A DNA stretch of 64,000 bases, taken from Halopelagius inordinatus (GTDB lineage: Archaea; Halobacteriota; Halobacteria; Halobacteriales; Haloferacaceae). The stretch lies in NCBI RefSeq assembly GCF_900113245.1, contig NZ_FOOQ01000004.1, forward strand, positions 62,001-126,000. Direction: 5' to 3'. This document shows positions 1-64,000 of this stretch, piece after piece; the first letter of the stretch is position 1, and each line of letters begins with the position of its first letter. Below the pieces are notes generated by a model. It was given only the letters and a program-made list of their open reading frames with translations, did no database searches and had not been told where the DNA came from. Position numbers and translations under genes: made by a program.

Positions 1-942
1 CGAATCGACCGACTCGAACCGGGCGGCGAACTCCGCTTCGACGCCGCTGTCGAAACGCGTCTCCGCGGCGGGCCGGGAGGACGAGACTGCCACCGGGTCC
101 GACTCCGAGAGACGCATCGTCCGTTCGGTGCCCCTATCGTCGATAGTCGCGGTCAGCCGCCACTCCGACGTCTTCGCCACCGTTCGGAGCAGTCGCGCAA
201 AGCGCGTGCCGTACCGCCGCGTCTTTCGGAACAGCGAGTCCGGCCCCGTCACGACGACGTCCCACTCGCCGTCGTCCGTCCGTATCTCGTACATCAGTTC
301 GAGCCGTTTGACCGCCGTGACGAGCGTTCGCGGGTCCGAACACCGGATGCGGACCTCGGTAGCGTCGAAAAGCGCGGTCTGAGCGAGAGAGAGGTTGTAG
401 AGCCGAATCAGGTTCTCCGGGGTGATTCGGACGGCCTCCGCGACGTCTTCGGCGTCCGACCGTTCGAGAGAGACGTCGGAACGTTCGAGCAGTTCGTCGG
501 GACTCCACCGCGGGTCGAACGACGCGAGCACCTCGTTTACTTCCCTGTCCGCGTACAGCGACGATTCGACCGCAGACCGGTCGGCCGCGAGGCGGTCTGC
601 GACCCGTTCGAGTGCCGCCTCGCGTTCGTCCGCGGTGACGACGCCGACGGCTTCCGCCTCCTCGAACGCCACCCGTCTGACCCGCTCTGGGGGCAGTTCC
701 GCCCGCGTCTCGAACGTCGCCTCCCGGTCGGCCAACGCCGCGAACCCGCGGACGAGTTTGAAGTCGTCTGCGTCGTCCTCCAACTCCCCGAGTGCCTCGT
801 CGAGTCGGTGGCGAGGTTCGCCGACGTGCCCCTGAAACACGCCGATGACGCGGGCAGCGAGGGGCTCTGACTCTCGCCCGGCGAACTTCGGGTGGTATCC
901 TCCGCCCGCCCGAGAGACGCGCAGGAGGTCTTTCGTCAACAC
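1..942 (-). CDS. bax1: Bax1-like nuclease (DUF790), N-terminal part, cut by window edge
   Basis: The first 314 codons of a protein that continues beyond the window. It begins at GTG 942 and reads MLTKDLLRVSRAGGG, the typical opening of DUF790 proteins; a TTG follows directly. Family knowledge: Bax1 is a metal-dependent nuclease that partners the archaeal XPB helicase and cuts DNA at bubble or fork structures, probably in excision repair. The nuclease catalytic domain is expected in the missing C-terminal part, so active-site residues cannot be judged. The xpb gene lies upstream on the same strand but two plus-strand genes separate them, so this gene probably has its own promoter (T-rich element near 971-978). 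The arginine-rich frame over the same bases is a GC-driven shadow. Confidence 0.85.
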   Translation of the reverse strand, partial: MLTKDLLRVSRAGGGYHPKFAGRESEPLAARVIGVFQGHVGEPRHRLDEALGELEDDADDFKLVRGFAALADREATFETRAELPPERVRRVAFEEAEAVGVVTADEREAALERVADRLAADRSAVESSLYADREVNEVLASFDPRWSPDELLERSDVSLERSDAEDVAEAVRITPENLIRLYNLSLAQTALFDATEVRIRCSDPRTLVTAVKRLELMYEIRTDDGEWDVVVTGPDSLFRKTRRYGTRFARLLRTVAKTSEWRLTATIDDRGTERTMRLSESDPVAVSSSRPAAETRFDSGVEAEFAARFESVDS

Positions 943-1082
943 GGCCGTGGATTCGCACCGAGCGGACAAAAGTCGCGCGTCCGAGTAGTACGCGAGAACG
1001 GTCAGGTCACCGGGCCGCAAATTAATATTATCTTATATTCTGCCGTAAATTACTCACGTGGGTGACACCAACTACCAATCGC

Positions 1083-1487
1083 ATGGCAAACGAACCACGA
1101 GACGACGACAGAACTCGCGAGGAGAGCACGTTCACGAAAGAGTCCGAGGAGGTGACACAGAACGAAGACGGCGTTCGCACAGAACAACACTACACGAAAG
1201 AGACGGACACCGCCTCCGACGACTACGACGACACCCGGGGCGAACGCTACGACGAGAGACGAGTCGACACCGACGACGACGGCAGTCCGGGGCTGTTGTG
1301 GTTCTCCGTCGCCGGCGCGATAATCATGGGTGCGCTCTGGATTATCGACATCACCGGCCTGTTCGGCCTCACGTGGGCCGTCCTCGGTTCGACGACGACG
1401 CTGGCCATCGCGATTCTCGCGGCGGTCGGAGCGGTGCTGTTCTGGTACGACGACCGGAAGTCGGACCAGACGACCACGACGACGTGA
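1083..1487 (+). CDS. Small membrane protein with acidic N-terminal tail
   Basis: A protein of 134 residues that I cannot name. Roughly residues 1-60 are highly charged (MANEPRDDD onward, rich in Asp, Glu, Thr and Arg), followed by two hydrophobic helices separated by a short loop, then a short charged end with five threonines. This suggests an integral membrane protein with a long soluble acidic tail. A T/A-rich promoter-like element lies near 1021-1040. An in-frame GTG at 1062 would add seven residues, but ATG 1083 gives the better N-terminus. The gene sits on the opposite strand between bax1 and xpb, so it looks inserted into that pair. Confidence 0.7.
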   Translation: MANEPRDDDRTREESTFTKESEEVTQNEDGVRTEQHYTKETDTASDDYDDTRGERYDERRVDTDDDGSPGLLWFSVAGAIIMGALWIIDITGLFGLTWAVLGSTTTLAIAILAAVGAVLFWYDDRKSDQTTTTT

Positions 1488-1597
1488 GCGGTGCGCCGCG
1501 TCGTCGAAGCGGACCGTCTTTTCTCGGGGCGTCGTCTCGAACGGGTGGCCGGGCTTTCGTCGGAAAGACTCATGAGCGAGTCCGCCGAGTGGCGAGT

Positions 1598-2005
1598 ATG
1601 GAGTTTCGGTCCTCGACGCGACGGCGCGTCCTGCAGGTGGTCGTGGCCGGTCTCTCCGCGGGATGTCTCGGGTCCGCCCCCGGCGCGACCGGTCCGCGTC
1701 GCCCGCCGGGAGCACCCGCCGGAGAACCGCGGACGACGCCGACTCGGCCCGACCTGTACGTGGAGACGTTCGACTTCGGCGCGGCCGACGACGGAGCGCT
1801 CCGCGTGTTCGGCGAGGTGGGGAATCGAGGGGCGGCGGAACGGGTCGGTCGCGTCCGCGTGAGGGTGACGCTCAACGGCGAACGGACCGTCCGCGAGACG
1901 TCCGTGACCGTCGCGCCCGGGAGTTCGGCGGCCTTCGAAGTCGAGTTCGAGGTGACCGAATCCGAATTCCTGAACGGCGGCGAAATCGACGTGAGCGTGA
2001 ACTGA
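1598..2005 (+). CDS. Exported lipoprotein with a small beta-sandwich-like domain
   Basis: A 135-residue protein. It starts MEFRSSTRRRVLQ, with a twin-arginine-like basic region, then a short hydrophobic stretch ending in a lipobox (LSAGC) near residue 23, so it is probably lipid-anchored outside the cell. A Pro/Arg/Thr-rich linker leads to a domain of about 85 residues with alternating strand character (FGEVGNRG, VRVRVTLNG, FEVEFEV), reminiscent of FxLYD or CARDB-like beta-sandwich domains found in many haloarchaeal lipoproteins. No catalytic motif is visible. ATG 1598 is chosen because it directly precedes the signal sequence; the reading frame is open far upstream only because of GC bias. 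Convergent with xpb, 15 bases apart. Confidence 0.75.
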   Translation: MEFRSSTRRRVLQVVVAGLSAGCLGSAPGATGPRRPPGAPAGEPRTTPTRPDLYVETFDFGAADDGALRVFGEVGNRGAAERVGRVRVRVTLNGERTVRETSVTVAPGSSAAFEVEFEVTESEFLNGGEIDVSVN

Positions 2006-2020
2006 GCGCCGTTCGGGACG

Positions 2021-3370
2021 CTACCGCCGCCGGTCGGCCACCCGTTCTTCGGCCGTCTCGACGCTCACGAGTTCGTAGAGCGTCGCGCGTCCGCCGTCCG
2101 CCTTCGGTCTGAGGATGCGCCCGAGTCGCTGTGCGAACTCGCGTTCGGACCCGCTTCCCGCCAGAAGTACCGCGACGTTCGCGTCCGGAACGTCCACCCC
2201 CTCGTCTAACACGTTCGCGGTGACGACGCGAGAGTACGTCCCGTCGCGGAACCGACCGAGAATCTCGCGGCGTTCCGCCGCGCCCGTCTCGTTCGTCACC
2301 GCGGGGAGGAGAAACCGCTCCGAGAGTCGGTAGACGAGGTCTGTGTGGGCGGTGAAGACGATTATCCTGTCCCCGCGGTGGCGGTCCAAGATGGACGCGA
2401 GTTTCGCCACTTTCGCGTCGGAGTTCATCATGATGCGCCGGGCGCGTTGCTTCGCGAGGAGCGCTTCCCGCGCTTTCGGGTCGGAACCGGACCGCATCAC
2501 GAGTTTTCGGTAGTCCGAGCCACTCGTCAGAGAGAGGTCCGAGCGCTTGAGGTAGTCGACGAACGTCCCTTGGGCCTCCTCGTACGCCTCGCGTTCCTCG
2601 GGCGTGAGTTCGACTTCGACGCGCCGCACCTCGTACTCCGCGAGGTGGTCGCCCGCCAACTCCTCGACCGAGAGTTCGTGAACCTTCGGGCCGACGAGTT
2701 CGGCGATCACCTCGTGTGCGCCGTCCGGGCGTTCGAACGTCGCCGTCAGACCGAGGCGCGCGGGTGCGGCGAGCAACCGGGCGACGTCTCTGTACCCCTC
2801 GCCGCCGAGGTGGTGCACCTCGTCGAAGACGACGAACCCGAAGTCGCCGCCGACGTCCTCCGCGCGGAGGTACGCCGAATCGTACGTCGAGACGGTGATT
2901 CGCTCTTGCGTCTGTTCGCCGCCGCCGAACTGCCCGACCGGAACCTCGAACTCCGTCTCCAGTTCGCGTCGCCACTGTTCGAGGAGGTCGATGGTCGGGA
3001 CGACCACGAGTGTCGGAACGCCGAGTGCGGCGACGGCGGCGACTGCGATGACCGTCTTCCCGCTTCCGGTCGGCAGTTCGAGGACGCCCCTGTCGCCCTC
3101 GTCCCGCCACGCGTCGAGGGCCTCGCGCTGGTAGTCGCGCAAGTCGTACGAGTGCGAGACGTCGAGACGTTCCTCGGGGAGCACTCGGTCCTCGTAAGCG
3201 ACACCGCGTTCGTCGAGGGCGGAGCGGACGGCCGCGTAGCGATGGGCGGGCGCGCGGGCGACGAGGCTCCGGTCGTCGGTTTCGACGCCCGGCAGGTCGG
3301 CCGTAGAGAGGCCCGACTCCGCGAGGCCGTCGAGGCGAACGGTTCCGTCCTCGAACGTCAGCGTGAGCAC
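2021..3370 (-). CDS. rad25: XPB/Rad25-type superfamily 2 DNA helicase
   Basis: A 449-residue ATP-dependent helicase. Seen: Walker A LPTGSGKT near residues 99-106, DEVHH (motif II) near 183-187, TATF (motif III) near 209, and QRLGRILR (motif VI) near the C-terminus. The N-terminal 95 residues match the damage-recognition-like region of archaeal XPB. Known of the family: archaeal XPB works with Bax1 to open and cut DNA in repair, rather than in transcription initiation as eukaryotic TFIIH does. Start chosen at GTG 3370 because a TTTATA box lies at 3400-3395, 25-30 bases upstream, giving a leaderless transcript; the longer reading frame adds a Ser/Arg-rich extension that looks non-coding and overlaps the divergent gene at 3480. 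Confidence 0.92.
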   Translation of the reverse strand: MLTLTFEDGTVRLDGLAESGLSTADLPGVETDDRSLVARAPAHRYAAVRSALDERGVAYEDRVLPEERLDVSHSYDLRDYQREALDAWRDEGDRGVLELPTGSGKTVIAVAAVAALGVPTLVVVPTIDLLEQWRRELETEFEVPVGQFGGGEQTQERITVSTYDSAYLRAEDVGGDFGFVVFDEVHHLGGEGYRDVARLLAAPARLGLTATFERPDGAHEVIAELVGPKVHELSVEELAGDHLAEYEVRRVEVELTPEEREAYEEAQGTFVDYLKRSDLSLTSGSDYRKLVMRSGSDPKAREALLAKQRARRIMMNSDAKVAKLASILDRHRGDRIIVFTAHTDLVYRLSERFLLPAVTNETGAAERREILGRFRDGTYSRVVTANVLDEGVDVPDANVAVLLAGSGSEREFAQRLGRILRPKADGGRATLYELVSVETAEERVADRRR

Positions 3371-3479
3371 GGTCGTAAGTGGGTCGGCATCGCGTATAAA
3401 CCGACGGACGCGCGCCGGACGGCGACGCCGAGAGCGCGCTGTCGGGGCGTTTTTCAGGGCGTGGGCCGCATCGACGGCC

Positions 3480-3638
3480 ATGAGCGACGACGAACTCGAA
3501 GACGCGGTGGCGGCGTTCCTGAAGGGCGCGGACAAGGCCTACAGCGAGTACGAGAAGGGGTACGCGGACGCCGACGCGACGCTCTCCGTGTTGGAGACGC
3601 ATCTCGACGAACTCCGCGAGGCCCACGAGTCGGCGTGA
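3480..3638 (+). CDS. Small acidic helical protein
   Basis: A 52-residue protein (MSDDELEDAVAAFL to the end EAHESA) of unknown function. It is predicted to be almost entirely helical and highly charged, with no cysteines or membrane segment. Codon use has the strong G/C third-position bias of real genes here. It is divergent from xpb and ends 15 bases before the stop of the convergent ABC ATPase. The longer frame upstream to 3363 overlaps the xpb promoter and is rejected. Probably a conserved haloarchaeal hypothetical; I cannot assign a family. Confidence 0.6.
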   Translation: MSDDELEDAVAAFLKGADKAYSEYEKGYADADATLSVLETHLDELREAHESA

Positions 3639-3653
3639 GGACGGCCCCGCGGT

Positions 3654-4406
3654 CTACTCGCCGATGAGGCCGCGGATCTCCGAGACGTACTCGCCGAACG
3701 CCGGGACCGTCCGCTCTCTCGGTCGGCGGAGGTCCACGTCGACTACCTCTCGCACCCGTCCGGGGTTCGCGGCCATGACGACGACGCGGTCCGCGAGGGT
3801 GACCGCCTCCTCTACGTCGTGGGTGACGAACAGAACCGTCTTCTCCGTCTCCGCCCAGATGCGGAGCAGTTCGCCGTGGAGCATGTCGCGCGTCTGCGCG
3901 TCGACACTCCCGAACGGTTCGTCCATGAGGAGGATGTCCGGGTCGACCGCGAGGGCGCGGGCGATGCCGACGCGTTGTTTCATCCCGCCGGACAGTTCCT
4001 TCGGGTAGGCGTCGGCGAACCCCTCTAACCCGACGAGTTCGAGCATCTCCGAGAGGCGGTTCTCGCGTTCCTCGCCGGAGACGCCCTGTTCTTCGAGGCC
4101 GAACGCGACGTTCCCCCGGACGGTGCGCCACGGGAACAGGCCGTACTCTTGGAACACCATGCCGCGGTCGGTTCCGGGGCCTTCGACGACGGAACCGCCC
4201 AGGCGAACCTCGCCCTCGGTCGGCGATTCGAGACCGGCGATGGTGCGGAACAGCGTCGTCTTGCCGCATCCGGAGGGGCCGACGATGCAGACGAACTCGC
4301 CGTCTTCGACGGCGAAATCGACGTCGGAGAGCGCTCGTACCGTCTGTCGGTCCGACTCGTACGTCTTGCCGACGCCGTCGACGACGACTTTCTCTACGCC
4401 CGCCAC
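3654..4406 (-). CDS. ABC transporter ATP-binding protein, SsuB/TauB/NrtD type
   Basis: A 250-residue ATPase that powers the importer encoded just upstream. Seen: Walker [10 protein letters not shown] near residue 38, Q-loop region [10 protein letters not shown], signature LSGGMKQR, Walker B ILLMDEP followed by FGSVDAQTR, and H-loop FVTHD. The short spacing and FPWRT motif are typical of the nitrate/sulfonate/taurine importer class. Start is GTG 4406, which overlaps the permease stop by 13 bases, implying translational coupling. It is the third gene of the operon binding protein, permease, ATPase. Substrate cannot be read from sequence; sulfonates, taurine, nitrate, pyrimidine precursors or related anions are all possible. 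Confidence 0.9.
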
Positions 4407-5248
4407 ACGAGGACCCTCCGTTCGACGCGGCGGAACAGACCGTCGCTCACGAGGAAGACGAGGCTTATGACCACCATGTACGCCACGCTCACGTCCGTCG
4501 AGAGGTTCTGCGCGGCGTTGATTATCTGAAAGCCCACGCCGGGCGCGCCGAACAGTTCGGCGGCCACGACTATCATCCAACACTGGCCGATACTCGTCCG
4601 GAGACCCGTCATGATGGACGGACTCGCCGCGGGGACGACGACCTTCCGAATCATCGTCACGTCGTCGTCCACGCCGAGACTCGCGGCCACCTCTCTCAGG
4701 TCCGCGGAGACGCCTTCGACGCCGGCGTAGGCGTTGTAGAAGTTGATCCAGAACGCGCCGATGCCGACGATGAACGCCGCGCCGCCGTGGCCGATACCGA
4801 TCCAGACGATGGCGAACACGATCCACGCCAGCGGCGGAATCGGTCGAAGGAAGCGCGTCACGGGGGTCAGCGCGGCGTCGAGCGACTCGTTCCACCCCAT
4901 CGCCACCCCGAGAGCGATGCCGAGGAGGCTCCCGACGACGAGGCCGGGGACGTAGTGCATGAGGCTCTGGAGGAGATTGGCGAGGAGTCGCGTCGCCGGA
5001 ATCTCGACGGCCGTGAACGGGACGGCGACGGTGGTCGGCGCGACCAGTTCGACGACGAACGCCGTCGCCACCTCGACGGGCGAGGGGAGGAGATACGTCC
5101 GGCCGACGGCCATCGCCGCGGCCTGCCACGCGAGCAGAAACGCGGCGGTTCCGACGGTTCCGAGGACGAGACTCCGAACGTCCACGTCGTCGAACCCGAA
5201 CTCGGACCGGGAAGCCGCCTCCGAATCGGTGTTGGTTTCGATGCTCAT
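4394..5248 (-). CDS. ABC transporter permease, SsuC/TauC type
   Basis: A 284-residue inner-membrane permease. After an acidic N-terminus of about 25 residues there are six or so hydrophobic helices, and the cytoplasmic coupling motif is clear: [11 protein letters not shown]...[15 protein letters not shown], the EAA loop that docks on the ATPase. The family is the BPD_transp_1 group used for nitrate, sulfonate and taurine uptake. It starts 7 bases after the binding-protein stop and overlaps the ATPase start, so the three genes form one tight operon. Substrate is unknown. Confidence 0.9.
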
Positions 5249-5255
5249 GTTCGGC

Positions 5256-6320
5256 TCAGAGGCCGTCGTAGATGTCTAGGTCGAACAACGCGTCGTTCGA
5301 GAGCGGTTCGCTTACCTTGTCCGCGGCGACGGCGTACTCGGAGAAGATTTTCGCGCCGTCGGTGATCGCGTGCGGGTCGGTAACGAAGTCCGAGGCGGGC
5401 GAGTCCATCGCCTTTCGCGCCGTCTCGACGGGCAGCGACGACTTCCCGATGACGGCACTCGCGTCCGCCGCCGCGGCGTCCTTGTTGGATTTCGTGAAGT
5501 CGGTGGCCCGTTGGTGCTGTTCGACGAACGCGCGCGCCACCTCGGGGTTGTCCGACCGAAGTCTGTCGTGCATCAGGGTCACCGCGGCCGGTTGCCCCGG
5601 CATGAAGTCGCCCGCCCACGCGATAGACTGGAACGGCGCGCCCCTCTCTTCTATGACCGTCGGGACGGGTTCCATGATGGAGGTGCCGTCTACCTTCTCG
5701 GCTAAGAGCGACTGCCGGACGGGACCGGCCCCCCCGAGCGGAGTTACCTCCACGTCGGTTCCGGGTTCGACGCCGACCTCTTCTGTCAGCCAGTACCGAA
5801 GCAGGATGTCCGGGACCGACCCCGGCGGGAACGTGCCGAACGTGAACTTCCGGCCCTTCTGCGCTTCGAACTCCGCGAACGCGTCGGCCCCGTGTTCCTC
5901 CCAGAGCGCCGCGAAGTCGTCGTGAGCGAGGATCTGCATCGCGTTTTGGATGTTCGCGGCGGTTATCTTCGCGGGAATCCCCTTGTCTATCACGATCATC
6001 GCCGGTACGATGCCGAACATCATCACGTCGAAGTCGCCCTTCGCCGACGCCTGCACGATGCTCGGCCCGTCGGAGAACACCTCGCTCGACACCTCGACGT
6101 CGAGTTCCGAGAAGTACTCTTCCTCTTGCATCACGAAGTACTGCATGTCGGGGTATATCGGCATGTACGCGACCCGAATCTCGTCGAGTCCGCCGCCACC
6201 GCCGCCGCTACCGGTACACCCGGCGACGCTCGTGAGTCCGACTGCGGAAGCCGCGCCCGTCGCCTGCACGAACCGCCTGCGCGTCAGTCTGTTCGATTCA
6301 GTACCCGGAGAATTCGTCAT
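5256..6320 (-). CDS. ABC transporter substrate-binding lipoprotein (NMT1/SsuA-like)
   Basis: A 354-residue exported binding protein. Seen: twin-arginine signal (TRRRFVQATG), hydrophobic stretch and lipobox VAGC near residue 35, a Gly-rich linker, then the periplasmic-binding fold beginning EIRVAYMPIYPDMQYFVMQ. The order fits the NMT1/SsuA/TauA family that delivers sulfonates, nitrate, thiamine precursors or similar ligands. The start is ATG 6320; a T/A-rich box (6342-6350) lies 24-30 bases upstream, consistent with a leaderless start, and the longer reading frame would precede the Tat signal with unlikely residues. First gene of the operon with the permease and ATPase. Confidence 0.9.
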   Translation of the reverse strand: MTNSPGTESNRLTRRRFVQATGAASAVGLTSVAGCTGSGGGGGGLDEIRVAYMPIYPDMQYFVMQEEEYFSELDVEVSSEVFSDGPSIVQASAKGDFDVMMFGIVPAMIVIDKGIPAKITAANIQNAMQILAHDDFAALWEEHGADAFAEFEAQKGRKFTFGTFPPGSVPDILLRYWLTEEVGVEPGTDVEVTPLGGAGPVRQSLLAEKVDGTSIMEPVPTVIEERGAPFQSIAWAGDFMPGQPAAVTLMHDRLRSDNPEVARAFVEQHQRATDFTKSNKDAAAADASAVIGKSSLPVETARKAMDSPASDFVTDPHAITDGAKIFSEYAVAADKVSEPLSNDALFDLDIYDGL

Positions 6321-6568
6321 TGTGCCCGGTACGGTTCGCACGGGTATTTGGTACGCGCACACGGTAGATACTGCGCGGAGACTCGACGCGGCGAAAACCG
6401 CGGGTAGCGACGTCGACTGCCCCTCTGCACGGCGCGAGTCCGTTTTCCGCTGGGCGCGGTTCGTCGTAGTTTCGGGCAATACTATCCGATTCACTGCTCG
6501 TCGCCGCAGAACCGGCGAGACGGGCGTGGTAGGGAAGAACTATCCCGGCGGACGACGCGGGAGAGAGT

Positions 6569-7690
6569 ATGACCGGTTTCTCCGAACGAGTGGAGTCGAT
6601 TTCGATAAGCGGCATCCGCGAGGTGTTCGAGGCGGCGAGCGAGGACGCCATCAACCTCGGACTCGGACAACCCGACTTTCCCGCGCCCCCGCACGCCCGC
6701 GAGGCGGCGATAGCGGCGATACGCGACGGCCGCGCGGACGGGTACACCGAGAACAAGGGGATTCTCTCCCTGCGGGAGGCCATCGCCGCGAAACACGAAC
6801 GCGACCAAGGTATCGACGTCTCCCCCGACGACGTCATCGCCACGGCGGGCGGGAGCGAAGCCCTCCACGTCGCGTTGGAGGCGCACGTCGAACCCGGAGA
6901 CGAGGTCATCTTCCCCGACCCGGGGTTCGTCTCGTACGACGCGTTGACGAAACTCGCCGGCGGTGACCCCGTTCCGGTCCCCCTCCGCGACGACCTGACG
7001 CTCGACCCCGCCGCCGTCGAGGAGGCTCTCACCGACGACACGGCGGCGTTCGTCGTCAACAGTCCCGGCAATCCGACGGGCGCGGTGTCGCCGCCGGAAG
7101 ACGTCCGGGAGTTCGCCCGCATCGCGGACGAACACGACGTGCTCTGCATCTCCGACGAGGTGTACGAGTACACCGTCTTCGACGGCGAGTTCCGGTCGCC
7201 CGCGGAGTTCGCCGAAACTGACAACGTCGTCGTCGTCAACTCCGCCTCGAAGCTCTACTCGATGACCGGGTGGCGCCTCGGGTGGGTCCACGGCTCTGCG
7301 GACCGAATCGAGCGGATGCTCCGCGTCCACCAGTACGTCCAAGCCTGCGCGTCCGCACCGGCGCAGTTCGCCGCCGAGGCGGCGCTGACCGGCCCGCAAG
7401 AACAGGTGTCCGAGATGACGGAGTCGTTCCGTCGGCGGCGCGATATCGTCGTCTCCGGACTCGAAGACATCGGCATGGAGGTGCCGACGCCCGGCGGCGC
7501 GTTCTACTGCATGCCGAAGGTGCCTGACGGGTTCGTAGACGAATGTCTCGAACGCGGCGTCGTCGTCGTCCCCGGAGACTCCTTCGGCGAACACGGTGCG
7601 GGCTACGCCCGACTCTCCTACGCGACGGACGAGGAGTCGCTTCGAGATGCGCTCGATATCATGGCCGACGCGTACGACGCCGTGGTGTAG
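6569..7690 (+). CDS. PLP-dependent class I/II aminotransferase (aspartate aminotransferase-like)
   Basis: A 373-residue cytoplasmic aminotransferase of fold type I. Seen: the N-terminal NLGLGQPDF motif, AGGSEAL cofactor-binding turn, NSPGNPTG substrate/PLP motif, SDEVYEY with the PLP-contacting Asp and Tyr, the Schiff-base lysine in NSASKLYSMTGWRLGW, and a late arginine in YARLSYA that fits the substrate carboxylate-binding Arg. It interconverts amino acids and 2-oxo acids; which pair cannot be fixed, though aspartate/glutamate is the default for this subgroup. It is divergent from the ABC operon and followed after 106 bases by an antiporter gene. The intergenic repeat at 7702-7763 probably controls the next gene. 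Confidence 0.9.
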   Translation: MTGFSERVESISISGIREVFEAASEDAINLGLGQPDFPAPPHAREAAIAAIRDGRADGYTENKGILSLREAIAAKHERDQGIDVSPDDVIATAGGSEALHVALEAHVEPGDEVIFPDPGFVSYDALTKLAGGDPVPVPLRDDLTLDPAAVEEALTDDTAAFVVNSPGNPTGAVSPPEDVREFARIADEHDVLCISDEVYEYTVFDGEFRSPAEFAETDNVVVVNSASKLYSMTGWRLGWVHGSADRIERMLRVHQYVQACASAPAQFAAEAALTGPQEQVSEMTESFRRRRDIVVSGLEDIGMEVPTPGGAFYCMPKVPDGFVDECLERGVVVVPGDSFGEHGAGYARLSYATDEESLRDALDIMADAYDAVV

Positions 7691-7701
7691 GCCGTAAAGT
7701 A

Positions 7702-7763
7702 TATGCCGTTATTCGTGGGCTTGTTGGCATAATGTCGCATTTCCTCCGGATTATATGGCATAT
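7702..7763 (+). promoter_or_regulatory. Operator-like repeat: three TATGCC/GGCATA half sites before nhaC
   Basis: The intergenic region holds TATGCC at 7702-7707, its complement GGCATA at 7726-7731, and GGCATA again at 7757-7762. The last lies inside a perfect ATATG-G-CATAT dyad (7753-7763) and abuts the T-rich promoter element 7761-7770, which is 27-36 bases before the antiporter ATG. Repeated dyads of this kind next to a TATA box are typical of archaeal repressor or activator sites. The cognate protein is not identifiable here. Confidence 0.4.
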
Positions 7764-7796
7764 TTTTTAACGTGAGAGCCGAGAACGAGCGGTGTC

Positions 7797-9359
7797 ATGG
7801 CTGCCGAAACGCACGGACTCATCAGTCTGCTCCCGGCGTTGCTCGCCATCGTCCTGACGCTTTTGAGCAGACAGGTCCTGCTTTCTTTGTTCGCGGGAAT
7901 CTGGATAGGTGCGACGATACTCGTCGGGTGGAACCCAATCGCGGGGGCCGCACACTCCCTGCAGTTGGTCATCGACAACATCACCCCGGCGTTCAACATC
8001 AAACTGTTACTGTTCACGTTCCTCTCGGGGGCGATGCTCGGGATGATATTCCTCTCGGGCGGGATGAACGCCCTCGCAAAGCGCATCATAGACCGCATCC
8101 GGACGCGACGACAGGCCGAAATCGGAACCAGCGTCCTCGGGATGCTCATCTTCGTCGACTCGTACGCGAGCACGATGATAACGGGGTCGGTGATGCGACC
8201 CATCACCGACCAGTTCGACATCAGTCGCGAGAAACTCGCGTACCTCCTCGACTCCACCACCTCGCCGGTGGTGAGCGTCGCCGTCGTCTCGACGTGGGTC
8301 GGCTTCGAAGTCGGCCTCATCTCCCAGCAGTTCCAAGAACTCGGCATCGAGACCAGCGCGTTCGTCGTGTTCCTGCAGAGCATCCCGTACCGGTTCTACA
8401 GTCTGCTCGCGGTGGTGCTCGTCTTCGTCGTCGTCTTCACCGGGTGGAACTTCGGTCCGATGAAGCGCGCGGAGAAACGCGCGAAAGAGACCGGGAAGGT
8501 GCTCCGCGACGACGCGAACCCCCTCTTGGAGACGCGCGAGGAGGACATCGTCACGCCGGACCACGTCGACGCTCGCTGGTGGTACTTCGCGCTCCCCATC
8601 GTCACCCTCGTCGCCGTGACCGGGTTCGGCCTCCTCTACTCGGGCGGGTGGCCCGGGCGCGTCCCCGTCGAAGCGTTGAAGGAAGCCGCGACGGCCGACG
8701 CCATCCTCTGGGGCGTGTTCTCGGCGTGCGGCGTCCTGCTCGCGATACTCATCGGCCACGCGCGAATCGGGCTCGACGAGGTGAGCGATTCCATCTTCGA
8801 GGGGTTCAAGATGGTGATGTTCCCCGTCGCCGTCCTCTCTCTCGCGTGGACCATCGGCGCCGTCAGCCAGGCTCTCGGCGTCGGCCCGTACGTCGTCGCC
8901 GTCTCGCAAGGAGTCATCACCGCCAGCCTGCTTCCGGCCGTCGTCTTCGTCTCCGCCGCCATCATCTCCTTTAGCATCGGCACCTCGTGGGGGACGATGG
9001 GAATCATGTTCCCCGTGGCGGTTCCCCTCGCCTTCAACCTCGGCGCGCCGCTTCCGGGCGCCATCGGCGCGATTCTCACCGGGTCGCTGTTCGGCGACCA
9101 CTGTTCTCCCATCTCTGACACGACGGTGATGTCGTCGATGTTCGCCGGGTCGGACCACGTCGACCACGTGAACACACAGATTCCGTACGCCGTCGTCTGC
9201 GGGTCGGTGGCGACGCTCCTGTTCCTCGCGAGCGGATACGGAATCTCGCCGCTTCCGTTGCTCGCCGTCGGTATCGTCCTCGTCGCCGTCGCGGCGTACA
9301 CGTTCTCCGAACGGACCGGCGTCTCCGTCCCGCGCGTCTTCTCGTCGGACGCGGACTGA
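7797..9359 (+). CDS. nhaC: Na+/H+ antiporter, NhaC family
   Basis: A 520-residue membrane transporter with about a dozen hydrophobic helices. Seen: FVDSYASTMITGSVMRPITD in the first half and SFSIGTSWGTMGIMFP plus GSLFGDHCSPISDTTVMSS in the second half, the best-conserved NhaC signatures; the polar Asp/Ser/Thr residues in these broken helices line the ion path. Family role: expels Na+ in exchange for protons (some members exchange other organic or inorganic ions), which suits a halophile. The ATG at 7797 follows a T-rich promoter element by about 30 bases. Transcription probably depends on the upstream repeat. Confidence 0.88.
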   Translation: MAAETHGLISLLPALLAIVLTLLSRQVLLSLFAGIWIGATILVGWNPIAGAAHSLQLVIDNITPAFNIKLLLFTFLSGAMLGMIFLSGGMNALAKRIIDRIRTRRQAEIGTSVLGMLIFVDSYASTMITGSVMRPITDQFDISREKLAYLLDSTTSPVVSVAVVSTWVGFEVGLISQQFQELGIETSAFVVFLQSIPYRFYSLLAVVLVFVVVFTGWNFGPMKRAEKRAKETGKVLRDDANPLLETREEDIVTPDHVDARWWYFALPIVTLVAVTGFGLLYSGGWPGRVPVEALKEAATADAILWGVFSACGVLLAILIGHARIGLDEVSDSIFEGFKMVMFPVAVLSLAWTIGAVSQALGVGPYVVAVSQGVITASLLPAVVFVSAAIISFSIGTSWGTMGIMFPVAVPLAFNLGAPLPGAIGAILTGSLFGDHCSPISDTTVMSSMFAGSDHVDHVNTQIPYAVVCGSVATLLFLASGYGISPLPLLAVGIVLVAVAAYTFSERTGVSVPRVFSSDAD

Positions 9360-9522
9360 ACGGTTCGCCGCCGCCGCCGTCTCTTCGAACCGCGTCCCCC
9401 GGACCGCGTCCGGGGTACGTGTCCGATGGATGACCTAAGTGAGTAGGGACAGCGTTGAGGGGGTGGCGGTGGTAGGTACCACTCAGACGGGACGACTCGC
9501 TCGCCCCGAACATCTCCACGCT

Positions 9523-9846
9523 ATGATGGACCACGAAACCCCATTCGAAGCTCTCTCCGACCGGACCCGACGGCTGGCGTTCTCCTGTCTCGAAGACCGA
9601 GACGGGTCGGTGCCCGTCGAAAGCCTCGCCGCCGACGTCGTCGCCGCCCGCGACGACGTCCGTTCCGACGAGGTGAGCGACGACGAACGGCGCGCGGCCA
9701 CGGTGCAGTTGTACCACGTCCATCTCCCGAAACTCGACGAGGCGGGACTCGTCCGCTTCGACCACGAGGACGAAACCGTCGCGCGGACGACGGGCGGAGT
9801 CGCAGAACAGACGGCTCAGATCCTCCAGGAATCGACCGTTTCCTGA
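9523..9846 (+). CDS. Winged-helix-like DUF7344-type regulatory protein
   Basis: A 107-residue protein starting MMDHETPFEALSDRTRRLAF. The pattern ALSDRTRRLAFSCLEDRDG, a middle helix with SLAADVVAAR, then VQLYHVHLPKLDEAGLVRFD is the haloarchaeal winged-helix layout (DUF7344-like), close to ArsR-type DNA-binding folds: helix, recognition helix, then wing. It is probably a small transcription regulator, target unknown. No metal-binding cysteine pair is visible. The frame is open back to 9439 but the upstream part lacks conserved character, so ATG 9523 is preferred. A perfect inverted repeat follows the stop codon. Confidence 0.75.
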   Translation: MMDHETPFEALSDRTRRLAFSCLEDRDGSVPVESLAADVVAARDDVRSDEVSDDERRAATVQLYHVHLPKLDEAGLVRFDHEDETVARTTGGVAEQTAQILQESTVS

Positions 9847-9849
9847 GGT

Positions 9850-9869
9850 TTCCCGCGTAGACGCGGGAA
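9850..9869 (+). terminator. Inverted repeat just after the wHTH gene, possible terminator
   Basis: TTCCCGCGT and ACGCGGGAA form perfect 9-base arms separated by two bases (realistically an 8-bp stem with a 4-base loop), starting 4 bases after the stop codon at 9846. No U-run follows, so this may be a transcript-end stabilising hairpin rather than a classic terminator. Confidence 0.3.
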
Positions 9870-9967
9870 GACACGAAGACCCAGCTGGGGTATCGTATCC
9901 GTTCCCCCCGTCGAGAGGCGCAGGTATCTCCTTGTTATTTATAACGGCTCGACTCGAAAAGACTCCC

Positions 9968-10024
9968 ACCCGGGCCCGGTAGGACTTGCCATGGACACGC
10001 CCGTCCTTCCTGCCCGGGCGTTTC
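9968..10024 (+). ncRNA. Candidate small structured RNA with its own promoter
   Basis: A strong TTTATAA box sits at 9938-9944. About 27 bases downstream, where transcription should begin, CCCGGGC (9969-9975) pairs with GCCCGGG (10012-10018); inside it AGGAC (9981-9985) pairs with GTCCT (10003-10007), leaving a 17-base apical loop containing GCCATGG. TTTC follows at 10021. The arrangement of promoter, closed stem and short T-run suggests an RNA of about 55 bases. Alternatives: a terminator for the minus-strand GTPase gene that ends at 10086, or chance pairing in GC-rich DNA. An overlapping 64-codon frame from 9991 is Arg-rich and unconvincing. Confidence 0.35.
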
Positions 10025-10085
10025 ACCCCGCGAGTGACGACGCTGTCGGGCGCGTTCGACGACGACGACGCCGTACTCGCGAGTT

Positions 10086-11261
10086 CTACGACGCCGTACT
10101 CACGATTTTGATGACGTCTCCCTCGTCGAGTTCGTACTCCTCGGCGATACGGCGGTTCGACCGCGCGTCCACCGCGTGGAGGTAGCCGTCGCCGATATCC
10201 GAGTGGACGGCGTACGCCAGATCTCTCGGCGTCGACCCCTGCGGGAGGAGAAACGCGTCCGGGAGCATCTCGCCCGTCCCGTCGGTCCACCGCGTCTCGT
10301 TTTGAACGGGGTAGGCCGTCAACACGTCGAGAACGTCGTAGACGGCGGTGTTTATCGACTGCTGGACGCCCGTCCCGCCGTACTCCGCCATCACGTCGCG
10401 AATCTTCTCTAACCCCTTCGCTTGGGCGTCGGAGACGTCGCCCACTATCTCGAACTCCTCGTCGCCGGGGTCGTACTCGACGATGCCCGCCTCCGCGCCC
10501 GTCCGGAGGGCGAGTTCTCCGTCGGCGGTGGTCGGAATCACCGGCTTTCCCGTGTCGCGGAGTCGTTCGACGTTCTCGTCGGGGGCGATATCGGCTTTGT
10601 TGGCGACGAGGACGATGGGTTTCGTCCGTTCGCGGATGTCGCGCGCCAGCGTCTCTCGGTCCTCGTCTTCCCACTGCATCGGGTCCGCCGGGTAGTCGAG
10701 AGACCGAAGCGACGCCGCCACGTCGTGTTCCGTCGCGCCGAACCCGGTGAGCATCTCCGTGAGGGCGTCGTCGATGTCGAAGTCCGGCGACCGGGACTTC
10801 CGTTCGACGGACTCCCAGTTCCGGTCGATGATGCCGGTGAGCCACTGCTCTAGCTCCTCTTGGACGAAATCGACTTCCTCGACGGGGTCGTACGTTCCCA
10901 CTTCGACGGGTTCGCCCTCCTCGTTCGTGCCGCCGGAGGCGTCGACGACGTTGAGGATGACGTCCGCGTTGGTGAGTGCGTCCAAAAACTGGTTGCCGAG
11001 TCCGCGGCCCTCGTGCGCGCCGGGGACGAGTCCGGCCACGTCGAGCAGTTCCACGGGGACGTACCGCGTGCCGTCCTCGCAGTTGCCGCAGCGTTCGTCT
11101 CTGTCGAGGCACGGACACCGGGTGCGGGCGTGGGTCACTCCCCGGTTCGGGTCGATGGTCGTGAAGGGGTAGTTGCCGACGTCCACGTCCGCCTGCGTGG
11201 CCGCCTTGTAGAACGTGGACTTACCCGCGTTGGGTTTGCCCGCTAGCGCGATAGAGAGCAT
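10086..11261 (-). CDS. OLA1/YchF-like Obg-family GTPase with TGS domain
   Basis: A 391-residue cytoplasmic P-loop NTPase. Seen: G1 GKPNAGKST at residues 8-16, a short Cys cluster near 50-62 (CPCLDRDERCGNC) that could bind zinc, G3 DVAGLVPGAHEGRGLGNQF, G4 VANKADI, and a C-terminal TGS-like region LPQGSTPRDLAYAVHSDIGDG. The layout matches archaeal HSR1-type GTPases related to OLA1/YchF, which associate with ribosomes; YchF proteins often prefer ATP over GTP. Start chosen at ATG 11261 because MLSIALAGKPNAGKST is the canonical N-terminus; the 85 residues upstream in the frame are Arg-rich and lie outside the gene. Confidence 0.9.
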   Translation of the reverse strand: MLSIALAGKPNAGKSTFYKAATQADVDVGNYPFTTIDPNRGVTHARTRCPCLDRDERCGNCEDGTRYVPVELLDVAGLVPGAHEGRGLGNQFLDALTNADVILNVVDASGGTNEEGEPVEVGTYDPVEEVDFVQEELEQWLTGIIDRNWESVERKSRSPDFDIDDALTEMLTGFGATEHDVAASLRSLDYPADPMQWEDEDRETLARDIRERTKPIVLVANKADIAPDENVERLRDTGKPVIPTTADGELALRTGAEAGIVEYDPGDEEFEIVGDVSDAQAKGLEKIRDVMAEYGGTGVQQSINTAVYDVLDVLTAYPVQNETRWTDGTGEMLPDAFLLPQGSTPRDLAYAVHSDIGDGYLHAVDARSNRRIAEEYELDEGDVIKIVSTAS

Positions 11262-11338
11262 ACGCGGAGAGAGGGCCGAGCGTCGGAACTTCTTTTCGGT
11301 CCTCGGGCGGTCGAATCGACCGGAGCGCCGATTCCGAC

Positions 11339-12229
11339 TCAGCGTGAGAGTCGGTGTCGGAACCGCCACACCGCCGCGCCGAGGAGGGCGACGGGCGCGA
11401 CGAACGCGAACAGGTACGGAAGCGCGTAGGCGAACCCGACGACGATGGCCCGCCCGACGACGAGGACGCCTTGGACCGATTCGAGGAACGCCGAGAGGAC
11501 GGGCGTGTCGTACCACGACTCGCGGACGTACTGCGGCGTGGGGTCGGGTTCTCGCAGTTCGACAGTCAGCGTGGAGTAGGCGACGCGGCGTTCGAGCGAC
11601 TGTTTCTGTGCCTCCAGTCGCTCGATTTCGCCCTGCACGTCCGAGAGTTCTCGCTGCACCGCCAGAACGTCCTCCGTCGAGTTCGCCCGGTCGTACAGCG
11701 TTCTGAGGCGGTCGCGTTCCGCCCGGAGGTTCTCCAATCGGGCTTCCAGATCGACCAACCGCTCTGTCACGTCCTCGGTGCTCGTCTCCGAAGAGACGAC
11801 GTCGCCCTCGGCTTCGGCGTCGGAGAGGAGCGATTCGTACTCCTCGGAGGGGACGCGGAGGACGAGCGTTCCGTAGACGTAGCTGTTGTTCTCGGACCCG
11901 CGGCGTTGCGTCCGCGTCTCGCTGACGAACCCGCCGTAGCCCTCGACGGACTCCGTGAGGTTCGCCCGCGAGGACTCGAAGTCGTCAACCTCGACGACGA
12001 GGCGGCCCGTCTTTATCAGCGCGCGTTGCTGGAGGGCTTCCCGAGAGGCCGACTCGCCGTCGCCCGCGGACGCCGTCGCCTCCGCGGCGGCCGTACTCCG
12101 CTCTGCGTCGCCGGCACCGAATGAGGGTGCGCCGCCGCCGTCGCCGCCGCCGTTCGACGCGCCCCCGCACCCCGAGAGAACGAGGAGGGCGGCGAGTCCG
12201 ACGACTGCGAGCGTTCGTCTTGCTGGCAT
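11339..12229 (-). CDS. DUF4349 lipoprotein with coiled coil and C-terminal membrane helix
   Basis: A 296-residue membrane-bound protein. Seen: short N-terminus MPARRTLAVVG, hydrophobic stretch and lipobox LSGC near residue 21, a low-complexity Gly/Ser/Ala linker, then the DUF4349 core beginning ALIKTGRLVVEVDDF, with a long helical segment (residues about 145-215, ERLVDLEARLENLRAERDRL onward) that should form a coiled coil, and a final membrane helix (LPYLFAFVAPVALLGAAVW) before a basic tail. It is therefore anchored at both ends of an extracytoplasmic domain. The family function is unknown; an envelope sensing or structural role is inferred. A GTG 18 bases upstream (12247) is an alternative start. 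Confidence 0.85.
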   Translation of the reverse strand: MPARRTLAVVGLAALLVLSGCGGASNGGGDGGGAPSFGAGDAERSTAAAEATASAGDGESASREALQQRALIKTGRLVVEVDDFESSRANLTESVEGYGGFVSETRTQRRGSENNSYVYGTLVLRVPSEEYESLLSDAEAEGDVVSSETSTEDVTERLVDLEARLENLRAERDRLRTLYDRANSTEDVLAVQRELSDVQGEIERLEAQKQSLERRVAYSTLTVELREPDPTPQYVRESWYDTPVLSAFLESVQGVLVVGRAIVVGFAYALPYLFAFVAPVALLGAAVWRFRHRLSR

Positions 12230-12340
12230 GCTGTCATCGACTACCACGACCCATCAAAAAGCAGTACCGTAGGCACAAACGGTCGTTTCAGTCATCTCGA
12301 CCGGGAGAAAGCCGCCGACCGACCGTCGGAGACGGCTGCC

Positions 12341-13192
12341 TCACTCCGCGTCGCGCGTGGAGTCCGCGCTGTGGATGCGCATCTCGCCGCGGGCGCGCAT
12401 CGTCCCGTCTACGACCGCGCCCTCGTGGAGTTCGAGTTCCCGACAGGAGACGTCGCCGAGGATGCGCGCGTCCGACTCGACGGTGACCGTCCCGTTCCGA
12501 GTGGTCACGTCGCCGTGGACGCGCGTTCCCGCCCGGACGACGATGTCGTCGCGGGCGCGGAGACTGCCGAATATGTTGTTGTCCTCGCCGATTTCGATAG
12601 ACTGCGCGCGGATGTTGCCGTGGAGTCGGCATTCGTCGCCGACGACCGCCGGGGTCGAAGCGCGCCACGCGTCGTCGGAGACGGTCGACCCGCGCGGAAT
12701 CGTCAGCGGTTGGCTGTCGCTCTCGCCCGCGAGCGAATCTGCGAGTTCGTCCGCCGCGTCCGTCTCGTCGAGTCGGAGCAGTTGCGAGAGGACGATGAAG
12801 TAAAAGACGAGCGTCGGGACGGGGTTGCGGATGACTATCCAGCCGTTGGCCTCGAACCCCTCTTCGATGTCGACGTCGTCGCCGATGTCTAAATCACCCG
12901 AGACCATCAGTCGGCCGCCGACGTGAACGCGTTCGCCGAGGTAGGCGTTCTCGCCGACGAGGATGTTACCGGCCACGTCGCACCAGGTGTCCAATCGACA
13001 GTCGCCTTCGGCCTCTATGTCGCCGCCGAACCGCACCCGTTCGCCGGCGACGACGTTCCGTCCGCGCACTCCGAACTCGACCGTGCTCTGTCCGCCGACG
13101 ATGACGTCGCTTTCCGTCACCAAGTCGTGTTCCTCGACGGTCGTCCCGTCGGGTATCTCGAGCGCATCGAGCGGGTCCGTACCGAGTGACAC
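12341..13192 (-). CDS. Bactofilin-like beta-helix protein with a central membrane helix
   Basis: A 283-residue protein built of short repeated strands (IVGGQSTVEFGVRGRN, ILVGENAYLGERVHVGGRL, IVVRAGTRVHGDVTTRNG) like bactofilin/polymer-forming cytoskeletal proteins and hexapeptide beta-helices. Between two beta-helix halves is one hydrophobic helix, PVPTLVFYFIVLSQLLRL, which would place the halves on opposite sides of the membrane or form a re-entrant anchor. No catalytic motif. The start is GTG 13192, with TTTATTA at 13222-13216 about 27 bases upstream, giving a leaderless transcript; a TTG four codons earlier is less likely. Divergent from the small gene at 13292. Role inferred: cell-envelope or cytoskeletal scaffold. 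Confidence 0.8.
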   Translation of the reverse strand: MSLGTDPLDALEIPDGTTVEEHDLVTESDVIVGGQSTVEFGVRGRNVVAGERVRFGGDIEAEGDCRLDTWCDVAGNILVGENAYLGERVHVGGRLMVSGDLDIGDDVDIEEGFEANGWIVIRNPVPTLVFYFIVLSQLLRLDETDAADELADSLAGESDSQPLTIPRGSTVSDDAWRASTPAVVGDECRLHGNIRAQSIEIGEDNNIFGSLRARDDIVVRAGTRVHGDVTTRNGTVTVESDARILGDVSCRELELHEGAVVDGTMRARGEMRIHSADSTRDAE

Positions 13193-13291
13193 AACTCCGA
13201 CCAACGCGTGCTGGGTAATAAACCGCCCGTACGACGGGCGTCTGACGGTTCGAAGCGTGCGTTTTTATTCTCCCGTAAACTACGGTCACGC

Positions 13292-13489
13292 ATGACCGTC
13301 CTTTCTTTCGACGACAAAGGGGTCGACGTCGAGTACGAGGGCACCGAGTTCCGACTCGACAAAGACCTCATCGAAGACGCCACCGAGAAGGCGTACCCGG
13401 ACGTGACGGACCACGAGGTCCTCCAGATCGTCGAGAAGAACCCCGACCTCCAGGGCGAACCGCGCCGCATCGGCGACATCGTCCGGTAA
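13292..13489 (+). CDS. Conserved small haloarchaeal protein (DUF5800-like)
   Basis: A 65-residue protein starting MTVLSFDDKGVDVEYEGTEF and ending RRIGDIVR. It matches my memory of the haloarchaeal DUF5800 family, whose function is unknown. It is acidic, with a short N-terminal strand region and helical C-terminus, and carries no cysteines or membrane segment. A TTTTTATT element at 13262-13269 lies 23-30 bases before the ATG, indicating a leaderless transcript. The upstream part of the open frame overlaps the divergent promoter and is excluded. Confidence 0.75.
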   Translation: MTVLSFDDKGVDVEYEGTEFRLDKDLIEDATEKAYPDVTDHEVLQIVEKNPDLQGEPRRIGDIVR

Positions 13490-13527
13490 CCGTCTCCGTC
13501 CCGCCGGGAGGGTCACGGACCGAACGT

Positions 13528-14316
13528 TCAGACGGAGTCGCGGGTCGGAAGGTTACACGTCGCGCCGTCGACGCCGCCGAGCGATTCCTCGTGAAGCGTT
13601 CCGGCGACGACGTCCATGAGGCGTTTCAGGTTGACCGTGTCGTCGCGGTTGTACGAGACCAACGTGTCGAGAGCGTCGTCGTCGCCGTCGCGTTCGTACC
13701 GACGCCAGAGTCTGACCGCGTCGCGACCAGAGAGGTCGGGTCGGTCCCGATCGATACCGACGTCTTTCTCTATCTGCTTGAGACCGCCCGTCAGGTCGAG
13801 TCTCCGGCACGGATACATCAGGTCCACGTGCGGCAGGTCCACGGAGAAGTCGAACGACTCTTCGAGGAAGGGGACGTCGAACCGCTTTCCGTTGAACGAG
13901 ACGACGAGCGACGCGTCGCGGAACTGGTCGCGGAGGGCCTCTGCGGTGAGCGTCTCGCCGCGGACGAGCGTCGTCGTCTCGCCGCCGCGGTGAACGGAGA
14001 CTGTGGTCACGTCGTTTCGCGAGGCGTCGAGTCCGGTCGTCTCGATGTCGAAAAAGCAGGCGTCCTCGCGGAAGTTCTCGTACAGTCGCCAGCGCTCGCC
14101 CGACGGAAATACGTCGCCGAAGTACCGGGCGTCGCCGTCGTCGAGTCGTTCCAACGAGTCCGCGATGAACGACTCGATGCGTTCGCCCGTCTTCGCGCCG
14201 ACGGGGGACGCCTCCGGAGTGAACTCGTCCCACGTGAGTACCCCCTCGGCCCACAACGTCTGTTCGGTCCGTTCGCCGACGCCGCGGACGGGGATGAAAC
14301 TGTTCTCGATTCGCAC
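13528..14316 (-). CDS. RNase H-like 3'-5' exonuclease (YprB-type, DEDD fold)
   Basis: A 262-residue protein with an N-terminal helix-hairpin-like region (FIPVRGVGERTEQTLWAEG) that may contact DNA, and a C-terminal DEDD nuclease domain. Seen: FFDIETTGLD (first Asp/Glu pair) near residue 88, FNGKRFDVPFLEE with the second Asp, then LVSYNRDDTVNLKRLM with the last Asp. This is the RNase_H_2 (YprB) family, probably degrading DNA or RNA 3' ends with two metal ions. The exact substrate is unknown. Convergent with the small gene at 13292 and followed on the other side by the divergent HMCES-type gene, so a DNA-maintenance link is plausible but not proven. Confidence 0.82.
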   Translation of the reverse strand: MRIENSFIPVRGVGERTEQTLWAEGVLTWDEFTPEASPVGAKTGERIESFIADSLERLDDGDARYFGDVFPSGERWRLYENFREDACFFDIETTGLDASRNDVTTVSVHRGGETTTLVRGETLTAEALRDQFRDASLVVSFNGKRFDVPFLEESFDFSVDLPHVDLMYPCRRLDLTGGLKQIEKDVGIDRDRPDLSGRDAVRLWRRYERDGDDDALDTLVSYNRDDTVNLKRLMDVVAGTLHEESLGGVDGATCNLPTRDSV

Positions 14317-14432
14317 GTGCGGAAGGCGGGCGTCACGGGGCCTAAACCCTTCGAGTCCGGGCTGAGATGTCGGACTCTCCGAACCGATTCGGGGGGTCGT
14401 AGTTTTTGTACGCGTCGCTCCAAGGGGAGGTC

Positions 14433-15140
14433 ATGTGCGGCCGGTACAGTCTGTTCACACCGACGGACGAACTCGCGTCGAGATTCGACGCCGAACCGGC
14501 GCAGTCGTTCGAACGGCGGTACAACTGCGCGCCCGGGCAGGAACTCCCGGTGATCACCGACGACGCGCCCGGAGAGTTTCGCCTCCAAAAGTGGGGGCTG
14601 GTCCCGGAGTGGGCCGACGACAGATCGGTGGGACGCAATCTCATCAACGCGCGCGCGGAGACGGTGCGAGACAAACCCAGCTTTCGGGAGGCGTTCGAGC
14701 GTCGGCGCTGTCTCGTCGTCGCCGACGGGTTCTACGAGTGGGCCGTCCGCGACGGGGAGAAACGGCCGTACCGGGTCGCGTTCGAGGACGACCGCCCGTT
14801 CGCGATGGCCGGTCTCTGGGAACGCTGGCGACCCGACGGGACTCAGACCGGACTGAATCAGTTCTCGGCGGGCGGGCGACCCGACGCCGAACCCGACGTA
14901 CTGGAGACGTTCACCGTGATCACCACCGAACCGAACGACGTGGTGGCGGACCTCCACGACCGGATGGCGGTCGTCTTAGCCCCAGACGAGGAATCGACGT
15001 GGCTCGACGGCGACTCGGACGAGGCGGCGTCTCTTCTCGATACGCACCCCGGCAGCGAGATGCACGCGTACCCCGTCTCCACCCGCGTGAACGACCCGAC
15101 CAACGACGGGCCGGACCTCGTAGAACCGCTCGAAGGATAG
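14433..15140 (+). CDS. YedK/HMCES-type abasic-site protein
   Basis: A 235-residue SRAP-domain protein. The start at ATG 14433 is decided by chemistry: removal of Met exposes Cys2 (MCGRYSLF), the residue that forms a stable thiazolidine crosslink with abasic DNA. A GGGAGG Shine-Dalgarno-like element sits 3-8 bases before it. Also seen: RYNCAPGQ (active-site Asn), NARAET, the catalytic Glu in GFYEW, and HDRMAVVL with the conserved His. Family role: protects single-stranded DNA with abasic sites from breakage during replication. Length is normal for the family. Confidence 0.93.
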   Translation: MCGRYSLFTPTDELASRFDAEPAQSFERRYNCAPGQELPVITDDAPGEFRLQKWGLVPEWADDRSVGRNLINARAETVRDKPSFREAFERRRCLVVADGFYEWAVRDGEKRPYRVAFEDDRPFAMAGLWERWRPDGTQTGLNQFSAGGRPDAEPDVLETFTVITTEPNDVVADLHDRMAVVLAPDEESTWLDGDSDEAASLLDTHPGSEMHAYPVSTRVNDPTNDGPDLVEPLEG

Positions 15141-15536
15141 GCGAAATCGTGCCCGTTACCCCGACGTGAGCGAGTTCGCACCCCGGTGTGCTACCGAGCG
15201 GTGTCGTAGAGCGTTCAGAGCGCCGCATCGAGACGGACGGGACGTGAGGTGGTCTCTTTTCTTCCCCTTTCGCCGCCGCCAGCACCCGGAGTCGGGTTGA
15301 CTGCGGCGGCCATTGTATATAGCGACATATGATGTACGCGTGCGGCGTCGGACGTTCGTCGGTGGTGTCGAACGGTAGCGCTCACCACGAATCACAGTCG
15401 AACCGGGTACGAACCTCGCTCGATATCGTCGCACGGAGTGGACAGAAGTAATCGAGTCGAGCGTAGCGGAGAGAAAGGAGGTGGCGTATGCGGCAGTGGA
15501 AAGCGGGGAAAGCGGCCGGTAGCGGCTCTAAAGCGG
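15141..15536. other. Intergenic region without a convincing gene
   Basis: Nearly 400 bases between the HMCES-type gene and the end of the beta-helix gene. It holds a TGTATATAG box near 15314-15322 and a frame of 40 codons starting ATG 15329 (MMYACGVGRSS...) that sits too close to the TATA box to be its transcript and has no recognisable features. GC content is mixed. I see no RNA fold, repeat or mobile-element end here. Confidence 0.5.
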
Positions 15537-17216
15537 TTACTTGTCGTCTGTTTTGGTCGCGGTCTCGGTTTCGGTCGCTGTCTCGGTTTCGGTCGCTGTC
15601 TCGGTTTCGGTCTCTTCTTCGGTCTCAGTCTCGGTCTCTTCTTCGGTCTCAGTCTCGGTCTCTTCTTCGGTCTCAGTCTCGGTCTCTTCTTCGGTCTCCG
15701 TGTCTTCCTCTTCGGTCTCCGTGTCTTCCTCTTCGGTCTCTTCTTGTGCGTCCGCCTCCTGGCCGGAGGACGAGGAGTCGCCCGGGACCGGGCAACTCTC
15801 GGAGTCAGTGATTCCCGACGTAGAGACGTCGGATCCCTGGAAGATGGTCGCTTCGCCGCCGACGTTGATATTCGTATCCTCGATGGCGCTGTCGTCGCAG
15901 TCGCGGAAGAGGACACCGTGGCGGTCCCCGGTCAGATGGAGGCAACTGTTTCGGATGGTCGAGTCGTCGCGGTTCTCGATGGAGATGGCGGGTGTCGACC
16001 CCGAGGACGACCCGGTGACGCTCACGCCGTCGAGCGTGACGTTCCACGGCCGTTCGCTCGTCTCTCCGAGACGCGGGTCCCGAGGGTCGTCGGCGCGAAC
16101 GGCCGCCGCGTCGGCGTCGAGTCGGAACCGGCTGTCGCGGATGGTCGTCTCGCCCGCCGAACCGTCAATCCAGACGGCTGTCGTCTCCGAGGGGACCGAC
16201 TCGTAGATGAAGTCACACCCCTCGATGGAGCCGCCGTTTTCGCCTCTTTCGCCCGTCTCCCAGAGGATCGAGTTCGGGTTGATGAATCGGCCGTCGTTCT
16301 CGTCTGTGGCGTCGTCGGTATCGACGACGAACCGGCAGTTCTTCACGTGGCTCCCCTCGCCGCCGATGCGGAGCGACGCTTGGTTGTTGTTGACGAAAAG
16401 GGAGTCTTCGACTTTCACGTCTCCGGGGGCCGCGCGGGCGTAGATGGCGTTCGTCCCGGTGTTCTCGATGTGGGAGTTCCGGACGACCAACTCGCCGACG
16501 TGGTTGTCACCGAGCCAGATGCAGCCCTCGTTCTCGCCGTGCGGTCTGACGTCCGTCGGGCCCGTTCTGACGAGTCCATCGACGATAGCCCGACCGTCGG
16601 AATCGAGCGCCTGCGGGCTCAGGTTGTCGACGGCGCCGTCGTTTTCGATCGGGTTGTACCCGACGAAATGAACGTCCTGTACGCGGAGGCCGTCGTCTAG
16701 CTTCAGTACCAGTCCGAGACTGCCGTCTCGGTCGGATCCGTAGTCGAGAGCGACGTTCTCGACGAGGAGGCCGTTCCCTCCGTTCGTCTTCAGCAGATGC
16801 TTCGAGGCGCCCTCGTCGGAGACGAACCGGACGTCGGTCGGGTCGTCGCCCAGACCGCGAATTCCCCAGTTTCGGACGTCGTGTTCGGAGATGCTGTCCT
16901 TCCAGTAGTACTCGCCCGGCGGGAACTCGACGAGAGTATCGCCCTCTTCTATGGTCTCGGCTATCGCCGAATCGATCGGTTCGTCGCCGTCGGGGTCCAG
17001 TCCCAAGTCGTCGACGGCGTCGACCACGCGGTCGAACGAGATTCCGTGGCGCTCGGTGGCTGCAGCCGCCGAACTCGTCATCGACAGGCCGGTCAACCCG
17101 GCAGCGACCGCGGTTGCACTCATCTTCAGCGCGTCACGACGATGGAGACGACAACCGTCGTCGGTCTCTCCGTGGTCCCCGTTTTCCTCCTCGTCACGAG
17201 CCGTGTGTTCTGCCAT
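15537..17216 (-). CDS. Exported right-handed beta-helix protein with Thr/Glu stalk
   Basis: A 559-residue secreted protein. Seen: an N-terminus with a Tat-like motif (RRDALKMSATAVAAG) and a signal cleavage region ending SSAAAA near residue 52; a pectate-lyase-type beta-helix of about 400 residues with repeating short turns (IRGLGDDPTDVRFV, VVRNSHIENTGTNAIYARA, IRNSCLHLTGDRHGVLFRD); then a low-complexity tail of about 90 residues made almost wholly of Thr and Glu with some Ala and Ser. No transmembrane anchor or PGF-type sorting motif follows the tail, so the protein is probably released or held in the S-layer. Beta-helices of this type bind or cut polysaccharides, but no lyase catalytic residues are evident. 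Confidence 0.82.
   Translation of the reverse strand: MAEHTARDEEENGDHGETDDGCRLHRRDALKMSATAVAAGLTGLSMTSSAAAATERHGISFDRVVDAVDDLGLDPDGDEPIDSAIAETIEEGDTLVEFPPGEYYWKDSISEHDVRNWGIRGLGDDPTDVRFVSDEGASKHLLKTNGGNGLLVENVALDYGSDRDGSLGLVLKLDDGLRVQDVHFVGYNPIENDGAVDNLSPQALDSDGRAIVDGLVRTGPTDVRPHGENEGCIWLGDNHVGELVVRNSHIENTGTNAIYARAAPGDVKVEDSLFVNNNQASLRIGGEGSHVKNCRFVVDTDDATDENDGRFINPNSILWETGERGENGGSIEGCDFIYESVPSETTAVWIDGSAGETTIRDSRFRLDADAAAVRADDPRDPRLGETSERPWNVTLDGVSVTGSSSGSTPAISIENRDDSTIRNSCLHLTGDRHGVLFRDCDDSAIEDTNINVGGEATIFQGSDVSTSGITDSESCPVPGDSSSSGQEADAQEETEEEDTETEEEDTETEEETETETEEETETETEEETETETEEETETETATETETATETETATKTDDK
15541..15745 (-). repeat. Tandem TC-rich repeats encoding the Thr/Glu stalk
   Basis: Short repeated units based on TCGGTCTC and TCTTCTTCGGTCTCAG recur with small changes through 15541-15745 and encode the repeated ETETEEE-like tail of the beta-helix protein. 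Near-identical units make copy-number change by slippage or recombination likely, so the stalk length may vary between strains and assemblies. Confidence 0.8.
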
Positions 17217-17864
17217 TCCAGCTACTCATCCATCTGTCCGTGTATATGGTTTTCGCATATATCTCGTTGAAAAGCAAATAAATGTAGAAGAGAACAAGAA
17301 ATAACCAGAGAATATTAGGAATTTGAGAGTGTATTCCAATCCTATCAGATTTGTCCCTGCCGAGTCGGGGCTATCGCGTTCGGACAGCCGAATCCGCCGC
17401 TTCGAACGACGCCGTCTCTCTTTTACGAGCGATACTGCACTCGGTTCAGAGATAATGGACCCCGGTTCGAGCGGTGGTGGTGTTGCCGGACTGTCGCCAC
17501 GAAAACAGAAGTGAATACGGTGATCATCGAATCGAGAAAATCAGTGCTGTCGAGTACCGACGCGAACAACAAGTCAAATTCTCCGGTTTCTAGAGGGTGG
17601 TTTCGGCCCCGTCACCCCGGGGGTAAACGGTGGGAAGACGACCCTCCATCGGGACATAATTTCGAACTATATCGAATAGATATCAATAACTCCCGGACGT
17701 TCGATAGTGAGTACCGAGCCGACCCCTCGACAGCACTCGCGCGCGGAATCTGTTGTATGTCAAAGGGAAGAATAGTCCATAGTATATTTGTGTATGTACA
17801 TCCAATCCGCCGTTATTTGGCTGTAGCTTCACAGATAAAGTTCGGTATCCCGGGGTCGTAGAAC
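17217..17864. other. Gene-poor, AT-richer region
   Basis: About 650 bases upstream of the beta-helix gene with lower GC content and scattered T/A runs. Short frames at 17323-17514 and 17511-17861 have codon use and composition unlike real genes here. A GC-rich near-palindrome, TCACCCCGGGGGTAAACGG, at 17612-17630 stands out and loosely resembles archaeal origin-recognition boxes, but it is single and no cdc6/orc1 gene is nearby. I see no tRNA or transposase remnant. The part close to 17216 should contain the beta-helix gene promoter. Confidence 0.5.
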
Positions 17865-17900
17865 AATATAAGTAGGGTTATGCTGATGTGTGCATGTAAC

Positions 17901-18084
17901 GTGAGTAGACTCCTTCGAGAGACGGCGGCGGCAATGTGGTGGGACGTTCGATGACCGGGGAGCACGCCCATCCGCCGACGCCGTGCCCGAGAACATCCAG
18001 CACGAACCGTCCGCACACTGCAGAGCAACAGACGAAACCACGATCGAATCGCTCACCGAGACCTACCGAAAACGAGAGAGCTGA
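17901..18084 (+). pseudogene. Small cysteine-containing protein gene with apparent frameshift
   Basis: A TATAA box at 17867-17871 is followed about 30 bases later by GTG 17901, a normal start for this organism. After three codons the frame must shift by one base (extra C at 17910) to read a protein-like segment: SFERRRRQCGGTFDDRG, then EPSAHCRATDETTIESLTET, ending at TGA 18082. A CGG turn and a later HC pair recall small haloarchaeal zinc-finger proteins, but the first expected Cys pair is incomplete. The third-position GC bias is weaker than in neighbours. It may be a decayed gene, a sequencing error, or chance; it lies directly upstream of the recombinase operon. Confidence 0.35.
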
Positions 18085-18179
18085 AATCCAGTCGGGCCAC
18101 CGTCGGTCGGCGACTCGGTCGACCCCGACGACCGGAATCGACGACAAAACCGAAATAGGCCGCAGACGGAGGAGTAGCC

Positions 18180-18602
18180 ATGTCGAGTGAGGGAGAAGAG
18201 CGAAAGACCGTACAGACGTACGTCCCCGCCTACCAGAAAGAACGGTGGGTCGAACACGCAGAGCGACTCGGGATGAGTCAAAGCGAGTTCGTCCGGACGA
18301 TGGTCCAAGCCGGACGCCGGGACTTCGAGGTGCCGGACCGGTCGTACGGCGGCGCGGAATCGGACGGCGACGACCCTGACGACGGCCGGACCAACGAGTT
18401 CGAAAAGAGCGTCCTCGACGCTCTCTCGGCGGCCGAACACCGGTCGTGGGACGAACTCCTCGAAACGTTGACCGAGGACGTCGAAGACCGACTCGACGAG
18501 ACGCTACAGGAGTTGCAGGCCGAAAACCGCGTCCAGTACAGCGGTCGACACGGCGGGTACACCGTCGCGTCCGATAGCGGAGAGAGAACCGATGGCCGTT
18601 GA
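18180..18602 (+). CDS. RHH-like plus winged-helix DNA-binding protein (DUF5805-like)
   Basis: A 140-residue protein. The N-terminal 45 residues (VQTYVPAYQKERWVEHAER followed by MSQSEFVRTMVQAGRR) look like a ribbon-helix-helix domain; an acidic linker leads to a C-terminal winged-helix-like part (VLDALSAAEHRSWDELLETL to RVQYSGRHGGYTV). I associate this architecture with haloarchaeal DUF5805 proteins. It is probably a regulator or accessory DNA-binding factor for the recombinase gene, which it overlaps by 11 bases, implying translational coupling. An A/T box (AAATAGG, about 18154-18160) lies 20-26 bases before the ATG. Confidence 0.8.
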   Translation: MSSEGEERKTVQTYVPAYQKERWVEHAERLGMSQSEFVRTMVQAGRRDFEVPDRSYGGAESDGDDPDDGRTNEFEKSVLDALSAAEHRSWDELLETLTEDVEDRLDETLQELQAENRVQYSGRHGGYTVASDSGERTDGR

Positions 18603-19647
18603 GACGGCCGACGGCGAGTCCGTCGAGGACCCGGTCGCGTACTTCCTCCAAGACATGATCTACCACGGGAAGACGGAGCGGACCAGGGACGCCTACGAGC
18701 GCGTTCTTCGGCGCTTCGAGGCGTTCCTCAGAGACCCCGAGTCGAACCCGGACGGCGCCCGAAAGCGCGTCGAGGCGGCGTCTCACCGCGACTGTATGGC
18801 GTGGATACACTCGCTTCGCCAGTCGGACGCCGCAGACAGCACAGTCGCGACGTACGCGTCCTACCTCCACCGCTTCTACGCGTACATGGCACAGGTCGGC
18901 GCGTTCGAGGCCAACCCGATGACGCTCGTCATGGAGGAGATGGACGAACAGATAGAGACAAACCCCTCCCGCCGGGAGATATCCCTCCCGGAGATGCGGC
19001 GGTTCCTCCGCGATATCCACCACCCCTTAGACTACGCTCTCGTCGTCACATTGCTCAAGACGGGGATGCGCGTCGGCGAACTCTGCAATCTCGACCTTCG
19101 GGACGTCTCACTCGCGGACGACACACCGCTCGGCGATGTATCGAGTCGCGCCCAACTCGACGGCCGCGGGCCGTCGCTGTACGTCTCCGCCGAACCGAAC
19201 GCCGGCGCGGTAGCGAACGGCGAGGAACGGACCGCCTCGAACAAGCGAAAGCGCTCCACCGTCGTCCCCGTAGATGACGAACTGGAAGCCGTGTTAGCCC
19301 GGTGGTTGGCCGTCCGCCCGGACGTTCAATCGCCCGCAGACCCCCTGTTCGTCAGTACGTCCGGCAGTTGGGGGAGACGGCTCACGCCGGATATGGTCCA
19401 CCACGTCGTCGAACGCCACGCCCGCGACGTCGGATGGCACCGCGCCGGCGGCAACGCGGAGGAGAACGTCACGCCGCACTACTTCCGGCACTTCTTCACT
19501 ACCCACCTCCGGGACCGAACCGGTGACCGCGGCATCGTCAAATACCTCCGCGGCGACGTCGGCGGCGACATCATAGACACGTACACCCACAACTGGGGTG
19601 ACCGAGTGCGAGAGACGTACGAGACACACATCTATTCGGTTTTTTGA
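18592..19647 (+). CDS. Tyrosine recombinase, XerC/D-integrase type
   Basis: A 351-residue site-specific recombinase. Seen: an N-terminal SAM-like core-binding domain (residues about 10-115, AYERVLRRFEAFLR) and a catalytic domain with the first Arg in TGMRVGELCNLDL, HYFRHFFTTHL supplying the HxxR pair, and the nucleophile Tyr in IIDTYTHNW near the C-terminus. The usual second His/Trp is not obvious: the segment before the Tyr reads LRGDVGGD where many relatives have LGH. Such variants exist among haloarchaeal recombinases. It overlaps the preceding DNA-binding protein gene. No prophage genes or att repeats flank it, so it may be a resident chromosomal recombinase rather than a phage integrase. 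Confidence 0.85.
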   Translation: MAVETADGESVEDPVAYFLQDMIYHGKTERTRDAYERVLRRFEAFLRDPESNPDGARKRVEAASHRDCMAWIHSLRQSDAADSTVATYASYLHRFYAYMAQVGAFEANPMTLVMEEMDEQIETNPSRREISLPEMRRFLRDIHHPLDYALVVTLLKTGMRVGELCNLDLRDVSLADDTPLGDVSSRAQLDGRGPSLYVSAEPNAGAVANGEERTASNKRKRSTVVPVDDELEAVLARWLAVRPDVQSPADPLFVSTSGSWGRRLTPDMVHHVVERHARDVGWHRAGGNAEENVTPHYFRHFFTTHLRDRTGDRGIVKYLRGDVGGDIIDTYTHNWGDRVRETYETHIYSVF

Positions 19648-19821
19648 CCGGTTCGGGCGTCCGATATCGGACTTGTGAATCCTATTTCGCTATATTGAAC
19701 CGGCGGCGGTCGTACTCGAACGCCGAGTCTCCGTCCCCTCGCAGAGCGCCGTCGTTGGAGGGAGTCGCGTCGAGTCGGCGCGAACCCGCGTTCGGCCCCG
19801 CCGGACGCCACCGCAGTCGTT

Positions 19822-19835
19822 TTAGGCTCGCCGAA
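19822..19835 (+). promoter_or_regulatory. DtxR/IdeR-like metal operator, distal copy
   Basis: TTAGGC-TC-GCCGAA is a near-perfect inverted repeat with the TTAGG half site typical of DtxR-family metal-dependent repressor operators (Idr in haloarchaea). It lies 43-56 bases before the ATG of the binding-protein gene, just upstream of its T-rich promoter element. Confidence 0.55.
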
Positions 19836-19857
19836 ATTCCGGAACTGGTTTAATTGA

Positions 19858-19871
19858 TTAGGCGAACCTAA
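19858..19871 (+). promoter_or_regulatory. DtxR/IdeR-like metal operator, proximal copy
   Basis: TTAGG-CGAA-CCTAA is a perfect 5-base inverted repeat in the DtxR-type pattern. It sits between the T/A-rich promoter element (about 19848-19855) and the ATG at 19878, where a bound repressor would block transcription initiation. Together with the distal copy, 36 bases upstream, it predicts repression of the downstream gene when iron (or manganese) is plentiful. Confidence 0.6.
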
Positions 19872-19877
19872 AAATCG

Positions 19878-21098
19878 ATGGCACGCGAACGCGACGCTCG
19901 GAGAGCACCGACTCGACGCGACTACGTGAAGTGCGGCGGCGCACTCGTCGCTGGCGGGTTGCTCGCGGGGTGTACGGGCGACGGAGCCGAACCGAACGCG
20001 ACGCAGACAGACGAGACGACCGAGTCCGAGGCGGCGACGCGGACGGACGAACCCGCAGACGGGTCGTACTCCGTGACGATGGCACCGATGGGGACGGTCG
20101 AGTTCGAGACGGTCCCTGAGAGCATCTTCACCCGACTCACCCACCTCGCCGGGATGGCGTTCGCACTCGGTCGCGGCGACGACGTCAACGCGATGCACGC
20201 TCCGGACTACTACGACGCGCTCTGGAACCAGTTTACGCCGCGTCTCGACGGCGTCTCGCTGGATTGGTCGGGACTGTACTCCTCGTGGAATCCGGGAAAA
20301 GAGAACCTCTACGAGTTAGACAGCGACGTCCACCTCGCGGACCCCGCGAGCCTCTTCGCACTCGACGGATGGAACATGGACGACGTAGCCGAGATACGGG
20401 AGAACGTCGGCCCGTGGTTCGGTAACAAGTTCAGCGATAGAAACGCGGAACCGCCCGCAGAGTGGGCCGAGAAGTACCAGTACTACGGACTCTGGGAGAT
20501 GTTCGAGAAGGTCGCGGGGGCGTTCCGCGAGGAGGCGCGCTACGAGGCCCTCGCGGAGGTTCGGAGCGAACTGCTCGCGACGGTGGACGAGAACCTTCCC
20601 CCGGCCGAGGAGCGACCGACCGTCGTGATGGCCGGGATGAGCGACGTAGAGAGTCCGTACGTCTACAACGTGGACACCCCCGGGTTCCTGACGGCGCACG
20701 TGCGCCCGTTCGGAGCGGTGGACGTACTCGGTGAGGATATCGACTCCGGCGCGCAGGTCGATATGGAGACGATGCTGGAAGCCGACCCGGACGTGATTCT
20801 CACGTTAGGCGGGATGCATCCGGACACGGACATGGCCGAGATTCGCCGCGGCTTCGAAGAACACTCGGTCGGCCGAGAACTCTCCGCGGTTCGAAACGGC
20901 CGCGTCTACGCGCAGGGGGCGCGCTATCAGGGACCGATACTGAACCTCTTCCAGACGGAGATGACCGCAAAACAGCTCTACCCCGACCGGTTCGGCGAGT
21001 GGCCGACGTACGAAGAGGGGCCGTACCCGGAGATAGCCGAGAGCGAACGCCTGTTCGACCGCGAACGGGTAGCCGGCGTCGTCCGCGGAGAGTTCTGA
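19878..21098 (+). CDS. Iron/siderophore-type ABC substrate-binding lipoprotein
   Basis: A 406-residue exported protein. Seen: Tat-like start (RRAPTRRDYVKCGG), hydrophobic segment with lipobox LLAGC near residue 33, Thr/Asp/Glu-rich linker, then a class III binding fold with long central helix, including TVEFETVPESIFTRLTHLAG and EADPDVILTLGGMHPDTDMAE, as in iron-siderophore or cobalamin receptors. It would capture an iron complex outside the membrane for an ABC importer encoded elsewhere; no permease or ATPase adjoins it. Two DtxR-like operators lie in the promoter, which supports an iron role. The ATG at 19878 is about 25 bases from the TTTAATTG element, so it is leaderless. Confidence 0.82.
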   Translation: MARERDARRAPTRRDYVKCGGALVAGGLLAGCTGDGAEPNATQTDETTESEAATRTDEPADGSYSVTMAPMGTVEFETVPESIFTRLTHLAGMAFALGRGDDVNAMHAPDYYDALWNQFTPRLDGVSLDWSGLYSSWNPGKENLYELDSDVHLADPASLFALDGWNMDDVAEIRENVGPWFGNKFSDRNAEPPAEWAEKYQYYGLWEMFEKVAGAFREEARYEALAEVRSELLATVDENLPPAEERPTVVMAGMSDVESPYVYNVDTPGFLTAHVRPFGAVDVLGEDIDSGAQVDMETMLEADPDVILTLGGMHPDTDMAEIRRGFEEHSVGRELSAVRNGRVYAQGARYQGPILNLFQTEMTAKQLYPDRFGEWPTYEEGPYPEIAESERLFDRERVAGVVRGEF

Positions 21099-21176
21099 CA
21101 GGCCCGTCCCGCGGAGACGGAGACGTCGAACGGCCGGTCGGCGGCGACGGCGGAGTTCGAGGGGCCGCCTCGGCCG

Positions 21177-22073
21177 TCAGACTGGAATCTCGGTCTCGAC
21201 GTCTTCGTCCGCGACGGCCGCCTTCACGCGTTCTGCGGCGGCGTCGGACTCGGCGACGTTCTCCATCAGCACCGTCTCGCTCGGGAACAGATGCTCACCG
21301 AGGACGAGTCCGTGGTCGCGGGCGGTAGAACCCGTCATCGTGAGGTAGACGCCGAGACCGACGTCCGCTATCGCGGCCTCCTCTTCGGCCGCGTCGTCGG
21401 GGTAAGCGAAGGTGACGCCGTCGAGTTGGCTCGTCCCGAGAACCGCCTCGACGAGTCGTTCGTACCGCGGCGAGATGCAGAGCGGTCCCTCGTAGCCTTC
21501 GACGAACGACCGGTCGAGGTCCGACCCCGGCGGCAGTATCTCGGGTTTGGCCATGAGCGTGTGGTAGACGGTGTCTCCGAGGCCGGAGACCACCCGAACG
21601 TCCGTGTCCATCGGGTCGATTCGGGCGTTGATGTCGGCGATGCTGCCGAGACCCTCCGCTCGCAGTTTGACGACCTCTTCGAGGACGAGGTCGGCGCTGT
21701 CGAACCCGAGGCCGAACTCGTGGGTGCGAAGCGCGCGGAACGGTTCCTCGCGGCCGACGAGGTGGACGGCCACACCGCCGACGTCGAGCGTCACGCTGTC
21801 GAAGACGACGCGGCGCGGCATCCCGTCTCGGTCGTCCCGGAGGAGAGTGTACTCGGGTTCCGAGGGGTCCGAGAGGTCGCTGTAGTCGGCGAGACGTTCG
21901 TACACGTCGCGTTCCGGATGGGCGTCGCCCTTGGTGACGGACTTCTCGTAGCGAAGCGTAGACGTGATTTCGTCCGCGAGTGCCGCGGCGTCGGCACACT
22001 CGGCGAAGCGCTCCAACACGGCTTCGAGGGGGCGTCCCTTGCGCGGAACGGCGACGCGCACCGTAGCGGTCAT
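21177..22073 (-). CDS. HisG-like phosphoribosyltransferase-fold protein of unknown role
   Basis: A 298-residue cytoplasmic protein. Its start, TATVRVAVPRKGRPLEAVLE, and its late segment, ADVGLGVYLTMTGSTARDHG then LFPSETVLMENV, resemble the opening and the phosphate-binding region of ATP phosphoribosyltransferase (HisG), but the middle (residues about 60-180) is unlike HisG and the order of blocks is stretched. It is probably a divergent periplasmic-binding/HisG-fold protein conserved in haloarchaea, ligand unknown. No other histidine gene is nearby. Start chosen at ATG 22073; four residues upstream in frame are possible. It follows a coiled-coil gene on the same strand by 64 bases. Confidence 0.6.
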   Translation of the reverse strand: MTATVRVAVPRKGRPLEAVLERFAECADAAALADEITSTLRYEKSVTKGDAHPERDVYERLADYSDLSDPSEPEYTLLRDDRDGMPRRVVFDSVTLDVGGVAVHLVGREEPFRALRTHEFGLGFDSADLVLEEVVKLRAEGLGSIADINARIDPMDTDVRVVSGLGDTVYHTLMAKPEILPPGSDLDRSFVEGYEGPLCISPRYERLVEAVLGTSQLDGVTFAYPDDAAEEEAAIADVGLGVYLTMTGSTARDHGLVLGEHLFPSETVLMENVAESDAAAERVKAAVADEDVETEIPV

Positions 22074-22137
22074 TGTCGAGTTCACGGACGCGGACGCTAA
22101 ACAGGTTGCGTTTCGGGCAGAACGGGAGAACGGCGGA

Positions 22138-23907
22138 CTACTCCTCGTCGCCGTCGCCCGCCGCCGCGCCCGCCCCGAACACGTCGTTCAGGCGGTGGCG
22201 GAACGATTCGAGGCCCTCGACCGTCGATTCGAGTTCCTCGATGCGGTCGATGGCCGTCGACAACTCCTCCACGTCGGAGCGAATCGCTTCGATATCTTCC
22301 GAGAGTTCCTCCCGCGCGTCGACGATGTCGCCGTCGAGTTCGGCGATGTCCTCGCGGACGTCGCCGAGTTCGTCGTCGAGTTCGGCGGCGGTTTCGTTCG
22401 CCGCCGACGCCTCCGCTGCGGCGTCCGCGACGCGAGTAGAGACGTCCGACACGTCGGATTCGACGCCGTCGACGCGGGCGGAGACGTCGTCGTGGTCCGA
22501 GCGCAGGTCGGCGACCGCCGACGCGTTCGAGTCGGCCGTCTCGCTCACGTCCGAGAGTTCCTGCGCCGCGTTTTCGACGCGTTCGTCGATTGCGCCGAGG
22601 TCACCGCGGAGGCGAGAGACGTCGGACCGGACGGCGGAGCGTTCGTCCTCGGCGTCGGAGACGCTCGCTTCGAGGGCGTCGAGTTCCTCGGAGACGGTCT
22701 GCATCTCCTCGCGGAGCGACGCTACCACGTCCGCGCCGGTGCCCTCCTCGTCGATGAACTCCGCGAGTGCGTCGCTGTACGCCTCTAAATCGTTCATCTG
22801 CCCCTGGAGGCGGCGGATGCGAACGTCGGCGCTCCGGGGAAGGCCCGAGTCGAGTTCCGACCGGATCAGTTCCAAGTCGTCGTCGGAGACGCGCCCGTCG
22901 CGAATCTCCGCCGCGAGGGCCGACGCGAGCGACCCGTCTCCGGCGGGCGCGGCGCGCGAAGTACCGCTCTCCTCCGCGTCCGCCTCGGCCGCGTCCTCGT
23001 CCGATACCGCGTCTTCGACGTCGACGTACTCCGCCTCCGCTCGGTCCGAGTCGTCCGCGTCGGCGTCGTCGGTCGCCGCCTCCCCCTCAGAACCGACCGC
23101 GGCGGCGTCGTGGTCTGACGCCGTCTGCCCGTCAGCCGGTGGTTTCTCGTCGGCGGACGCCTCATCGTCGGCCCTCGCGTCGTCTGCCTCGACGGGCGAA
23201 TCGACGACGACCGGAATCGAGTCGTCGTCGAGTTCGCGCGGCCCCGTCGTCTCGTCGCCGGGATTCGGAATCGACTCTAAGGCGTCTTCGACGGTGTCTT
23301 CGGCCTCCTCGATGGCGGAGCCGGGTGCGGCGTCGTCGCCCGTGGCGTCGCCTGCGGCGGCGTCGCCGTCCGCGTCGGCGAGAGGCGATTCGTCGCCCTC
23401 GACGTCGTCTTCCGGAAGCGACTCCTCGTCCGCGAGAGACCCGTTGCCCTGCAACGCGTCGCGGACGAGTTGGCTCCGGTCCTCGCCGAGGATGTCCTCG
23501 ACGCCGTCGTCCGCGTGGTCGCCGTCGTCGCTCTCCTCGGGGACGGGCGGTCGTTCTAACACCGGTTCGACGAGGAAGTCCTCGGCCTCGCTCACGGTGC
23601 TCAGGCGGATGCCGTACACCGTCGTGACCGCCTCCCCGGGGTCGAGCGTCCGTTCGTACTCGACGCGTTGGTCCTTGTACGCCGTCCAGTTGTCGCTCTC
23701 GTAGTCGGGGTGGAACCCCACTCCCTCCATCGGGAACTCTTTGGGGATACTGTCGACGATTCGGACGTGGACCGTCTCGTCGCTGTCGGAAGTGATGCGG
23801 AACTTTATCGCCGGAACCGGGAAGTCGTCGGCGACGAACGATTTCTCGACTGATACGTCTCCGTCCGAGACGTACACCGGCCCCCCTAGGTCAGACTCGT
23901 GGCTCAT
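22138..23907 (-). CDS. Large acidic coiled-coil protein (DUF7310-like)
   Basis: A 589-residue protein in three parts. Residues 1-115 form a beta-rich domain (VYVSDGDVSVEKSFV, VHVRIVDSIPKEFPMEGVGF). Residues about 115-330 are a disordered linker of Asp, Glu, Ala and Ser. Residues about 335-580 begin SLASALAAEIRDGRVSDDDL and run into a long heptad-repeat coiled coil with many short VADLRSDHDDV-like units, ending near SFRHRLNDVF. The middle region resembles haloarchaeal coiled-coil family DUF7310. No enzyme motif. It probably acts as a structural or scaffolding protein. ATG 23907 is preferred because a TATTTTAT box lies about 28 bases upstream; another ATG two codons earlier is possible. Confidence 0.75.
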   Translation of the reverse strand: MSHESDLGGPVYVSDGDVSVEKSFVADDFPVPAIKFRITSDSDETVHVRIVDSIPKEFPMEGVGFHPDYESDNWTAYKDQRVEYERTLDPGEAVTTVYGIRLSTVSEAEDFLVEPVLERPPVPEESDDGDHADDGVEDILGEDRSQLVRDALQGNGSLADEESLPEDDVEGDESPLADADGDAAAGDATGDDAAPGSAIEEAEDTVEDALESIPNPGDETTGPRELDDDSIPVVVDSPVEADDARADDEASADEKPPADGQTASDHDAAAVGSEGEAATDDADADDSDRAEAEYVDVEDAVSDEDAAEADAEESGTSRAAPAGDGSLASALAAEIRDGRVSDDDLELIRSELDSGLPRSADVRIRRLQGQMNDLEAYSDALAEFIDEEGTGADVVASLREEMQTVSEELDALEASVSDAEDERSAVRSDVSRLRGDLGAIDERVENAAQELSDVSETADSNASAVADLRSDHDDVSARVDGVESDVSDVSTRVADAAAEASAANETAAELDDELGDVREDIAELDGDIVDAREELSEDIEAIRSDVEELSTAIDRIEELESTVEGLESFRHRLNDVFGAGAAAGDGDEE

Positions 23908-23997
23908 GAGCATCCCTTCCGAAAGCCATTACATAAAATAACCGGGGATTTTCGGAGCCGTGACAGTCTGTCCGCTCGCGTAGTGTCAGATGCCGGA

Positions 23998-24831
23998 CTA
24001 GAGATCCACGCGGTCGCCGATTTCGGCCAGTTCCAACCGTCGGGGGTAGTCGAAACTTCGCGCGTGGTGGTGGAGCGCAGTCGGGTCGGCGGTCAGTCCC
24101 TTCCACATATCCCAGTGACTGGGGAGAAAACGGTCGAACTGGAGGTCGGACGCCGCTTTCACGACCTGATTCTCCGTCGAGTACCACTTCGTCCGCACCG
24201 GGTCGCCCGTCCGCTTGTCGGGGATGTTGCCCACCGCGCCGAACGCGAGGACGCCCAGGTCGATGTCGTACTCCTCGCCGAGTTCGGCGAACTCCTCGGT
24301 CGGTTTCGTATCGCCGCCGTGGAAGAACGTGCCCGACTCGTGTTCGACGACGTACGAGACCGGATGCGTGGCGTCCGGGTCGTGTGCGACTTCGACGTGA
24401 ACGGTGAACTCGCCGATGTCGAGTGTGTCGCCCTCCGCGACGACTTCGAACTGCGATTCGTCGACGTCGTAGTTCTCCGTCCACGCCTCCTCGTCGAGGG
24501 CGACGTCGACGGAGTCGTCCGGCGCGTAGAACGTCGTGCCGGTGGTCTCCAAGAGGGGGGCCTGACTCGGGCCGTGGACGTGGTCCGTGTGTTCGTGCGT
24601 CGCGAGGAGTCCGTCCAGTTCCGCCACGTCTTCGGGGTCGAACGGAACCGGAATCATGCGGACGGTCCGCGGCGGGTCGCCGAGGCCGACGTAGGGGTCG
24701 ATTGCGAGCGTCGTGCCGTCGCTTCCCTTCAGGAAGAAACCGTTACAGCCGAGATACCAGACGGCCACCGTCTCCGGGTCGGCCGCCTCGACGGCGCGCG
24801 GAAGCCAATCGCTCCAGTCACTGAGGGACAT
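23998..24831 (-). CDS. MBL-fold metal-dependent hydrolase
   Basis: A 277-residue enzyme of the metallo-beta-lactamase fold. Seen: ATHEHTDHVHG, the HxHxDH zinc motif near residue 78; later metal-ligand histidine in EVAHDPDATHPVSYV, FFHGGDTK with the bridging Asp, and a final His in FLPSHWDMW. The GCNGFFLKG start is like UlaG/NAPE-PLD-type hydrolases that cut phosphodiesters or lactones. The natural substrate is unknown. Start at ATG 24831; the longer frame upstream runs through a tandem AATAG repeat and is rejected. Leader region is AT-rich. Confidence 0.85.
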   Translation of the reverse strand: MSLSDWSDWLPRAVEAADPETVAVWYLGCNGFFLKGSDGTTLAIDPYVGLGDPPRTVRMIPVPFDPEDVAELDGLLATHEHTDHVHGPSQAPLLETTGTTFYAPDDSVDVALDEEAWTENYDVDESQFEVVAEGDTLDIGEFTVHVEVAHDPDATHPVSYVVEHESGTFFHGGDTKPTEEFAELGEEYDIDLGVLAFGAVGNIPDKRTGDPVRTKWYSTENQVVKAASDLQFDRFLPSHWDMWKGLTADPTALHHHARSFDYPRRLELAEIGDRVDL

Positions 24832-24923
24832 ACGGCGGGGTGCGCACGGGCGGAGACTAAGTGTTGCGAAGTCGCCGACGCCGTCGGTCGAACCGTTCGC
24901 TCTCGGGGCGTCTCCCCATCCGG

Positions 24924-24943
24924 AATAGAATAGAATAGAATAG
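24924..24943 (+). repeat. Four tandem AATAG units
   Basis: Four perfect copies of AATAG sit in the divergent intergenic region about 95 bases upstream of the hydrolase ATG. Simple repeats are rare in this GC-rich genome; slippage could alter promoter spacing. A CTATTCC sequence near 24988-24994 is complementary to the GGAATAG at the start of the repeat. Confidence 0.7.
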
Positions 24944-25067
24944 AACATACGGCTATATTATTCCACGTATATCAAACGTTAGTAATCCTATTCCATCTTA
25001 CATCCCCGTTATGTGGTCGATAACCCGCGAAAAGAATATACATCCGGACCGTATGTGTAGTGATGTC

Positions 25068-25172
25068 ATGTCTGCGCGCCGAAGACACACCGCCGATTTC
25101 TGTGAGATGGACACGATCATGCGCACGCTCGGAACGTGGGACCCGCAGCCTCCGGCGACAGACCTCGATTGA
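25068..25172 (+). CDS. Putative 34-residue microprotein with its own promoter
   Basis: A short frame starting ATG 25068 (MSARRRHTADFCEMDTIMRT, ending PPATDLD). A GAATATAC box at 25034-25041 lies 27-34 bases upstream, the right distance for leaderless transcription, and codon third positions are mostly G or C although the surrounding DNA is AT-rich. It has a basic N-terminus, one Cys and a Pro-containing acidic end; no family is recognised. It ends 51 bases before the Rossmann-fold gene and might instead be a leader of that transcript. Confidence 0.4.
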   Translation: MSARRRHTADFCEMDTIMRTLGTWDPQPPATDLD

Positions 25173-25223
25173 CGACGTGAAGACGACCACCGTCTCTTTC
25201 TGTCGCGCCGCGGAGGCGGACGT

Positions 25224-25685
25224 ATGCGCGTGAGTGTCATCGGCGGCGGAACCGTCACCCAACAGCGTTTGGACGCCGCGTACTCGACGGGGCGACTGCT
25301 CGCGGAGAGGGGCCACACCGTCGTCTGCGGCGGCCTCGGCGGCATCATGGAGGCTGCGTGTCGCGGCGCGTCGGACGCCGGCGGCGAAACTATCGGCATC
25401 CTTCCGACTGACCGCCGCGAAGACGCCAACGACTACGTGGACACCGCAATCGCGACGGGACTCGGTCACGCCCGGAACGCGCTGGTGGCGATGAACGGCG
25501 ACGCCGTCGTCGCAATCGGCGGAAGCGGCGGGACGCTCTCGGAAATCGGGTTCTCGTTCGTCTACGACAGACCGCTCGCCGGACTCGACACCCACGACGT
25601 GCCGGGCGTCGAACGGGTCGAAACGCCCGAGCAAGCCGTCGAGTACGTCGAAGACGCGCCGTCGTGCGGTCCGAACGGCCGGTGA
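25224..25685 (+). CDS. LOG-like Rossmann-fold nucleotide-binding protein (TIGR00725 type)
   Basis: A 153-residue protein with the motifs of the lysine-decarboxylase-like/LOG superfamily: start VSVIGGGTV, then CGGLGGIMEAACRGASDAGG, and AIGGSGGTLSEIGFSFVYDRP. The GGxGT and E residues of the phosphoribohydrolase family are present in modified form (GGSGGTLSE). LOG enzymes release cytokinin-like bases from nucleotides in plants and bacteria; in archaea the substrate is unknown, and a nucleotide or nucleotide-sugar ligand is inferred. Family length is about 150-170, so it is complete. Confidence 0.85.
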   Translation: MRVSVIGGGTVTQQRLDAAYSTGRLLAERGHTVVCGGLGGIMEAACRGASDAGGETIGILPTDRREDANDYVDTAIATGLGHARNALVAMNGDAVVAIGGSGGTLSEIGFSFVYDRPLAGLDTHDVPGVERVETPEQAVEYVEDAPSCGPNGR

Positions 25686-25752
25686 GAGGCCGGGTCCGAG
25701 GCCGCGGGGGACCACCACGAAGTATTTATCTCCGTCACCGAGTCCCGAGGAT

Positions 25753-26766
25753 ATGAACCGTCGCGCCCTTCTCCTGTCACTCGGTAGCGTCGCGTTCGCC
25801 GGTTGCACGGCCGGCGACGGACCGTCCGGAACCGGCGCGGAATCGACCACCGCCGCCTCGTCGCCGGAGACGACTACCGCGGACCCGAACGCGCCTGCCG
25901 TCCCGGACGTCGGCGTCCCTCCGAACGAGGCGTCGGGTCCGCCGTGGGACGACGACGTGACGCGCGTCGTCTCGTGGACCGAAGCGACCGAGGAGACGCC
26001 GATTCGCCTGACGCCCGCGAGGAGTCGCGGGCCGCTTCCGACCGCGGGTTTCGAGTTCGCGCTTCGGAACGACACCGATGCTCGGTTCGCGTTCAACGAC
26101 TACGGCTGGTCGGTCTGGAAACGGGTCGACGGCGAGTGGTTCCACGTCGAACCTCGGTACTGGCCCGAACCGTTGCGGTATCTCGGTCCGGGCGAGTCGC
26201 ACGCGTGGACGCTCACGGTGGACAACGACCGACTCGACGGAACGCCGCTCTCTCCCGTGGAGGGGCGGCGTTCGGTGACGCTCGTCGGACTCGGCGGCGG
26301 AACGTACGCGTTCACTGTCGACGGCTGGTTCGAGAGCGAAGACTACGAGAACGGCGTCGGCTTCGCCGCCCGGTTCGAACTCGACGGCGACCCGGTCGAA
26401 CTGACGCCGACCGACGAGGTAACGGAGACGACTCGGGACGGCGACACCGTCGTCGTCGCCACGGACGCCGACTCCGGAAGCGACGCTCAGACGGTCGCGT
26501 TCGTGGTCCGCCGCGCGGACGGGGAGAGCGGAGACGGCGGGGACGACGTTCGCAGGATACTCACCGAACAGGCTCTCAGAGACCGGACGCTGCGAAACAC
26601 GCTCCCGTTCTTCGAGGCGGGCGTCGAGACCGTTCGCCTCGAAGGACGGGCCTCGTCGGCCCCGGCGTTCGGCGTCAGCGATGGAGGCCGAATCGAGTAC
26701 GAGGGGGACCGATACCTGATTACGACAGAGAAAATCGAGACGGCCGGCCCCGAGGCCGACGGGTGA
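25753..26766 (+). CDS. Exported lipoprotein with two beta domains
   Basis: A 337-residue extracellular protein. It starts MNRRALLLSLGSVAFAGC, a Tat/lipobox signal with the lipidated Cys at residue 18. A Thr/Ser-rich linker follows, then a region (about residues 75-215) with FALRNDTDARFAFNDYGW and VERFGSED-like beta character, and a C-terminal half with a repeated beta pattern ending near IKTAGPEADG-like residues. No catalytic motif; similar haloarchaeal lipoproteins are of unknown function. A GTATTTATC box lies at 25722-25730, 23-31 bases before the ATG, fitting a leaderless start. Confidence 0.8.
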   Translation: MNRRALLLSLGSVAFAGCTAGDGPSGTGAESTTAASSPETTTADPNAPAVPDVGVPPNEASGPPWDDDVTRVVSWTEATEETPIRLTPARSRGPLPTAGFEFALRNDTDARFAFNDYGWSVWKRVDGEWFHVEPRYWPEPLRYLGPGESHAWTLTVDNDRLDGTPLSPVEGRRSVTLVGLGGGTYAFTVDGWFESEDYENGVGFAARFELDGDPVELTPTDEVTETTRDGDTVVVATDADSGSDAQTVAFVVRRADGESGDGGDDVRRILTEQALRDRTLRNTLPFFEAGVETVRLEGRASSAPAFGVSDGGRIEYEGDRYLITTEKIETAGPEADG

Positions 26767-26790
26767 CGGGCCTCGGAAGTCGAATCAGTG

Positions 26791-27369
26791 CTATCGGCGT
26801 TCCCAGTACCGTGCGGCGATAGCGCCCATCCCGACGGTGCCGAGGAGGAAGTTCACCGGTTCCATGAGGGGCGGTATCGCCGTCAGAAGCGAGACGGCGA
26901 CGGCACCGACGGCGAGACTCTCCCAGAGCGCCGACTCCCCGGACGACTCGGCGAGGAGCGTTCCGACTGCGACCACCGCGACGCCGTTGGCCACCAGTCC
27001 GACGACGGCGAGAACGAGAAGGCCGGGGAGGACGACGACGAGGCCGACGATGGTGAGTGCGAGCAGAACCGTCAGCGCGACGACGGCGACGTACGTCAAG
27101 AGACCGTAGAGAAACGACTCGACGGGTTGCGAGCGGATTCTGTCGACGACGGACCGAGAGAACTCCGGTGCGACGCCGAGTACGACGGCACCGAGAGCGA
27201 GGTTCAACACCAACTTGCCGAGGAAAGCGAGCACGGGGTCGAACCCGAACTCGCGCGACACGTCGGGAATCGACTGGGCGGCCGCCGGTTCGACGAGACA
27301 GACGACACCGGCCGCGAAAGCGACGGCGAGCGCTACTGACGACGATTTTTTCGTACGCGTGGAGGGCAC
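26791..27369 (-). CDS. Membrane protein, tandem paralogue A
   Basis: A 192-residue membrane protein. The start is taken as GTG 27369, which gives a clean signal-peptide-like N-terminus (MPSTRTKKSSSVALAVAFAA) and a TAACTATTTT box 27-36 bases upstream; a TTG 27 bases earlier is the alternative. After the first segment come three or four hydrophobic helices, including LTIVGLVVVLPGLLVLAVV and a C-terminal end YWERR. The same order of helices and closing residues recurs in the next gene on this strand (27452-28000), so the two are duplicated. Function unknown; no transport signature. Confidence 0.75.
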   Translation of the reverse strand: MPSTRTKKSSSVALAVAFAAGVVCLVEPAAAQSIPDVSREFGFDPVLAFLGKLVLNLALGAVVLGVAPEFSRSVVDRIRSQPVESFLYGLLTYVAVVALTVLLALTIVGLVVVLPGLLVLAVVGLVANGVAVVAVGTLLAESSGESALWESLAVGAVAVSLLTAIPPLMEPVNFLLGTVGMGAIAARYWERR

Positions 27370-27451
27370 GAGCCGAGAGAGCGCAGACCGAGACAAAATA
27401 GTTATGGATTGACAGTTCCGGGCGCGGCCGACGGCCGCGGACCGGCAGTCG

Positions 27452-28000
27452 TCAGCGGTACCGGTTCCAGAGGACGAGCGAGACGGCGCCGACGCCCGCG
27501 GTCGAAATCGCGAAGTTGACCAGTCCGCCGAGGACCGGAATCAACGAGACGGCGACGAGGACGACGGCCCCGGCGAACGCCACCAACAGGGTGTCGGGTT
27601 CGCCCGCGGACGAAGAGACGACGCCGAGGACGAACCGGCCGACGAGGAGGACGCCGATAGCCGACCCGACGAGGAGAACGACGAAGAGGACGACGAACCC
27701 GGGGATAGCGACCACGAGTCCGATTACCGTGACCGCGAGGATGGCTAAGACGATGGGGACCAGAATCGTCGCACCGAGACCGACGAGGAAGGCGACGACG
27801 CCGTCGTCGCGGCACCTCTGCAGGCTCTCGTCCGTCAGTGTCGGCGCGAGACCGGCGACGACGACGGCGAGGACGCCGCTTATCGCGACTGCGATAGTCA
27901 GTCCGATTCCCGTACCGAGGAGTCGGGCGAGAACCGGCAGTTCGTTCGGTTGGAGGGGCACGGTACCGAAAGCGGCCAACAGTTCGTTTGCGGGAACCAT
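27452..28000 (-). CDS. Membrane protein, tandem paralogue B
   Basis: A 182-residue integral membrane protein with about five hydrophobic helices. It aligns with the neighbour at 26791: ILAVTVIGLVVAIPGFVVLF against the equivalent VVVLPGLL block, a similar charged loop before it (SLQRCRDDGVVAFL), and similar ends (NRYR against YWERR). This shows a tandem duplication. The family is unassigned; such haloarchaeal proteins often sit near bactofilin-like or polymer-forming proteins. Starts at ATG 28000 after a region of 138 bases rich in purines. Confidence 0.75.
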   Translation of the reverse strand: MVPANELLAAFGTVPLQPNELPVLARLLGTGIGLTIAVAISGVLAVVVAGLAPTLTDESLQRCRDDGVVAFLVGLGATILVPIVLAILAVTVIGLVVAIPGFVVLFVVLLVGSAIGVLLVGRFVLGVVSSSAGEPDTLLVAFAGAVVLVAVSLIPVLGGLVNFAISTAGVGAVSLVLWNRYR

Positions 28001-28138
28001 CGTACGTGGGACTAGTTGGAATTCCGATGTACGTTACGGTTACGCCGCGAGGAGAGAGGGACCGAGAGGAGAGAGGAGAGAAGGGGCGGTGAAAGAGACC
28101 GAAAGAGAGCGGAGACGACGACGAATTCGACGGTCAGT
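28001..28138. other. Purine-rich intergenic tract downstream of dph2
   Basis: Contains repeated GAGAG/GAGGAG units on the plus strand, which read as a pyrimidine-rich run on the transcribed minus strand just past the dph2 stop. Pyrimidine tracts act as archaeal transcription-termination signals, so this may end the dph2 transcript; the other end should carry the promoter of the membrane gene at 28000. Confidence 0.35.
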
Positions 28139-29173
28139 TCACCACGTGCCGTGGAACGTGTCGAACTCCAAGGCGTCGAGGGGTTCGTCGCCGACGGCGA
28201 TGCGGTACTCCTGCGGCGTCAGCATCGGCTTGTGGAACCGCGGGCCGTCGTCGGTGGTGATTCGGGGACAGCCGGTGTTGACGAACGCGTCCATGTCGAA
28301 GTTCCGGAGTCGGTCCGGCGTCACCTCGTCCATGGTGATGAGGTAGGCGTTCGGGTTGTCCTCGATTATCTTCTCGGCTATCTCCATGCGACCCTGCCCG
28401 ATCTTCGTACAGAAGATGACGCCCCACTTCTCGGCGTCCATCGCGCGGTGGACCGCGCCGTAGCGCTGTTTCATGAACTTCTCCGTGTCGGCGATGGTGA
28501 CGACGTTGTTGACGGGGTCCGCGATGACCACCTTCTTGTCGGGGTGTTCCATCGCGAGGCCGAGGGGGTGGAACTTCCCGCCGCCGACGTACAGTATCTG
28601 GTCTGCGTCTATGTCCGCGGAGGCGTAGTTACAGCCGAGGACCTGGCCCTCGTGGGAGAGGCGGTCGTCGCCCCGGCGGGTGTGGACGTCGTAGTCGCGT
28701 TCTTCCAGCCAATCGCACATCTCCTCGAAGCGGTTCATGTGCTGGGCCGTCGTCACGAGTCCGACCTCCTCGCCGTCCAGTTCGTCGAGCGAGTCTTCGA
28801 GGATGGGGAACGGGTCCACGTTCGAGAAGAGGGGAACGTAGATTATCTTCTCGGATTCTTTCATCGGCGAGTGCCCGAAGTGGACGAACACGTCCGTCCG
28901 GCGCATCAGGTAGGTGTCGAGGTCACAGGCGCCGTAACAGGGTTGCCCCGACAGCATGAACGTCACGTCGTCGTCGCAGAGTGCCCGCAGGTCGTCGGCG
29001 ACGGCCGGGCCGCGTCGCTTCAGTCCCTCGGGGAACTGCAGTCCGACGCGCGAGGCGTCCCGTTCCTCGATTTCGTCGATGATCCTGTCGAGTTCGTAAT
29101 CCCACTCTCTGTCGTGCCGAAGCGACATCCCGGTGTTCCGGAGGTCACCGTCGGAAGAAGCGTCCTGACTCAT
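28139..29173 (-). CDS. dph2: Diphthamide biosynthesis enzyme Dph2
   Basis: A 344-residue enzyme making the first step of diphthamide on elongation factor 2: an unusual radical reaction that moves the aminocarboxypropyl group of S-adenosylmethionine to a histidine. Seen: three spaced cysteines that hold the 4Fe-4S cluster, in SGQPCYGACDL near residue 90, EGQVLGCNYAS, and FVNTGCPRITTD near the C-terminus. Archaeal Dph2 is a homodimer. The start ATG 29173 lies inside the 3' end of the upstream gene (overlap 29 bases), so the two may be co-transcribed and coupled. A methionine adenosyltransferase gene, supplying its cofactor, lies in the same region at 34.9 kb. Confidence 0.92.
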   Translation of the reverse strand: MSQDASSDGDLRNTGMSLRHDREWDYELDRIIDEIEERDASRVGLQFPEGLKRRGPAVADDLRALCDDDVTFMLSGQPCYGACDLDTYLMRRTDVFVHFGHSPMKESEKIIYVPLFSNVDPFPILEDSLDELDGEEVGLVTTAQHMNRFEEMCDWLEERDYDVHTRRGDDRLSHEGQVLGCNYASADIDADQILYVGGGKFHPLGLAMEHPDKKVVIADPVNNVVTIADTEKFMKQRYGAVHRAMDAEKWGVIFCTKIGQGRMEIAEKIIEDNPNAYLITMDEVTPDRLRNFDMDAFVNTGCPRITTDDGPRFHKPMLTPQEYRIAVGDEPLDALEFDTFHGTW

Positions 29174-30752
29174 TGTCCCCTCGTTGCCGTTCAGGAGGTA
29201 TAACGTCGGCGTTCCCCGATGCGGCGGCGGCGGGGAGTCCGAAACGGGGTGCGAGACGGCCAAACCGCGCGACTGCGAGACGGTCGGCGACGCGCACCGA
29301 GGCGGCAGTCGGCGACGTCGCGGTCGGACGCGCCGTCTCGTCCGCGCGCGTCGTTTCGGTCGCCGACCCGTTCGGCGTCGGCGACGCCGACGAACTCTCG
29401 TTTCGGGGCGTCGCCGAGGAAGCTCTGACCGGCGTGGGTTCCGATTTCAGCGTGGCGTTCCGCGCCTCGTCGTACCACGAGGGCGGACGGACCGTCTGGA
29501 CGTCCATCTGTACGTACTCCATCCGAAAGGAGACGTTCTCCACCTCGTCGTCGATTCGGACGCCGTACGCGACGGTGAGACGCGAGACGAACCCGTCCGC
29601 GCCGACGTGCGCTTCCGCCCGGTAGTCGACGATTCTCTCCGCGTCGTCCACCGACTCCGGCGTCCCGGTGGCGACGATGCGATAGGGTTGGACGCTCCAG
29701 TTCTCTCGGGTGACGTTCGTCCGCGTCGCGTCCAGATAGCGCTCGATGGCGCGGGCGGCGCGGTTCTCGAACGGGCCGTGCCCGGCCTCGTCGGTTCTGA
29801 CCGAGTAGCGGACGAACGACCGGTTGTCGCCGTCTTCGATGAAGACGTAGTTGTCCCGTCCGTCCGCGTACATCGAGTACTGGACGAGTTCGTCGTCCCC
29901 GTCGTCCGTAGACCGGTATCCCGTGACCGAGTAGTGGTAGTTCGTCGGACCCGCGACGTCCGCTCTCTGATACGCGCGGTCCCACGTCCGCCCCGCCCAC
30001 GCGCCGCTTCCGGACTGCCGCACGATGAGTTGGTACGACCGCCCCGTGACGGCGTCGGCGTGCGCCGTCGCCAGCGTCTCCGCGGAGACGACGCCCGTGG
30101 GTCCGACGCCCGGGGGGAACAGTCCGTCGTCGGCGTCGGCCGCCTCCGCCGTCCCGGCCTCGACGGCCGGTTCGTCGGCGTCGTCCGCGCCGGGTCCGAC
30201 CGGACCGAGGAGGGCCGCGGCGACGACGAGTGCGGCGAGAGCGACGACGAGGAGGCTCGAAAGCGGTTCCTCGCGAACGGGGTCCCACCGGCCGTCCGAC
30301 CCGCGGGCCGCGTCCGCGTCCGCGCCCGCGGCGTCGGGCGTCCTCCCGTCCGCACCCCCGTTCGACCGTTCGACGACCGGCGACTCGTCGAAGTACCGCC
30401 GGAACAGTCGCTCGCAGTCGTCGCGGTCAACGCCGTACAGCGCCATCTCGCGGAGGTCCGTCGGTCCGAGAAGCGTCACTCCGCTCTCGGCGGCGCGGCC
30501 GACGAGGCGACGCGACGGACTCGCCGCGACGACGATATCTGCGTCGGCGGGGATGCGCGGCGTCCGGAGTCGCAGGCGAGCGTCGACCGTGACGACGGTC
30601 TGACCGCTCTCCGCGAGAACGAGGGTGCCGTCCGCGCGCCGCCGCACGTCCCGGCCGGCGGCGGCGTACAGGTCGCTCACGAATCCCCGTAGACGCTCCG
30701 AATCGAGGCGTCTGAGCCACCGTTCGAACGTCCGAGCCGAGACGACGCCCAT
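29145..30752 (-). CDS. Membrane-anchored protein: nuclease-like cytoplasmic domain plus extracellular domain
   Basis: A 535-residue protein. Residues 1-120 (MGVVSARTFERWLRRLDSER onward) look like a Mrr-type restriction-endonuclease fold domain: LRGFVSDLYAAAGRDVRRR, then DADIVVAASPSRRLVGRAAE and GPTDLREMALYGV, though the catalytic D-ExK triad is not intact by eye. A linker leads to a membrane helix (LLVVALAALVVAAALLGPV) near residue 170, then a large extracellular beta-rich domain (TLATAHADAVTGRSYQLIVR onward, DUF7537-like) and a Thr/Ser-rich tail. It overlaps dph2 by 29 bases. Function unknown; a signal-transducing or membrane-tethered nucleic-acid-binding role is inference. Confidence 0.7.
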   Translation of the reverse strand: MGVVSARTFERWLRRLDSERLRGFVSDLYAAAGRDVRRRADGTLVLAESGQTVVTVDARLRLRTPRIPADADIVVAASPSRRLVGRAAESGVTLLGPTDLREMALYGVDRDDCERLFRRYFDESPVVERSNGGADGRTPDAAGADADAARGSDGRWDPVREEPLSSLLVVALAALVVAAALLGPVGPGADDADEPAVEAGTAEAADADDGLFPPGVGPTGVVSAETLATAHADAVTGRSYQLIVRQSGSGAWAGRTWDRAYQRADVAGPTNYHYSVTGYRSTDDGDDELVQYSMYADGRDNYVFIEDGDNRSFVRYSVRTDEAGHGPFENRAARAIERYLDATRTNVTRENWSVQPYRIVATGTPESVDDAERIVDYRAEAHVGADGFVSRLTVAYGVRIDDEVENVSFRMEYVQMDVQTVRPPSWYDEARNATLKSEPTPVRASSATPRNESSSASPTPNGSATETTRADETARPTATSPTAASVRVADRLAVARFGRLAPRFGLPAAAASGNADVIPPERQRGDNESGRFFRR

Positions 30753-30842
30753 GATAACTGTTGTCGTTCGACGACTACGACTCTTTCCCCGTAGACCCCC
30801 GCATCCGGCAAGTTGAAACGACTCGCATCCCAACCACGAGCT

Positions 30843-31217
30843 ATGAGCATGCAGACCGACCGCCTCGAGGAGATGGGCCGAGAACTCGGCGAGGCAGTCA
30901 CCGAGACGCCCGAGTACGCCGCGTTCGAGGAGGCAAAGCAAGCGGTCGAGAACGACGACGAGGTCCAAGCGCAGATTTCGGAGTTCGAATCGCTCCGCGA
31001 GGAGTTCATGTTCGCGCGCCAGACGGGCAACGCGACCCAAGAGGGCCTCGAGAAGGTCCAGTCCGCCCAAGAGGAACTCCACTCGATGCCCGCCATGGCG
31101 GAGTATCTCGAGGCCCAAGAGACGCTTCAGGCGCGACTCGAAGCGATAAACGAGGCCATCTCCGAACCCCTCGCCGTCGACTTCGGCGGCGAAGCGGGCG
31201 GATGCTGCCACGACTGA
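30843..31217 (+). CDS. YlbF/YmcA family protein
   Basis: A 124-residue helical protein starting MSMQTDRLEEMGRELGEAVT. The two-helix core with TPEYAAFEEAKQAVENDDEV matches the YlbF/YmcA family. In Bacillus, YlbF and YmcA form a complex with YaaT that influences RNA processing and development; the archaeal role is unknown. The tail ends GGEAGGCCHD, a Cys-Cys-His cluster that might bind a metal or iron-sulfur centre, as reported for the bacterial complex. The ATG at 30843 is chosen; the frame upstream of it crosses the divergent promoter region. Confidence 0.85.
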   Translation: MSMQTDRLEEMGRELGEAVTETPEYAAFEEAKQAVENDDEVQAQISEFESLREEFMFARQTGNATQEGLEKVQSAQEELHSMPAMAEYLEAQETLQARLEAINEAISEPLAVDFGGEAGGCCHD

Positions 31218-31313
31218 CCGACGGGCGACGACGCCGGCGTTTCGCGTTCGAGGCGTGCGTCGCGCCGCGCCGCGGGGCGTAGCTTCTTATACCGAGACGG
31301 GACCACCCCCGCC

Positions 31314-31958
31314 ATGCTCGCGATAGCCGGCGGGAAAGGCGGATGCGGGAAGACGACGACGACGCTCGGACTGGCGGCGGCGATAGACGGGGAGACGGTC
31401 GTCGCCGACGCCGACCGAGATATGCCGAACCTCCACGCCCTCGCGGGCGTTCCGCGCGACGCCGACGCGGACGCCGAGAATCGAACGCCGCCGTACCGTC
31501 ACCCCGCCTACGACCGCGTCTCCGTCTGGCCCGCGCCGACGAACGGAGCGTCGCGGCCCGACGGCGGACGCGACGACGCGACGGCGCGACTGGAACGGGT
31601 GCGAACCGAGGCGGACGCGGGCGACGCCGTCCTCGTGGACTGTCCGGCGGGGGCGGGACCGGACGCCGCCGCCCCGCTTCGAATCTGCGACGGCGTCCTC
31701 CTCGTCTCGTCGCTCTGCGCGCCGTCGCTTCGCGACACGGCCAAGACGGCGTCGATGGCGCGAACGCTCGGGACGCCCGTGGTGGGCGCAGTCGTCACTC
31801 GGGCGCGCGTGACGCCGCCGGGCGTCTCGGAGTTGCTCGGGTGTCCCGTCGTCGAAAGCGTCCCCGAGGCGACTCCCCCCGTCCTCGAAGACGAAGCGGT
31901 CGAACGGGCGTACGAGAACGTGACAGAGGAGATACACGCCGCCGAAGGGATAATATAA
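31314..31958 (+). CDS. MinD/ParA-like deviant Walker A ATPase
   Basis: A 214-residue cytoplasmic P-loop ATPase. Seen: GGKGGCGKTTTT at residues 6-17 (deviant Walker A with the signature lysine), ADADRDMPNLHAL (switch I-like), VLVDCPAGAG (Walker B), and VVGAVVTRARV near the nucleotide pocket. Shorter than MinD and missing the C-terminal amphipathic helix that usually binds membrane, so it is probably a soluble regulatory ATPase. The next gene, a RecA-fold protein, begins 21 bases downstream and may act with it. Target unknown. Confidence 0.85.
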   Translation: MLAIAGGKGGCGKTTTTLGLAAAIDGETVVADADRDMPNLHALAGVPRDADADAENRTPPYRHPAYDRVSVWPAPTNGASRPDGGRDDATARLERVRTEADAGDAVLVDCPAGAGPDAAAPLRICDGVLLVSSLCAPSLRDTAKTASMARTLGTPVVGAVVTRARVTPPGVSELLGCPVVESVPEATPPVLEDEAVERAYENVTEEIHAAEGII

Positions 31959-31979
31959 CAGACCGTAGTAAGAGATGAC

Positions 31980-32606
31980 GTGTCAGAACGGCTCACAACT
32001 GGTATCGACGTCCTTGACCGACAACTCGACGGCGGGATTCCGGCGGGGAGCATCGTCTTTCTCGGCGCGGAGCCCGCGAGCCAGTCTGAGCTGTTCCTCT
32101 ACGAACTCACCGCCGTCCGCGGGACGCTGTATCTCACGACCGTCCGGTCCGACGCCGCGGTGCTCGACGCGGTGAACCGGACGCCCGGAACCGTCGGCAG
32201 TCCGACGGTTCGCGATATCGGTGCGAGCGCACCGCTTGACTCCGCGAACAAACTCGTCACGGAACTGCCGGAGGGGGCGAACCTCATCGTCGACGTGGTG
32301 GACGTGTTAGAGGAGGCCGGTACCGCTCGGTATCGAGAGTTCCTCAACGAACTGCAGACGCACATGGTCAACACCGGCGGACTCGCGATACTTCACGGGC
32401 TGAAGACGGACGACGCGCCGCGGAACCGCCGGTACACAGAACACATGTCGGACGTGGTGTTCGACCTGCAGACGGAGGTAGAGGGCGCAGAGATAGAGAA
32501 CCGACTCGCCGTCCCGAAGTTCCGCGGCGGCAAGGCGCCCGAAGAGACCATCAAACTCCGCTTGAGCGAACAGGTCACCGTCGACACCAGCCGCGACATC
32601 GCGTGA
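31980..32606 (+). CDS. RecA/KaiC-superfamily protein with degenerate Walker A
   Basis: A 208-residue protein of the haloarchaeal HTR-like/KaiC-related group. The opening LTTGIDVLDRQLDGGIPAGS is the classic RecA-family start, but where the P-loop should read GxxGxGK[ST] it reads GAEPASQSEL, so ATP binding is doubtful. The rest keeps the strand pattern (ANLIVDVVDVLEEAG, GLAILHGLKTDDAP). Probably a pseudo-ATPase or ligand-binding regulator. It starts GTG 31980, 23-28 bases after an AATATAAC box, so it also has its own promoter despite lying close to the MinD-like gene. Confidence 0.8.
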   Translation: MSERLTTGIDVLDRQLDGGIPAGSIVFLGAEPASQSELFLYELTAVRGTLYLTTVRSDAAVLDAVNRTPGTVGSPTVRDIGASAPLDSANKLVTELPEGANLIVDVVDVLEEAGTARYREFLNELQTHMVNTGGLAILHGLKTDDAPRNRRYTEHMSDVVFDLQTEVEGAEIENRLAVPKFRGGKAPEETIKLRLSEQVTVDTSRDIA

Positions 32607-32656
32607 CTTCCGGCCGGGCCTCCGCCTCGACGTTCGTGTGACCCGCTGAATCGTGT

Positions 32657-32932
32657 TCAGACCGCGTAGAACAGGAAGACCGAGAGCGTCACCGCCGCCG
32701 TCAGAAGCGACCAGACGCGGACCGTATCGACCGGGCCGAGGTCGACGCCGCGCGCGAAGACCGACAGGAAGTACGGTCCGAGCGGTGCGAGTCGCGAGAG
32801 AAACGGCGGGTCCGCTCCGACTCCGTACTCGAACGCGAGCGTGAGCGCGATAGTCGATACCGCGGCGACGGCCGCGACGTAGGCGTCGTCCGGAACGTCG
32901 AGCGTCGCGGCCTCGGAGTCTCCGTCGGTCAT
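32657..32932 (-). CDS. Small integral membrane protein
   Basis: A 91-residue protein with an acidic start (MTDGDSEAATLDVPDD) followed by three hydrophobic segments: DAYVAAVAAVSTIALTLAF, PLGPYFLSVFARGVDLG (shorter) and VWSLLTAAVTLSVFLFYAV at the end. Codon bias is normal. No family is recognised. It is encoded on the minus strand between the RecA-like gene (convergent) and slyD, 65 bases upstream on the same strand. Confidence 0.6.
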   Translation of the reverse strand: MTDGDSEAATLDVPDDAYVAAVAAVSTIALTLAFEYGVGADPPFLSRLAPLGPYFLSVFARGVDLGPVDTVRVWSLLTAAVTLSVFLFYAV

Positions 32933-32997
32933 CTCTCTTCTGAACTGCGAAAACGGGAACTAAGAGTCCGGCGGTTCGGTCGCCGCCGAGTCGGGCG

Positions 32998-33984
32998 TTA
33001 CTCTTCGAGTTCTTCGCCTTCGAGTTCCTCGACGAGTTCGTCCGCGTCCACGTCGACGTCCTCGATGGCTTCCTCGATGTCGCCTGCGTCCGCGCCGCCG
33101 CCCATGCCGCCCATCATACCGCCCATACCGCCCATCATGCCGCCCATCCCGTCGATGGTCTCTTGGACGATGACGCGGTCGAGTTCGAGACGGTCCATCA
33201 CGTCTTGGGCTATCTGCTGCTTCGAGAACATCCACTGCTGGTTCATCGTCATCTGCGGCGTGGCCTCGATGTACAGCGTCTCCTTTTCGACGGTCTCGGT
33301 CTCCGTCTCGGGTTCGGCGTCCTCATCGTCGTCCTCGTCGGGTTCGACGACCGTCTCCTCTTCGACCTCGTCGGTCTGGATCCAGACCTCGGGGGCCTCC
33401 TGGAGGTACATGCTGAGGAGGCTCTCGGCTTGCTCATCGCGGTCCTCGACGATTTCGAGAACTTCGTAGTCGTACTCGAGGTCCTCGCCCGCGAGGGGGT
33501 GGTTGAAGTTGACGCGTGCGCGGCCGCCGATGATGGTCTCGACGCGGCCCTGTTCGCCGTCGACTTGGACCTGCGCGCCGGGGTAGCGGTCGTCCTCGTC
33601 GATCTTGTTCGCGCTGACCGTGCGGACTTCGTCGTCGTCGAACTCGCCGAACGCCTGCGCGGCGGGAATCTCGACGACGTCGGTGTCGCCGACGTCGCCG
33701 CCGATGAGGGCGTCGTCGACGGCTTCGAAAACGTGTCCCGCGCCGACCACGATGACGCGCGGTTCGAAGTCGTACTCGTCGGTGTCGATTTCGGCTTCTT
33801 CGGCGACCTCTTCGTCGGTCGTGTCGACGACGGTGTCGTCTTCGACCGTACGTACGGTGTACGCGAGGCGCACGAAGTCGCCGTCTTGGATTCCGTCCTC
33901 GGCGACTTCCTCGTCTTCGGCGACCTCTTCTTCGACGTCTGTCGCGTCGGCGTCGGCCGCCTCCGCCTGCTGTTCGTCACTCAT
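32998..33984 (-). CDS. slyD: FKBP-type peptidyl-prolyl isomerase, SlyD-like
   Basis: A 328-residue cytoplasmic prolyl isomerase/chaperone. Seen: FVRLAYTVRTVEDDTVVDTT, the FKBP start; an IF (insert-in-flap) chaperone region with IPAAQAFGEFDDDEVRTV; and GRARVNFNHPLAGEDLEYDYE, the SlyD closing motif. A C-terminal extension of about 150 residues adds a highly acidic region and a run of Gly and Met (GGMMGGMGGMMGGMG). Usual SlyD ends are histidine-rich nickel binders; here the Met-rich stretch could bind soft metals such as copper, which is inference. Start at ATG 33984, where the protein becomes acidic; residues upstream in frame do not belong. Confidence 0.88.
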   Translation of the reverse strand: MSDEQQAEAADADATDVEEEVAEDEEVAEDGIQDGDFVRLAYTVRTVEDDTVVDTTDEEVAEEAEIDTDEYDFEPRVIVVGAGHVFEAVDDALIGGDVGDTDVVEIPAAQAFGEFDDDEVRTVSANKIDEDDRYPGAQVQVDGEQGRVETIIGGRARVNFNHPLAGEDLEYDYEVLEIVEDRDEQAESLLSMYLQEAPEVWIQTDEVEEETVVEPDEDDDEDAEPETETETVEKETLYIEATPQMTMNQQWMFSKQQIAQDVMDRLELDRVIVQETIDGMGGMMGGMGGMMGGMGGGADAGDIEEAIEDVDVDADELVEELEGEELEE

Positions 33985-34191
33985 ACGCGGTACAATACTC
34001 GTGCGACCCTTAAGAATCACGTTTCGCCCGTCGCGGAGAAAACCGCCCACCAGCGGCGTCTACCGACGAAATGGACCGGCACAGACGGCGGCAACGGTGC
34101 TCTCGCCCGCGGAGAGGTAGTCGGGGAAAACAGGTCGGGTCGGGTTCGCGAGTCACCCACGCTTTTCGTCGGCGGCGACGACGACGGAGTC

Positions 34192-34773
34192 ATGTACGAA
34201 GTCGAGGTCAAGATTCGGGCCGACCACGACGCGGTTCGGGCGACGCTCGAAGACCGAGGTGCCGAACGCGTCGGGCGCGTGCGACAGGTAGACACCTACT
34301 ACGACGCCCCGCACCGCGACTTCGCGGCCACGGACGAGGCTCTCCGCGTCCGCCGCGAGACGCGACTCGCCGACGCCGACGGCGACGAGTCCGCAGAGTC
34401 GGGAGGCGAGACGACGGCGCGCGTGACGTACAAGGGACCACTCGTCGACGACGAGTCGAAGACGCGGACCGAACACGAGACGGAGGTGGCCGACGGCGAG
34501 ACGATGGACGCCGTGTTGGACGGACTCGGCTTCGAACCGGCGGCGGTGGTGGAGAAAGGCCGGACGTTCTACCGACTGAACGGCTACACGGTCACTCTCG
34601 ACGCCGTCGAGGGAGTGGGAACGTTCGTGGAAGTCGAACGCGAGGCCAAAGCGGAGGCGGACGTGGAGTCGGTTCGCGACGGTGCGTACGCCGTCGTCCG
34701 CCAGTTGGGCCTCGACCCGGACGACCAGATTCGGACGTCGTATCTCGGGATGCTCCTCGGCGCAGAGGAGTAG
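34192..34773 (+). CDS. CYTH-domain protein, class IV adenylate cyclase-like
   Basis: A 193-residue protein with the CYTH triphosphate-tunnel signature: EVEVKIRAD at the start (ExExK motif, here residues 3-7), DTYYDAP, RVRRET, ARVTYKGP, EHETEVADG, and VEREAK near the C-terminus. The charged residues line a beta-barrel tunnel that binds triphosphates with metal ions. Members are adenylate cyclases (CyaB), thiamine triphosphatases or tripolyphosphatases; which of these applies here cannot be decided. Start at ATG 34192. The gene is complete in length. Confidence 0.85.
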   Translation: MYEVEVKIRADHDAVRATLEDRGAERVGRVRQVDTYYDAPHRDFAATDEALRVRRETRLADADGDESAESGGETTARVTYKGPLVDDESKTRTEHETEVADGETMDAVLDGLGFEPAAVVEKGRTFYRLNGYTVTLDAVEGVGTFVEVEREAKAEADVESVRDGAYAVVRQLGLDPDDQIRTSYLGMLLGAEE

Positions 34774-34811
34774 TCGTCGCGGAGGGCGACCGTCTCCGTC
34801 GCGCGGGTATG

Positions 34812-34858
34812 TTCTATGGTAATACTTGTGACGCTAATATTTTCCGCAAGTTATAGAA
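34812..34858 (+). promoter_or_regulatory. Bulged inverted repeat covering the methionine adenosyltransferase promoter
   Basis: TTCTAT (34812-34817) and ATAGAA (34853-34858) are complementary, as are ACTTG (34824-34828) and CAAGT (34847-34851). The downstream arms overlap the TTATAG box (34851-34856), which is about 27-32 bases before the ATG at 34883. Because transcription should begin near the ATG, the symmetry is in DNA, not in a leader RNA, so an operator for a methionine- or SAM-responsive regulator is likelier than a riboswitch. Confidence 0.4.
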
Positions 34859-34882
34859 TCGCCGGTGCGAAACGACTGAACA

Positions 34883-36088
34883 ATGACCGAACGGAACATA
34901 AGTATCGAGGCGGCCGACAGAACCGCCGTCGAGGATCAGCAGGTCGAAATCGTCGAGCGAAAAGGTATCGGTCACCCCGACTCCATCTCGGACGGAATCG
35001 CCGAGAGCGTCTCTCGCGCCCTGTCGAATCTCTATCTCGACCGGGTCGGGAAAGTGCTCCACTACAACACGGACGAGACGCAACTGGTCGCCGGGGAGGC
35101 CGCGCCCGCCTTCGGCGGCGGCGAAGTCGTCGAACCCATCTACATCCTCCTCGTGGGTCGCGCGACGAAGAAGTACGACGGGAAGCGACTCCCCGTCGAT
35201 TCGGTCGCTCTGGAGGCCGCCCGCGACTACCTGAACGAACACGTCCCCGAACTGGAGTTCGGCACCGACGTCGTCGTCGACGTGAAACTCGGCGAGGGGT
35301 CCGGCGACCTGCAGGACGTCTTCGGCGAGGAGAACGTGCAGGTGCCGATGGCCAACGACACGTCGTTCGGCGTCGGGCACGCGCCGTTGACCGAAACCGA
35401 AGAGATAGTGCTGAACGTCGAACGCGAACTGAACTCGACGTACGTGGAAACGAACCCCCACCTCGGACCGGACGTGAAGGTGATGGGCAAACGCGAGGGC
35501 GACTCGATAGACATCACCGTCGCCGCCGCGATGGTCGACTCGTACATCGCCGACATAGAGGAGTACGAGGACGCGGTCGACGCCGTAGAGGAGTTCGCAG
35601 GCGAGGTGGCCCGCCAGTACACCGACCGAAACGTCGACGTCGCCGTCAACACGGCCGACGACTACGACGAAGGTTCCATCTACCTCACCGTGACCGGCAC
35701 CAGCGCAGAACAGGGCGACGACGGGTCCGTCGGGCGCGGGAACCGCGCGAACGGCCTCATCACGCCGAACCGACCGATGAGCATGGAGGCGACGTCGGGG
35801 AAGAACCCCGTCAACCACATCGGGAAGATATACAACCTGCTGTCGACCGACATCGCCGAAACCGTCGTCGACGAGGTGGAGGGCATCCGCGACCTGCAGA
35901 TTCGCCTGCTCTCTCAGATCGGTCGGCCCATCGACGAACCGCACGTCGCGGACGCGAAGATAGTCACCGACGACGGCGTCGTCCTCTCCGACATCGAAGC
36001 CGACGTGGAGGCCATCGTCGACGACCGCCTCGCGAACGTCACCGACATCACTCGGCAGGCGATAAATGGCGACTTGACGACGTTCTGA
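34883..36088 (+). CDS. mat: Archaeal S-adenosylmethionine synthetase (methionine adenosyltransferase)
   Basis: A 401-residue enzyme making S-adenosylmethionine from methionine and ATP. It is the archaeal-type family, only remotely similar to bacterial MetK. Seen: [17 protein letters not shown] near residues 25-41, [27 protein letters not shown], and [25 protein letters not shown], all typical. Complete at the normal length of about 400. Leaderless: a TTATAG box lies 27-32 bases before the ATG. It supplies the cofactor for Dph2 and methyltransferases. The promoter carries an extensive dyad that may be an operator. Confidence 0.95.
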
Positions 36089-36180
36089 GGGCGCTTCGGC
36101 GACGGGACGGCCGCCGTATCCCCGTCGGCCCCGCGTCGGGACCGAGACGCTGATTGCGCGCCGCGAAGTACGACCGTGTA

Positions 36181-37398
36181 GTGAACGCCGAGAACGTCGT
36201 CGTGGTCGGATACGGAGAGTTCGGGACGAAAAGTAGCGAGGTGCGCGCGAAGATGACGAAGCGACTCGCAGACAGCGTCCGCGCCGCCCTCGCCGACGCC
36301 GAACTCCCCGGTACCGTCGACAGGCGGTGGTCGCGACTCGTCGTCGAACTACGTTCGACTGGCCGCAAAACGCAGTGTGGCGACCTCGCCGAGACGACGG
36401 CGGCGGATTCGGTCGCCGAACGCGTCGCCACCCTGCCGGGCACCGTCTGGGCGCGACCCGCGGTTCGGACGGACGCGACGCTCGCTGCCGTCTGCGACGC
36501 TCTCCGAACGCTCGCTTCCGAACGCGGGCACACCGCAGAGGAGTCGTTCGCGGTGGAGAGTCGCCGCGTCGGGCCGCCCTCGGCGCATCCGTTCTCCAGT
36601 CGCGACCTGAAAGTCGAGGGCGGAAGCGCCGTCGAAGCCGCCACCGACGCCCCGGTGGACTTAGACCGCCCGGACCGGACGTACCGCATCGAAGTGCGCG
36701 ACGACGAAGCGTTCGTCTCCGCCGTCCAGTCGGACGGGCCGGGCGGACTTCCGGTCGGGACGCAGGGCCGCGTCGTGGCCCTGCTCAGCGGCGGTATCGA
36801 CTCGCCCGTCGCCGCGTGGCGGATGATGCGCCGCGGTTGCTCGGTCGTGCCGGTGTACGTCGATTTGGGCGACTACGGTGGCGCGGACCACCGCGCTCGC
36901 GCGAGGGAAGTCGCGACGGCGCTCTCGCGGCGCGCGCCCGACGAGGACGTTCGCCTCCACGTCGTCCCCGGCGGCGACGTGGTGCAGACGGTGGTCGAGG
37001 AACTGTACGACACGCGGATGCTGTCGCTCCGCCGGGCGATGCTCGCGGCGGGCGAGGCGGTGGCCCGCGAGGTCGACGCCCACGCCGTGGTGACGGGCGA
37101 ATCGCTCGGCCAGAAGTCGTCGCAGACCGGTCCGAACCTCGCGACGACCGACCCCGCCGTCTCGCTTCCGGTCCACAGACCGCTCTTGACGGTGGACAAG
37201 ACGGACATCGTCGAAGAGGCGCGCGCCCTCGGGACGTTCTCGGACTCGACGCTTCCGGTCGGCTGTGAACGAGTCGCGCCGTCGCATCCGGAGACGAACG
37301 CGACGCTCGATGCGGTCGAAGACCAAGAACCCGACGGACTCTTGGACTCCGCGCGGGAGGCGGCCGCAGAGCGGTCGGTCGTCGAACTCGACCCGTAG
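36181..37398 (+). CDS. thiI: tRNA 4-thiouridine sulfurtransferase ThiI
   Basis: A 405-residue enzyme that activates U8 of tRNA with ATP and inserts sulfur; ThiI can also serve thiamine thiazole synthesis. Seen: THUMP domain in the first 170 residues (VVVVGYGEFGTKSSEVRAKM at the start), PP-loop ALLSGGIDSPVAAW, GESLGQKSSQT, and a late catalytic-type Cys in PVGCERVAPS. There is no C-terminal rhodanese domain, as usual for archaea, so sulfur must come from another source. Start chosen at GTG 36181; a TTG nine codons upstream is possible. It lies 92 bases after the methionine adenosyltransferase gene and may share its transcript. Confidence 0.9.
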   Translation: MNAENVVVVGYGEFGTKSSEVRAKMTKRLADSVRAALADAELPGTVDRRWSRLVVELRSTGRKTQCGDLAETTAADSVAERVATLPGTVWARPAVRTDATLAAVCDALRTLASERGHTAEESFAVESRRVGPPSAHPFSSRDLKVEGGSAVEAATDAPVDLDRPDRTYRIEVRDDEAFVSAVQSDGPGGLPVGTQGRVVALLSGGIDSPVAAWRMMRRGCSVVPVYVDLGDYGGADHRARAREVATALSRRAPDEDVRLHVVPGGDVVQTVVEELYDTRMLSLRRAMLAAGEAVAREVDAHAVVTGESLGQKSSQTGPNLATTDPAVSLPVHRPLLTVDKTDIVEEARALGTFSDSTLPVGCERVAPSHPETNATLDAVEDQEPDGLLDSAREAAAERSVVELDP

Positions 37399-37512
37399 CG
37401 GCTCACCCACCGGAACGACAATTATAATTCATATTATCTACGTTCCGTTCGCTCTCGTGTGAATAATCGGGGTAAAATGGGTTTACAAAGCTCCACGTCG
37501 TACGATCCGGTA

Positions 37513-37788
37513 ATGTCACGAACGCGCCGCCCTCCCCACGGCCGAACCGACTCCTCGTGGACCGTCAGGCAGGTGGTCCCGCGCACCTCGTGGCGCGTCG
37601 GACGCGAGACGTGCCCGGCGTGCGGCGACACCGTCGATCTGAACGGGGCGCACCACCAGGTCGAACTCGGCCGCGACCGGCGACCCGACCGCGGAGAGAA
37701 GTTGACGTACGAACGACGGCTGTTGTCGTTCTGCGACGGACCGTGTGCGACGGAGTGGCTCGACGGCGACGACGCGGCCGACGACTGA
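37513..37788 (+). CDS. Small zinc-finger protein
   Basis: A 91-residue protein with an MYM/treble-clef-like metal site: CPACGDTVDLNGAHHQVEL followed after a basic linker by FCDGPCATEWL. The spacing CxxC-x9-HH with FCxxxC at the end resembles DUF7576-like haloarchaeal zinc fingers, probably binding nucleic acid or protein. The N-terminal 35 residues are Arg/Pro-rich. An in-frame GTG at 37459 and an ATG at 37477 lie upstream, and an A/T-rich promoter (ATTATAATTCATATTATC, 37421-37438) precedes them, so the true start may be earlier. Confidence 0.7.
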   Translation: MSRTRRPPHGRTDSSWTVRQVVPRTSWRVGRETCPACGDTVDLNGAHHQVELGRDRRPDRGEKLTYERRLLSFCDGPCATEWLDGDDAADD

Positions 37789-37855
37789 CGCCCTCGAACC
37801 GACGCCAGACCGCCGCACCGCAACCGATTTAGCCGCCCGCCGTCAGGCAGAAGAC

Positions 37856-38311
37856 GTGACGCGGGTCTGCTTCGTCGGGGCGCCCGAGGTGAACGTCCAG
37901 TACGAACTCCTCTCTCGGGAGACGGCGCGGGCCGCCCTCTCGACGTACGAGATACGCCAACCGTTCGAGAACTCGCTCGCGGTCGATACGGTGAGCGTCG
38001 GCGCCGCCGTCTCTCTCTGTAACGACCTCAACTGGTATCTCGTCCGCTTCGTCGACACCGTCCTCGTCCGCGAACCGAGCATCAGCGATACCGAGTGGCT
38101 CTCGCGCCGCCTCGCGGAACGGGTTCGCGACGGCGACGTGCGCCCCGAGGAGACGAGAGAGCGACTCGCGATATACGGCCTCGAAGACGGCCGCCTCGTC
38201 GAACCGATGTACGTCGCTCGCCGTCCGGACGGGTCGGTGCCGACGTACGACCTCAGAGACGTCTCGGAGACGGTGGTGGTCCGCGTGAGCGACGACGAGT
38301 TCGGGCGGTAG
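37856..38311 (+). CDS. Conserved haloarchaeal protein, DUF5804-like
   Basis: A 151-residue soluble protein starting at GTG 37856 (MTRVCFVGAPEVNVQYELLS). I associate RETARAALSTYEIRQPFENS and LCNDLNWYLVRFVDTV with the DUF5804 family, which is restricted to haloarchaea and has no known function. Composition is mixed alpha/beta, no cysteine cluster or membrane segment. The open frame upstream overlaps the end of the zinc-finger gene and is Arg/Thr-rich, so it is excluded. Confidence 0.8.
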   Translation: MTRVCFVGAPEVNVQYELLSRETARAALSTYEIRQPFENSLAVDTVSVGAAVSLCNDLNWYLVRFVDTVLVREPSISDTEWLSRRLAERVRDGDVRPEETRERLAIYGLEDGRLVEPMYVARRPDGSVPTYDLRDVSETVVVRVSDDEFGR

Positions 38312-38350
38312 GCGGCGCACCTTTTTGTCCGGGCGGTCGTAGGCGGGTCC

Positions 38351-39223
38351 ATGGCGGTTCCCTACGGGGCGGAGTCCCGCGACGTCGAACTCGATGGCCT
38401 CCACCTTCGGTATCTGGTGGCCGGCGACTCGGCGGACCCCGTCGTCGTCCTCCTGCACGGCGGCGGACTCGATAGCGCGTCGCTCTCGTGGCGCGAGTTG
38501 ATTCCGGCCCTCGCGAAGGACTTCCGCGTCGTCGCGCCCGACTTCCCCGGATACGGCGAGAGCGACCCGCCCGAACGGACGCCGACGACGGACTACTACG
38601 TCCGCGTCCTCGAACGGTTCCTCCCCGAAATCGGCGTCGAACGGCCCGTTTTGGTCGGGACGTCGATGGGCGGCGGAATCGCCGTCGGCTACACCTTAGA
38701 ACACGCGGCGTCAGTCTCCGCGCTGGTCGCAATCGACAGTTACGGACTCGGCGGGTCGGTTCCCGGCGGCGTGTTGGGCGCGCTCTTTCCGCGGATTCCG
38801 TACCTCGGCGACCTCTCGTGGCGGGCCATCGCGCGGAGTCGAACGGTCGCGTACTTCTCGGTTCGGGCGGTGGTCTCCTACGGCAACGTCTCGCCGGGAC
38901 TGGTAGACGAGGTGTTCGCGGAGGCGAAGCGAACCGACGGCGACGCGTGGCGGCGCTTCCAACGGGCCGAAGTCGGCTTCCGCGGCCTGAAGACGAACTA
39001 CGTGGACCGACTGCCCGACGTGTCGGTGCCGTCGCTTTTCGTCCACGGCGAGGACGACAGGCTGGTCCCGCAGTCGTGGTCCGTCCGCGCGGGGGCTCTC
39101 GTCCCCGACGCGGAGGTGCGCATCCTGCCGAACTGCGGTCACTGGCCGCCGCGAGAGCAACCGAACCGCGTGAACGCGTTGATTCGACTGTTCGTTCAGT
39201 CGAACATGCCCGTGGACATGTAG
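38351..39223 (+). CDS. Alpha/beta hydrolase
   Basis: A 290-residue serine hydrolase of the alpha/beta fold. Seen: oxyanion motif LLHGGGLDSASLSW near residue 36, nucleophile elbow GTSMGGG with the catalytic Ser near residue 103, acid residue in VHGEDDRLVP, and catalytic His in NCGHWPPRE near the end. The cap region is short. The closest well-known relatives are C-C bond hydrolases (MhpC-like) and epoxide-type esterases; the substrate cannot be named. Its last 28 bases overlap the convergent cysteine synthase gene. Confidence 0.87.
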   Translation: MAVPYGAESRDVELDGLHLRYLVAGDSADPVVVLLHGGGLDSASLSWRELIPALAKDFRVVAPDFPGYGESDPPERTPTTDYYVRVLERFLPEIGVERPVLVGTSMGGGIAVGYTLEHAASVSALVAIDSYGLGGSVPGGVLGALFPRIPYLGDLSWRAIARSRTVAYFSVRAVVSYGNVSPGLVDEVFAEAKRTDGDAWRRFQRAEVGFRGLKTNYVDRLPDVSVPSLFVHGEDDRLVPQSWSVRAGALVPDAEVRILPNCGHWPPREQPNRVNALIRLFVQSNMPVDM

Positions 39224-40176
39224 CGCTCTCCGCTGTCCCAGAAGACGGTGACGACGAGGGGGCAGTCCTCGTCTGGAAGCGACTCCGCGGACGCGTCGGC
39301 CGGACCCTCCGTCACGACGTAGCCGTCCGCGTCGCTCTCGCGGTCCGTCGCCGGGTCCGCGAGTCGGTCGGCCACGCGGCGCGCGGCGAGGTTCGACGCG
39401 CCCGACGACTGCCCGACGAGGATGCCCTCCTCGCGGGCGAGGCGGCGACACTCTTCTTCGGCGGCACCGAGAGAGACGACTTCTATCTCGTCTACGATGT
39501 CCCTGTCGAGGTTCGGACTGACGAACCCCGGCCCCATCCCCTGGAAGTCGTCGGGCCCCGATTTCCCGGTCGAGAGGACGGCGTTGCCCTCGGGTTCGAC
39601 GGCGACGACGTCCATCTCGGGAAACTCCTCGCGGAGGCGTCGCCCGATGCCCGAGAGGGTGCCGCCGGTGCCGACGCCCGCGACGAGGGCGTCGACGGTT
39701 CGGCCCTCTATCTGTTCGAGAATCTCCTCTGCGGTGGTTCGGTAGTGCGCCCGCGGGTTCGCGGGGTTCTCGAACTGCCGGAGTTGGGTCATCCCCTCGG
39801 CCTCCAGTTCGTCGGCGCGGTCTTTCGCCGCGGAGATGTCGCCGTCCACGAGTTCGATCTCCGCGCCGTACGCCCGCATGATTTCGCGTCGCTCCGGCGA
39901 CTTCGAGGCGGGCATCACGATAGTCACGTCGTAGCCTTTGCTCGCGGCGGCCATCGACAGTCCGATTCCGGTGTTCCCGCTCGTCGGTTCGACCAGTTCG
40001 TCGCCCGGCGAAATGAGTCCCTCCCGTTCGGCTGCCTCTATCATCCCCAGCGCCGGTCGGTCCTTCGCGGACCCGCCGGGGTTCTTCGACTCTATCTTCG
40101 CCGCAACGAGCGCCCCCGGCGGCGACGAAACTCGGACCAACGGCGACCCGATGGTCTCGAGGATACTCGCATCCAT
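39196..40176 (-). CDS. cysK: Cysteine synthase family PLP enzyme
   Basis: A 326-residue fold-type II PLP enzyme. Seen: Schiff-base Lys in NPGGSAKDRPALG, the substrate loop EPTSGNTGIGLSMAAA, PLP-phosphate glycine loop GVGTGGTLSGIG, and VGQSSGASNLAA near the C-terminus. It makes cysteine from O-acetylserine (or O-phosphoserine) and sulfide; the closely related cystathionine beta-synthase and threonine-deaminase-like members cannot be fully excluded. The C-terminal end carries an extra acidic stretch of about 40 residues before the final segment. ATG 40176 is preferred over the GTG one codon earlier. Divergent from a thioredoxin-like gene. Confidence 0.9.
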   Translation of the reverse strand: MDASILETIGSPLVRVSSPPGALVAAKIESKNPGGSAKDRPALGMIEAAEREGLISPGDELVEPTSGNTGIGLSMAAASKGYDVTIVMPASKSPERREIMRAYGAEIELVDGDISAAKDRADELEAEGMTQLRQFENPANPRAHYRTTAEEILEQIEGRTVDALVAGVGTGGTLSGIGRRLREEFPEMDVVAVEPEGNAVLSTGKSGPDDFQGMGPGFVSPNLDRDIVDEIEVVSLGAAEEECRRLAREEGILVGQSSGASNLAARRVADRLADPATDRESDADGYVVTEGPADASAESLPDEDCPLVVTVFWDSGERYMSTGMFD

Positions 40177-40343
40177 CACCGACTCGTAGGCGACTCGGAC
40201 CGAAAACGGTGGCGGACCCGGGCAAGACGCGCCGGATTCGGCGACGCGCGTAGGCGGAGGCGGCGGCGCGGAGGCGGAACATCGGCGAGGGGAATCCGTC
40301 GCGGACCGCTCGGATTAAACCCCTCGACCCGGTATCGTGTGAC

Positions 40344-40730
40344 ATGGCCGACGCCGAGTCACGGACGTTAGAGACGATGGAACCGAACCCGATGTGGGAC
40401 GAACAGTCCTACGAGGACGAAATCGAGGCTCTCGCCGAAGACGGTCTCGTCTATCGGGTGTGGGGCGGCGACTGGTGCGGCGACTGCCGGGGGCAACTGC
40501 CGGACTTCGGCGCCGCGTTAGACGCCGCGGGCGTCCCCGACGAGAACGTCCACCACTACCCCGTCGAGAAAGAAGACGACGGGAGCAAGACCGGGCCGAA
40601 CGTCGAGGAGTACGGCATCGAACTCATCCCGACCGTCGTCGTCGAACGCGACGGCGAGGAGGTGGCGCGGTTCGTCGAAGAGGAGTCCGCACCCATCGCC
40701 GTCTACCTCGCGGACGAACTCGACTCCTGA
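40344..40730 (+). CDS. Thioredoxin-like protein with WCGDC motif
   Basis: A 128-residue single thioredoxin-fold protein. Seen: the redox motif GGDWCGDCRGQLPDF near residues 41-55 and a later cis-Pro in ELIPTVVVERDGEEV. The active-site pair CGDC differs from thioredoxin CGPC and suggests a more oxidising or DsbA/ResA-like potential. Extra N-terminal acidic residues (MADAESRTLETMEPNPMWDE) are a halophilic feature. It sits divergent from cysteine synthase and convergent with another thioredoxin-fold gene, so thiol metabolism is the likely context. Confidence 0.87.
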   Translation: MADAESRTLETMEPNPMWDEQSYEDEIEALAEDGLVYRVWGGDWCGDCRGQLPDFGAALDAAGVPDENVHHYPVEKEDDGSKTGPNVEEYGIELIPTVVVERDGEEVARFVEEESAPIAVYLADELDS

Positions 40731-40760
40731 CGACGTCTCCGCTCGCCGCCGTCTCGTTTT

Positions 40761-42923
40761 TCAGAGGTCGATGTCGTCCACGTCGTCGAGCGAGACGTCT
40801 CGTTCGTCGTCCCCGTCGCCTTCGAGCCACGACAACGCCTCGTCGACGGAGTGGGCGGGCGCAGAGCACGTCCGTCCCTCGCAGACGTAGATAGTCGGGT
40901 CGCCGCCGCGCGCCTCGCGACCCTTCCAGACCGGCGGCGCGTCGGAGAGTCCGAGCGTCTCCAGCCACGGTCCGAGTTCGTCGTCCGTCGGCGGGCGGAC
41001 CGAGAGGACGGCGTCGGGGACGTAGCGCGCGGCGAGCGTCTCGCGCCACGACTCGGGGAGCGAGTCCGCGGCGACGACGAGTTCCGTCCCGCCGTGTGCG
41101 CGCTTCTCGGCGGCGAGTGCGAGCGAGACGTGTTCGAGGGGCCGCCCGCGGATTCGGTCCGCGTGCGTGTCGAGAACCGCGCCCGCGACGGACGCGAAGT
41201 CGGCGTCGGGAGCGAACGCGTCCGCGTCGAGGAGAAGCGAGACGGCGACGCCGACGCTCGACGGCGTCGATTGGTCTTGAAGTTCCTGCGGGCGGGTGAC
41301 GAGCGATTCGCCCTCGGCGGGAGTCATGTACAGCGTCCCCGCCGACTCGTCGTAGAACTGGTCGACGACGGCGCGCGCGAGTTCGAGTGCGAAAGCGAGG
41401 TAGTCGGCGTCGCCGGTGGCTTGGTAGAGGTCGAACGCGCCGCGGGCGAGGAAGGCGTAATCCTCGAGGTAGCCGTCGCCCTTCACGTCGCCGTCTTTGT
41501 ACCGCCGCGCGAGTCGCTTCTCGCCGTCGTCCCAGAGTCGGTCGCGGACGAACGCGAGGGCGTCTTCCGCGAGTCGGGTGTACTCCTCGCCGAGGACGAG
41601 TCCGCCCTCCGCGAGCGACGAAATCATCAGGCCGTTCCACCCCGCGAGGACTTTCTCGTCGCGGGCGGGGCGGACGCGCTCCTCGCGCGCCTCGAACAGC
41701 GTCTCTCGGGCGTCGTCGAGTCTGTCGGCCGCCTCCTCGACGGAGATGTCGTGCTCCGCTGCGAGTCCGTCGAGGGGGACAGAAACCGTCAGCACCGTCG
41801 TCCCGTTCTCGAAGTTCCCCGACCGTGTGACGCCGTACCGGTCGCAGAACAGGTCGGCCGTCGTCTCGTCGCCGAGTGCCTCGCGGACCTGTTCGGGCGT
41901 CCAGACGTAGTACGTCCCCTCCTCGCCGCCGCTTCTGGCGTCTAAGGTGCTGTAGAAGCCGCCGTCGGGGTGGCGGAGTTCCCGCTCGACGAAGTCGAAC
42001 GTCCCGCGGGCCACCTGCGCGTAGTCCTCTCGACCGGTGAGTCGGTGGGCCGCGAGGTAGACGCGCGGGAGTTCGGCGTTGTCGTACAGCATCTTCTCGA
42101 AGTGCGGGACGGTCCACTCGCGGTCGGTGACGTAGCGGTGGAAACCGCCGCCGACGTGGTCGTACATGCCGCCGCCGGCCATCGCGTCGAGGGCCTCCCT
42201 CGCAACCGCGAGGGCGTCCTCGTCGCCGGAGCGAACGTACGTCTTCAGGAGCGATTCGACGCGGCGGGCCTGCGGGAACTTCGGGCCGCCGGAGCCGAAC
42301 CCGCCGTACTCGCGGTCGGCACCTCGAACCGCCGCCGTCGCGACGGAGCCGAGAATCTCCGCGCCCGGCGCTTCGCCGGGTTCGTCGGGCGTCGTTTCGA
42401 GGTTGTCGGTGATGGCGCTCGTCCACTGCTCGGCGCGGTTCTCTATCTCGTCGCGGTCGGTCTCCCACGACCCCGCGAACGACCGAATCAAGTCCAAGAA
42501 GCCGGGGACGTTCCCCCTGTCGGGACGCTCCTCTTTCGGGAAGTAGGTGCCGACGTAGAACGGCTTTCCCTCCGGCGTGAGGAAGACCGAGAGGGGCCAC
42601 CCGCCGCCGCCGGTGACGAGTTGGCAGATGGTCTGGTAGATTCGGTCTAAGTCGGGTCGTTCCTCTCTGTCCACCTTTATCGGGACGAACGCCTCGTTGA
42701 GGACGTTCGCCACCTCCTCGTCTTCGAAGCTCTCCTCGGCCATCACGTGACACCAGTGACAGGCGGAGTAGCCGACCGAGAGGAAGATGGGCTTGTCCTC
42801 GTCGCGGGCGACGGCGAGTGCGTCGTCGTCCCACGGTTGCCAGTTCACGGGGTTGTCCGCGTGCTGGCGGAGGTACGGACTCTCTTCGTCGTCGAGTCGG
42901 TTGCGCCCGAGAACGTCGTTCAT
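40761..42923 (-). CDS. DUF255 thioredoxin-fold protein (YyaL/SPATA20-like)
   Basis: A 720-residue cytoplasmic protein. The N-terminal domain has [17 protein letters not shown] and the thioredoxin-like [18 protein letters not shown], the hallmarks of the DUF255/YyaL/SPATA20 family. The rest is an all-alpha six-hairpin glycosidase-like toroid ([38 protein letters not shown]). The end has an acidic extension (DDVDDIDL). Family function is unsettled; a thiol-dependent sugar- or aldehyde-related activity is often suggested. Complete length for the family. Convergent with the CGDC thioredoxin gene. Confidence 0.9.
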
Positions 42924-43067
42924 GGACGTGGGTAGGAGAGTCGGGAACTAAAGGGGCGTGGAGGCGGCGACGGAGCGGAGCGTTCGCGCCCCGCATATCC
43001 ACGTTTGTGAGTGTTCGGCGCTGTCCGAAGAGCAACTTTTACACTCTCGTGCATCGCGGTACCGCGT

Positions 43068-44360
43068 ATGACCGAGACTGCGCTCCTCGTCGGCGGCGGC
43101 GGCCGAGAACACGCGATAGCCCGCGCGTTGGCGGCGGGTTCGGACTGCGAACTGTACGCCTGCGCGAGCAACCGAAACCCCGGCATCGCCGAACTCGCCG
43201 CCGGGTTCGAGCAACTCTCGGAGACGGCGGCGGCGGACATCGTCGCCTACGCCGAAGAAGTGGGCGCGGACGTGGCCGTCGTCGGCCCCGAATCCGCGCT
43301 CCAAGCGGGCGTCGCGGACGCGTTAGACGACGCGGGCGTCTACACGTTCGGCCCGCAGGCGGAGGAGGCGAAAATCGAGACGGACAAGGCGTTCCAACGG
43401 CGGTTCATGGAGGAAAAGGAGATTCCGGGCTGTCCCGACTTCGCCGTCTTCGAAGACATCGACGCCGCCTGCGACTACATCGACGACTACGACGGCGATT
43501 TGGCGGTCAAACCCGCGGGCCTGACGGGGGGGAAGGGCGTGAAAGTCACCGGCGACCAGGTGACGAAAGCGGAGGCAAAGGAGTACCTCCGAGACTCCGA
43601 GTACGAGGAAGTCGTCCTCGAAGAACGACTCGTCGGCGAGGAGTTCACCGTGCAAGCGTTCGTCGCGAACGGCGAGGTGCATCCGACGCCCGCCGTGCAG
43701 GACCACAAGCGGGCCTACGAGGGCGACGAAGGGCCGAACACCGGCGGCATGGGGAGTTACACCGACGCCGCGCCGGAACTGCCGTTCATGACCGGCGACG
43801 ACTACGCCGCGGCGGTGGAGGTTCTCGAAGCGACAATCGACGCGCTTCCCGACTACAAGGGCGTTCTCTACGGGCAGTTCATGCTCACCGCCGAGGGCGT
43901 GAAGGTAATCGAGTTCAACGCCCGGTTCGGCGACCCGGAGGCGATGAACACGCTTCCGGTCCTCGAAACGTCGTTTCTCGACGTGGTGACGGCCGCGCGC
44001 GACGGCGACTCGATTCCGCAGTTGGAGTTCGCCGGGAAGGCGACCGTCTGTAAGTACGCCGTCCCCGACGGCTACCCGACGGACCCCGACTCGGGCGCGA
44101 AGGTGACCGTGGACGAGGAGAACGTCGGCGACGCACTCCTCTTCTACGCCAGCGTGGACGCCCGCGAGGACGGCATCTACACGACCACCTCGCGGTCGTT
44201 CGCCGTCGTCGGCGTGGCCGACACCATCGACGCGGCCGAGAAGCAGGCCGAATCCGGACTCGCCGCGGCGGGCGAGGGCGTCCGCATCCGCCACGACATC
44301 GGGAAACCCGAACTCGTCCAAAAGCGTATCGACCACGTGGCCGAACTGCGCGGCGAGTAG
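43068..44360 (+). CDS. purD: Phosphoribosylamine-glycine ligase
   Basis: A 430-residue ATP-grasp enzyme performing the second step of purine synthesis: phosphoribosylamine plus glycine plus ATP to glycinamide ribonucleotide. Seen: N-terminal LLVGGGGREHAIARAL, VVGPESALQAGVADAL, ATP-grasp segment VKPAGLTGGKGVKV, LEERLVGEEFTVQAF, the GPNTGGMGSYTDAAP loop, and metal ligands in VIEFNARFGDPEAMN. ATG 43068 fits the family start; a TTTTACA box lies 26-31 bases upstream, so the transcript is leaderless. No other purine gene is in the window. Confidence 0.95.
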   Translation: MTETALLVGGGGREHAIARALAAGSDCELYACASNRNPGIAELAAGFEQLSETAAADIVAYAEEVGADVAVVGPESALQAGVADALDDAGVYTFGPQAEEAKIETDKAFQRRFMEEKEIPGCPDFAVFEDIDAACDYIDDYDGDLAVKPAGLTGGKGVKVTGDQVTKAEAKEYLRDSEYEEVVLEERLVGEEFTVQAFVANGEVHPTPAVQDHKRAYEGDEGPNTGGMGSYTDAAPELPFMTGDDYAAAVEVLEATIDALPDYKGVLYGQFMLTAEGVKVIEFNARFGDPEAMNTLPVLETSFLDVVTAARDGDSIPQLEFAGKATVCKYAVPDGYPTDPDSGAKVTVDEENVGDALLFYASVDAREDGIYTTTSRSFAVVGVADTIDAAEKQAESGLAAAGEGVRIRHDIGKPELVQKRIDHVAELRGE

Positions 44361-44449
44361 CGCCGCGCCTCTCCGGTCGGCGGGTCCGACGGTTCCGGCG
44401 ACTCCGCCGCCGGGTATTTCTTTTGTACCGCGCCCGCGAACCCCGAGTC

Positions 44450-44992
44450 GTGAGCGACGAGAACGACGCGGACGCGGCGGGGCGGCGACACCACCGGGTG
44501 ACGGCGCATCCGACGCCCGGACCGCTCAACTCCCTGCGATACTGGACCGACGCAAAGCCGCTCTGGCGAGTGACGCTGAACTACCTCCTCGTGTGGGTGG
44601 CCCGCGTCTCTCCCTTCTTCTGGCTGAAAAACTGGGCGCTGAGGCGACTCGGCGTCACCGTCGGCGACGGCGTCTCGTGGGGGTTAGAGGCGACGCCGGA
44701 CGTGTTCTGGCCAGAACTGATAACGCTCGGGGACCACGTCGTCGTCGGCTACGACTCCGTCATCCTCTGTCACGAGTTCCTCCAAGACGAGTACCGGACC
44801 GGCGAGGTGGTCGTCGGCGACAGGGCGATGATAGGCGCGAAGGCGGTGCTTCTGCCCGGCGTCCGCGTCGGCGAGGGCGCACAGGTCGCGGCGAACTCGC
44901 TCGTCACGCGCGACGTACCGCCGGACACGACGGTGGCGGGCGTCCCCGCGCGGCCGATGTCCAGTCAGGACGACGACGGCGAAAGCGAGTAG
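44450..44992 (+). CDS. Hexapeptide-repeat acyltransferase
   Basis: A 180-residue left-handed beta-helix transferase. Seen: an N-terminal hydrophobic helix near residues 43-60 (LNYLLVWVARVSPFFW) that may attach it to the membrane, then hexapeptide repeats: VTVGDGVSWG, ITLGDHVVVGYDSV, VVVGDRAMIGAKAVLLPGVRVGEGAQVAANS, ending VPARPMSS. The family transfers acetyl or other acyl groups to sugars, often lipid- or polysaccharide-linked. Starts GTG 44450; a TATTTCTTTTG promoter element is about 25-35 bases upstream. The donor and acceptor are unknown. Confidence 0.82.
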   Translation: MSDENDADAAGRRHHRVTAHPTPGPLNSLRYWTDAKPLWRVTLNYLLVWVARVSPFFWLKNWALRRLGVTVGDGVSWGLEATPDVFWPELITLGDHVVVGYDSVILCHEFLQDEYRTGEVVVGDRAMIGAKAVLLPGVRVGEGAQVAANSLVTRDVPPDTTVAGVPARPMSSQDDDGESE

Positions 44993-45009
44993 ACGCGGGG
45001 CGGGCGGGG

Positions 45010-46047
45010 TCAGGGTCGTTCGAGGCGGATGTTGAAGACGGCTCCGCGGGGGTCGTTGTCCTCGACCCAGATGTCGCCGCTGTAACTGCTGAGGACGCTG
45101 TCGGCGAAAAAGAGGCTGATTCCGGTGCCGTGGTGGAGTTGGTCGAACTCCTCGCGGCCGAAGATGAGTTCGCGTTGGGCCTCGGGGACGCCCGGGCCGT
45201 TGTCCGCGACCGAGACTATCGCCGCGGAGTCTGTGACCTCCACCGAGACTTCGACCCGCGGCGTCGGTTGGTCGTTGTGGGTGACCGCGTTTTCGAGGAC
45301 CGCCTCGATGGCCGCGGGCAGTAGGTCGTCTGCGACGACGGCGACTTCGGGGAACACCTCGAAGTCGTACTCCGCCTCGTCGAACTCGTGCATCACCTCC
45401 ACTATCTTGTTGTTGAGGACGATGTCGAGTCTGACCGGCCGGTTCGAAGCGGAGTAGGACTTCTCCAGTAGATTCCGCAGGTCGCGTGCGCGTTCGGTCT
45501 TGTGGACGATTTCGACGATTTTGTCTCTCGCCCGTTCGAGGCTCTCGTCGGCGTCCGCGGAGTCCGTCGTCGACTGGGCGCGTTGGATGTGCCCGTACAT
45601 GATGTTGAGTTCGTTGCGCAGGTCGTGTCTGAGCAACCGACTCAACACCTCGGAGGTGTTCTCGTACTGCCGTTGTTTCGTCGTGTCGACGAATATCGTG
45701 ATGATGCCCTTCGTCTCGCCGTCGAAGACGATGGGGGACGCAGAGCCGGTTCCGTAGACGTTGCGTCCGTTCTGCGTCTCGACGGCGAACTCCCCGCGCC
45801 ACTTCTCTCCGCGCCTGAGACAGTCGAGCATCTCGTCTGAGATGTCGTCGTCGCCCGAGATTATCGTCATCGGTCGGCCGACGAGTTCGTCGAGTTCGTA
45901 GCCGAGAAACTCCAGTCCGCCGTGATTGACGTCTCGAATCACGAACTCCGGATCGGCGATGAGCGCAGGAGTCTCGGTGCTGCGGAACGCCTCGCGGTAC
46001 ACCTCCTCGTCGAGTCCGCTCTCGTCGCCGGAGTGACTGCCTTCCAC
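45010..46047 (-). CDS. PAS-domain histidine kinase
   Basis: A 345-residue soluble sensor kinase. PAS domain at about residues 15-125 (FRSTETPALIADPEFVIRDV, GLEFLGYELDELVGRPM), then a HisKA-type dimer domain with phosphoacceptor His141 in LLRHDLRNELNIMYGH, a linking coil, and an ATPase domain with the N box VLENAVTHN, G1 box VADNGPGVPE, and G2 HGTGISLFF. No membrane segment, so it senses a cytoplasmic signal. No partner response regulator is encoded nearby, which is usual in haloarchaea. It lies upstream (about 180 bases after, on the same strand) of the mscS-dacZ pair order, so joint regulation is possible but not shown. Confidence 0.88.
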   Translation of the reverse strand: MEGSHSGDESGLDEEVYREAFRSTETPALIADPEFVIRDVNHGGLEFLGYELDELVGRPMTIISGDDDISDEMLDCLRRGEKWRGEFAVETQNGRNVYGTGSASPIVFDGETKGIITIFVDTTKQRQYENTSEVLSRLLRHDLRNELNIMYGHIQRAQSTTDSADADESLERARDKIVEIVHKTERARDLRNLLEKSYSASNRPVRLDIVLNNKIVEVMHEFDEAEYDFEVFPEVAVVADDLLPAAIEAVLENAVTHNDQPTPRVEVSVEVTDSAAIVSVADNGPGVPEAQRELIFGREEFDQLHHGTGISLFFADSVLSSYSGDIWVEDNDPRGAVFNIRLERP

Positions 46048-46230
46048 GGCACTACGTCGTCCGGGAGGTATTTCACTTTCCGGGTTGTTTCGGCGCTCCG
46101 CCGACTGCCCCGTCTCGCGGTTCTCCGCGTGGCGGGGAGAAAAACGGAGGGGTCGACAGCGGTCAAAAGAAAACGAGCGTTCGACCGCGTCGACCGAGGA
46201 CGGCCTCGATACCGGCGTCGTCCGTCCGCC

Positions 46231-47043
46231 TCACGACCGGATGCGGACGATGCCCTCTTCGAACACCTTCTGGTTCGGGACGATGTACTCCTCGTCGTCG
46301 GTCTCGATTCGAGTGACGAACAGATCTACCTCTTGGACGATGCCTTTCGTCTCGCCGACGCGAACCCGGTCGCCGATGGCGTACGGTTGGTTCAACAGGA
46401 GAAACGTCCCCGCCGCCCCGGACTTCAGCAGGTCGGCGAACGCTATCGCGGCAAAGACAACGAGCGCGAACAGGTACCCGCCGAGGGCGACGACCAACGC
46501 GTCCGTGGCGACTCGTACCTGCGAAAGCGCGATGAGCGTCGCGAGAAAGAAGACCGTGTACTTCGCGATGGAGGGGATGATACCTATCTGGGGGAGTTTG
46601 ACCCCGCGCAGTCGTTCCGTGATGAGCAGTTCCACCTTGTCGCCGACGAGAATGCCGACGATGAGGATGACCACCGCGAAAAAGAGCATCGGAAGGAACC
46701 CGACTACTCGGCTCCAAAACTGGGTGGCGTAGTTCACGTCCGACAGCGACAGGGCCGCCAACACGGCGACGCCGATGACGAAGTAGCGGACGAGCCAGCC
46801 CAACAGTTCGACCGTGGAGGTGTCGAAGTCGCGCGCGGTTCGCTCGAACGCCGTCCCCTCTATCGCACCGGGAACGCCGAGTCCGTCGAGGACGCGCCGG
46901 GTGAGAGAGCCGAGGACGAACGCGACGAGGACGCCGACGACGAGGACGCCGAGAGCGAACCACACGTCGCGGGGGACGGTGTCGAACAGTTCCCCGAAGA
47001 CGGAGCCGCCCGTCTGCGTCTGTACGGGTGTCCCCCCGGTCAT
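46231..47043 (-). CDS. MscS-family mechanosensitive channel
   Basis: A 270-residue membrane channel. About four hydrophobic helices cover residues 28-200, the last (ALVVALGGYLFALVVFAAIAF then LKSGAAGTFLL) being the pore helix TM3, followed by the beta domain PYAIGDRVRVGETKGIVQEVD and VPNQKVFEEGIVRIRS. The C-terminal alpha/beta cage of E. coli MscS is missing, so this is a short variant. It opens on membrane tension to release solutes during hypo-osmotic shock. Its ATG shares a base with the stop codon of the upstream diadenylate cyclase gene (TGATG), implying co-translation. Confidence 0.86.
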   Translation of the reverse strand: MTGGTPVQTQTGGSVFGELFDTVPRDVWFALGVLVVGVLVAFVLGSLTRRVLDGLGVPGAIEGTAFERTARDFDTSTVELLGWLVRYFVIGVAVLAALSLSDVNYATQFWSRVVGFLPMLFFAVVILIVGILVGDKVELLITERLRGVKLPQIGIIPSIAKYTVFFLATLIALSQVRVATDALVVALGGYLFALVVFAAIAFADLLKSGAAGTFLLLNQPYAIGDRVRVGETKGIVQEVDLFVTRIETDDEEYIVPNQKVFEEGIVRIRS

Positions 47044-47858
47044 CAGTACCCCTCCGGATCGATTTCGAGAATCATCTTCCCACCTTTGAACGCGCGGACG
47101 AGACCGTCGGACTCCGAGAGCACGATGGCCGTCGCGTTCGTGTCGCGGGTGATAGCCGCGCCGGACATGTGGCGCGCGCCGAGACCCTTCGGGATGTCGA
47201 CTCCCTCCGCGGAGGGTTCGAGGTAGCGGTACGCGCTGACTATCTTTCCCGAGTCGGAGATGACGAACGCCCCGTCGAGGCGGGAGAACTCCTTGAGCAT
47301 CACGTTCACGATGGGGTCGCCGACGTGGACGTGGGATTTCTCGAACGGGTTGTACGAGAGCGGTCGGGACTTGTTCATCACCTTCCCGGCGTCGCCGACG
47401 ATGAACAACGCACCCACGGGCTTGCCCTTCTGGCCCTTCTTACCGAGTTCGAGAGCCACCTCGAAGACGTCGCGGATGACGCTCGGTTCGGCCCGGGAGT
47501 TCGCGAACAGGTCGAAGATGCCCGAGCGCATCCCCTCGCTGACCCGGACGCGGATGACAGAGTCGATGTCGCCGCCGAACACGGAGACGCTACAAGCGAC
47601 GGTGTCGCCGTCCTCGACGAGTCCGCGTTCCATCGCGCCCTCGACGCCGAAGCGAACCCGGTCGCGGACGTTGTCGAACTCCAAGGGAAGTTCGACGTAC
47701 GTCTCCGCGTCCACGGCGTTCTCCGGTGCGACGACCACCACCGGAACGTTCGAGTCCGCGTCGGCGAACCGTTCGTAGAACGAACTGCTTGGGGAGAACA
47801 AGAACAACGCATCCACGCTCTCGACGATATCTCCGAGGAGGTCCGATAAGGCCGCCAT
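47043..47858 (-). CDS. dacZ: Diadenylate cyclase DacZ (c-di-AMP synthase)
   Basis: A 271-residue enzyme that joins two ATP into cyclic di-AMP, a second messenger controlling osmotic balance. The N-terminal region (residues 1-140) is the archaeal-specific part. The DAC domain holds DGA at residues 195-197 (FSRLDGAFVISDSGKIV) and RHMSGAAIT at 229-237, the two catalytic motifs. No membrane segments. In Haloferax volcanii, DacZ is essential and its level affects osmotic phenotype (established work on the family). Stop codon overlaps the start of the mscS gene, so the nucleotide signal and the channel are produced together. Confidence 0.93.
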   Translation of the reverse strand: MAALSDLLGDIVESVDALFLFSPSSSFYERFADADSNVPVVVVAPENAVDAETYVELPLEFDNVRDRVRFGVEGAMERGLVEDGDTVACSVSVFGGDIDSVIRVRVSEGMRSGIFDLFANSRAEPSVIRDVFEVALELGKKGQKGKPVGALFIVGDAGKVMNKSRPLSYNPFEKSHVHVGDPIVNVMLKEFSRLDGAFVISDSGKIVSAYRYLEPSAEGVDIPKGLGARHMSGAAITRDTNATAIVLSESDGLVRAFKGGKMILEIDPEGY

Positions 47859-47993
47859 CGTTGATACGTCAATCCCGGTACGAAAAAGAGTTGTGGCATG
47901 TTCTCAAAGGTGAGAAGCGGTCGTCGGCGGCCGATGGGTCTGGGTGCGGGTTTAAATACGGAGTGCGTAGCAGTTCAGCGACGCTTCGAGCAG

Positions 47994-48365
47994 TCACTTC
48001 TTCCGTCGCGACAGATCGCTCCGCATCCTCTGTCCCGAGGGGTTGTTGCTACGTAGTTTCCCGCCTCCGGGAGAGTTCCGGATCTCATACGAATGAGAGT
48101 GGTTCCGTTCAGGGTCGAGTAGGCTCTTGCCAACGTCACTCGTATCTGGACCGATACTCGGTCCCCGCGGTTGAACCGAGTCCATTTGGTCCACTAGGTG
48201 AGCCTCGAAGTACCCACCCTTCTCGACGAGGCGAACCTCGTACGTTTCTCCCACCTCTCCGGCAGGAACGTGGATGGACTTGCCACCGTGCTGCTGTTGC
48301 GCGATGGAGTTTCCACCGTTACTAACTCGGTCGACAGTGACCGTCTGCGTTGTCGTGGTAACCAT
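47994..48365 (-). CDS. TRAM-like small protein, lower-GC gene
   Basis: A 123-residue protein. The core VTVDRVSNGGNSIAQQQHGG and VPAGEVGETYEVRLVEKGGY followed by FEAHLVDQ resembles a TRAM or small beta-barrel domain, a nucleic-acid-binding fold. The C-terminal 60 residues are Ser/Asn/Pro/Arg-rich and basic at the end (SDLSRRKK), likely disordered. Codon third positions are less GC-biased than in neighbours, suggesting a recently acquired or fast-evolving gene. ATG 48365 is chosen because CTATATG (48398-48392) lies about 30 bases upstream; a GTG four codons earlier is possible. Confidence 0.65.
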   Translation of the reverse strand: MVTTTTQTVTVDRVSNGGNSIAQQQHGGKSIHVPAGEVGETYEVRLVEKGGYFEAHLVDQMDSVQPRGPSIGPDTSDVGKSLLDPERNHSHSYEIRNSPGGGKLRSNNPSGQRMRSDLSRRKK

Positions 48366-48761
48366 CCACTTGGACACGACACGTCAGATACATATAGTTC
48401 TTATCCTGAATGTTTATGTAGAATACTGAGTTGCGTTCGAGGGAGCTTGTCGGAATCCCCGACCGGTGATAGGTTTCGGCGACTCTGATGAACACACGGC
48501 GCAGGGTCAGTTGTACGACAGCGACATCCGCCACTCGTATATCTACCATCCGGAGTCGTAGCGTCGAACTCGTTGCGACGCGTGCGGAAGAACGGAGTTC
48601 GCGAGCGAACGGTCTGTCGGAAGTCAGAAACGACCGCTCCGAGACGTGAATACCGTACGGAGACGACGAGTCTGGTCAGCCCCAGCGTCGAACGCCAGTA
48701 CCGGTTCGCTCGGCCCGTGAGAGCGCGTGAGAGCGGATTCGATAACGAACCGGGGTCGAAC
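48366..48761. other. Intergenic accessory region without a firm gene
   Basis: About 400 bases with mixed GC content. The left part (48391-48418) carries the promoter of the TRAM-like gene (minus strand) and a TTTATG box on the plus strand. A 31-codon frame from GTG 48466 (MIGFGDSDEHTAQGQLYDSD onward) ends at 48561 and has some protein-like character, but no ribosome site or conserved motif. Larger frames here are shadows. No repeat, tRNA or transposase trace is visible. Confidence 0.4.
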
Positions 48762-49163
48762 TCAGGCGGTCCCGGTCCCCTCGCCGGATTTTCTACGGCT
48801 GGCCAACAGGGCGACGACGACTGCGACGACGATGCTCACGCCGATACGGACGGGGAACGTGAACACGTCGTCAACGTACGGGACGTTGACGTAGCTCATC
48901 CCGGCGATTGCGACGAAGGCGACGCCGAACGTCGCGTAGGCGACGAGGACCGAACTGGCGGTTCGAGAGAGGCGGTCAGCGTACACGCTGACAATCCCGC
49001 CCGCCAACAGTCCGGCGATGACGGCGACGAAGACGCCGATGATACCGACTGCGGGAGCCTCTCCGCCCCCCAGCAGTTCGATTGTCGCGGCACCGGCTAA
49101 CAGGAACGTGGTGACAGCGGCACCCGCACCCAGAGCAGTCGTACGAGCTGTCATGGCTGACAT
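48762..49163 (-). CDS. Four-helix membrane protein
   Basis: A 133-residue protein with about four hydrophobic helices: ALGAGAAVTTFLLAGAATIEL, AVGIIGVFVAVIAGLLAGGIV, SVLVAYATFGVAFVAIAGM and IGVSIVVAVVVALLASRR. It has a short basic/acidic tail. Similar to small haloarchaeal membrane proteins of unknown function (DUF5518-like, uncertain). The start at ATG 49163 is supported by a CTTTATT box about 27 bases upstream; a second ATG three codons on is possible. The frame upstream of 49163 (to 49235) reads through the promoter. Confidence 0.7.
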   Translation of the reverse strand: MSAMTARTTALGAGAAVTTFLLAGAATIELLGGGEAPAVGIIGVFVAVIAGLLAGGIVSVYADRLSRTASSVLVAYATFGVAFVAIAGMSYVNVPYVDDVFTFPVRIGVSIVVAVVVALLASRRKSGEGTGTA

Positions 49164-49282
49164 ATCACGGTGGAGACAATAAAGACACGGGGAAGGGGGG
49201 GTCGGAGAGGTTCGTCGCGCTGGATTCACTTGCATCCAGCATTCGGAGTTTGTCGGCTAACAGTTCGCGGTAGTAAGAGAGA

Positions 49283-50107
49283 CTACGAGCGGTCTGTCCG
49301 ACGCAGTCTGGTCGGCCCCCAGTAGAGGACGACGGACAGTGTCGTAAAAGCGAGGAGTCCGACGAGCGTGAGGCTCGCTGGATCGGAGTCGAGTATTGGA
49401 AACATTCCCTGAGACCAGTTGAACGAGGTGTGAAACAGAAGGGCGGGGAGAAGGCTGGCGTTCGTGTTGTTGTACACCCAGGTCATGAGCACGGACAGAA
49501 GCGTGATAGAGACCGCGAACCCGAGAAACGGGTTCTGGTAGTAGATCGTTTCGCTCGGGATGAAAAAGAGCGGAACGTGCCACACTGCCCAGACGACGCC
49601 GACAGCGACACCGCCGCCGAGTGCAGAGAATCGCTTCTGGAGGGGGTCGAGGAGGTAGCCACGCCAGCCGAACTCCTCTTGGAGTGGTCCGCCGAGAAAG
49701 AAGATGACGGCGAACGCGACTGGAAGGACGACCGGATTGCCCGCCCAGGGGAACGACAGCGAAGCGCCCGTGGCGAGGGCGACGCCGAGTGCGACGAAAA
49801 CGACGACAGGAGAGAGAAACAGCGCCGGGAGCAACCACCGTTTCGGGAAATCGAAGCGAACCGCTCGTCGGAGGAGGTATCGAGCCCCAGTCGTACCGTT
49901 CGCGTACGTTACGAGGACGAAGGCGGCGACGGTCGGGCCGAACGCGCCCAACTCGGGGAGAACAGGGACGTCCCCGACGAACCCCCGGGCCGCGAGCGCT
50001 TTCGGCCCCCAGAACAGCCACGACCATCCGAACGTCAGGAAGAGAAACGCACCGATCCGTGGGTTGTCACTCTGCTCGGGGTGCGGTGATGGTCGCTCGG
50101 CGCTCAT
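49283..50107 (-). CDS. CPBP/CAAX-type intramembrane metalloprotease
   Basis: A 274-residue polytopic membrane protein with about eight hydrophobic helices. The abortive-infection (Abi/CPBP) motifs are clear: LQEEFGWRGYLLD (EExxxR) near residue 150, WHVPLFFIP with the second His, and FHTSFNWSQG with the third His/Asn. In eukaryotes the family trims prenylated CAAX proteins; in prokaryotes members act in peptide pheromone processing, immunity to bacteriocin or protein maturation. The precise substrate is unknown. It sits immediately downstream (leftward) of the tRNA-Leu array. Confidence 0.87.
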   Translation of the reverse strand: MSAERPSPHPEQSDNPRIGAFLFLTFGWSWLFWGPKALAARGFVGDVPVLPELGAFGPTVAAFVLVTYANGTTGARYLLRRAVRFDFPKRWLLPALFLSPVVVFVALGVALATGASLSFPWAGNPVVLPVAFAVIFFLGGPLQEEFGWRGYLLDPLQKRFSALGGGVAVGVVWAVWHVPLFFIPSETIYYQNPFLGFAVSITLLSVLMTWVYNNTNASLLPALLFHTSFNWSQGMFPILDSDPASLTLVGLLAFTTLSVVLYWGPTRLRRTDRS

Positions 50108-50317
50108 ACTCCCTGTAAGCGGTCGACTCAGTTAAACCGAACAGCGGCGCTGGTGCATCGGAACATCGGCCGCGGGACGTGCGTCCGCATCTGTGCGGAT
50201 TCATGCGAGGGGTTCGTCTGGTTCGTGGCTCTCGTTCTTTCCGGTCAACAGTCCCGGCCGAGACGACAACCGCGGTTCCAGTCGAGACAATCAGCATCGC
50301 CGCCGCCGAGTTCGATA

Positions 50318-50339
50318 TGCGCGGGACCGGATTCGAACC
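50318..50339 (-). repeat. tRNA-Leu 3'-end copy, distal
   Basis: The plus strand here reads TGCGCGGGACCGGATTCGAACC, identical over 22 bases to the 3' part of the tRNA-Leu gene (GGTTCGAATCCGG plus acceptor CCCGCGC and discriminator A on the tRNA strand). It also opens a dyad: CGGATTCGAA (50328-50337) and TTCGAATCCG (50368-50377) with a TCGCT-rich loop. Identical length to the next copy, so it was probably produced by the same process. Confidence 0.85.
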
Positions 50340-50418
50340 TCGGTCGCTCACTGCGTTCGCTCCCTGCTTCGAATCCGCTCGTATCGATGACTCTCCTCAC
50401 TGACGTTCGGAGAAGTCG

Positions 50419-50440
50419 TGCGCGGGACCGGATTCGAACC
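50419..50440 (-). repeat. tRNA-Leu 3'-end copy, proximal
   Basis: Same 22-base sequence as the tRNA 3' end, 89 bases past the mature tRNA end and 101 bases from the distal copy. It begins a larger inverted structure: CGGATTCG (50429-50436) with CGAATCCG (50474-50481), and inside it GAGGAC (50443-50448) with GTCCTC (50461-50466) around TTCGCTTCGCTC. Such exact tRNA 3' ends are the usual footprint of integrase attachment sites. Confidence 0.85.
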
Positions 50441-50497
50441 GCGAGGACTTCGCTTCGCTCGTCCTCTGGGCCGCGAATCCGGCCTGCTCCCTCACTC

Positions 50498-50520
50498 GTT
50501 TTCTCGCTCCGCTCGAAAAC
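50498..50520 (-). terminator. Hairpin after tRNA-Leu, possible terminator
   Basis: GTTTTC (50498-50503) and GAAAAC (50515-50520) pair around an 11-base loop TCGCTCCGCTC. Read on the tRNA strand it lies 9 bases past the tRNA 3' end and contains a TTTT run, so it may end the tRNA transcript. Confidence 0.35.
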
Positions 50521-50528
50521 TCGTTCAG

Positions 50529-50613
50529 TGCGCGGGACCGGATTCGAACCGGCGGACCCCTATGGGACAGCGTCCTAAGCGCTGCGCCGTTGGCCTAGCT
50601 TGGCTACCCGCGC
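50529..50613 (-). tRNA. tRNA-Leu (anticodon UAG)
   Basis: An 85-base class II tRNA. Acceptor stem GCGCGGG/CCCGCGC with discriminator A; D-arm region GCCAAGC-TAGGCC-AACGGC; anticodon stem CAGCG/CGCTG with loop CTTAGGA giving anticodon UAG for CUN leucine codons; long variable arm near GTCCCATAGGGGTCC as expected for Leu; T-arm GCCGG-TTCGAAT-CCGGT. No intron is visible. CCA is not encoded. Downstream, its 3' 22 bases are repeated twice, indicating a favoured integration site. It is divergent from the TFB-like gene at 50670. Confidence 0.95.
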
Positions 50614-50669
50614 GCACTCCCAGTTTTCCCCAACGAGACAATCAAACTGTCGTTCCGCGCGGAGGGTTC

Positions 50670-51005
50670 ATGTGTGATGACGCGCAACGCACAGATATGT
50701 ACAGCGCCCGGGACCGAGTCGACAACGAAGAGTGGCTGACGCGCATCGAGACGGCCGCGGACAGACTCGAACTCGGGTCGGAAGCGCGGTCGTACGCCTC
50801 GGACATGTTCCTCTCGCAGATTCCGGCCTCCGACAGGTCCAAGCGCGCCATCGCCGCCGCCAGCCTCTACGCGGGCGCTCTCATCGCGGGCGAGGAACGC
50901 TCCCAGACCGAAGTCGCAGACGCCGCCGACGTGACTCGGCTGAGCATCCAAAAGCGCTGGAAGGACATCCTCGAAGACGCCGGGTTCCGCCCGCCGTCGT
51001 GGTGA
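50670..51005 (+). CDS. Single cyclin-fold TFB-like protein
   Basis: A 111-residue protein with one cyclin-like repeat and no zinc ribbon. Seen: RIETAADRLELGSEARSYAS, FLSQIPASDRSKRAIAAASLYAGALIAGE, and the recognition-like end TEVADAADVTRLSIQKRWKD, the pattern of the second cyclin repeat of transcription factor B (compare SDVASISEVTIRNRYKE in the full TFB at 59.8 kb). It could be a TFB-derived regulator that binds DNA near BRE sites without recruiting polymerase. ATG 50670 follows GGAGGG; another ATG at 50697 is possible. Divergent from tRNA-Leu. Confidence 0.75.
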   Translation: MCDDAQRTDMYSARDRVDNEEWLTRIETAADRLELGSEARSYASDMFLSQIPASDRSKRAIAAASLYAGALIAGEERSQTEVADAADVTRLSIQKRWKDILEDAGFRPPSW

Positions 51006-51006
51006 G

Positions 51007-51519
51007 TCAGGAGTCGTCGGAGTCGCCGACCGGTTCCATCGGGTCGCGGCCCTCGCGTTCGGGAGTCACGTTCCCGTGGCGGTCGATTTCACCCTGAACG
51101 ATTCGAGTCGAGGAGATTCGGTCGCCGTCCTCGGCGACGACGTGGTCGACCACCTCGACGTCGAGGGGGTCGATGCCGCGTTCGCGCCGTATCTCGTTGA
51201 TTCGTTCCGCGCCGTTCGTCGTCTCCGGCGAGACGACGAGGACGTCGAACTGCGGTTCGATGGCGATTCCGGTCGGTTCGTCGAGTTCTCGGACCTCGAA
51301 AGAGCGGTCGTACTCCTCGGCCAACGGTTCGAGTTCGGTGACGAGGCGACGGCGGCGCTCTTCGAACGAACGGACGCACCGGTCGACGTGGCGGGTTTCG
51401 GGCGCGAGGTCGTCGCTCGTGAGACCGACGGTCACGTCACCGATTTCGAACGCTCGCTCGAAGAGTGCGACGTGGCCGTCGTGGACCGGGTCGAAAGTCC
51501 CTCCCAAGGCGACGTTCAT
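51007..51519 (-). CDS. coaD: Phosphopantetheine adenylyltransferase, archaeal type
   Basis: A 170-residue nucleotidyltransferase transferring AMP to 4'-phosphopantetheine in coenzyme A synthesis. Seen: VALGGTFDPVHDGHVALFERAF (GxxDxxHxGH), VGLTSDDLAPETRH, and DRISSTRIVQGEID (ISSTR motif). A C-terminal extension of about 30 acidic residues follows. It ends one base after the stop of the convergent TFB-like gene, so the two transcripts overlap tail to tail. The archaeal enzyme is a separate branch from bacterial CoaD and close to eukaryotic CoA synthase. Confidence 0.9.
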   Translation of the reverse strand: MNVALGGTFDPVHDGHVALFERAFEIGDVTVGLTSDDLAPETRHVDRCVRSFEERRRRLVTELEPLAEEYDRSFEVRELDEPTGIAIEPQFDVLVVSPETTNGAERINEIRRERGIDPLDVEVVDHVVAEDGDRISSTRIVQGEIDRHGNVTPEREGRDPMEPVGDSDDS

Positions 51520-51596
51520 ATCCGGGCGTCGGTCCGCCGTGACTTAAACAGGTCGGCTCGGTAGGCCGAATCGGGCGGTCCTCGCCTCGAACCGTC

Positions 51597-52124
51597 TCAC
51601 TCCTCGGACGCGTCTTCGACGGTGATACTGACGGGTTCGGTGTCGTCTTCGGCGTCGGCCCCGCCGAGACGTCGGTCGAGGTTGAACACGGTGTTCAACT
51701 GCGACTGTACCTGCCCGACGACGCCGTGGACGAGTTCGCTCGGCGGGATGGCCGTGTACTCGTAGGGGTTGTTGCCCGCCCCCGAGTTCTGCCGCTTCTG
51801 TCGGGCGACCGTCTCCTCGCCGTGGAGTTCCGCCAACGCCTCCCGAACCGTGCTCGGATAGAGACCGGTCCCGTCTGCGACTTCCTCGCTCGTCGCGTTC
51901 GGGTGTTGCCGGAGGAACACGTATATTCGGGCGCGGGTCTCGGTGTCGAGAAGCCACGCGAGCAAATCGACGATTCCCTCGTCGAACTCCTCTACGGCGC
52001 GGTCGGCGTCGATGTCGAGTCGCGCCCGCGGCGAGTCGTCCGTCGTCGATTCGTCGGCGGCTACCGCCTCGGTGTCGGCAGTCTCCGGGTCCGTCGCGTC
52101 GTCGGTGGGGTCGTCCGCAGACAT
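51597..52124 (-). CDS. Winged-helix transcription regulator
   Basis: A 175-residue protein with a disordered acidic N-terminus (residues 1-45), then a winged-helix domain: LDTETRARIYVFLRQHPNAT, EEVADGTGLYPSTVREALAEL, then VARQKRQNSGAGNNPYEYTA as the wing. The layout is ArsR/TrmB-like; no effector domain or metal site is visible. A C-terminal tail ends in acidic residues. Its gene lies 51 bases after the glutamate-cysteine ligase gene on the same strand, so it may be downstream in that transcript. Target unknown. Confidence 0.82.
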   Translation of the reverse strand: MSADDPTDDATDPETADTEAVAADESTTDDSPRARLDIDADRAVEEFDEGIVDLLAWLLDTETRARIYVFLRQHPNATSEEVADGTGLYPSTVREALAELHGEETVARQKRQNSGAGNNPYEYTAIPPSELVHGVVGQVQSQLNTVFNLDRRLGGADAEDDTEPVSITVEDASEE

Positions 52125-52175
52125 ACTGTTCTATCAACAGGGACAAAACCGGGCCTTGAAAAGGTTTCCGTGGAC

Positions 52176-53252
52176 TCAGTCGAGACAGAGGTCGAGACAG
52201 AGCGCATCCAACCCTTCGGATTCGTGGATGCGTCGCTGTCGTTCGGCACCGCTCTCGCGGTCGTACACGTCTCGGAGTCCGGTCACGCCCAGTCTGTCGC
52301 ACTCGGCTGCGACGAACGATTCGAGAGAGACGAGTCCCTCTCCGTCGCGGGCGATGAACTCCGCGTCGTGGCCGTATCGCATGGCGCGCCACTTGTTCTC
52401 GTCTAACAGTTCGCGGCGGATGTCCGCGCCCGACTCGCCGTCCTCGTAGCGTTCCGCGAGGTCCGAGACGAGCGCGTGGACGTACTCGACGAACGCCGCC
52501 GTCACCTCGGGGTCCGCCTGTCCGTCGGGCGTTCTGACCTCCACCGTTCCGTGGCCCGTGTGCGGGCGCACGTCGTACCAGAGTTCGCCGCGGTCGTTTA
52601 TCGACCCCGACTCGACCATCCGGCGTTCGAACTGCCGGTACGCCTCGAAATCCGCGAAGTGAGTCGGCATCCCCGTGTTCGGGAGGTTCTCGAACACCTT
52701 CGCGCGGGCCGACGACAGGCCCGTGTCGAACCCGTTCCAGAACGGCGAGTTCGCGGAAAGCGCGAGGAGGGGCGGGAGATACCACCGGAGTTCGTTCGAC
52801 ACCCACGTCGCTTTGTCCGCGTCGTCGACGCCGACGTGGACGTGGAGTCCGGCGGTCGTGTTTCGGTGCTGCGGGTACTGGATACGGTCGAGTTGCGCCT
52901 TGTACCGCGGTTTCGTCGCGTGGTCGAGTTCCCGCCACTTCGCGGCGGGATGCAGGCCCGCGGCGGCGATGCGATAGCCGTGTTCTGCGGCGTATTCGAC
53001 GAGTGCGTCGCGGACGGCGCGGACTTTCTCTGCGGCCGCGTCGGGGCGTTCGATGAGGGGGGTCTGCGTCTCGATGGTGAACTGGAACAGTTCGTGGTCG
53101 AGACGCCCATCGAGGATACCCGACGGTTCGTGGTCGTAGATCAAGTCCGCGATACCCGATGTGGGGCGTCCGTCGGCGTCGACGATGTAGAACTCCTCTT
53201 CGACGCCGAGCGTACCCATCCGGTCGAACGCGTCCGCGGACCCTAGCTCCAT
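52176..53252 (-). CDS. gshA: Glutamate-cysteine ligase (gamma-glutamylcysteine synthetase)
   Basis: A 358-residue ATP-dependent ligase of the YbdK/GCS2 family joining glutamate and cysteine. Seen: [20 protein letters not shown] at the start, [20 protein letters not shown] (substrate loop), [16 protein letters not shown], and [17 protein letters not shown]. Family knowledge: haloarchaea use gamma-glutamylcysteine rather than glutathione as the main thiol, and this family is the synthetase. Complete length. The neighbouring operon (fibrillarin/Nop5) is on the same strand upstream. Confidence 0.92.
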
Positions 53253-53320
53253 CGGTCCGTCGTTCGAGACGGTCGATTAAATATGTCGTGGACCCCGGCG
53301 AGACACGGGGTCGAAAAACC

Positions 53321-53956
53321 CTACTTCGGCCTCGCGACCACGCCGAGGTGGTCGTCGTGGAACCGGTCGAGGCGGGCCGTCTCCAGAATCTCGTACCCCT
53401 CTTTCAGTTCCTCGGTGACCGCCTCGAAGACGTCGTCGGGGTCCGCGAGAACGTCCTCGCTTCGGGCTTTGACCGCCGCGAGGAGATAGCCGTCCTCGGC
53501 GAGGAACTGCTCGTTTCGGAGGGCGACCGTCGCCTGCCCCCGCGTCGCCACGTCCTGGACGATGCAGTCCACGTTCGACTCGACGACGTGCGCGTACGTC
53601 TCGGGCTTTCGGGCGTCCTTCAACAGGGGAAAGAGGTTCGTTCGGTCCTCGGCGACGCCGACCAAGTCGCGGGCGGGCCGCGGCGCGAACTCCACGGCGT
53701 ACGTCGGCCCGGCGAAGTCCGCGACGTGCGATACAGTCGTCCCCGAGGCGGCCCCGAGATAGAGCACCGTCTCGCCGCCCGCAAGACCCGTCTCGACGCC
53801 CAGTTCGAGCATCGCGCCGAGTTTCGACCGGCCGGCGTCCCACGCGCGCCACCCCGCGTCCGTCGGTTCGCCGTAGACCGTCTCGCCTTCCGTCGCCAAC
53901 CGTTCGCGGCCGTCGAAGGTGCGGCGTTCGACGCCCGCGGGGAGAGAGTCGCTCAT
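53321..53956 (-). CDS. flpA: Archaeal fibrillarin (FlpA)
   Basis: A 211-residue methyltransferase of C/D-box RNA-guided 2'-O-ribose methylation. Seen: GAMLELGVETGL, the SAM motif VLYLGAASGTTVSHVADFAG, AVEFAPRPARDL, and VDCIVQDVATRGQA with the catalytic aspartate. The N-terminus is short, as in archaea. ATGA overlap with the end of the nop5 gene shows translational coupling; the two proteins form the complex with L7Ae and guide RNA. Confidence 0.93.
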   Translation of the reverse strand: MSDSLPAGVERRTFDGRERLATEGETVYGEPTDAGWRAWDAGRSKLGAMLELGVETGLAGGETVLYLGAASGTTVSHVADFAGPTYAVEFAPRPARDLVGVAEDRTNLFPLLKDARKPETYAHVVESNVDCIVQDVATRGQATVALRNEQFLAEDGYLLAAVKARSEDVLADPDDVFEAVTEELKEGYEILETARLDRFHDDHLGVVARPK

Positions 53957-54807
53957 TGGTCCACCTCCCGCGCGCGGATGGTCTCCATGCGTTCTCTGAG
54001 TTCCTCGTGGAGGTCGGGTCGGAAGTCGCCCGCGTAGTGGTCGATTCGCGCGGCGATGGCGAGTTTGCCGGCGAACGCCCGGGCGGCCGAGCCCCGGTTT
54101 TCGGGGTGCGTCCCGCGGACGTACTCGTGGGTGAAGATGACGCCGTGTTTGGGCGAGGACCCACGGCCCCGGAGATGCGCAAAGAGGGCGTCCTCCGCGC
54201 CGAGCACTTGGACGGTTCCGGAGGGCTTCTTCGCCAGCGATTCGAGGCCGCCCGCGAGGGCGACGAGTCGCGCCGCGAGGACGGGACCGGCCATCTCAGA
54301 GAGGTTCGGCGCGACGGTGGGCGCGCGCGTCTCGATGAAAGAGCGCAGGTCGTCGCGTTCGTCGGCGAGGGCGACGACCCGTTCCGCGAGAGAGACGACT
54401 CGCTCTTCGACCGGCGTCTCGGCGTCTTTCGCGGCGAGTTCGCGCGCGCCGTCGACGCCGACGCCCGCGTCGTCGTACAGCGTCCCGGCCCACTCGGCGA
54501 GGCGTTCGGCGAGTTCGTTCGCCGTGCGTTCGGCGTCGTCCATCGCGCGAACGCTGTGAACTAACTGCTTGTCGTCGGCTCGTTCGCGCTTTTGGACCTG
54601 GTCTCTCGTCGCGCGGAGAGACGCCTCGCGGAGCCGTTCGTAGTACTCGTCTTTCGAGTCCGCGTATCCCGACTCGACCGCCACCGCCGGCCACTCTCCG
54701 GGCTCTTCGGCCCGATTTTCGGTTATCGCTTCGCTCGCACTCGCTACGTCGTCGGGGTCGACGCCCTCGAACCAACCCGCACTCGTCGAGGGTGCTCCGT
54801 CGTTCAT
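53953..54807 (-). CDS. nop5: Nop5/Nop56-58 family ribonucleoprotein
   Basis: A 284-residue scaffold of the box C/D complex. Seen: an acidic N-terminus, a coiled-coil region (residues about 90-150), then the Nop domain: LSEMAGPVLAARLVALAGGL followed by KKPSGTVQVLGAEDALFAHL, and the GSSPKHGVIFTHEYVRG motif contacting RNA and L7Ae. Start chosen at ATG 54807; the extra 17 residues of the long frame precede the acidic stretch. Overlaps flpA by 4 bases. Shorter than eukaryotic Nop56/58, lacking the KKE/D tail. Confidence 0.92.
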   Translation of the reverse strand: MNDGAPSTSAGWFEGVDPDDVASASEAITENRAEEPGEWPAVAVESGYADSKDEYYERLREASLRATRDQVQKRERADDKQLVHSVRAMDDAERTANELAERLAEWAGTLYDDAGVGVDGARELAAKDAETPVEERVVSLAERVVALADERDDLRSFIETRAPTVAPNLSEMAGPVLAARLVALAGGLESLAKKPSGTVQVLGAEDALFAHLRGRGSSPKHGVIFTHEYVRGTHPENRGSAARAFAGKLAIAARIDHYAGDFRPDLHEELRERMETIRAREVDQ

Positions 54808-55105
54808 AGTTCCACGCTGTCCCCGAACGGGTATATCCGTCCCGGTACGCGGAGTCACGGTAGTCCTAGAGGAGATATCCGGGGCGACCCGGCGCTGAGT
54901 CGCCCGATAGCCGTCGAAAATCTAAGCGGTGGCGGTCGACGAGGCCGAGAGTGTCGTCTCCGGCCGCGACACCGACAGCATCTGTGAACTGTTATCGGCA
55001 CTCACTCACTCACTCACGGAATCGTTAGGTGACTTTAGTAGATGGAGCGAGATGCATCGATATGGACACAGTACAACCGAACGGCAGTGCGTTCTGGAAG
55101 CATCG

Positions 55106-56437
55106 ATGGTAAACGTCGTTCTCTCGGCGGCGCAGGTCGTTCTCGCGCTGTTTCTCGTGGTGTTGAACGGCTTCTTCGTCGCGTCGGAGTTCGCGTTCGT
55201 CCGGATCCGAGGAACGTCGGTCGACCAACTCGTCTCGGAGGGGCGGGCCGGTTCGGAGACGCTCCAAGAGGTGATGACCAACCTCGACAACTACCTCGCG
55301 ACGACGCAACTCGGCATCACCATCGCATCGCTGGGACTGGGATGGGTCGGCGAACCCGCCGTGGCGGCGCTTCTCGAACCCGTGTTGGCTCCGATTCTCC
55401 CCGAGGGGACGCTCCACTTCGTCGCCTTCGCTATCGGATTCACTATCATCACGTTCCTCCACGTCGTCTTCGGCGAACTCGCTCCGAAGACGCTCGCAAT
55501 CGCCCAGACCGAGCGACTCTCGCTTTTCCTCGCCCCGCCGATGAAGTTATTCTACTACATCCTCTATCCGGGGATCGTCGTCTTCAACGGGGCGGCCAAC
55601 GCGTTCACGCGGTCGCTCGGCGTCCCGCCCGCGTCCGAGTCAGACGAGACGCTCGGCGAACGGGAACTCCTCCGGGTGCTCACGCAGTCCGGCGAGGAGG
55701 GGGACATCGACGTGGCGGAAGTGACGATGATAGAGCGCGTGTTCGACCTCGACGACACCGTGGTGCGGGAGGTCATGGTCCCGCGACCGGACGTGGTGGG
55801 CGTTCCGGCGGACACTCCGCTGTCCGAACTGCACTCGACCGTCTTCGAGGCCGGTCACACGCGCTACCCGGTACTCGACGCCGACGACGGCGACCAAGTG
55901 ATCGGATTCGTCGACGTCAAGGACGTGCTGCGAGCGGAGGTAGACGGCGGGGACGCCGAACTCGTCGGCGACATCGCCCGCGATGTTCTCATCGTCCCGG
56001 AGACGATGGCGATAAGCGACCTCCTGATGCAGTTCAGAGATGACCACCAGCAGGTGGCCGCGGTCATCGACGAGTGGGGGTCCTTCGAGGGTATCGCGAC
56101 GGTCGAAGACATCGTCGAGGCCCTCGTCGGAGACCTTCGAGACGAGTTCGACCTCGACGAGCGCGAACACTCGATACGGCGACGCGACGACGGGAACTAC
56201 GACATCGACGGAGGCGTCCCGCTGTCTAAAGTCAACGACGTCCTCGATGCGGACTTCGAGAGCGAGGAGGTCGAAACCATCGGCGGACTGGTGCTCGGGG
56301 AACTCAACCGCGCGCCGGAGGTCGGTGACCGCGTCGAAGTCGCCGGCCACGCCATCGAGGTGACGAACGTAGAGGGAACCCGGATTTCGACCGTTCGCGT
56401 CCACGAAGAAGGGGCCGACGACCCTGCGGCGGAGTGA
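55106..56437 (+). CDS. CNNM/CorC-type transporter with CBS pair
   Basis: A 443-residue membrane protein. Seen: the DUF21 domain of about 190 residues with four helices (VVLSAAQVVLALFLVVLNGFFVASEFAFVRIR onward, TQLGITIASLGLGWVGEP, VVFGELAPKTLAIAQTE), a pair of CBS domains (residues about 220-335, VREVMVPRPDVVGVPADTPL, VAAVIDEWGSFEGIATVEDI), and the C-terminal CorC_HlyC domain (HSIRRRDDGNYDIDGGVPL). Family role: Mg2+ (or Co2+) efflux and ion homeostasis, with CBS domains sensing nucleotide. ATG 55106 precedes the first helix; a same-frame GTG at 54929 would add 59 soluble residues. CorA is encoded nearby. Confidence 0.85.
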   Translation: MVNVVLSAAQVVLALFLVVLNGFFVASEFAFVRIRGTSVDQLVSEGRAGSETLQEVMTNLDNYLATTQLGITIASLGLGWVGEPAVAALLEPVLAPILPEGTLHFVAFAIGFTIITFLHVVFGELAPKTLAIAQTERLSLFLAPPMKLFYYILYPGIVVFNGAANAFTRSLGVPPASESDETLGERELLRVLTQSGEEGDIDVAEVTMIERVFDLDDTVVREVMVPRPDVVGVPADTPLSELHSTVFEAGHTRYPVLDADDGDQVIGFVDVKDVLRAEVDGGDAELVGDIARDVLIVPETMAISDLLMQFRDDHQQVAAVIDEWGSFEGIATVEDIVEALVGDLRDEFDLDEREHSIRRRDDGNYDIDGGVPLSKVNDVLDADFESEEVETIGGLVLGELNRAPEVGDRVEVAGHAIEVTNVEGTRISTVRVHEEGADDPAAE

Positions 56438-56507
56438 GCGAGCGCGGGACTCTCTCCGACCACGGTAAGTCTTAACAATGTAAGGAACTAATGTGGGGTT
56501 GTATCAC

Positions 56508-56642
56508 ATGAACGAGCGGGCATCCTTCATCTGTCGGAACTGTGGTGTACGGGTTTCCCCGGGCTCGTTCCGGGCAAACTGTCCGGACTGCGGCGGCGAA
56601 CTCGGACCCGACGCCGGAGCGAGGGTGGCCGCGGGCGACTGA
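56508..56642 (+). CDS. Small double-CxxC zinc-ribbon protein
   Basis: A 44-residue protein: FICRNCGVRVSPGSFRANCP followed by DCGGEL holds two CxxC knuckles separated by about 15 residues, a zinc ribbon typical of the many small CPxCG proteins in haloarchaea. Codon bias is strong. An AT-rich element (TTAACAATG) sits 29-37 bases upstream of ATG 56508. It is too short for length-limited gene finders. Its stop codon lies three bases before the next gene start, so it is probably co-transcribed with it. Confidence 0.7.
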   Translation: MNERASFICRNCGVRVSPGSFRANCPDCGGELGPDAGARVAAGD

Positions 56643-56645
56643 GCG

Positions 56646-57134
56646 ATGGCCTCCGACGGCGAACGCTCTCGCTCGGACGGAGACGACGAGACGCGGAGCG
56701 ACGCGTCCGGCGGTTCGAGCGATCCCCGGACCATCCGTTCGCTCGCGGTGACGACGGGCGACGTACTCGCCGCGTTGGAGGCGAACGAACGGCGCGGGCG
56801 GGACGCCGTCCTCCGCGTGACGCCGCCGTTCGCCGGGCGGATGCGGGCGCGACTGCACGTCTCAGGCGGCGAGGGAGCGTACGACGGCGAGGTGACCCCG
56901 CTTCACGTCGAACCCGAGGCGTTCGTCGCCGAGGACCTGCCGTATCCGACCGTAGACGAGACGGAAGACGAACTGAGAGCGTCCGAAACGGCGTACACGC
57001 CGGAGCGACACAGGGCGCGGCACGCGGAGGCCGTCGAACGGTGGCGCGCGGCGGTTCGGGGCGCACTCGCCGACACCGTCACCGTCTCGTTCGACGGCGG
57101 TACACACGACGTCGACGTGCGGTATCTCGGCTGA
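56646..57134 (+). CDS. Conserved haloarchaeal protein of unknown function
   Basis: A 162-residue soluble protein starting MASDGERSRSDGDDE, with a disordered acidic first 25 residues, then a compact domain: LAVTTGDVLAALEANERRGR, VLRVTPPFAGRMRARLHVSG, VEPEAFVAEDLPYP and VTVSFDGGTHDVDVRYLG at the end. No catalytic or metal-binding motif is evident. It follows the 44-residue zinc-ribbon gene by three bases, so the two likely form one transcript. I cannot assign a family with confidence. Confidence 0.7.
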   Translation: MASDGERSRSDGDDETRSDASGGSSDPRTIRSLAVTTGDVLAALEANERRGRDAVLRVTPPFAGRMRARLHVSGGEGAYDGEVTPLHVEPEAFVAEDLPYPTVDETEDELRASETAYTPERHRARHAEAVERWRAAVRGALADTVTVSFDGGTHDVDVRYLG

Positions 57135-57176
57135 CCGCGACGACTTTTAGGGCGCGTGGAGAGTACGACAGACGAG

Positions 57177-57581
57177 ATGAGTCGCGGTCCAACCGGCGAC
57201 GAGTACAGGCGGGGGCGAGACGTCGAACGGGAGAGAGACGACTGGGCGGTGAGCGGTAGATATCGTCCGATTCTCCCCGTCATCTGGGGTATCGGAGCGG
57301 TGCTTTTTCTCGTCGTCGGATGGTTCGACGTGCGGGCGGCGTTGGCCGTCGTCCTCGTCACGCACCTTTTTTTCGCCGGACTGATTCGCGCCGACATCAA
57401 GTCGCTCCGGCGACAGGGCGTCGATTGGGGACACTCGCGGCATCTCTGGTTCGGCGCGGCGTTTACCCTTCCGTTCGTCGCACTCGCGTACTACTGGTAC
57501 AGCGGACGCGTCGTACGACGGGAGAACGACGCGCGCGGGGTCAGAGACGGCGGAGACACCGCGGAGAGCGTCCGAACGTGA
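57177..57581 (+). CDS. Three-helix membrane protein
   Basis: A 134-residue membrane protein. After a charged N-terminus (MSRGPTGDEYRRGRDVERER), hydrophobic segments are RPILPVIWGIGAVLFLVVGW, ALAVVLVTHLFFAGLI and LWFGAAFTLPFVALAYYWY, ending in a charged tail. No transporter signature. A CTTTTAG element at 57144-57150 lies 27-33 bases before ATG 57177. Family unassigned; conserved in layout with other haloarchaeal small membrane proteins. Confidence 0.7.
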   Translation: MSRGPTGDEYRRGRDVERERDDWAVSGRYRPILPVIWGIGAVLFLVVGWFDVRAALAVVLVTHLFFAGLIRADIKSLRRQGVDWGHSRHLWFGAAFTLPFVALAYYWYSGRVVRRENDARGVRDGGDTAESVRT

Positions 57582-57649
57582 CGGACGATTGAGACGCGGC
57601 TGACGCCGTCCACGTAGCTTATGCCGTCTGGGTTGAACTATCGGACACG

Positions 57650-58294
57650 ATGAAAAGCCGCCGAACGATAGCAGCGTTTCTCGCCGTCGCGGTACTCGTC
57701 TCGACGAGCGGATGCGTCGGCGTCCTCACGGGAGAGGACCCGCTGACGTTCTCCGCGGACGCCGCCGCAGTCGAGGAGTCCGTGGCGTCGAACGCCGGGT
57801 ACGAGTCGAATGGAACTCGAACGATGGACGTGAACCGCACGTTCGAAGTCGCCGGACAAGAGCGAACCGTCGTCGCCGAAAACCGGGTGACGACGTACGA
57901 GAAGTCGATGGATTTGGTCGTCTTCGAGGCGAAGTTGGGCGTCTTCACCGTCATCTCGACGCCCGCCGTCGAAGTCGCGGGACAGACGATGAACCCCATC
58001 GGCGACTACTCGAACGCGCGCCTCGTCGAACTGATGCAGAACCGATACAGCGGTCTCTCCGACGTCCGTCAGGTGAGTTCGCAGACGATCACCGTCCAAG
58101 GCACGGAGACGGAAGTGACGAAGTTCGCCGGGAAGGCGAACGTCGACGGGCGAGAGATAGACGTCTACGTCCACGTGACGAAGTACCGCGACGGTGAGGA
58201 CTTCGTCGTCGCGACGGGTATCTACCCGCAGCAACTCGACGGCGAAGAGCAGAACGTCATCTCGATGATGCGGGCCATCCAACACCCGGCCTGA
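57650..58294 (+). CDS. Lipoprotein, DUF6517-like
   Basis: A 214-residue lipoprotein. Seen: positive start MKSRRTIAAF, hydrophobic stretch and lipobox VSTSGC at residue 22; the mature part has a repeating beta pattern (RTMDVNRTFEVAGQERTVVA, VFTVISTPAVEVAGQTMNPI, GKANVDGREIDVYVHVT). I associate it with the haloarchaeal DUF6517 family of unknown function. It is anchored outside the membrane. No catalytic residues stand out. It is followed by a small membrane protein and CorA on the same strand. Confidence 0.8.
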   Translation: MKSRRTIAAFLAVAVLVSTSGCVGVLTGEDPLTFSADAAAVEESVASNAGYESNGTRTMDVNRTFEVAGQERTVVAENRVTTYEKSMDLVVFEAKLGVFTVISTPAVEVAGQTMNPIGDYSNARLVELMQNRYSGLSDVRQVSSQTITVQGTETEVTKFAGKANVDGREIDVYVHVTKYRDGEDFVVATGIYPQQLDGEEQNVISMMRAIQHPA

Positions 58295-58389
58295 CCGACT
58301 GACCGCGCCGCAGACGCGCTCTCGCCCCGGGCCCGAGAGCCACCGACCGGCCGAACAACGTTTTTCTCTCCCCGAAGTGAGTACCGGAC

Positions 58390-58560
58390 ATGAACTACCT
58401 GCGGGTCGTGGGCGCTTTTCTGACCGTCTTGGGGGTACTCGGGTACGCGGCGGGGACCGTCGAGGCGTATCCGGGCCGGTCCGCGTCGGTCGTCGGCGTG
58501 ATGGTCGGAATCACGTTCTACGCAATCGGACGGAGTTACGGCGGGGAGACCGACGAATGA
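58390..58560 (+). CDS. Small two-helix membrane protein upstream of corA
   Basis: A 56-residue protein: NYLRVVGAFLTVLGVLGYAA, then SVVGVMVGITFYAIGRSYGG, predicting two membrane helices joined by a short loop with Tyr and Gly. The last bases overlap corA as ATGA (58557-58560), strongly suggesting translational coupling with the magnesium channel. Below usual length limits of gene calling. Function unknown; an accessory role to CorA is inferred from the overlap. Confidence 0.7.
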   Translation: MNYLRVVGAFLTVLGVLGYAAGTVEAYPGRSASVVGVMVGITFYAIGRSYGGETDE

Positions 58561-59555
58561 TCTCGTCGCTCGTCTACGACGCCGGCGACGCGACGGAGTT
58601 CCGCATCGACTCCGAGGCCGATCTCGCGGACGCGCGCGACGCCCCCGGGACGACGTGGGTTCGGGTCGCCGACCCGACGGACGCGGAACTCGAACGAATC
58701 ACGGACATCTTCGGCATCCACCCGTTGGCGGTCGAGGACATCCAAAACGACGTGCGGCCGAAGACCGAGGAGTTCCCGGCGCACACGTTCGTCCTCGTGA
58801 AGACGGCGGTCCTCCGCCGCGGAGAGACGACGTTCGAAGAGGAGGTCCGGACGCGACCGGTCGGACTGTTCGTCGGTTCGGAGTGGCTGGTGACGATAAC
58901 CGACGAAGAGAGGCCGGTGAGCGCGGTGTCGCAGGTGTGGCAGTCCGTCGAGAACCGGGACGGGCGGACGCTCCAGTACGGTCCGGACTTCGCCGCGTAC
59001 AGGGTCACCGACCGAATCGTCGACGGCTACTTCGACCTCCTCGACGACGTGGGAGAGACGATAGAGGAAATCGAGGACGGCGTCCTCGCCGGGCCGGACG
59101 AGGACGTGCTGGAGGGGTTGAATGCGGTCAGACGCGACCTGCTGTCGTTTCGGAAGGTCGTCTGGCCGACGCGGGAGGCCATCGCCGTCCTCTCGCGCGG
59201 GGACGCCGAGTACGTCCGCGAACAGACGGAACGCTACTACCGCGACGTGTACGACCACCTCGTCGAGGTGGTCGATCTGACCGAGACGTACCGCGATTTA
59301 GCGCGCGGGGCGCGCGATATCTACCTCAACGCCCTCTCGCAGTCGACGAACGAAGTGATGAAGCGCCTGACCGTCGTCGCGACGATATTCATTCCGCTCA
59401 CCTTCGTCGTCGGAGTGTACGGAATGAACTTCGCGGACAGTCCCTACAACATGCCCGAACTCGGGTGGACGTTCGGCTACCCTGCCGTGATGTTCGGGAT
59501 GACTCTCGTCTCCGGTATCCTGCTTGCGTACTTCCGACGCGAGGGGTGGATGTAA
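58557..59555 (+). CDS. corA: CorA-type divalent metal ion channel
   Basis: A 332-residue channel for Mg2+ (also Co2+/Ni2+). Seen: a cytoplasmic funnel of alternating alpha/beta segments (residues 1-260), long stalk helix (AREIYLNALSQ-type region, here ARDIYLNALSQSTNEVMKRL), first membrane helix VVATIFIPLTFVVGVYGMNF with the selectivity motif YGMNF, and the second helix VMFGMTLVSGILLAYFRR. Basic C-terminus. Starts at ATG 58557, overlapping the small membrane-protein gene upstream by four bases. Complete. Confidence 0.93.
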   Translation: MISSLVYDAGDATEFRIDSEADLADARDAPGTTWVRVADPTDAELERITDIFGIHPLAVEDIQNDVRPKTEEFPAHTFVLVKTAVLRRGETTFEEEVRTRPVGLFVGSEWLVTITDEERPVSAVSQVWQSVENRDGRTLQYGPDFAAYRVTDRIVDGYFDLLDDVGETIEEIEDGVLAGPDEDVLEGLNAVRRDLLSFRKVVWPTREAIAVLSRGDAEYVREQTERYYRDVYDHLVEVVDLTETYRDLARGARDIYLNALSQSTNEVMKRLTVVATIFIPLTFVVGVYGMNFADSPYNMPELGWTFGYPAVMFGMTLVSGILLAYFRREGWM

Positions 59556-59573
59556 CGAACAATCGTGTCGAAA

Positions 59574-59687
59574 GCTATAAGTAGTCGTTTGGTTCGAACA
59601 TCTGAACGACCGAAATCCCGTAATACACGGTTTATTGGGGCGTAGTGATGCGGTTTAGCGCCCGCAACACCGGCAAAGATTTAAGTA
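59574..59687 (+). promoter_or_regulatory. Multiple promoter elements upstream of tfb
   Basis: Three TATA-like boxes precede the tfb gene: CTATAAG at 59575-59581, GTTTATT at 59630-59636 and ATTTAAG at 59679-59685. If all are used, leaders of about 180, 130 and 78 bases result, unusual for a haloarchaeon where leaderless transcripts dominate. A hairpin GGGGCG...CGCCC surrounds 59637-59663. This suggests complex control of a general transcription factor. Confidence 0.4.
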
Positions 59688-59786
59688 GCCAGGATGCTTA
59701 CGAAGAGTAAGGACTCACCCTGTCCGGGCACCGTCTTTCTCCTCTTTCACCGGCCTCGGGGCGGGTCTGCGCCGACACCCAACACC

Positions 59787-60773
59787 ATGAGCGATACAAC
59801 AATCCGAGAGTACGTCAGCACGGAGCGACGACCGACAGAACAGACCGACGAACAGACGATAGACCCCGAAGAAGAGAACGTCTGCCCCGAATGCGGCGGC
59901 GACCTCGTCGCGGACGAGGAACACGGCGAGACGGTCTGTACCGACTGCGGACTCGTCGTCGAAGAGGACGAAGTGGACCGCGGCCCCGAGTGGCGCGCGT
60001 TCAACTCCTCGGAACGCGACTCGAAGTCCCGCGTCGGTGCGCCGACGACCCACATGATGCACGACAAGGGTCTCTCGACGAACATCGGCTGGCAGAACAA
60101 AGACGCCTACGGCAAGTCGCTGTCCGCGCGCCAGCGAGAGCAGATGCAACGTCTCCGCACGTGGAACGAGCGATTCCGCACGCGGGACTCGAAAGAGCGC
60201 AACCTCAAGCAAGCGCTCGGCGAGATAGACCGCATGGCCTCCGCGCTCGGTCTGCCCGAGAACGTCCGCGAGACGGCGTCGGTCATCTACCGCCGCGCAC
60301 TCAGCGACGACCTGCTTCCGGGGCGCTCCATCGAGGGCGTCGCGACGGCGGCGCTGTACGCCGCGGCGCGACAGGCGGGCACTCCCCGCTCGCTCGACGA
60401 ACTCGAACGCGTCTCTCGCGTCGACAAGATGGAACTGACCCGGACGTACCGATACGTCGTCCGCGAACTGAAGCTCGAAATCCAACCGGCCGACCCGGAG
60501 CAGTACGTCCCGCGGTTCGCCTCGGACCTCGACCTCTCAGACGAGGCCGAGAGACAGGCGCGCCACCTGCTTCGGAACGCCAAGGAAGCCGGTATCCACT
60601 CCGGGAAGTCGCCGGTCGGCCTCGCGGCCGCCGCCGTTTACGCGGCCGCCCTCCTCACGAACGAGAAGGTGACGCAGAGTCAGGTCAGCGACGTCGCGAG
60701 CATCTCGGAGGTCACCATCCGCAACCGCTACAAGGAACTCCTCGAAGCCGACGACCGAGGAATATTCGCGTAA
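59787..60773 (+). CDS. tfb: Transcription initiation factor TFB (TFIIB homologue)
   Basis: A 328-residue general transcription factor that binds TBP-DNA and RNA polymerase. Seen: acidic N-terminal tail, zinc ribbon CPECGGDLVADEEHGETVCT followed by DCG near residues 33-55, B-reader/linker (SSERDSKSRVGAPTTHMMHD), and two cyclin repeats (VRETASVIYRRALSDDLLPG; SPVGLAAAAVYAAALLTNEK, ending SISEVTIRNRYKELLE). ATG 59787 is chosen; the frame upstream lacks conservation. Haloarchaea carry several TFBs; a single-cyclin relative is at 50.7 kb. Confidence 0.95.
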   Translation: MSDTTIREYVSTERRPTEQTDEQTIDPEEENVCPECGGDLVADEEHGETVCTDCGLVVEEDEVDRGPEWRAFNSSERDSKSRVGAPTTHMMHDKGLSTNIGWQNKDAYGKSLSARQREQMQRLRTWNERFRTRDSKERNLKQALGEIDRMASALGLPENVRETASVIYRRALSDDLLPGRSIEGVATAALYAAARQAGTPRSLDELERVSRVDKMELTRTYRYVVRELKLEIQPADPEQYVPRFASDLDLSDEAERQARHLLRNAKEAGIHSGKSPVGLAAAAVYAAALLTNEKVTQSQVSDVASISEVTIRNRYKELLEADDRGIFA

Positions 60774-60978
60774 ATCGCTCAGCGGTGCGGGGAGTCCGGT
60801 GACGCCGAGACCACCCCACAGCCTCTCTCTGTCTTCTCTTCTCACTTCGATTACTGTTCTTTCGTAGATACGCCCCAGAGGCGTCGGTACTCGGCTCTCC
60901 GCGGGGTGCGTCGCCAACCGACGCCGCGGTTCGGTCCCGCGGAAAGGTTTATTGGCTCGCCGAGTGTCAAGATATGAC

Positions 60979-61158
60979 ATGGTCGAAGCCTTTGTTCGGC
61001 TGTTGTGTCCCGAATGCCGGAAGGACTGGGAGTCCGCCCCGACAGATCTGTCCGACCCGAAGAAGAACTTTACCTGCGGCGCCTGCGGGGCGACCCGGCG
61101 ACTGGCGGAGTTCATGCGGACCGAACGCGACCTACAGACGGTGAAACAGTTTCAGTAG
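60979..61158 (+). CDS. Small zinc-ribbon protein (DUF7836-like)
   Basis: A 59-residue protein with VRLLCPECRKDWESAP and FTCGACGATRRLAEFMRT, giving four Cys in CxxC pairs for zinc. A GTTTATT box at 60947-60953 is 26-32 bases before ATG 60979, so it is leaderless. It is likely a nucleic-acid-binding or chaperone-like zinc ribbon; I relate it to the DUF7836 family with modest confidence. The nine residues upstream in frame are excluded. Confidence 0.75.
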   Translation: MVEAFVRLLCPECRKDWESAPTDLSDPKKNFTCGACGATRRLAEFMRTERDLQTVKQFQ

Positions 61159-61225
61159 CGTCTCCTCGACGACCCGGTGAGAAACGAACGAGAGAAACGG
61201 TGTACTGCCGAGAGTGGCCGCGGAG

Positions 61226-61633
61226 TTACTGGTCTGGGACCGGAGATAGCGCACCGCAGGCGTCGCACTTGAGAACGGTCGCGCCCTGTTCGTCCACGAG
61301 GCGCGTGTCCGGCGACTCGCACTCGTCGCACCGGACGTACGCGTCCACGTACTCGTCTATGGCGTCGGCGACTCGGCGTTCTCTGAACGACCCCGTAAAT
61401 CGGGCCCGACCCCGAGCGTCGATGCTCGCACTCGTCCCGAGTTCCGTCTGAAGGAACTTCAGCAGGTGGTCTCGGTCGCGCGCGAGGCGGTCGTACGTCT
61501 CCTCGAAGTTCTCGTACACCGTCGCGTTTCCCTCCTGTCGAATCGTCGGGTCGGGGACTTCGAAGCGGTGTGCGTCCTCCGCCTCGTCCGGCGTCTCGGA
61601 TAGGGCCCGGTCGAGAGTGTCTTCGTAGTCCAT
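61226..61633 (-). CDS. eif2b: Translation initiation factor 2 subunit beta (aIF2-beta)
   Basis: A 135-residue component of the archaeal eIF2 complex that delivers initiator methionyl-tRNA. Seen: FLQTELGTSASIDARGRARF, the eIF2-beta/eIF5 fold, and the C-terminal zinc ribbon YVRCDECESPDTRLVDEQGA followed by KCDACGALSP. The N-terminal region is short and helical. Complete in length for the archaeal subunit. Convergent with the zinc-ribbon gene at 60979. (The symbol denotes the archaeal IF2 beta subunit, not the eukaryotic exchange factor.). Confidence 0.93.
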   Translation of the reverse strand: MDYEDTLDRALSETPDEAEDAHRFEVPDPTIRQEGNATVYENFEETYDRLARDRDHLLKFLQTELGTSASIDARGRARFTGSFRERRVADAIDEYVDAYVRCDECESPDTRLVDEQGATVLKCDACGALSPVPDQ

Positions 61634-61826
61634 ATTCGCCGTGAAGGGTTACGCTCCCTAAAACGTTCGCGTCGGTGTTAAATGGCTAATAACCAACGAT
61701 AACCTTCACGATCGAAGAAACAGAAATCGCCTGAATTAACCGGCTACTCCGCCGGATTCTGGTAGGAGTGTGTTAACGCGAGTCAAGATAGTAATATAAT
61801 CCTCCGGTTGTAACAAACTGCTGCTC
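61634..61826. other. AT-rich divergent promoter region between aIF2-beta and UPF0058
   Basis: About 190 bases. Left part should carry the promoter of aIF2-beta (minus strand); the right part has TAATATAATCC near 61790-61800, about 27-37 bases before the UPF0058 ATG. Repeated TAA/ATA words are scattered. No gene or repeat seen. Confidence 0.5.
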
Positions 61827-62063
61827 ATGAAGAAGCAGGAGCTCATCCACCTGCACGGCCTGCTCGCAGAAGTACACAGCCACGTGGAGAAGTGGGAAGA
61901 CGACGACGTTCCACTTACTGCCTACAACGAACTTGGCGTCCGACCGACATCTATCCACAAGTCCAAGACCGATCACAAGGCGGCCGTGTTCAAACTGTCG
62001 AAAGGTATCACCTCGTCGTTCGAAGAGACAACGCAGGAACGCGTTGCTCCGAAGGCCGACTGA
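61827..62063 (+). CDS. UPF0058 family protein
   Basis: A 78-residue protein starting MKKQELIHLHGLLAEVHSHV, the signature of UPF0058, a helical haloarchaeal/archaeal family with His-rich N-terminus. The middle and end (HKAAVFKLSKGITSSFEETT) are conserved in family members. A few histidines (HLHG, HSH) may bind metal, which is inference. An AATATAATCC box at 61791-61800 lies about 27-36 bases before ATG, giving a leaderless transcript. Function is unknown. Confidence 0.85.
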   Translation: MKKQELIHLHGLLAEVHSHVEKWEDDDVPLTAYNELGVRPTSIHKSKTDHKAAVFKLSKGITSSFEETTQERVAPKAD

Positions 62064-62213
62064 GAGAACAACGGAAAGCTGTTCCTCCAGCAGTCACGTC
62101 CGCGAGTGACGACGCCGAGAAAGCCGTGCGTCGAGAGTGGCACGGCGCCGCACCGGTACGATACGTGTGTGCAAAACGTTTGGTTATACCCTTCTTAACC
62201 GCCGCGAGAGGAG

Positions 62214-62666
62214 TCAGGAGTCGTCGACGAGTTCCTCGAACTCGGGGATCAGATCGTCGTCGTCCGCGGTGTCGTCGCCGTCGTCGGTGGCGGCGTCGTC
62301 TGACTCCTCACCGTCGTCGTCCGCGCCCTCGTCGGGTATCTCTTCGACCGAGAGGATTTTCAGCGGCACGTTCTCTAACAGTTGTCCGATCTCTTTGCGC
62401 GCGATGCGCGAGGCGTGTTCCTCCTGTTCGACGTTGAAGACGGTCATCTCCAGTTCGAGGGCGACGAGGGCTTCGTCGGCGGCGATGAACGCGGGGGGTA
62501 GTTCTTCGCCCGACGGGGTGGTTCGCGACCCCATGTTTATCTCGACGTAGTTGAGGTCCGGATTGAGCATCTCGCCCGTCTTCGAGATGGCGATTCGGAT
62601 GGCTTCGTCGGGCGTTTCGACGTCGTACACCGGGACTGCGGCCTCGACGACGACTCGACAATCCAT
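62214..62666 (-). CDS. DUF555/UPF0212 family protein
   Basis: A 150-residue protein. The start CRVVVEAAVPVYDVETPDEA and ISKTGEMLNPDLNYVEIN match the archaeal UPF0212 (DUF555) family. Conserved Met-rich/Asn motifs lie in the first 60 residues. The last 40 residues are a low-complexity acidic tail (DDGEESDDAATDDGDD) typical of halophiles, ending EFEELVDDS. Function unknown. ATG 62666 gives the family-like start; the reading frame runs nine codons further but without conserved residues. Confidence 0.85.
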   Translation of the reverse strand: MDCRVVVEAAVPVYDVETPDEAIRIAISKTGEMLNPDLNYVEINMGSRTTPSGEELPPAFIAADEALVALELEMTVFNVEQEEHASRIARKEIGQLLENVPLKILSVEEIPDEGADDDGEESDDAATDDGDDTADDDDLIPEFEELVDDS

Positions 62667-62815
62667 GTTCGAATGTTGCGCTGCCTGCGGCAAGAAACTT
62701 CGCCCGAACCTCGCGAGAACCGAGTCTCAGGACGGCCAGAGAGTCCAGAACGGCGGGAGAGCCGAGAGCGGGCTGAAGCGTCGCAAGCGGAGCGGTCGCC
62801 GCCGCGAAATCGGTC

Positions 62816-63733
62816 TCAGGCCCCGCCGCCGCGGAGGTAGTGAAAGAGGTACGTCTGGGCGTACCCGGCGTACCGACCGCCGAGTCGGCGTCGAATCGCC
62901 CGCGACGTCTCTCGGTACGACCCGCGGTCGCAGTCGGGGTAGTGGTCGGCGATGGCGGACTGAATCCACGTGTCGAGGGGGACGGCTTCGAGGAATCCGA
63001 GCGAGAAAAGCAGAACGCAGTCGGACACTTTGTCGCCGACGCCGACGAACCGCGTCAGGCGCTCTCGGGCCGCCTCGTACTCCATACCGACGGCGTCGGC
63101 GGGGTCGTCGCCGCCCGCGACCATCTCTGCGGTGCGCTGAACGTACGGCGCGCGGTATCCGAGTCCGAGTTCTCGGAGTTCCGCCTCGGTCCGGTCCGCG
63201 AGACGGTCCGGCGACGGGAACGCGTCGAACGTCCGGCCCTCGACTTCGAGTTCGTCGCCGTACGACTCCGCGAGTGCCATCTGCATCCCGTGGATGCGAG
63301 AGACGCGCATCTGTGCCGAGCAGATAAAGGAGACGAGACAGGGAAACGGCGGGTCGCGGACGAGGCGCATCCCCTCGTAGGCGTCGTAGGCGCGTTCGAG
63401 CAAGGGGTCGTCGGGCGTCGTCTCGTATATCGCGTCCAAGTCGTCGTCGAGACGGAGGAGATGCGTGAGGACGGGCACCGCGTCGCCCGTCGCCTCCCAC
63501 TCCAGTCTGTCGTCGAGTTGTCGAACGCGGACGACCATCCGTTCGTCGGAGACGTCCTCTATCGGCGGGACGACCGTCTCGTACCACGCCTCGCCGCCGT
63601 GGACGTCCATCGAGTCGTACATCCGACCGTCCGCGCGGTCCCAGAGGTAGGACTGACCGCTCTCTACGGTCGCCTGCAGGTCGAAGGGGCCGTCCAGGTC
63701 GGAACACGCGAGGGAACCGGTCTCGAACTCCAT
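62816..63733 (-). CDS. ogg: OGG1-like 8-oxoguanine DNA glycosylase
   Basis: A 305-residue base-excision enzyme of the helix-hairpin-helix superfamily. Seen: DLQATVESGQSYLWDRADGR at the start (the SGQxFxW-like damage-recognition block), FICSAQMRVSRIHGMQMALA, and the HhH-GPD catalytic segment VGVGDKVSDCVLLFSLGFLE followed by AVPLDTWIQSAI with the Lys (GDKV) and Asp (PLDTW). The enzyme removes oxidised guanine and nicks the strand. Start at ATG 63733. Normal length for the family. Confidence 0.9.
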   Translation of the reverse strand: MEFETGSLACSDLDGPFDLQATVESGQSYLWDRADGRMYDSMDVHGGEAWYETVVPPIEDVSDERMVVRVRQLDDRLEWEATGDAVPVLTHLLRLDDDLDAIYETTPDDPLLERAYDAYEGMRLVRDPPFPCLVSFICSAQMRVSRIHGMQMALAESYGDELEVEGRTFDAFPSPDRLADRTEAELRELGLGYRAPYVQRTAEMVAGGDDPADAVGMEYEAARERLTRFVGVGDKVSDCVLLFSLGFLEAVPLDTWIQSAIADHYPDCDRGSYRETSRAIRRRLGGRYAGYAQTYLFHYLRGGGA

Positions 63734-63806
63734 CGTGCCGAGAGACGGACGCGGACCGCTTCGGGGTTTCGATGCCCGCTTCGGAGGCGGACCGACCCCC
63801 GGCGGG

Positions 63807-64000
63807 TCAGCGGTTGCGCCCGAGGGGGAACTTGATTCGCTCGTCGTGTTCGTCGAACTCCTCGAAGATACGTTCGTAGAGGGCGTTTCTGGTCCCCGTC
63901 ACGCCGCGCGGGGGCGAGAGAAACCGGAGGTGGAGTTCGACCCACGACTCCTTTTGAACGATGTTCACCGTCGGCCGGTCGGGAACGTCGAGGTCGACGG
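63807..64000 (-). CDS. C-terminal end of an MscS-like channel (partial)
   Basis: Only the last 64 codons are inside the window. They read VDLDVPDRPTVNIVQKESWV, then HLRFLSPPRGVTGTRNALYE, ending EHDERIKFPLGRNR, which resembles the C-terminal alpha/beta domain of haloarchaeal MscS-type channels, where a beta-rich strand is followed by a helix and the basic FPxGRNR end. The membrane part lies beyond the window. It starts 73 bases from the glycosylase start on the same strand. Confidence 0.65.
   Translation of the reverse strand, partial: VDLDVPDRPTVNIVQKESWVELHLRFLSPPRGVTGTRNALYERIFEEFDEHDERIKFPLGRNR

Follow-up and report, generated by a model that had tools for sequence, protein, structure and literature searches.

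Short units, each made of two hairpins and a copy of the host tRNA's own 3' tail, stand behind tRNA genes of Halopelagius inordinatus and its relatives. At the level of sequence, the anatomy of these units, their tRNA-specificity and the exact differences in their presence at tRNA 3' ends between congeners are established, and within the sample the unit family is confined to Halobacteriales. The units, of about 100 bp, hold no gene. We read them as non-autonomous mini-insertions at tRNA 3' ends that would be lost and reshuffled by recombination between tails, with SNJ2-type integrases as the likeliest enzyme, and we give this reading about an even chance (probability of roughly 0.5).

The tRNA-Leu(UAG) locus

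The window is the whole 64-kb stretch of H. inordinatus DNA that was analysed. Its tRNA-Leu(UAG) gene lies on the minus strand at 50528-50613 (start 50528 or 50529) and is found by ARAGORN and by the Rfam tRNA model (49.2 bits at 50529-50613). The copied segment is the 3' tail of the gene, tRNA positions ~52-73 (50529-50550, minus strand). This 22-base 3' end, TGCGCGGGACCGGATTCGAACC, occurs exactly three times in the 64 kb, at 50318, 50419 and 50529, with 0 mismatches, where 0.00 occurrences are expected from 100 shuffles. The exact search bears out a sequence-only reading of this DNA, which had claimed three perfect copies at these positions with spacings of 101 and 110. Since the gene is on the minus strand, both extra copies are downstream of its 3' end, and the order on the tRNA strand is the tRNA-Leu(UAG) gene, the 110-nt unit 1 and the 101-nt unit 2.

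Both units, all parts of which are given on the minus strand, are composed of hairpin A, hairpin B and a tail copy. Unit 1 occupies 50419-50528. The fold of its hairpin A (50490-50528) gives the helices CU/AC/GUUUUC/GC, with GA/GA mismatches between them and a GGA loop. The left arm of hairpin B, assigned from sequence and fold, is the T-loop antisense CCGGATTCG (50474-50482), and the fold places an inner hairpin, GAGGACGAGCGAAGCGAAGTCCTC, at 50443-50467; its loop recurs in a congener and in other genera. The tail copy of unit 1 (50419-50440) matches the gene at 22/22 positions. Unit 2 occupies 50318-50418 and comprises hairpin A (CTCCGAACGTCAGTGAGGAG, 50389-50418, from the fold), the left arm CGGATTCGAA (50368-50377, from the inverted repeat and the fold), loop A (CAGGGAGCGAACGCAGTGAGCGACCG, 50341-50366), which is common to units behind many other tRNA genes, and a tail copy (50318-50339) that again matches the gene at 22/22 positions. 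Both left arms of hairpin B, CCGGATTCG in unit 1 and CGGATTCGAA in unit 2, repeat the T-loop in inverted form and form base pairs with the first bases of the tail copy. The near-palindromes that had been described at two of the copies are both present, the outer unit having CGGATTCGAA/TTCGAATCCG and the inner unit CGGATTCG/CGAATCCG. Folded on the tRNA strand, the two units have energies of -50.3 and -42.1 kcal/mol (z of -2.8 and -2.9), and for each of them 1 of 200 shuffles folds equally well.

The window's clustered tandem-GA hairpins on the tRNA strand lie at 50346-50516, behind tRNA-Leu(UAG); the other motif matches in the 64-kb window are scattered singles. Among the Rfam families, nothing but tRNA scores above threshold at this locus. 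The neighbouring genes encode an Rce1-like protease (49283-50107), a TFIIB-repeat protein (50697-51005) and a cytidylyltransferase; none is an integrase, and the earlier statement that no integrase is adjacent stands. The TFIIB-repeat protein, encoded on the plus strand in the gene that adjoins the tRNA gene, is short (~100 aa) and has a single TFIIB repeat.

A family of units behind tRNA genes

In the H. inordinatus genome, 18 of the 45 tRNA genes have their own 3' end copied within 600 nt downstream (27 copies), and one of the 45 has it copied upstream, this one being a tandem tRNA-Arg pair. When tails were swapped between loci, 25 of 1976 tail/locus pairs matched (1.3%). Two other haloarchaea, of another genus, have tail copies at 22/43 and 23/45 tRNAs (45 and 36 copies), with 89/1800 and 68/1970 matches in the respective swap controls. 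Chance repetition as the origin of the tail copies is ruled out by the shuffles at tRNA-Leu(UAG), with 0 expected, together with the tail-swap control. A search of the rest of the genome with the tRNA-Leu(UAG) units finds that most of the better matches adjoin other tRNA genes. On contig C1 (433454-436933), ~400 nt separate two tandem tRNA-Arg(GCG) genes, and tail copies lie both in this interval and behind the pair; here an array was possibly duplicated together with its gene.

The unit, as hairpin A, hairpin B and tail copy, is usually 105-145 bp long and sits right after tRNA base 73. In its ladder-like hairpins, short helices alternate with tandem G.A mismatches beneath a GNA-type loop; in hairpin B the left arm repeats the host T-loop in inverted form, and the right arm is the start of the second copy of host tRNA positions ~52-73. 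The tail copies begin at the GG before the T-loop and finish at the discriminator base, without CCA. Copies of ~22 nt form the dominant class (class I; n = 97 over three genomes), and the stretch from tail end to tail end has a median of 132 nt in this class (interquartile range 105-145, range 69-344). In the minor class II (n = 11), the copy is limited to roughly the final 14 nt of the tRNA and stands behind a hairpin of opposite strand sense. Class II loci, three in H. inordinatus and two in Halogeometricum, have the GA strand opposite and a copy as long as an SNJ2-type att core.

The pairing of the hairpins was examined in motif scaffolds defined by the GA positions alone. In the 450 nt downstream of tRNA genes, on the tRNA strand, both helices are complementary in 118 of 238 such scaffolds, through many different dinucleotide pairs; the corresponding counts are 30/103 on the other strand, 2/74 upstream and 2/93 further downstream. 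The fit to the host tRNA does not depend on how the copies were found: among copies anchored on the hairpin alone, the host acceptor is matched at 10 or more of 13 positions in 42 of 51, and the control never exceeds 9. The left arm also agrees better with the T-stem of its own tRNA (3.41 of 5 positions) than with that of other tRNAs (2.62 of 5). Conservation of the units drops toward the acceptor end, the tail being less well preserved than the hairpin. Several unit copies behind tRNA-Pro and tRNA-Phe read GGTTCAC-AATCC, the T-loop being altered alike behind both tRNAs.

Taxonomic range

A 47-nt pattern of the unit 2 loop type, searched in 84,980 species, gives 16 matches, all in haloarchaea. 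Fifteen of the 16 lie 33-75 nt behind a tRNA gene on the same strand (Val, Asp, Lys, Ser, Arg, Leu), with arms that fit that tRNA. A hairpin pattern, looser than this loop pattern, is present in 26 of 28 genomes of Halobacteriales, compared with 3 of 119 other genomes of the phylum, and the reversed-pattern control gives 0. At tRNA-Leu(UAG) in other genera, most examined loci carry one or more copies with varied loops and some carry none, in a sample that, like that of Haloferax tRNA-Val below, was chosen by similarity to unit-bearing queries and from which no frequencies are taken.

The exact loop pattern has no match in viral contigs. A looser pattern gives 120 viral matches; those inspected are palindromic or tRNA-like and lack GA hairpins. 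By these two patterns, a virus as carrier of the units finds no support.

Units present, absent and shuffled between relatives

Closely related genomes differ by whole units. In one of two congeners the flank TGCGAGACACG directly adjoins the tRNA-Glu(CTC) gene, and in the other a 102-bp unit separates the two. Like pairs of empty and occupied sites, with units of 118 and 106 bp, exist at tRNA-Val(GAC) and tRNA-Glu(TTC), respectively. The junctions of these units coincide with the final base of the tRNA. One leading hairpin is common to the Glu(CTC) unit in one species and the Glu(TTC) unit in the other. A systematic pass finds unit indels at 8 of 43 orthologous tRNAs between congeners and a swapped order at Arg(CCT). 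At tRNA-Leu(UAG), the Halopelagius congener has one extra unit and carries the other two unit types in reverse order. At tRNA-Val(CAC) of Haloferax, two flanks are combined with two loops in each of the four possible ways, and one species is without a unit. Overall, roughly half of the tRNA genes have no unit, and at most of the unit-bearing tRNAs the units of congeners differ.

The related genomes examined do not share one identical three-copy arrangement, and insertions are found among them. One of two suggestions of the sequence-only reading, that a small palindromic element spreads beside tRNA genes, is well supported by a family that extends over the genome and the order, by the exact presence or absence of units at the tRNA 3' end and by loops common to different tRNAs.

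Integrase islands at the same tRNA genes

Integrase-bearing islands share the target of the units. At tRNA-Leu(UAG), islands of 10.4 kb (in a congener) and 14 kb (in another genus) lie between the tRNA and the array; in both, a Phage_integrase gene lies next to the tRNA and the att repeat measures ~60 nt. Islands between gene and copies are thus found in relatives; they stand beside the short tail copies, which are a separate thing. The integrase of the 10.4-kb island resembles that of HSTV-2-like tailed viruses (53%). At tRNA-Arg(TCG) in a third genome, a ~55-kb island with a 13-nt att lies between gene and unit, and its integrase has its best viral match in SNJ2 (44.6%). In H. inordinatus, at least two tRNAs beyond the 18 with nearby tail copies, Gly(TCC) and Ala(CGC), have units displaced from the gene by an island.

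The H. inordinatus genome encodes five SNJ2-type integrases. They share 38-53% identity with an SNJ2-type query, and tRNA tails of 16-31 nt lie next to them. This integrase family is restricted to Halobacteria (PMC8371274). As to length, class I copies have ~22 nt and class II copies ~14 nt; annotated SNJ2-type attP have 13-15 nt and the H. inordinatus islands 16-31 nt. The hairpins of the units were looked for in the attP regions of SNJ2, Humcor2, Halfgib1, Harhisp1 and LSV-48N, and none was found. HSTV2-type and SNJ2-type islands therefore share the target with the units and not the structure, and the islands displace the arrays. At tRNA-Gly(TCC), hairpins interrupt the distal att copy of a ~31-kb island at its T-loop, and a class I unit comes after this copy; it looks as if the att copies of islands, too, can receive units.

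Proposed mechanism and alternative explanations

In the mechanism that we propose, site-specific recombination would place a unit at the tRNA 3' end. The inserted unit would finish in a tail copy, leaving the gene whole and offering the fresh tail as the next possible target. Because each insertion would end in a tail copy, units would stack in tandem and could be lost or reshuffled by recombination between tails. Since the units hold no genes, an enzyme would be needed in trans, and the best candidates would be the SNJ2-type tyrosine integrases, which are confined to the same order and target these genes at the same end. The fit of the arms to each host tRNA may be maintained by template switching at the palindrome.

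Several points stand against this mechanism. Insertion at one end leads one to expect the newest unit nearest the gene; this order is seen in 10 arrays and the opposite in 4, a trend that is not significant (pooled p = 0.17). Exact presence or absence does not, by itself, tell gain from loss, and could also arise when an older unit is lost via 22-bp tail recombination or when alleles are exchanged. If unit and gene recombined by a crossover, the tail of the donor should be brought into the gene, yet the gene and the copy carry the host's own tail; target duplication or later correction would fit this as well. The lack of hairpins in the viral attP sites of the SNJ2 type also counts against the proposed mechanism, as does the lack of the exact loop pattern in viral contigs.

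Alternatively, the units may be functional RNA, namely a structured 3' trailer co-transcribed with the tRNA and acting in termination, processing or regulation, by analogy with the proposal for the RtT RNA of the E. coli tyrT operon. We regard this as possible and rather unlikely. The preference of complementary tandem-GA helices for the tRNA strand (118/238 compared with 30/103 on the other strand) speaks for it, as does the better folding of sense than of antisense RNA in 45 of 58 units; in Haloferax volcanii, transcripts have been mapped beyond one tRNA gene, tRNA-Pro, with two RNA 3' ends downstream of it (PMC7237163). However, a functional trailer agrees poorly with the absence of units from about half of the tRNA genes, with the differences between congeners at most unit-bearing tRNAs and with the opposite strand of approximately one-fifth of the hairpins. 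In the arms, 60 G.T and 45 A.C pairs are counted, not a clear G.T excess, and a larger excess in another count came largely from positions at arm ends or outside the arm; RNA pairing is thus not favoured over DNA palindromes. A purely local origin is in our view unlikely; here replication slippage and template switching at the T-arm palindrome would copy the tail and its flank, and homologous recombination would multiply and delete the copies, with no movement between loci. In its favour, the flanks behind gene and copy are often mutual repeats (tRNA-His, Met, Ser, Arg and Trp), template-switch correction would account for arms that match the host tRNA, and in Haloquadratum deletions mediated by repeats of 4-20 bp have been described (PMC3119063). 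Identical loop sequences nevertheless stand behind unrelated tRNAs in many genera, and one leading hairpin found behind Glu(CTC) and, in another species, behind Glu(TTC) needs transfer; moreover, slippage is not expected to give the regular two-hairpin anatomy.

The other suggestion of the sequence-only reading, that the copies are scars of past integrations, is unsupported as stated for ordinary elements. Decayed att sites of lost proviruses or islands have in their favour the integrase-bearing islands at tRNA-Leu(UAG) in two relatives and at other tRNAs in H. inordinatus. The att of these islands is ~60 nt (HSTV2 type) or 13 to ~30 nt (13-31 nt, SNJ2 type) without the hairpin pair, the SNJ2-type attP sites contain no such hairpins, and random decay would not leave a regular unit length, shared loops and paired helices, so that this origin is highly improbable. 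Ordinary provirus scars are rejected as the main account, because the att lengths and the attP structure differ. Integron cassettes offer a further model: they are tandem non-autonomous units with a variable centre, each ending in a site (attC) that can fold as an imperfect hairpin from one strand, at which IntI recombines them. The haloarchaeal units are, as a working analogy only, similarly tandem and non-autonomous, each ending in a recombination-like foldable site. The tRNA genes would then be platforms for an integron-like system, with the units as cassettes inserted, excised and reordered by host or viral tyrosine integrases, hairpin B as the site folded from one DNA strand and the tRNA 3' end as the anchor. 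In contrast to integrons, the units come without an integron integrase and without a reading frame, and we consider this model distinctly unlikely.

Comparison with known systems

The SNJ2-type islands and pleolipovirus proviruses resemble the units in targeting the tRNA 3' end, restoring the gene and leaving a direct repeat of the tRNA end. They differ in being kilobase elements with an integrase gene, an att core of usually 13-16 nt and an attP without hairpin units. The MITEs, SMRs and PATEs of Haloquadratum, as far as the available part of their description goes (PMC3119063), are likewise short non-coding mobile repeats with palindromes; unlike the units, they owe their definition in that account to terminal inverted repeats or to palindromes near the ends, are not associated with tRNA genes and lack the 22-bp duplication of a tRNA tail. 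Judged as MITEs, the units have a 22-bp target duplication, and their inverted repeat, formed by the T-loop arm and the tail, derives from the target and not from the end of a transposon. No description of the unit family was found in the open-access literature, and the family may be new. If the mini-insertion reading is true, a large share of the tRNA genes of one archaeal order would carry fast-changing tiny inserts that annotation has missed, and these would form a clean natural record of repeated insertion at tRNA ends as well as candidate non-autonomous partners of SNJ2-type integrases.

The nearest known arrangement is that of the RtT repeats (rttR, RF00391) in the tyrTV locus (tyrT operon) of E. 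coli, where tandem units also lie behind a tRNA gene and each ends in the tRNA 3' end. E. coli MG1655 has three such repeats, spaced at 178 bp and each finishing in AATCCTTCCCCCACCACCA, which is 19 nt from the 3' end of tRNA-Tyr; these repeats give the RtT RNA (PMC4986893). The haloarchaeal units differ in being shorter, with an inverted T-loop arm and a 22-nt copy without CCA, and in standing behind about half of all tRNA genes, variably between species. The RtT model of Rfam has hits in 0 of 21 Halobacteriales genomes and no match at the tRNA-Leu(UAG) locus down to E = 10, whereas the E. coli MG1655 control is positive with four matches of 133-137 bits. We thus class the archaeal units as a variant of tRNA-tail repeats and not as RtT. 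If the likeness holds, it provides a way to ask whether bacterial and archaeal tRNA-tail repeats share one mechanism, and whether such repeats act as RNA. The tyrTV repeats, like the units, contain hairpins, some of them in GA-mismatch style. Within 1284800-1288500 of E. coli MG1655, the tyrTV repeats contain GAGCGCCAGCGAG, which is in the same tandem-GA style as the haloarchaeal units.
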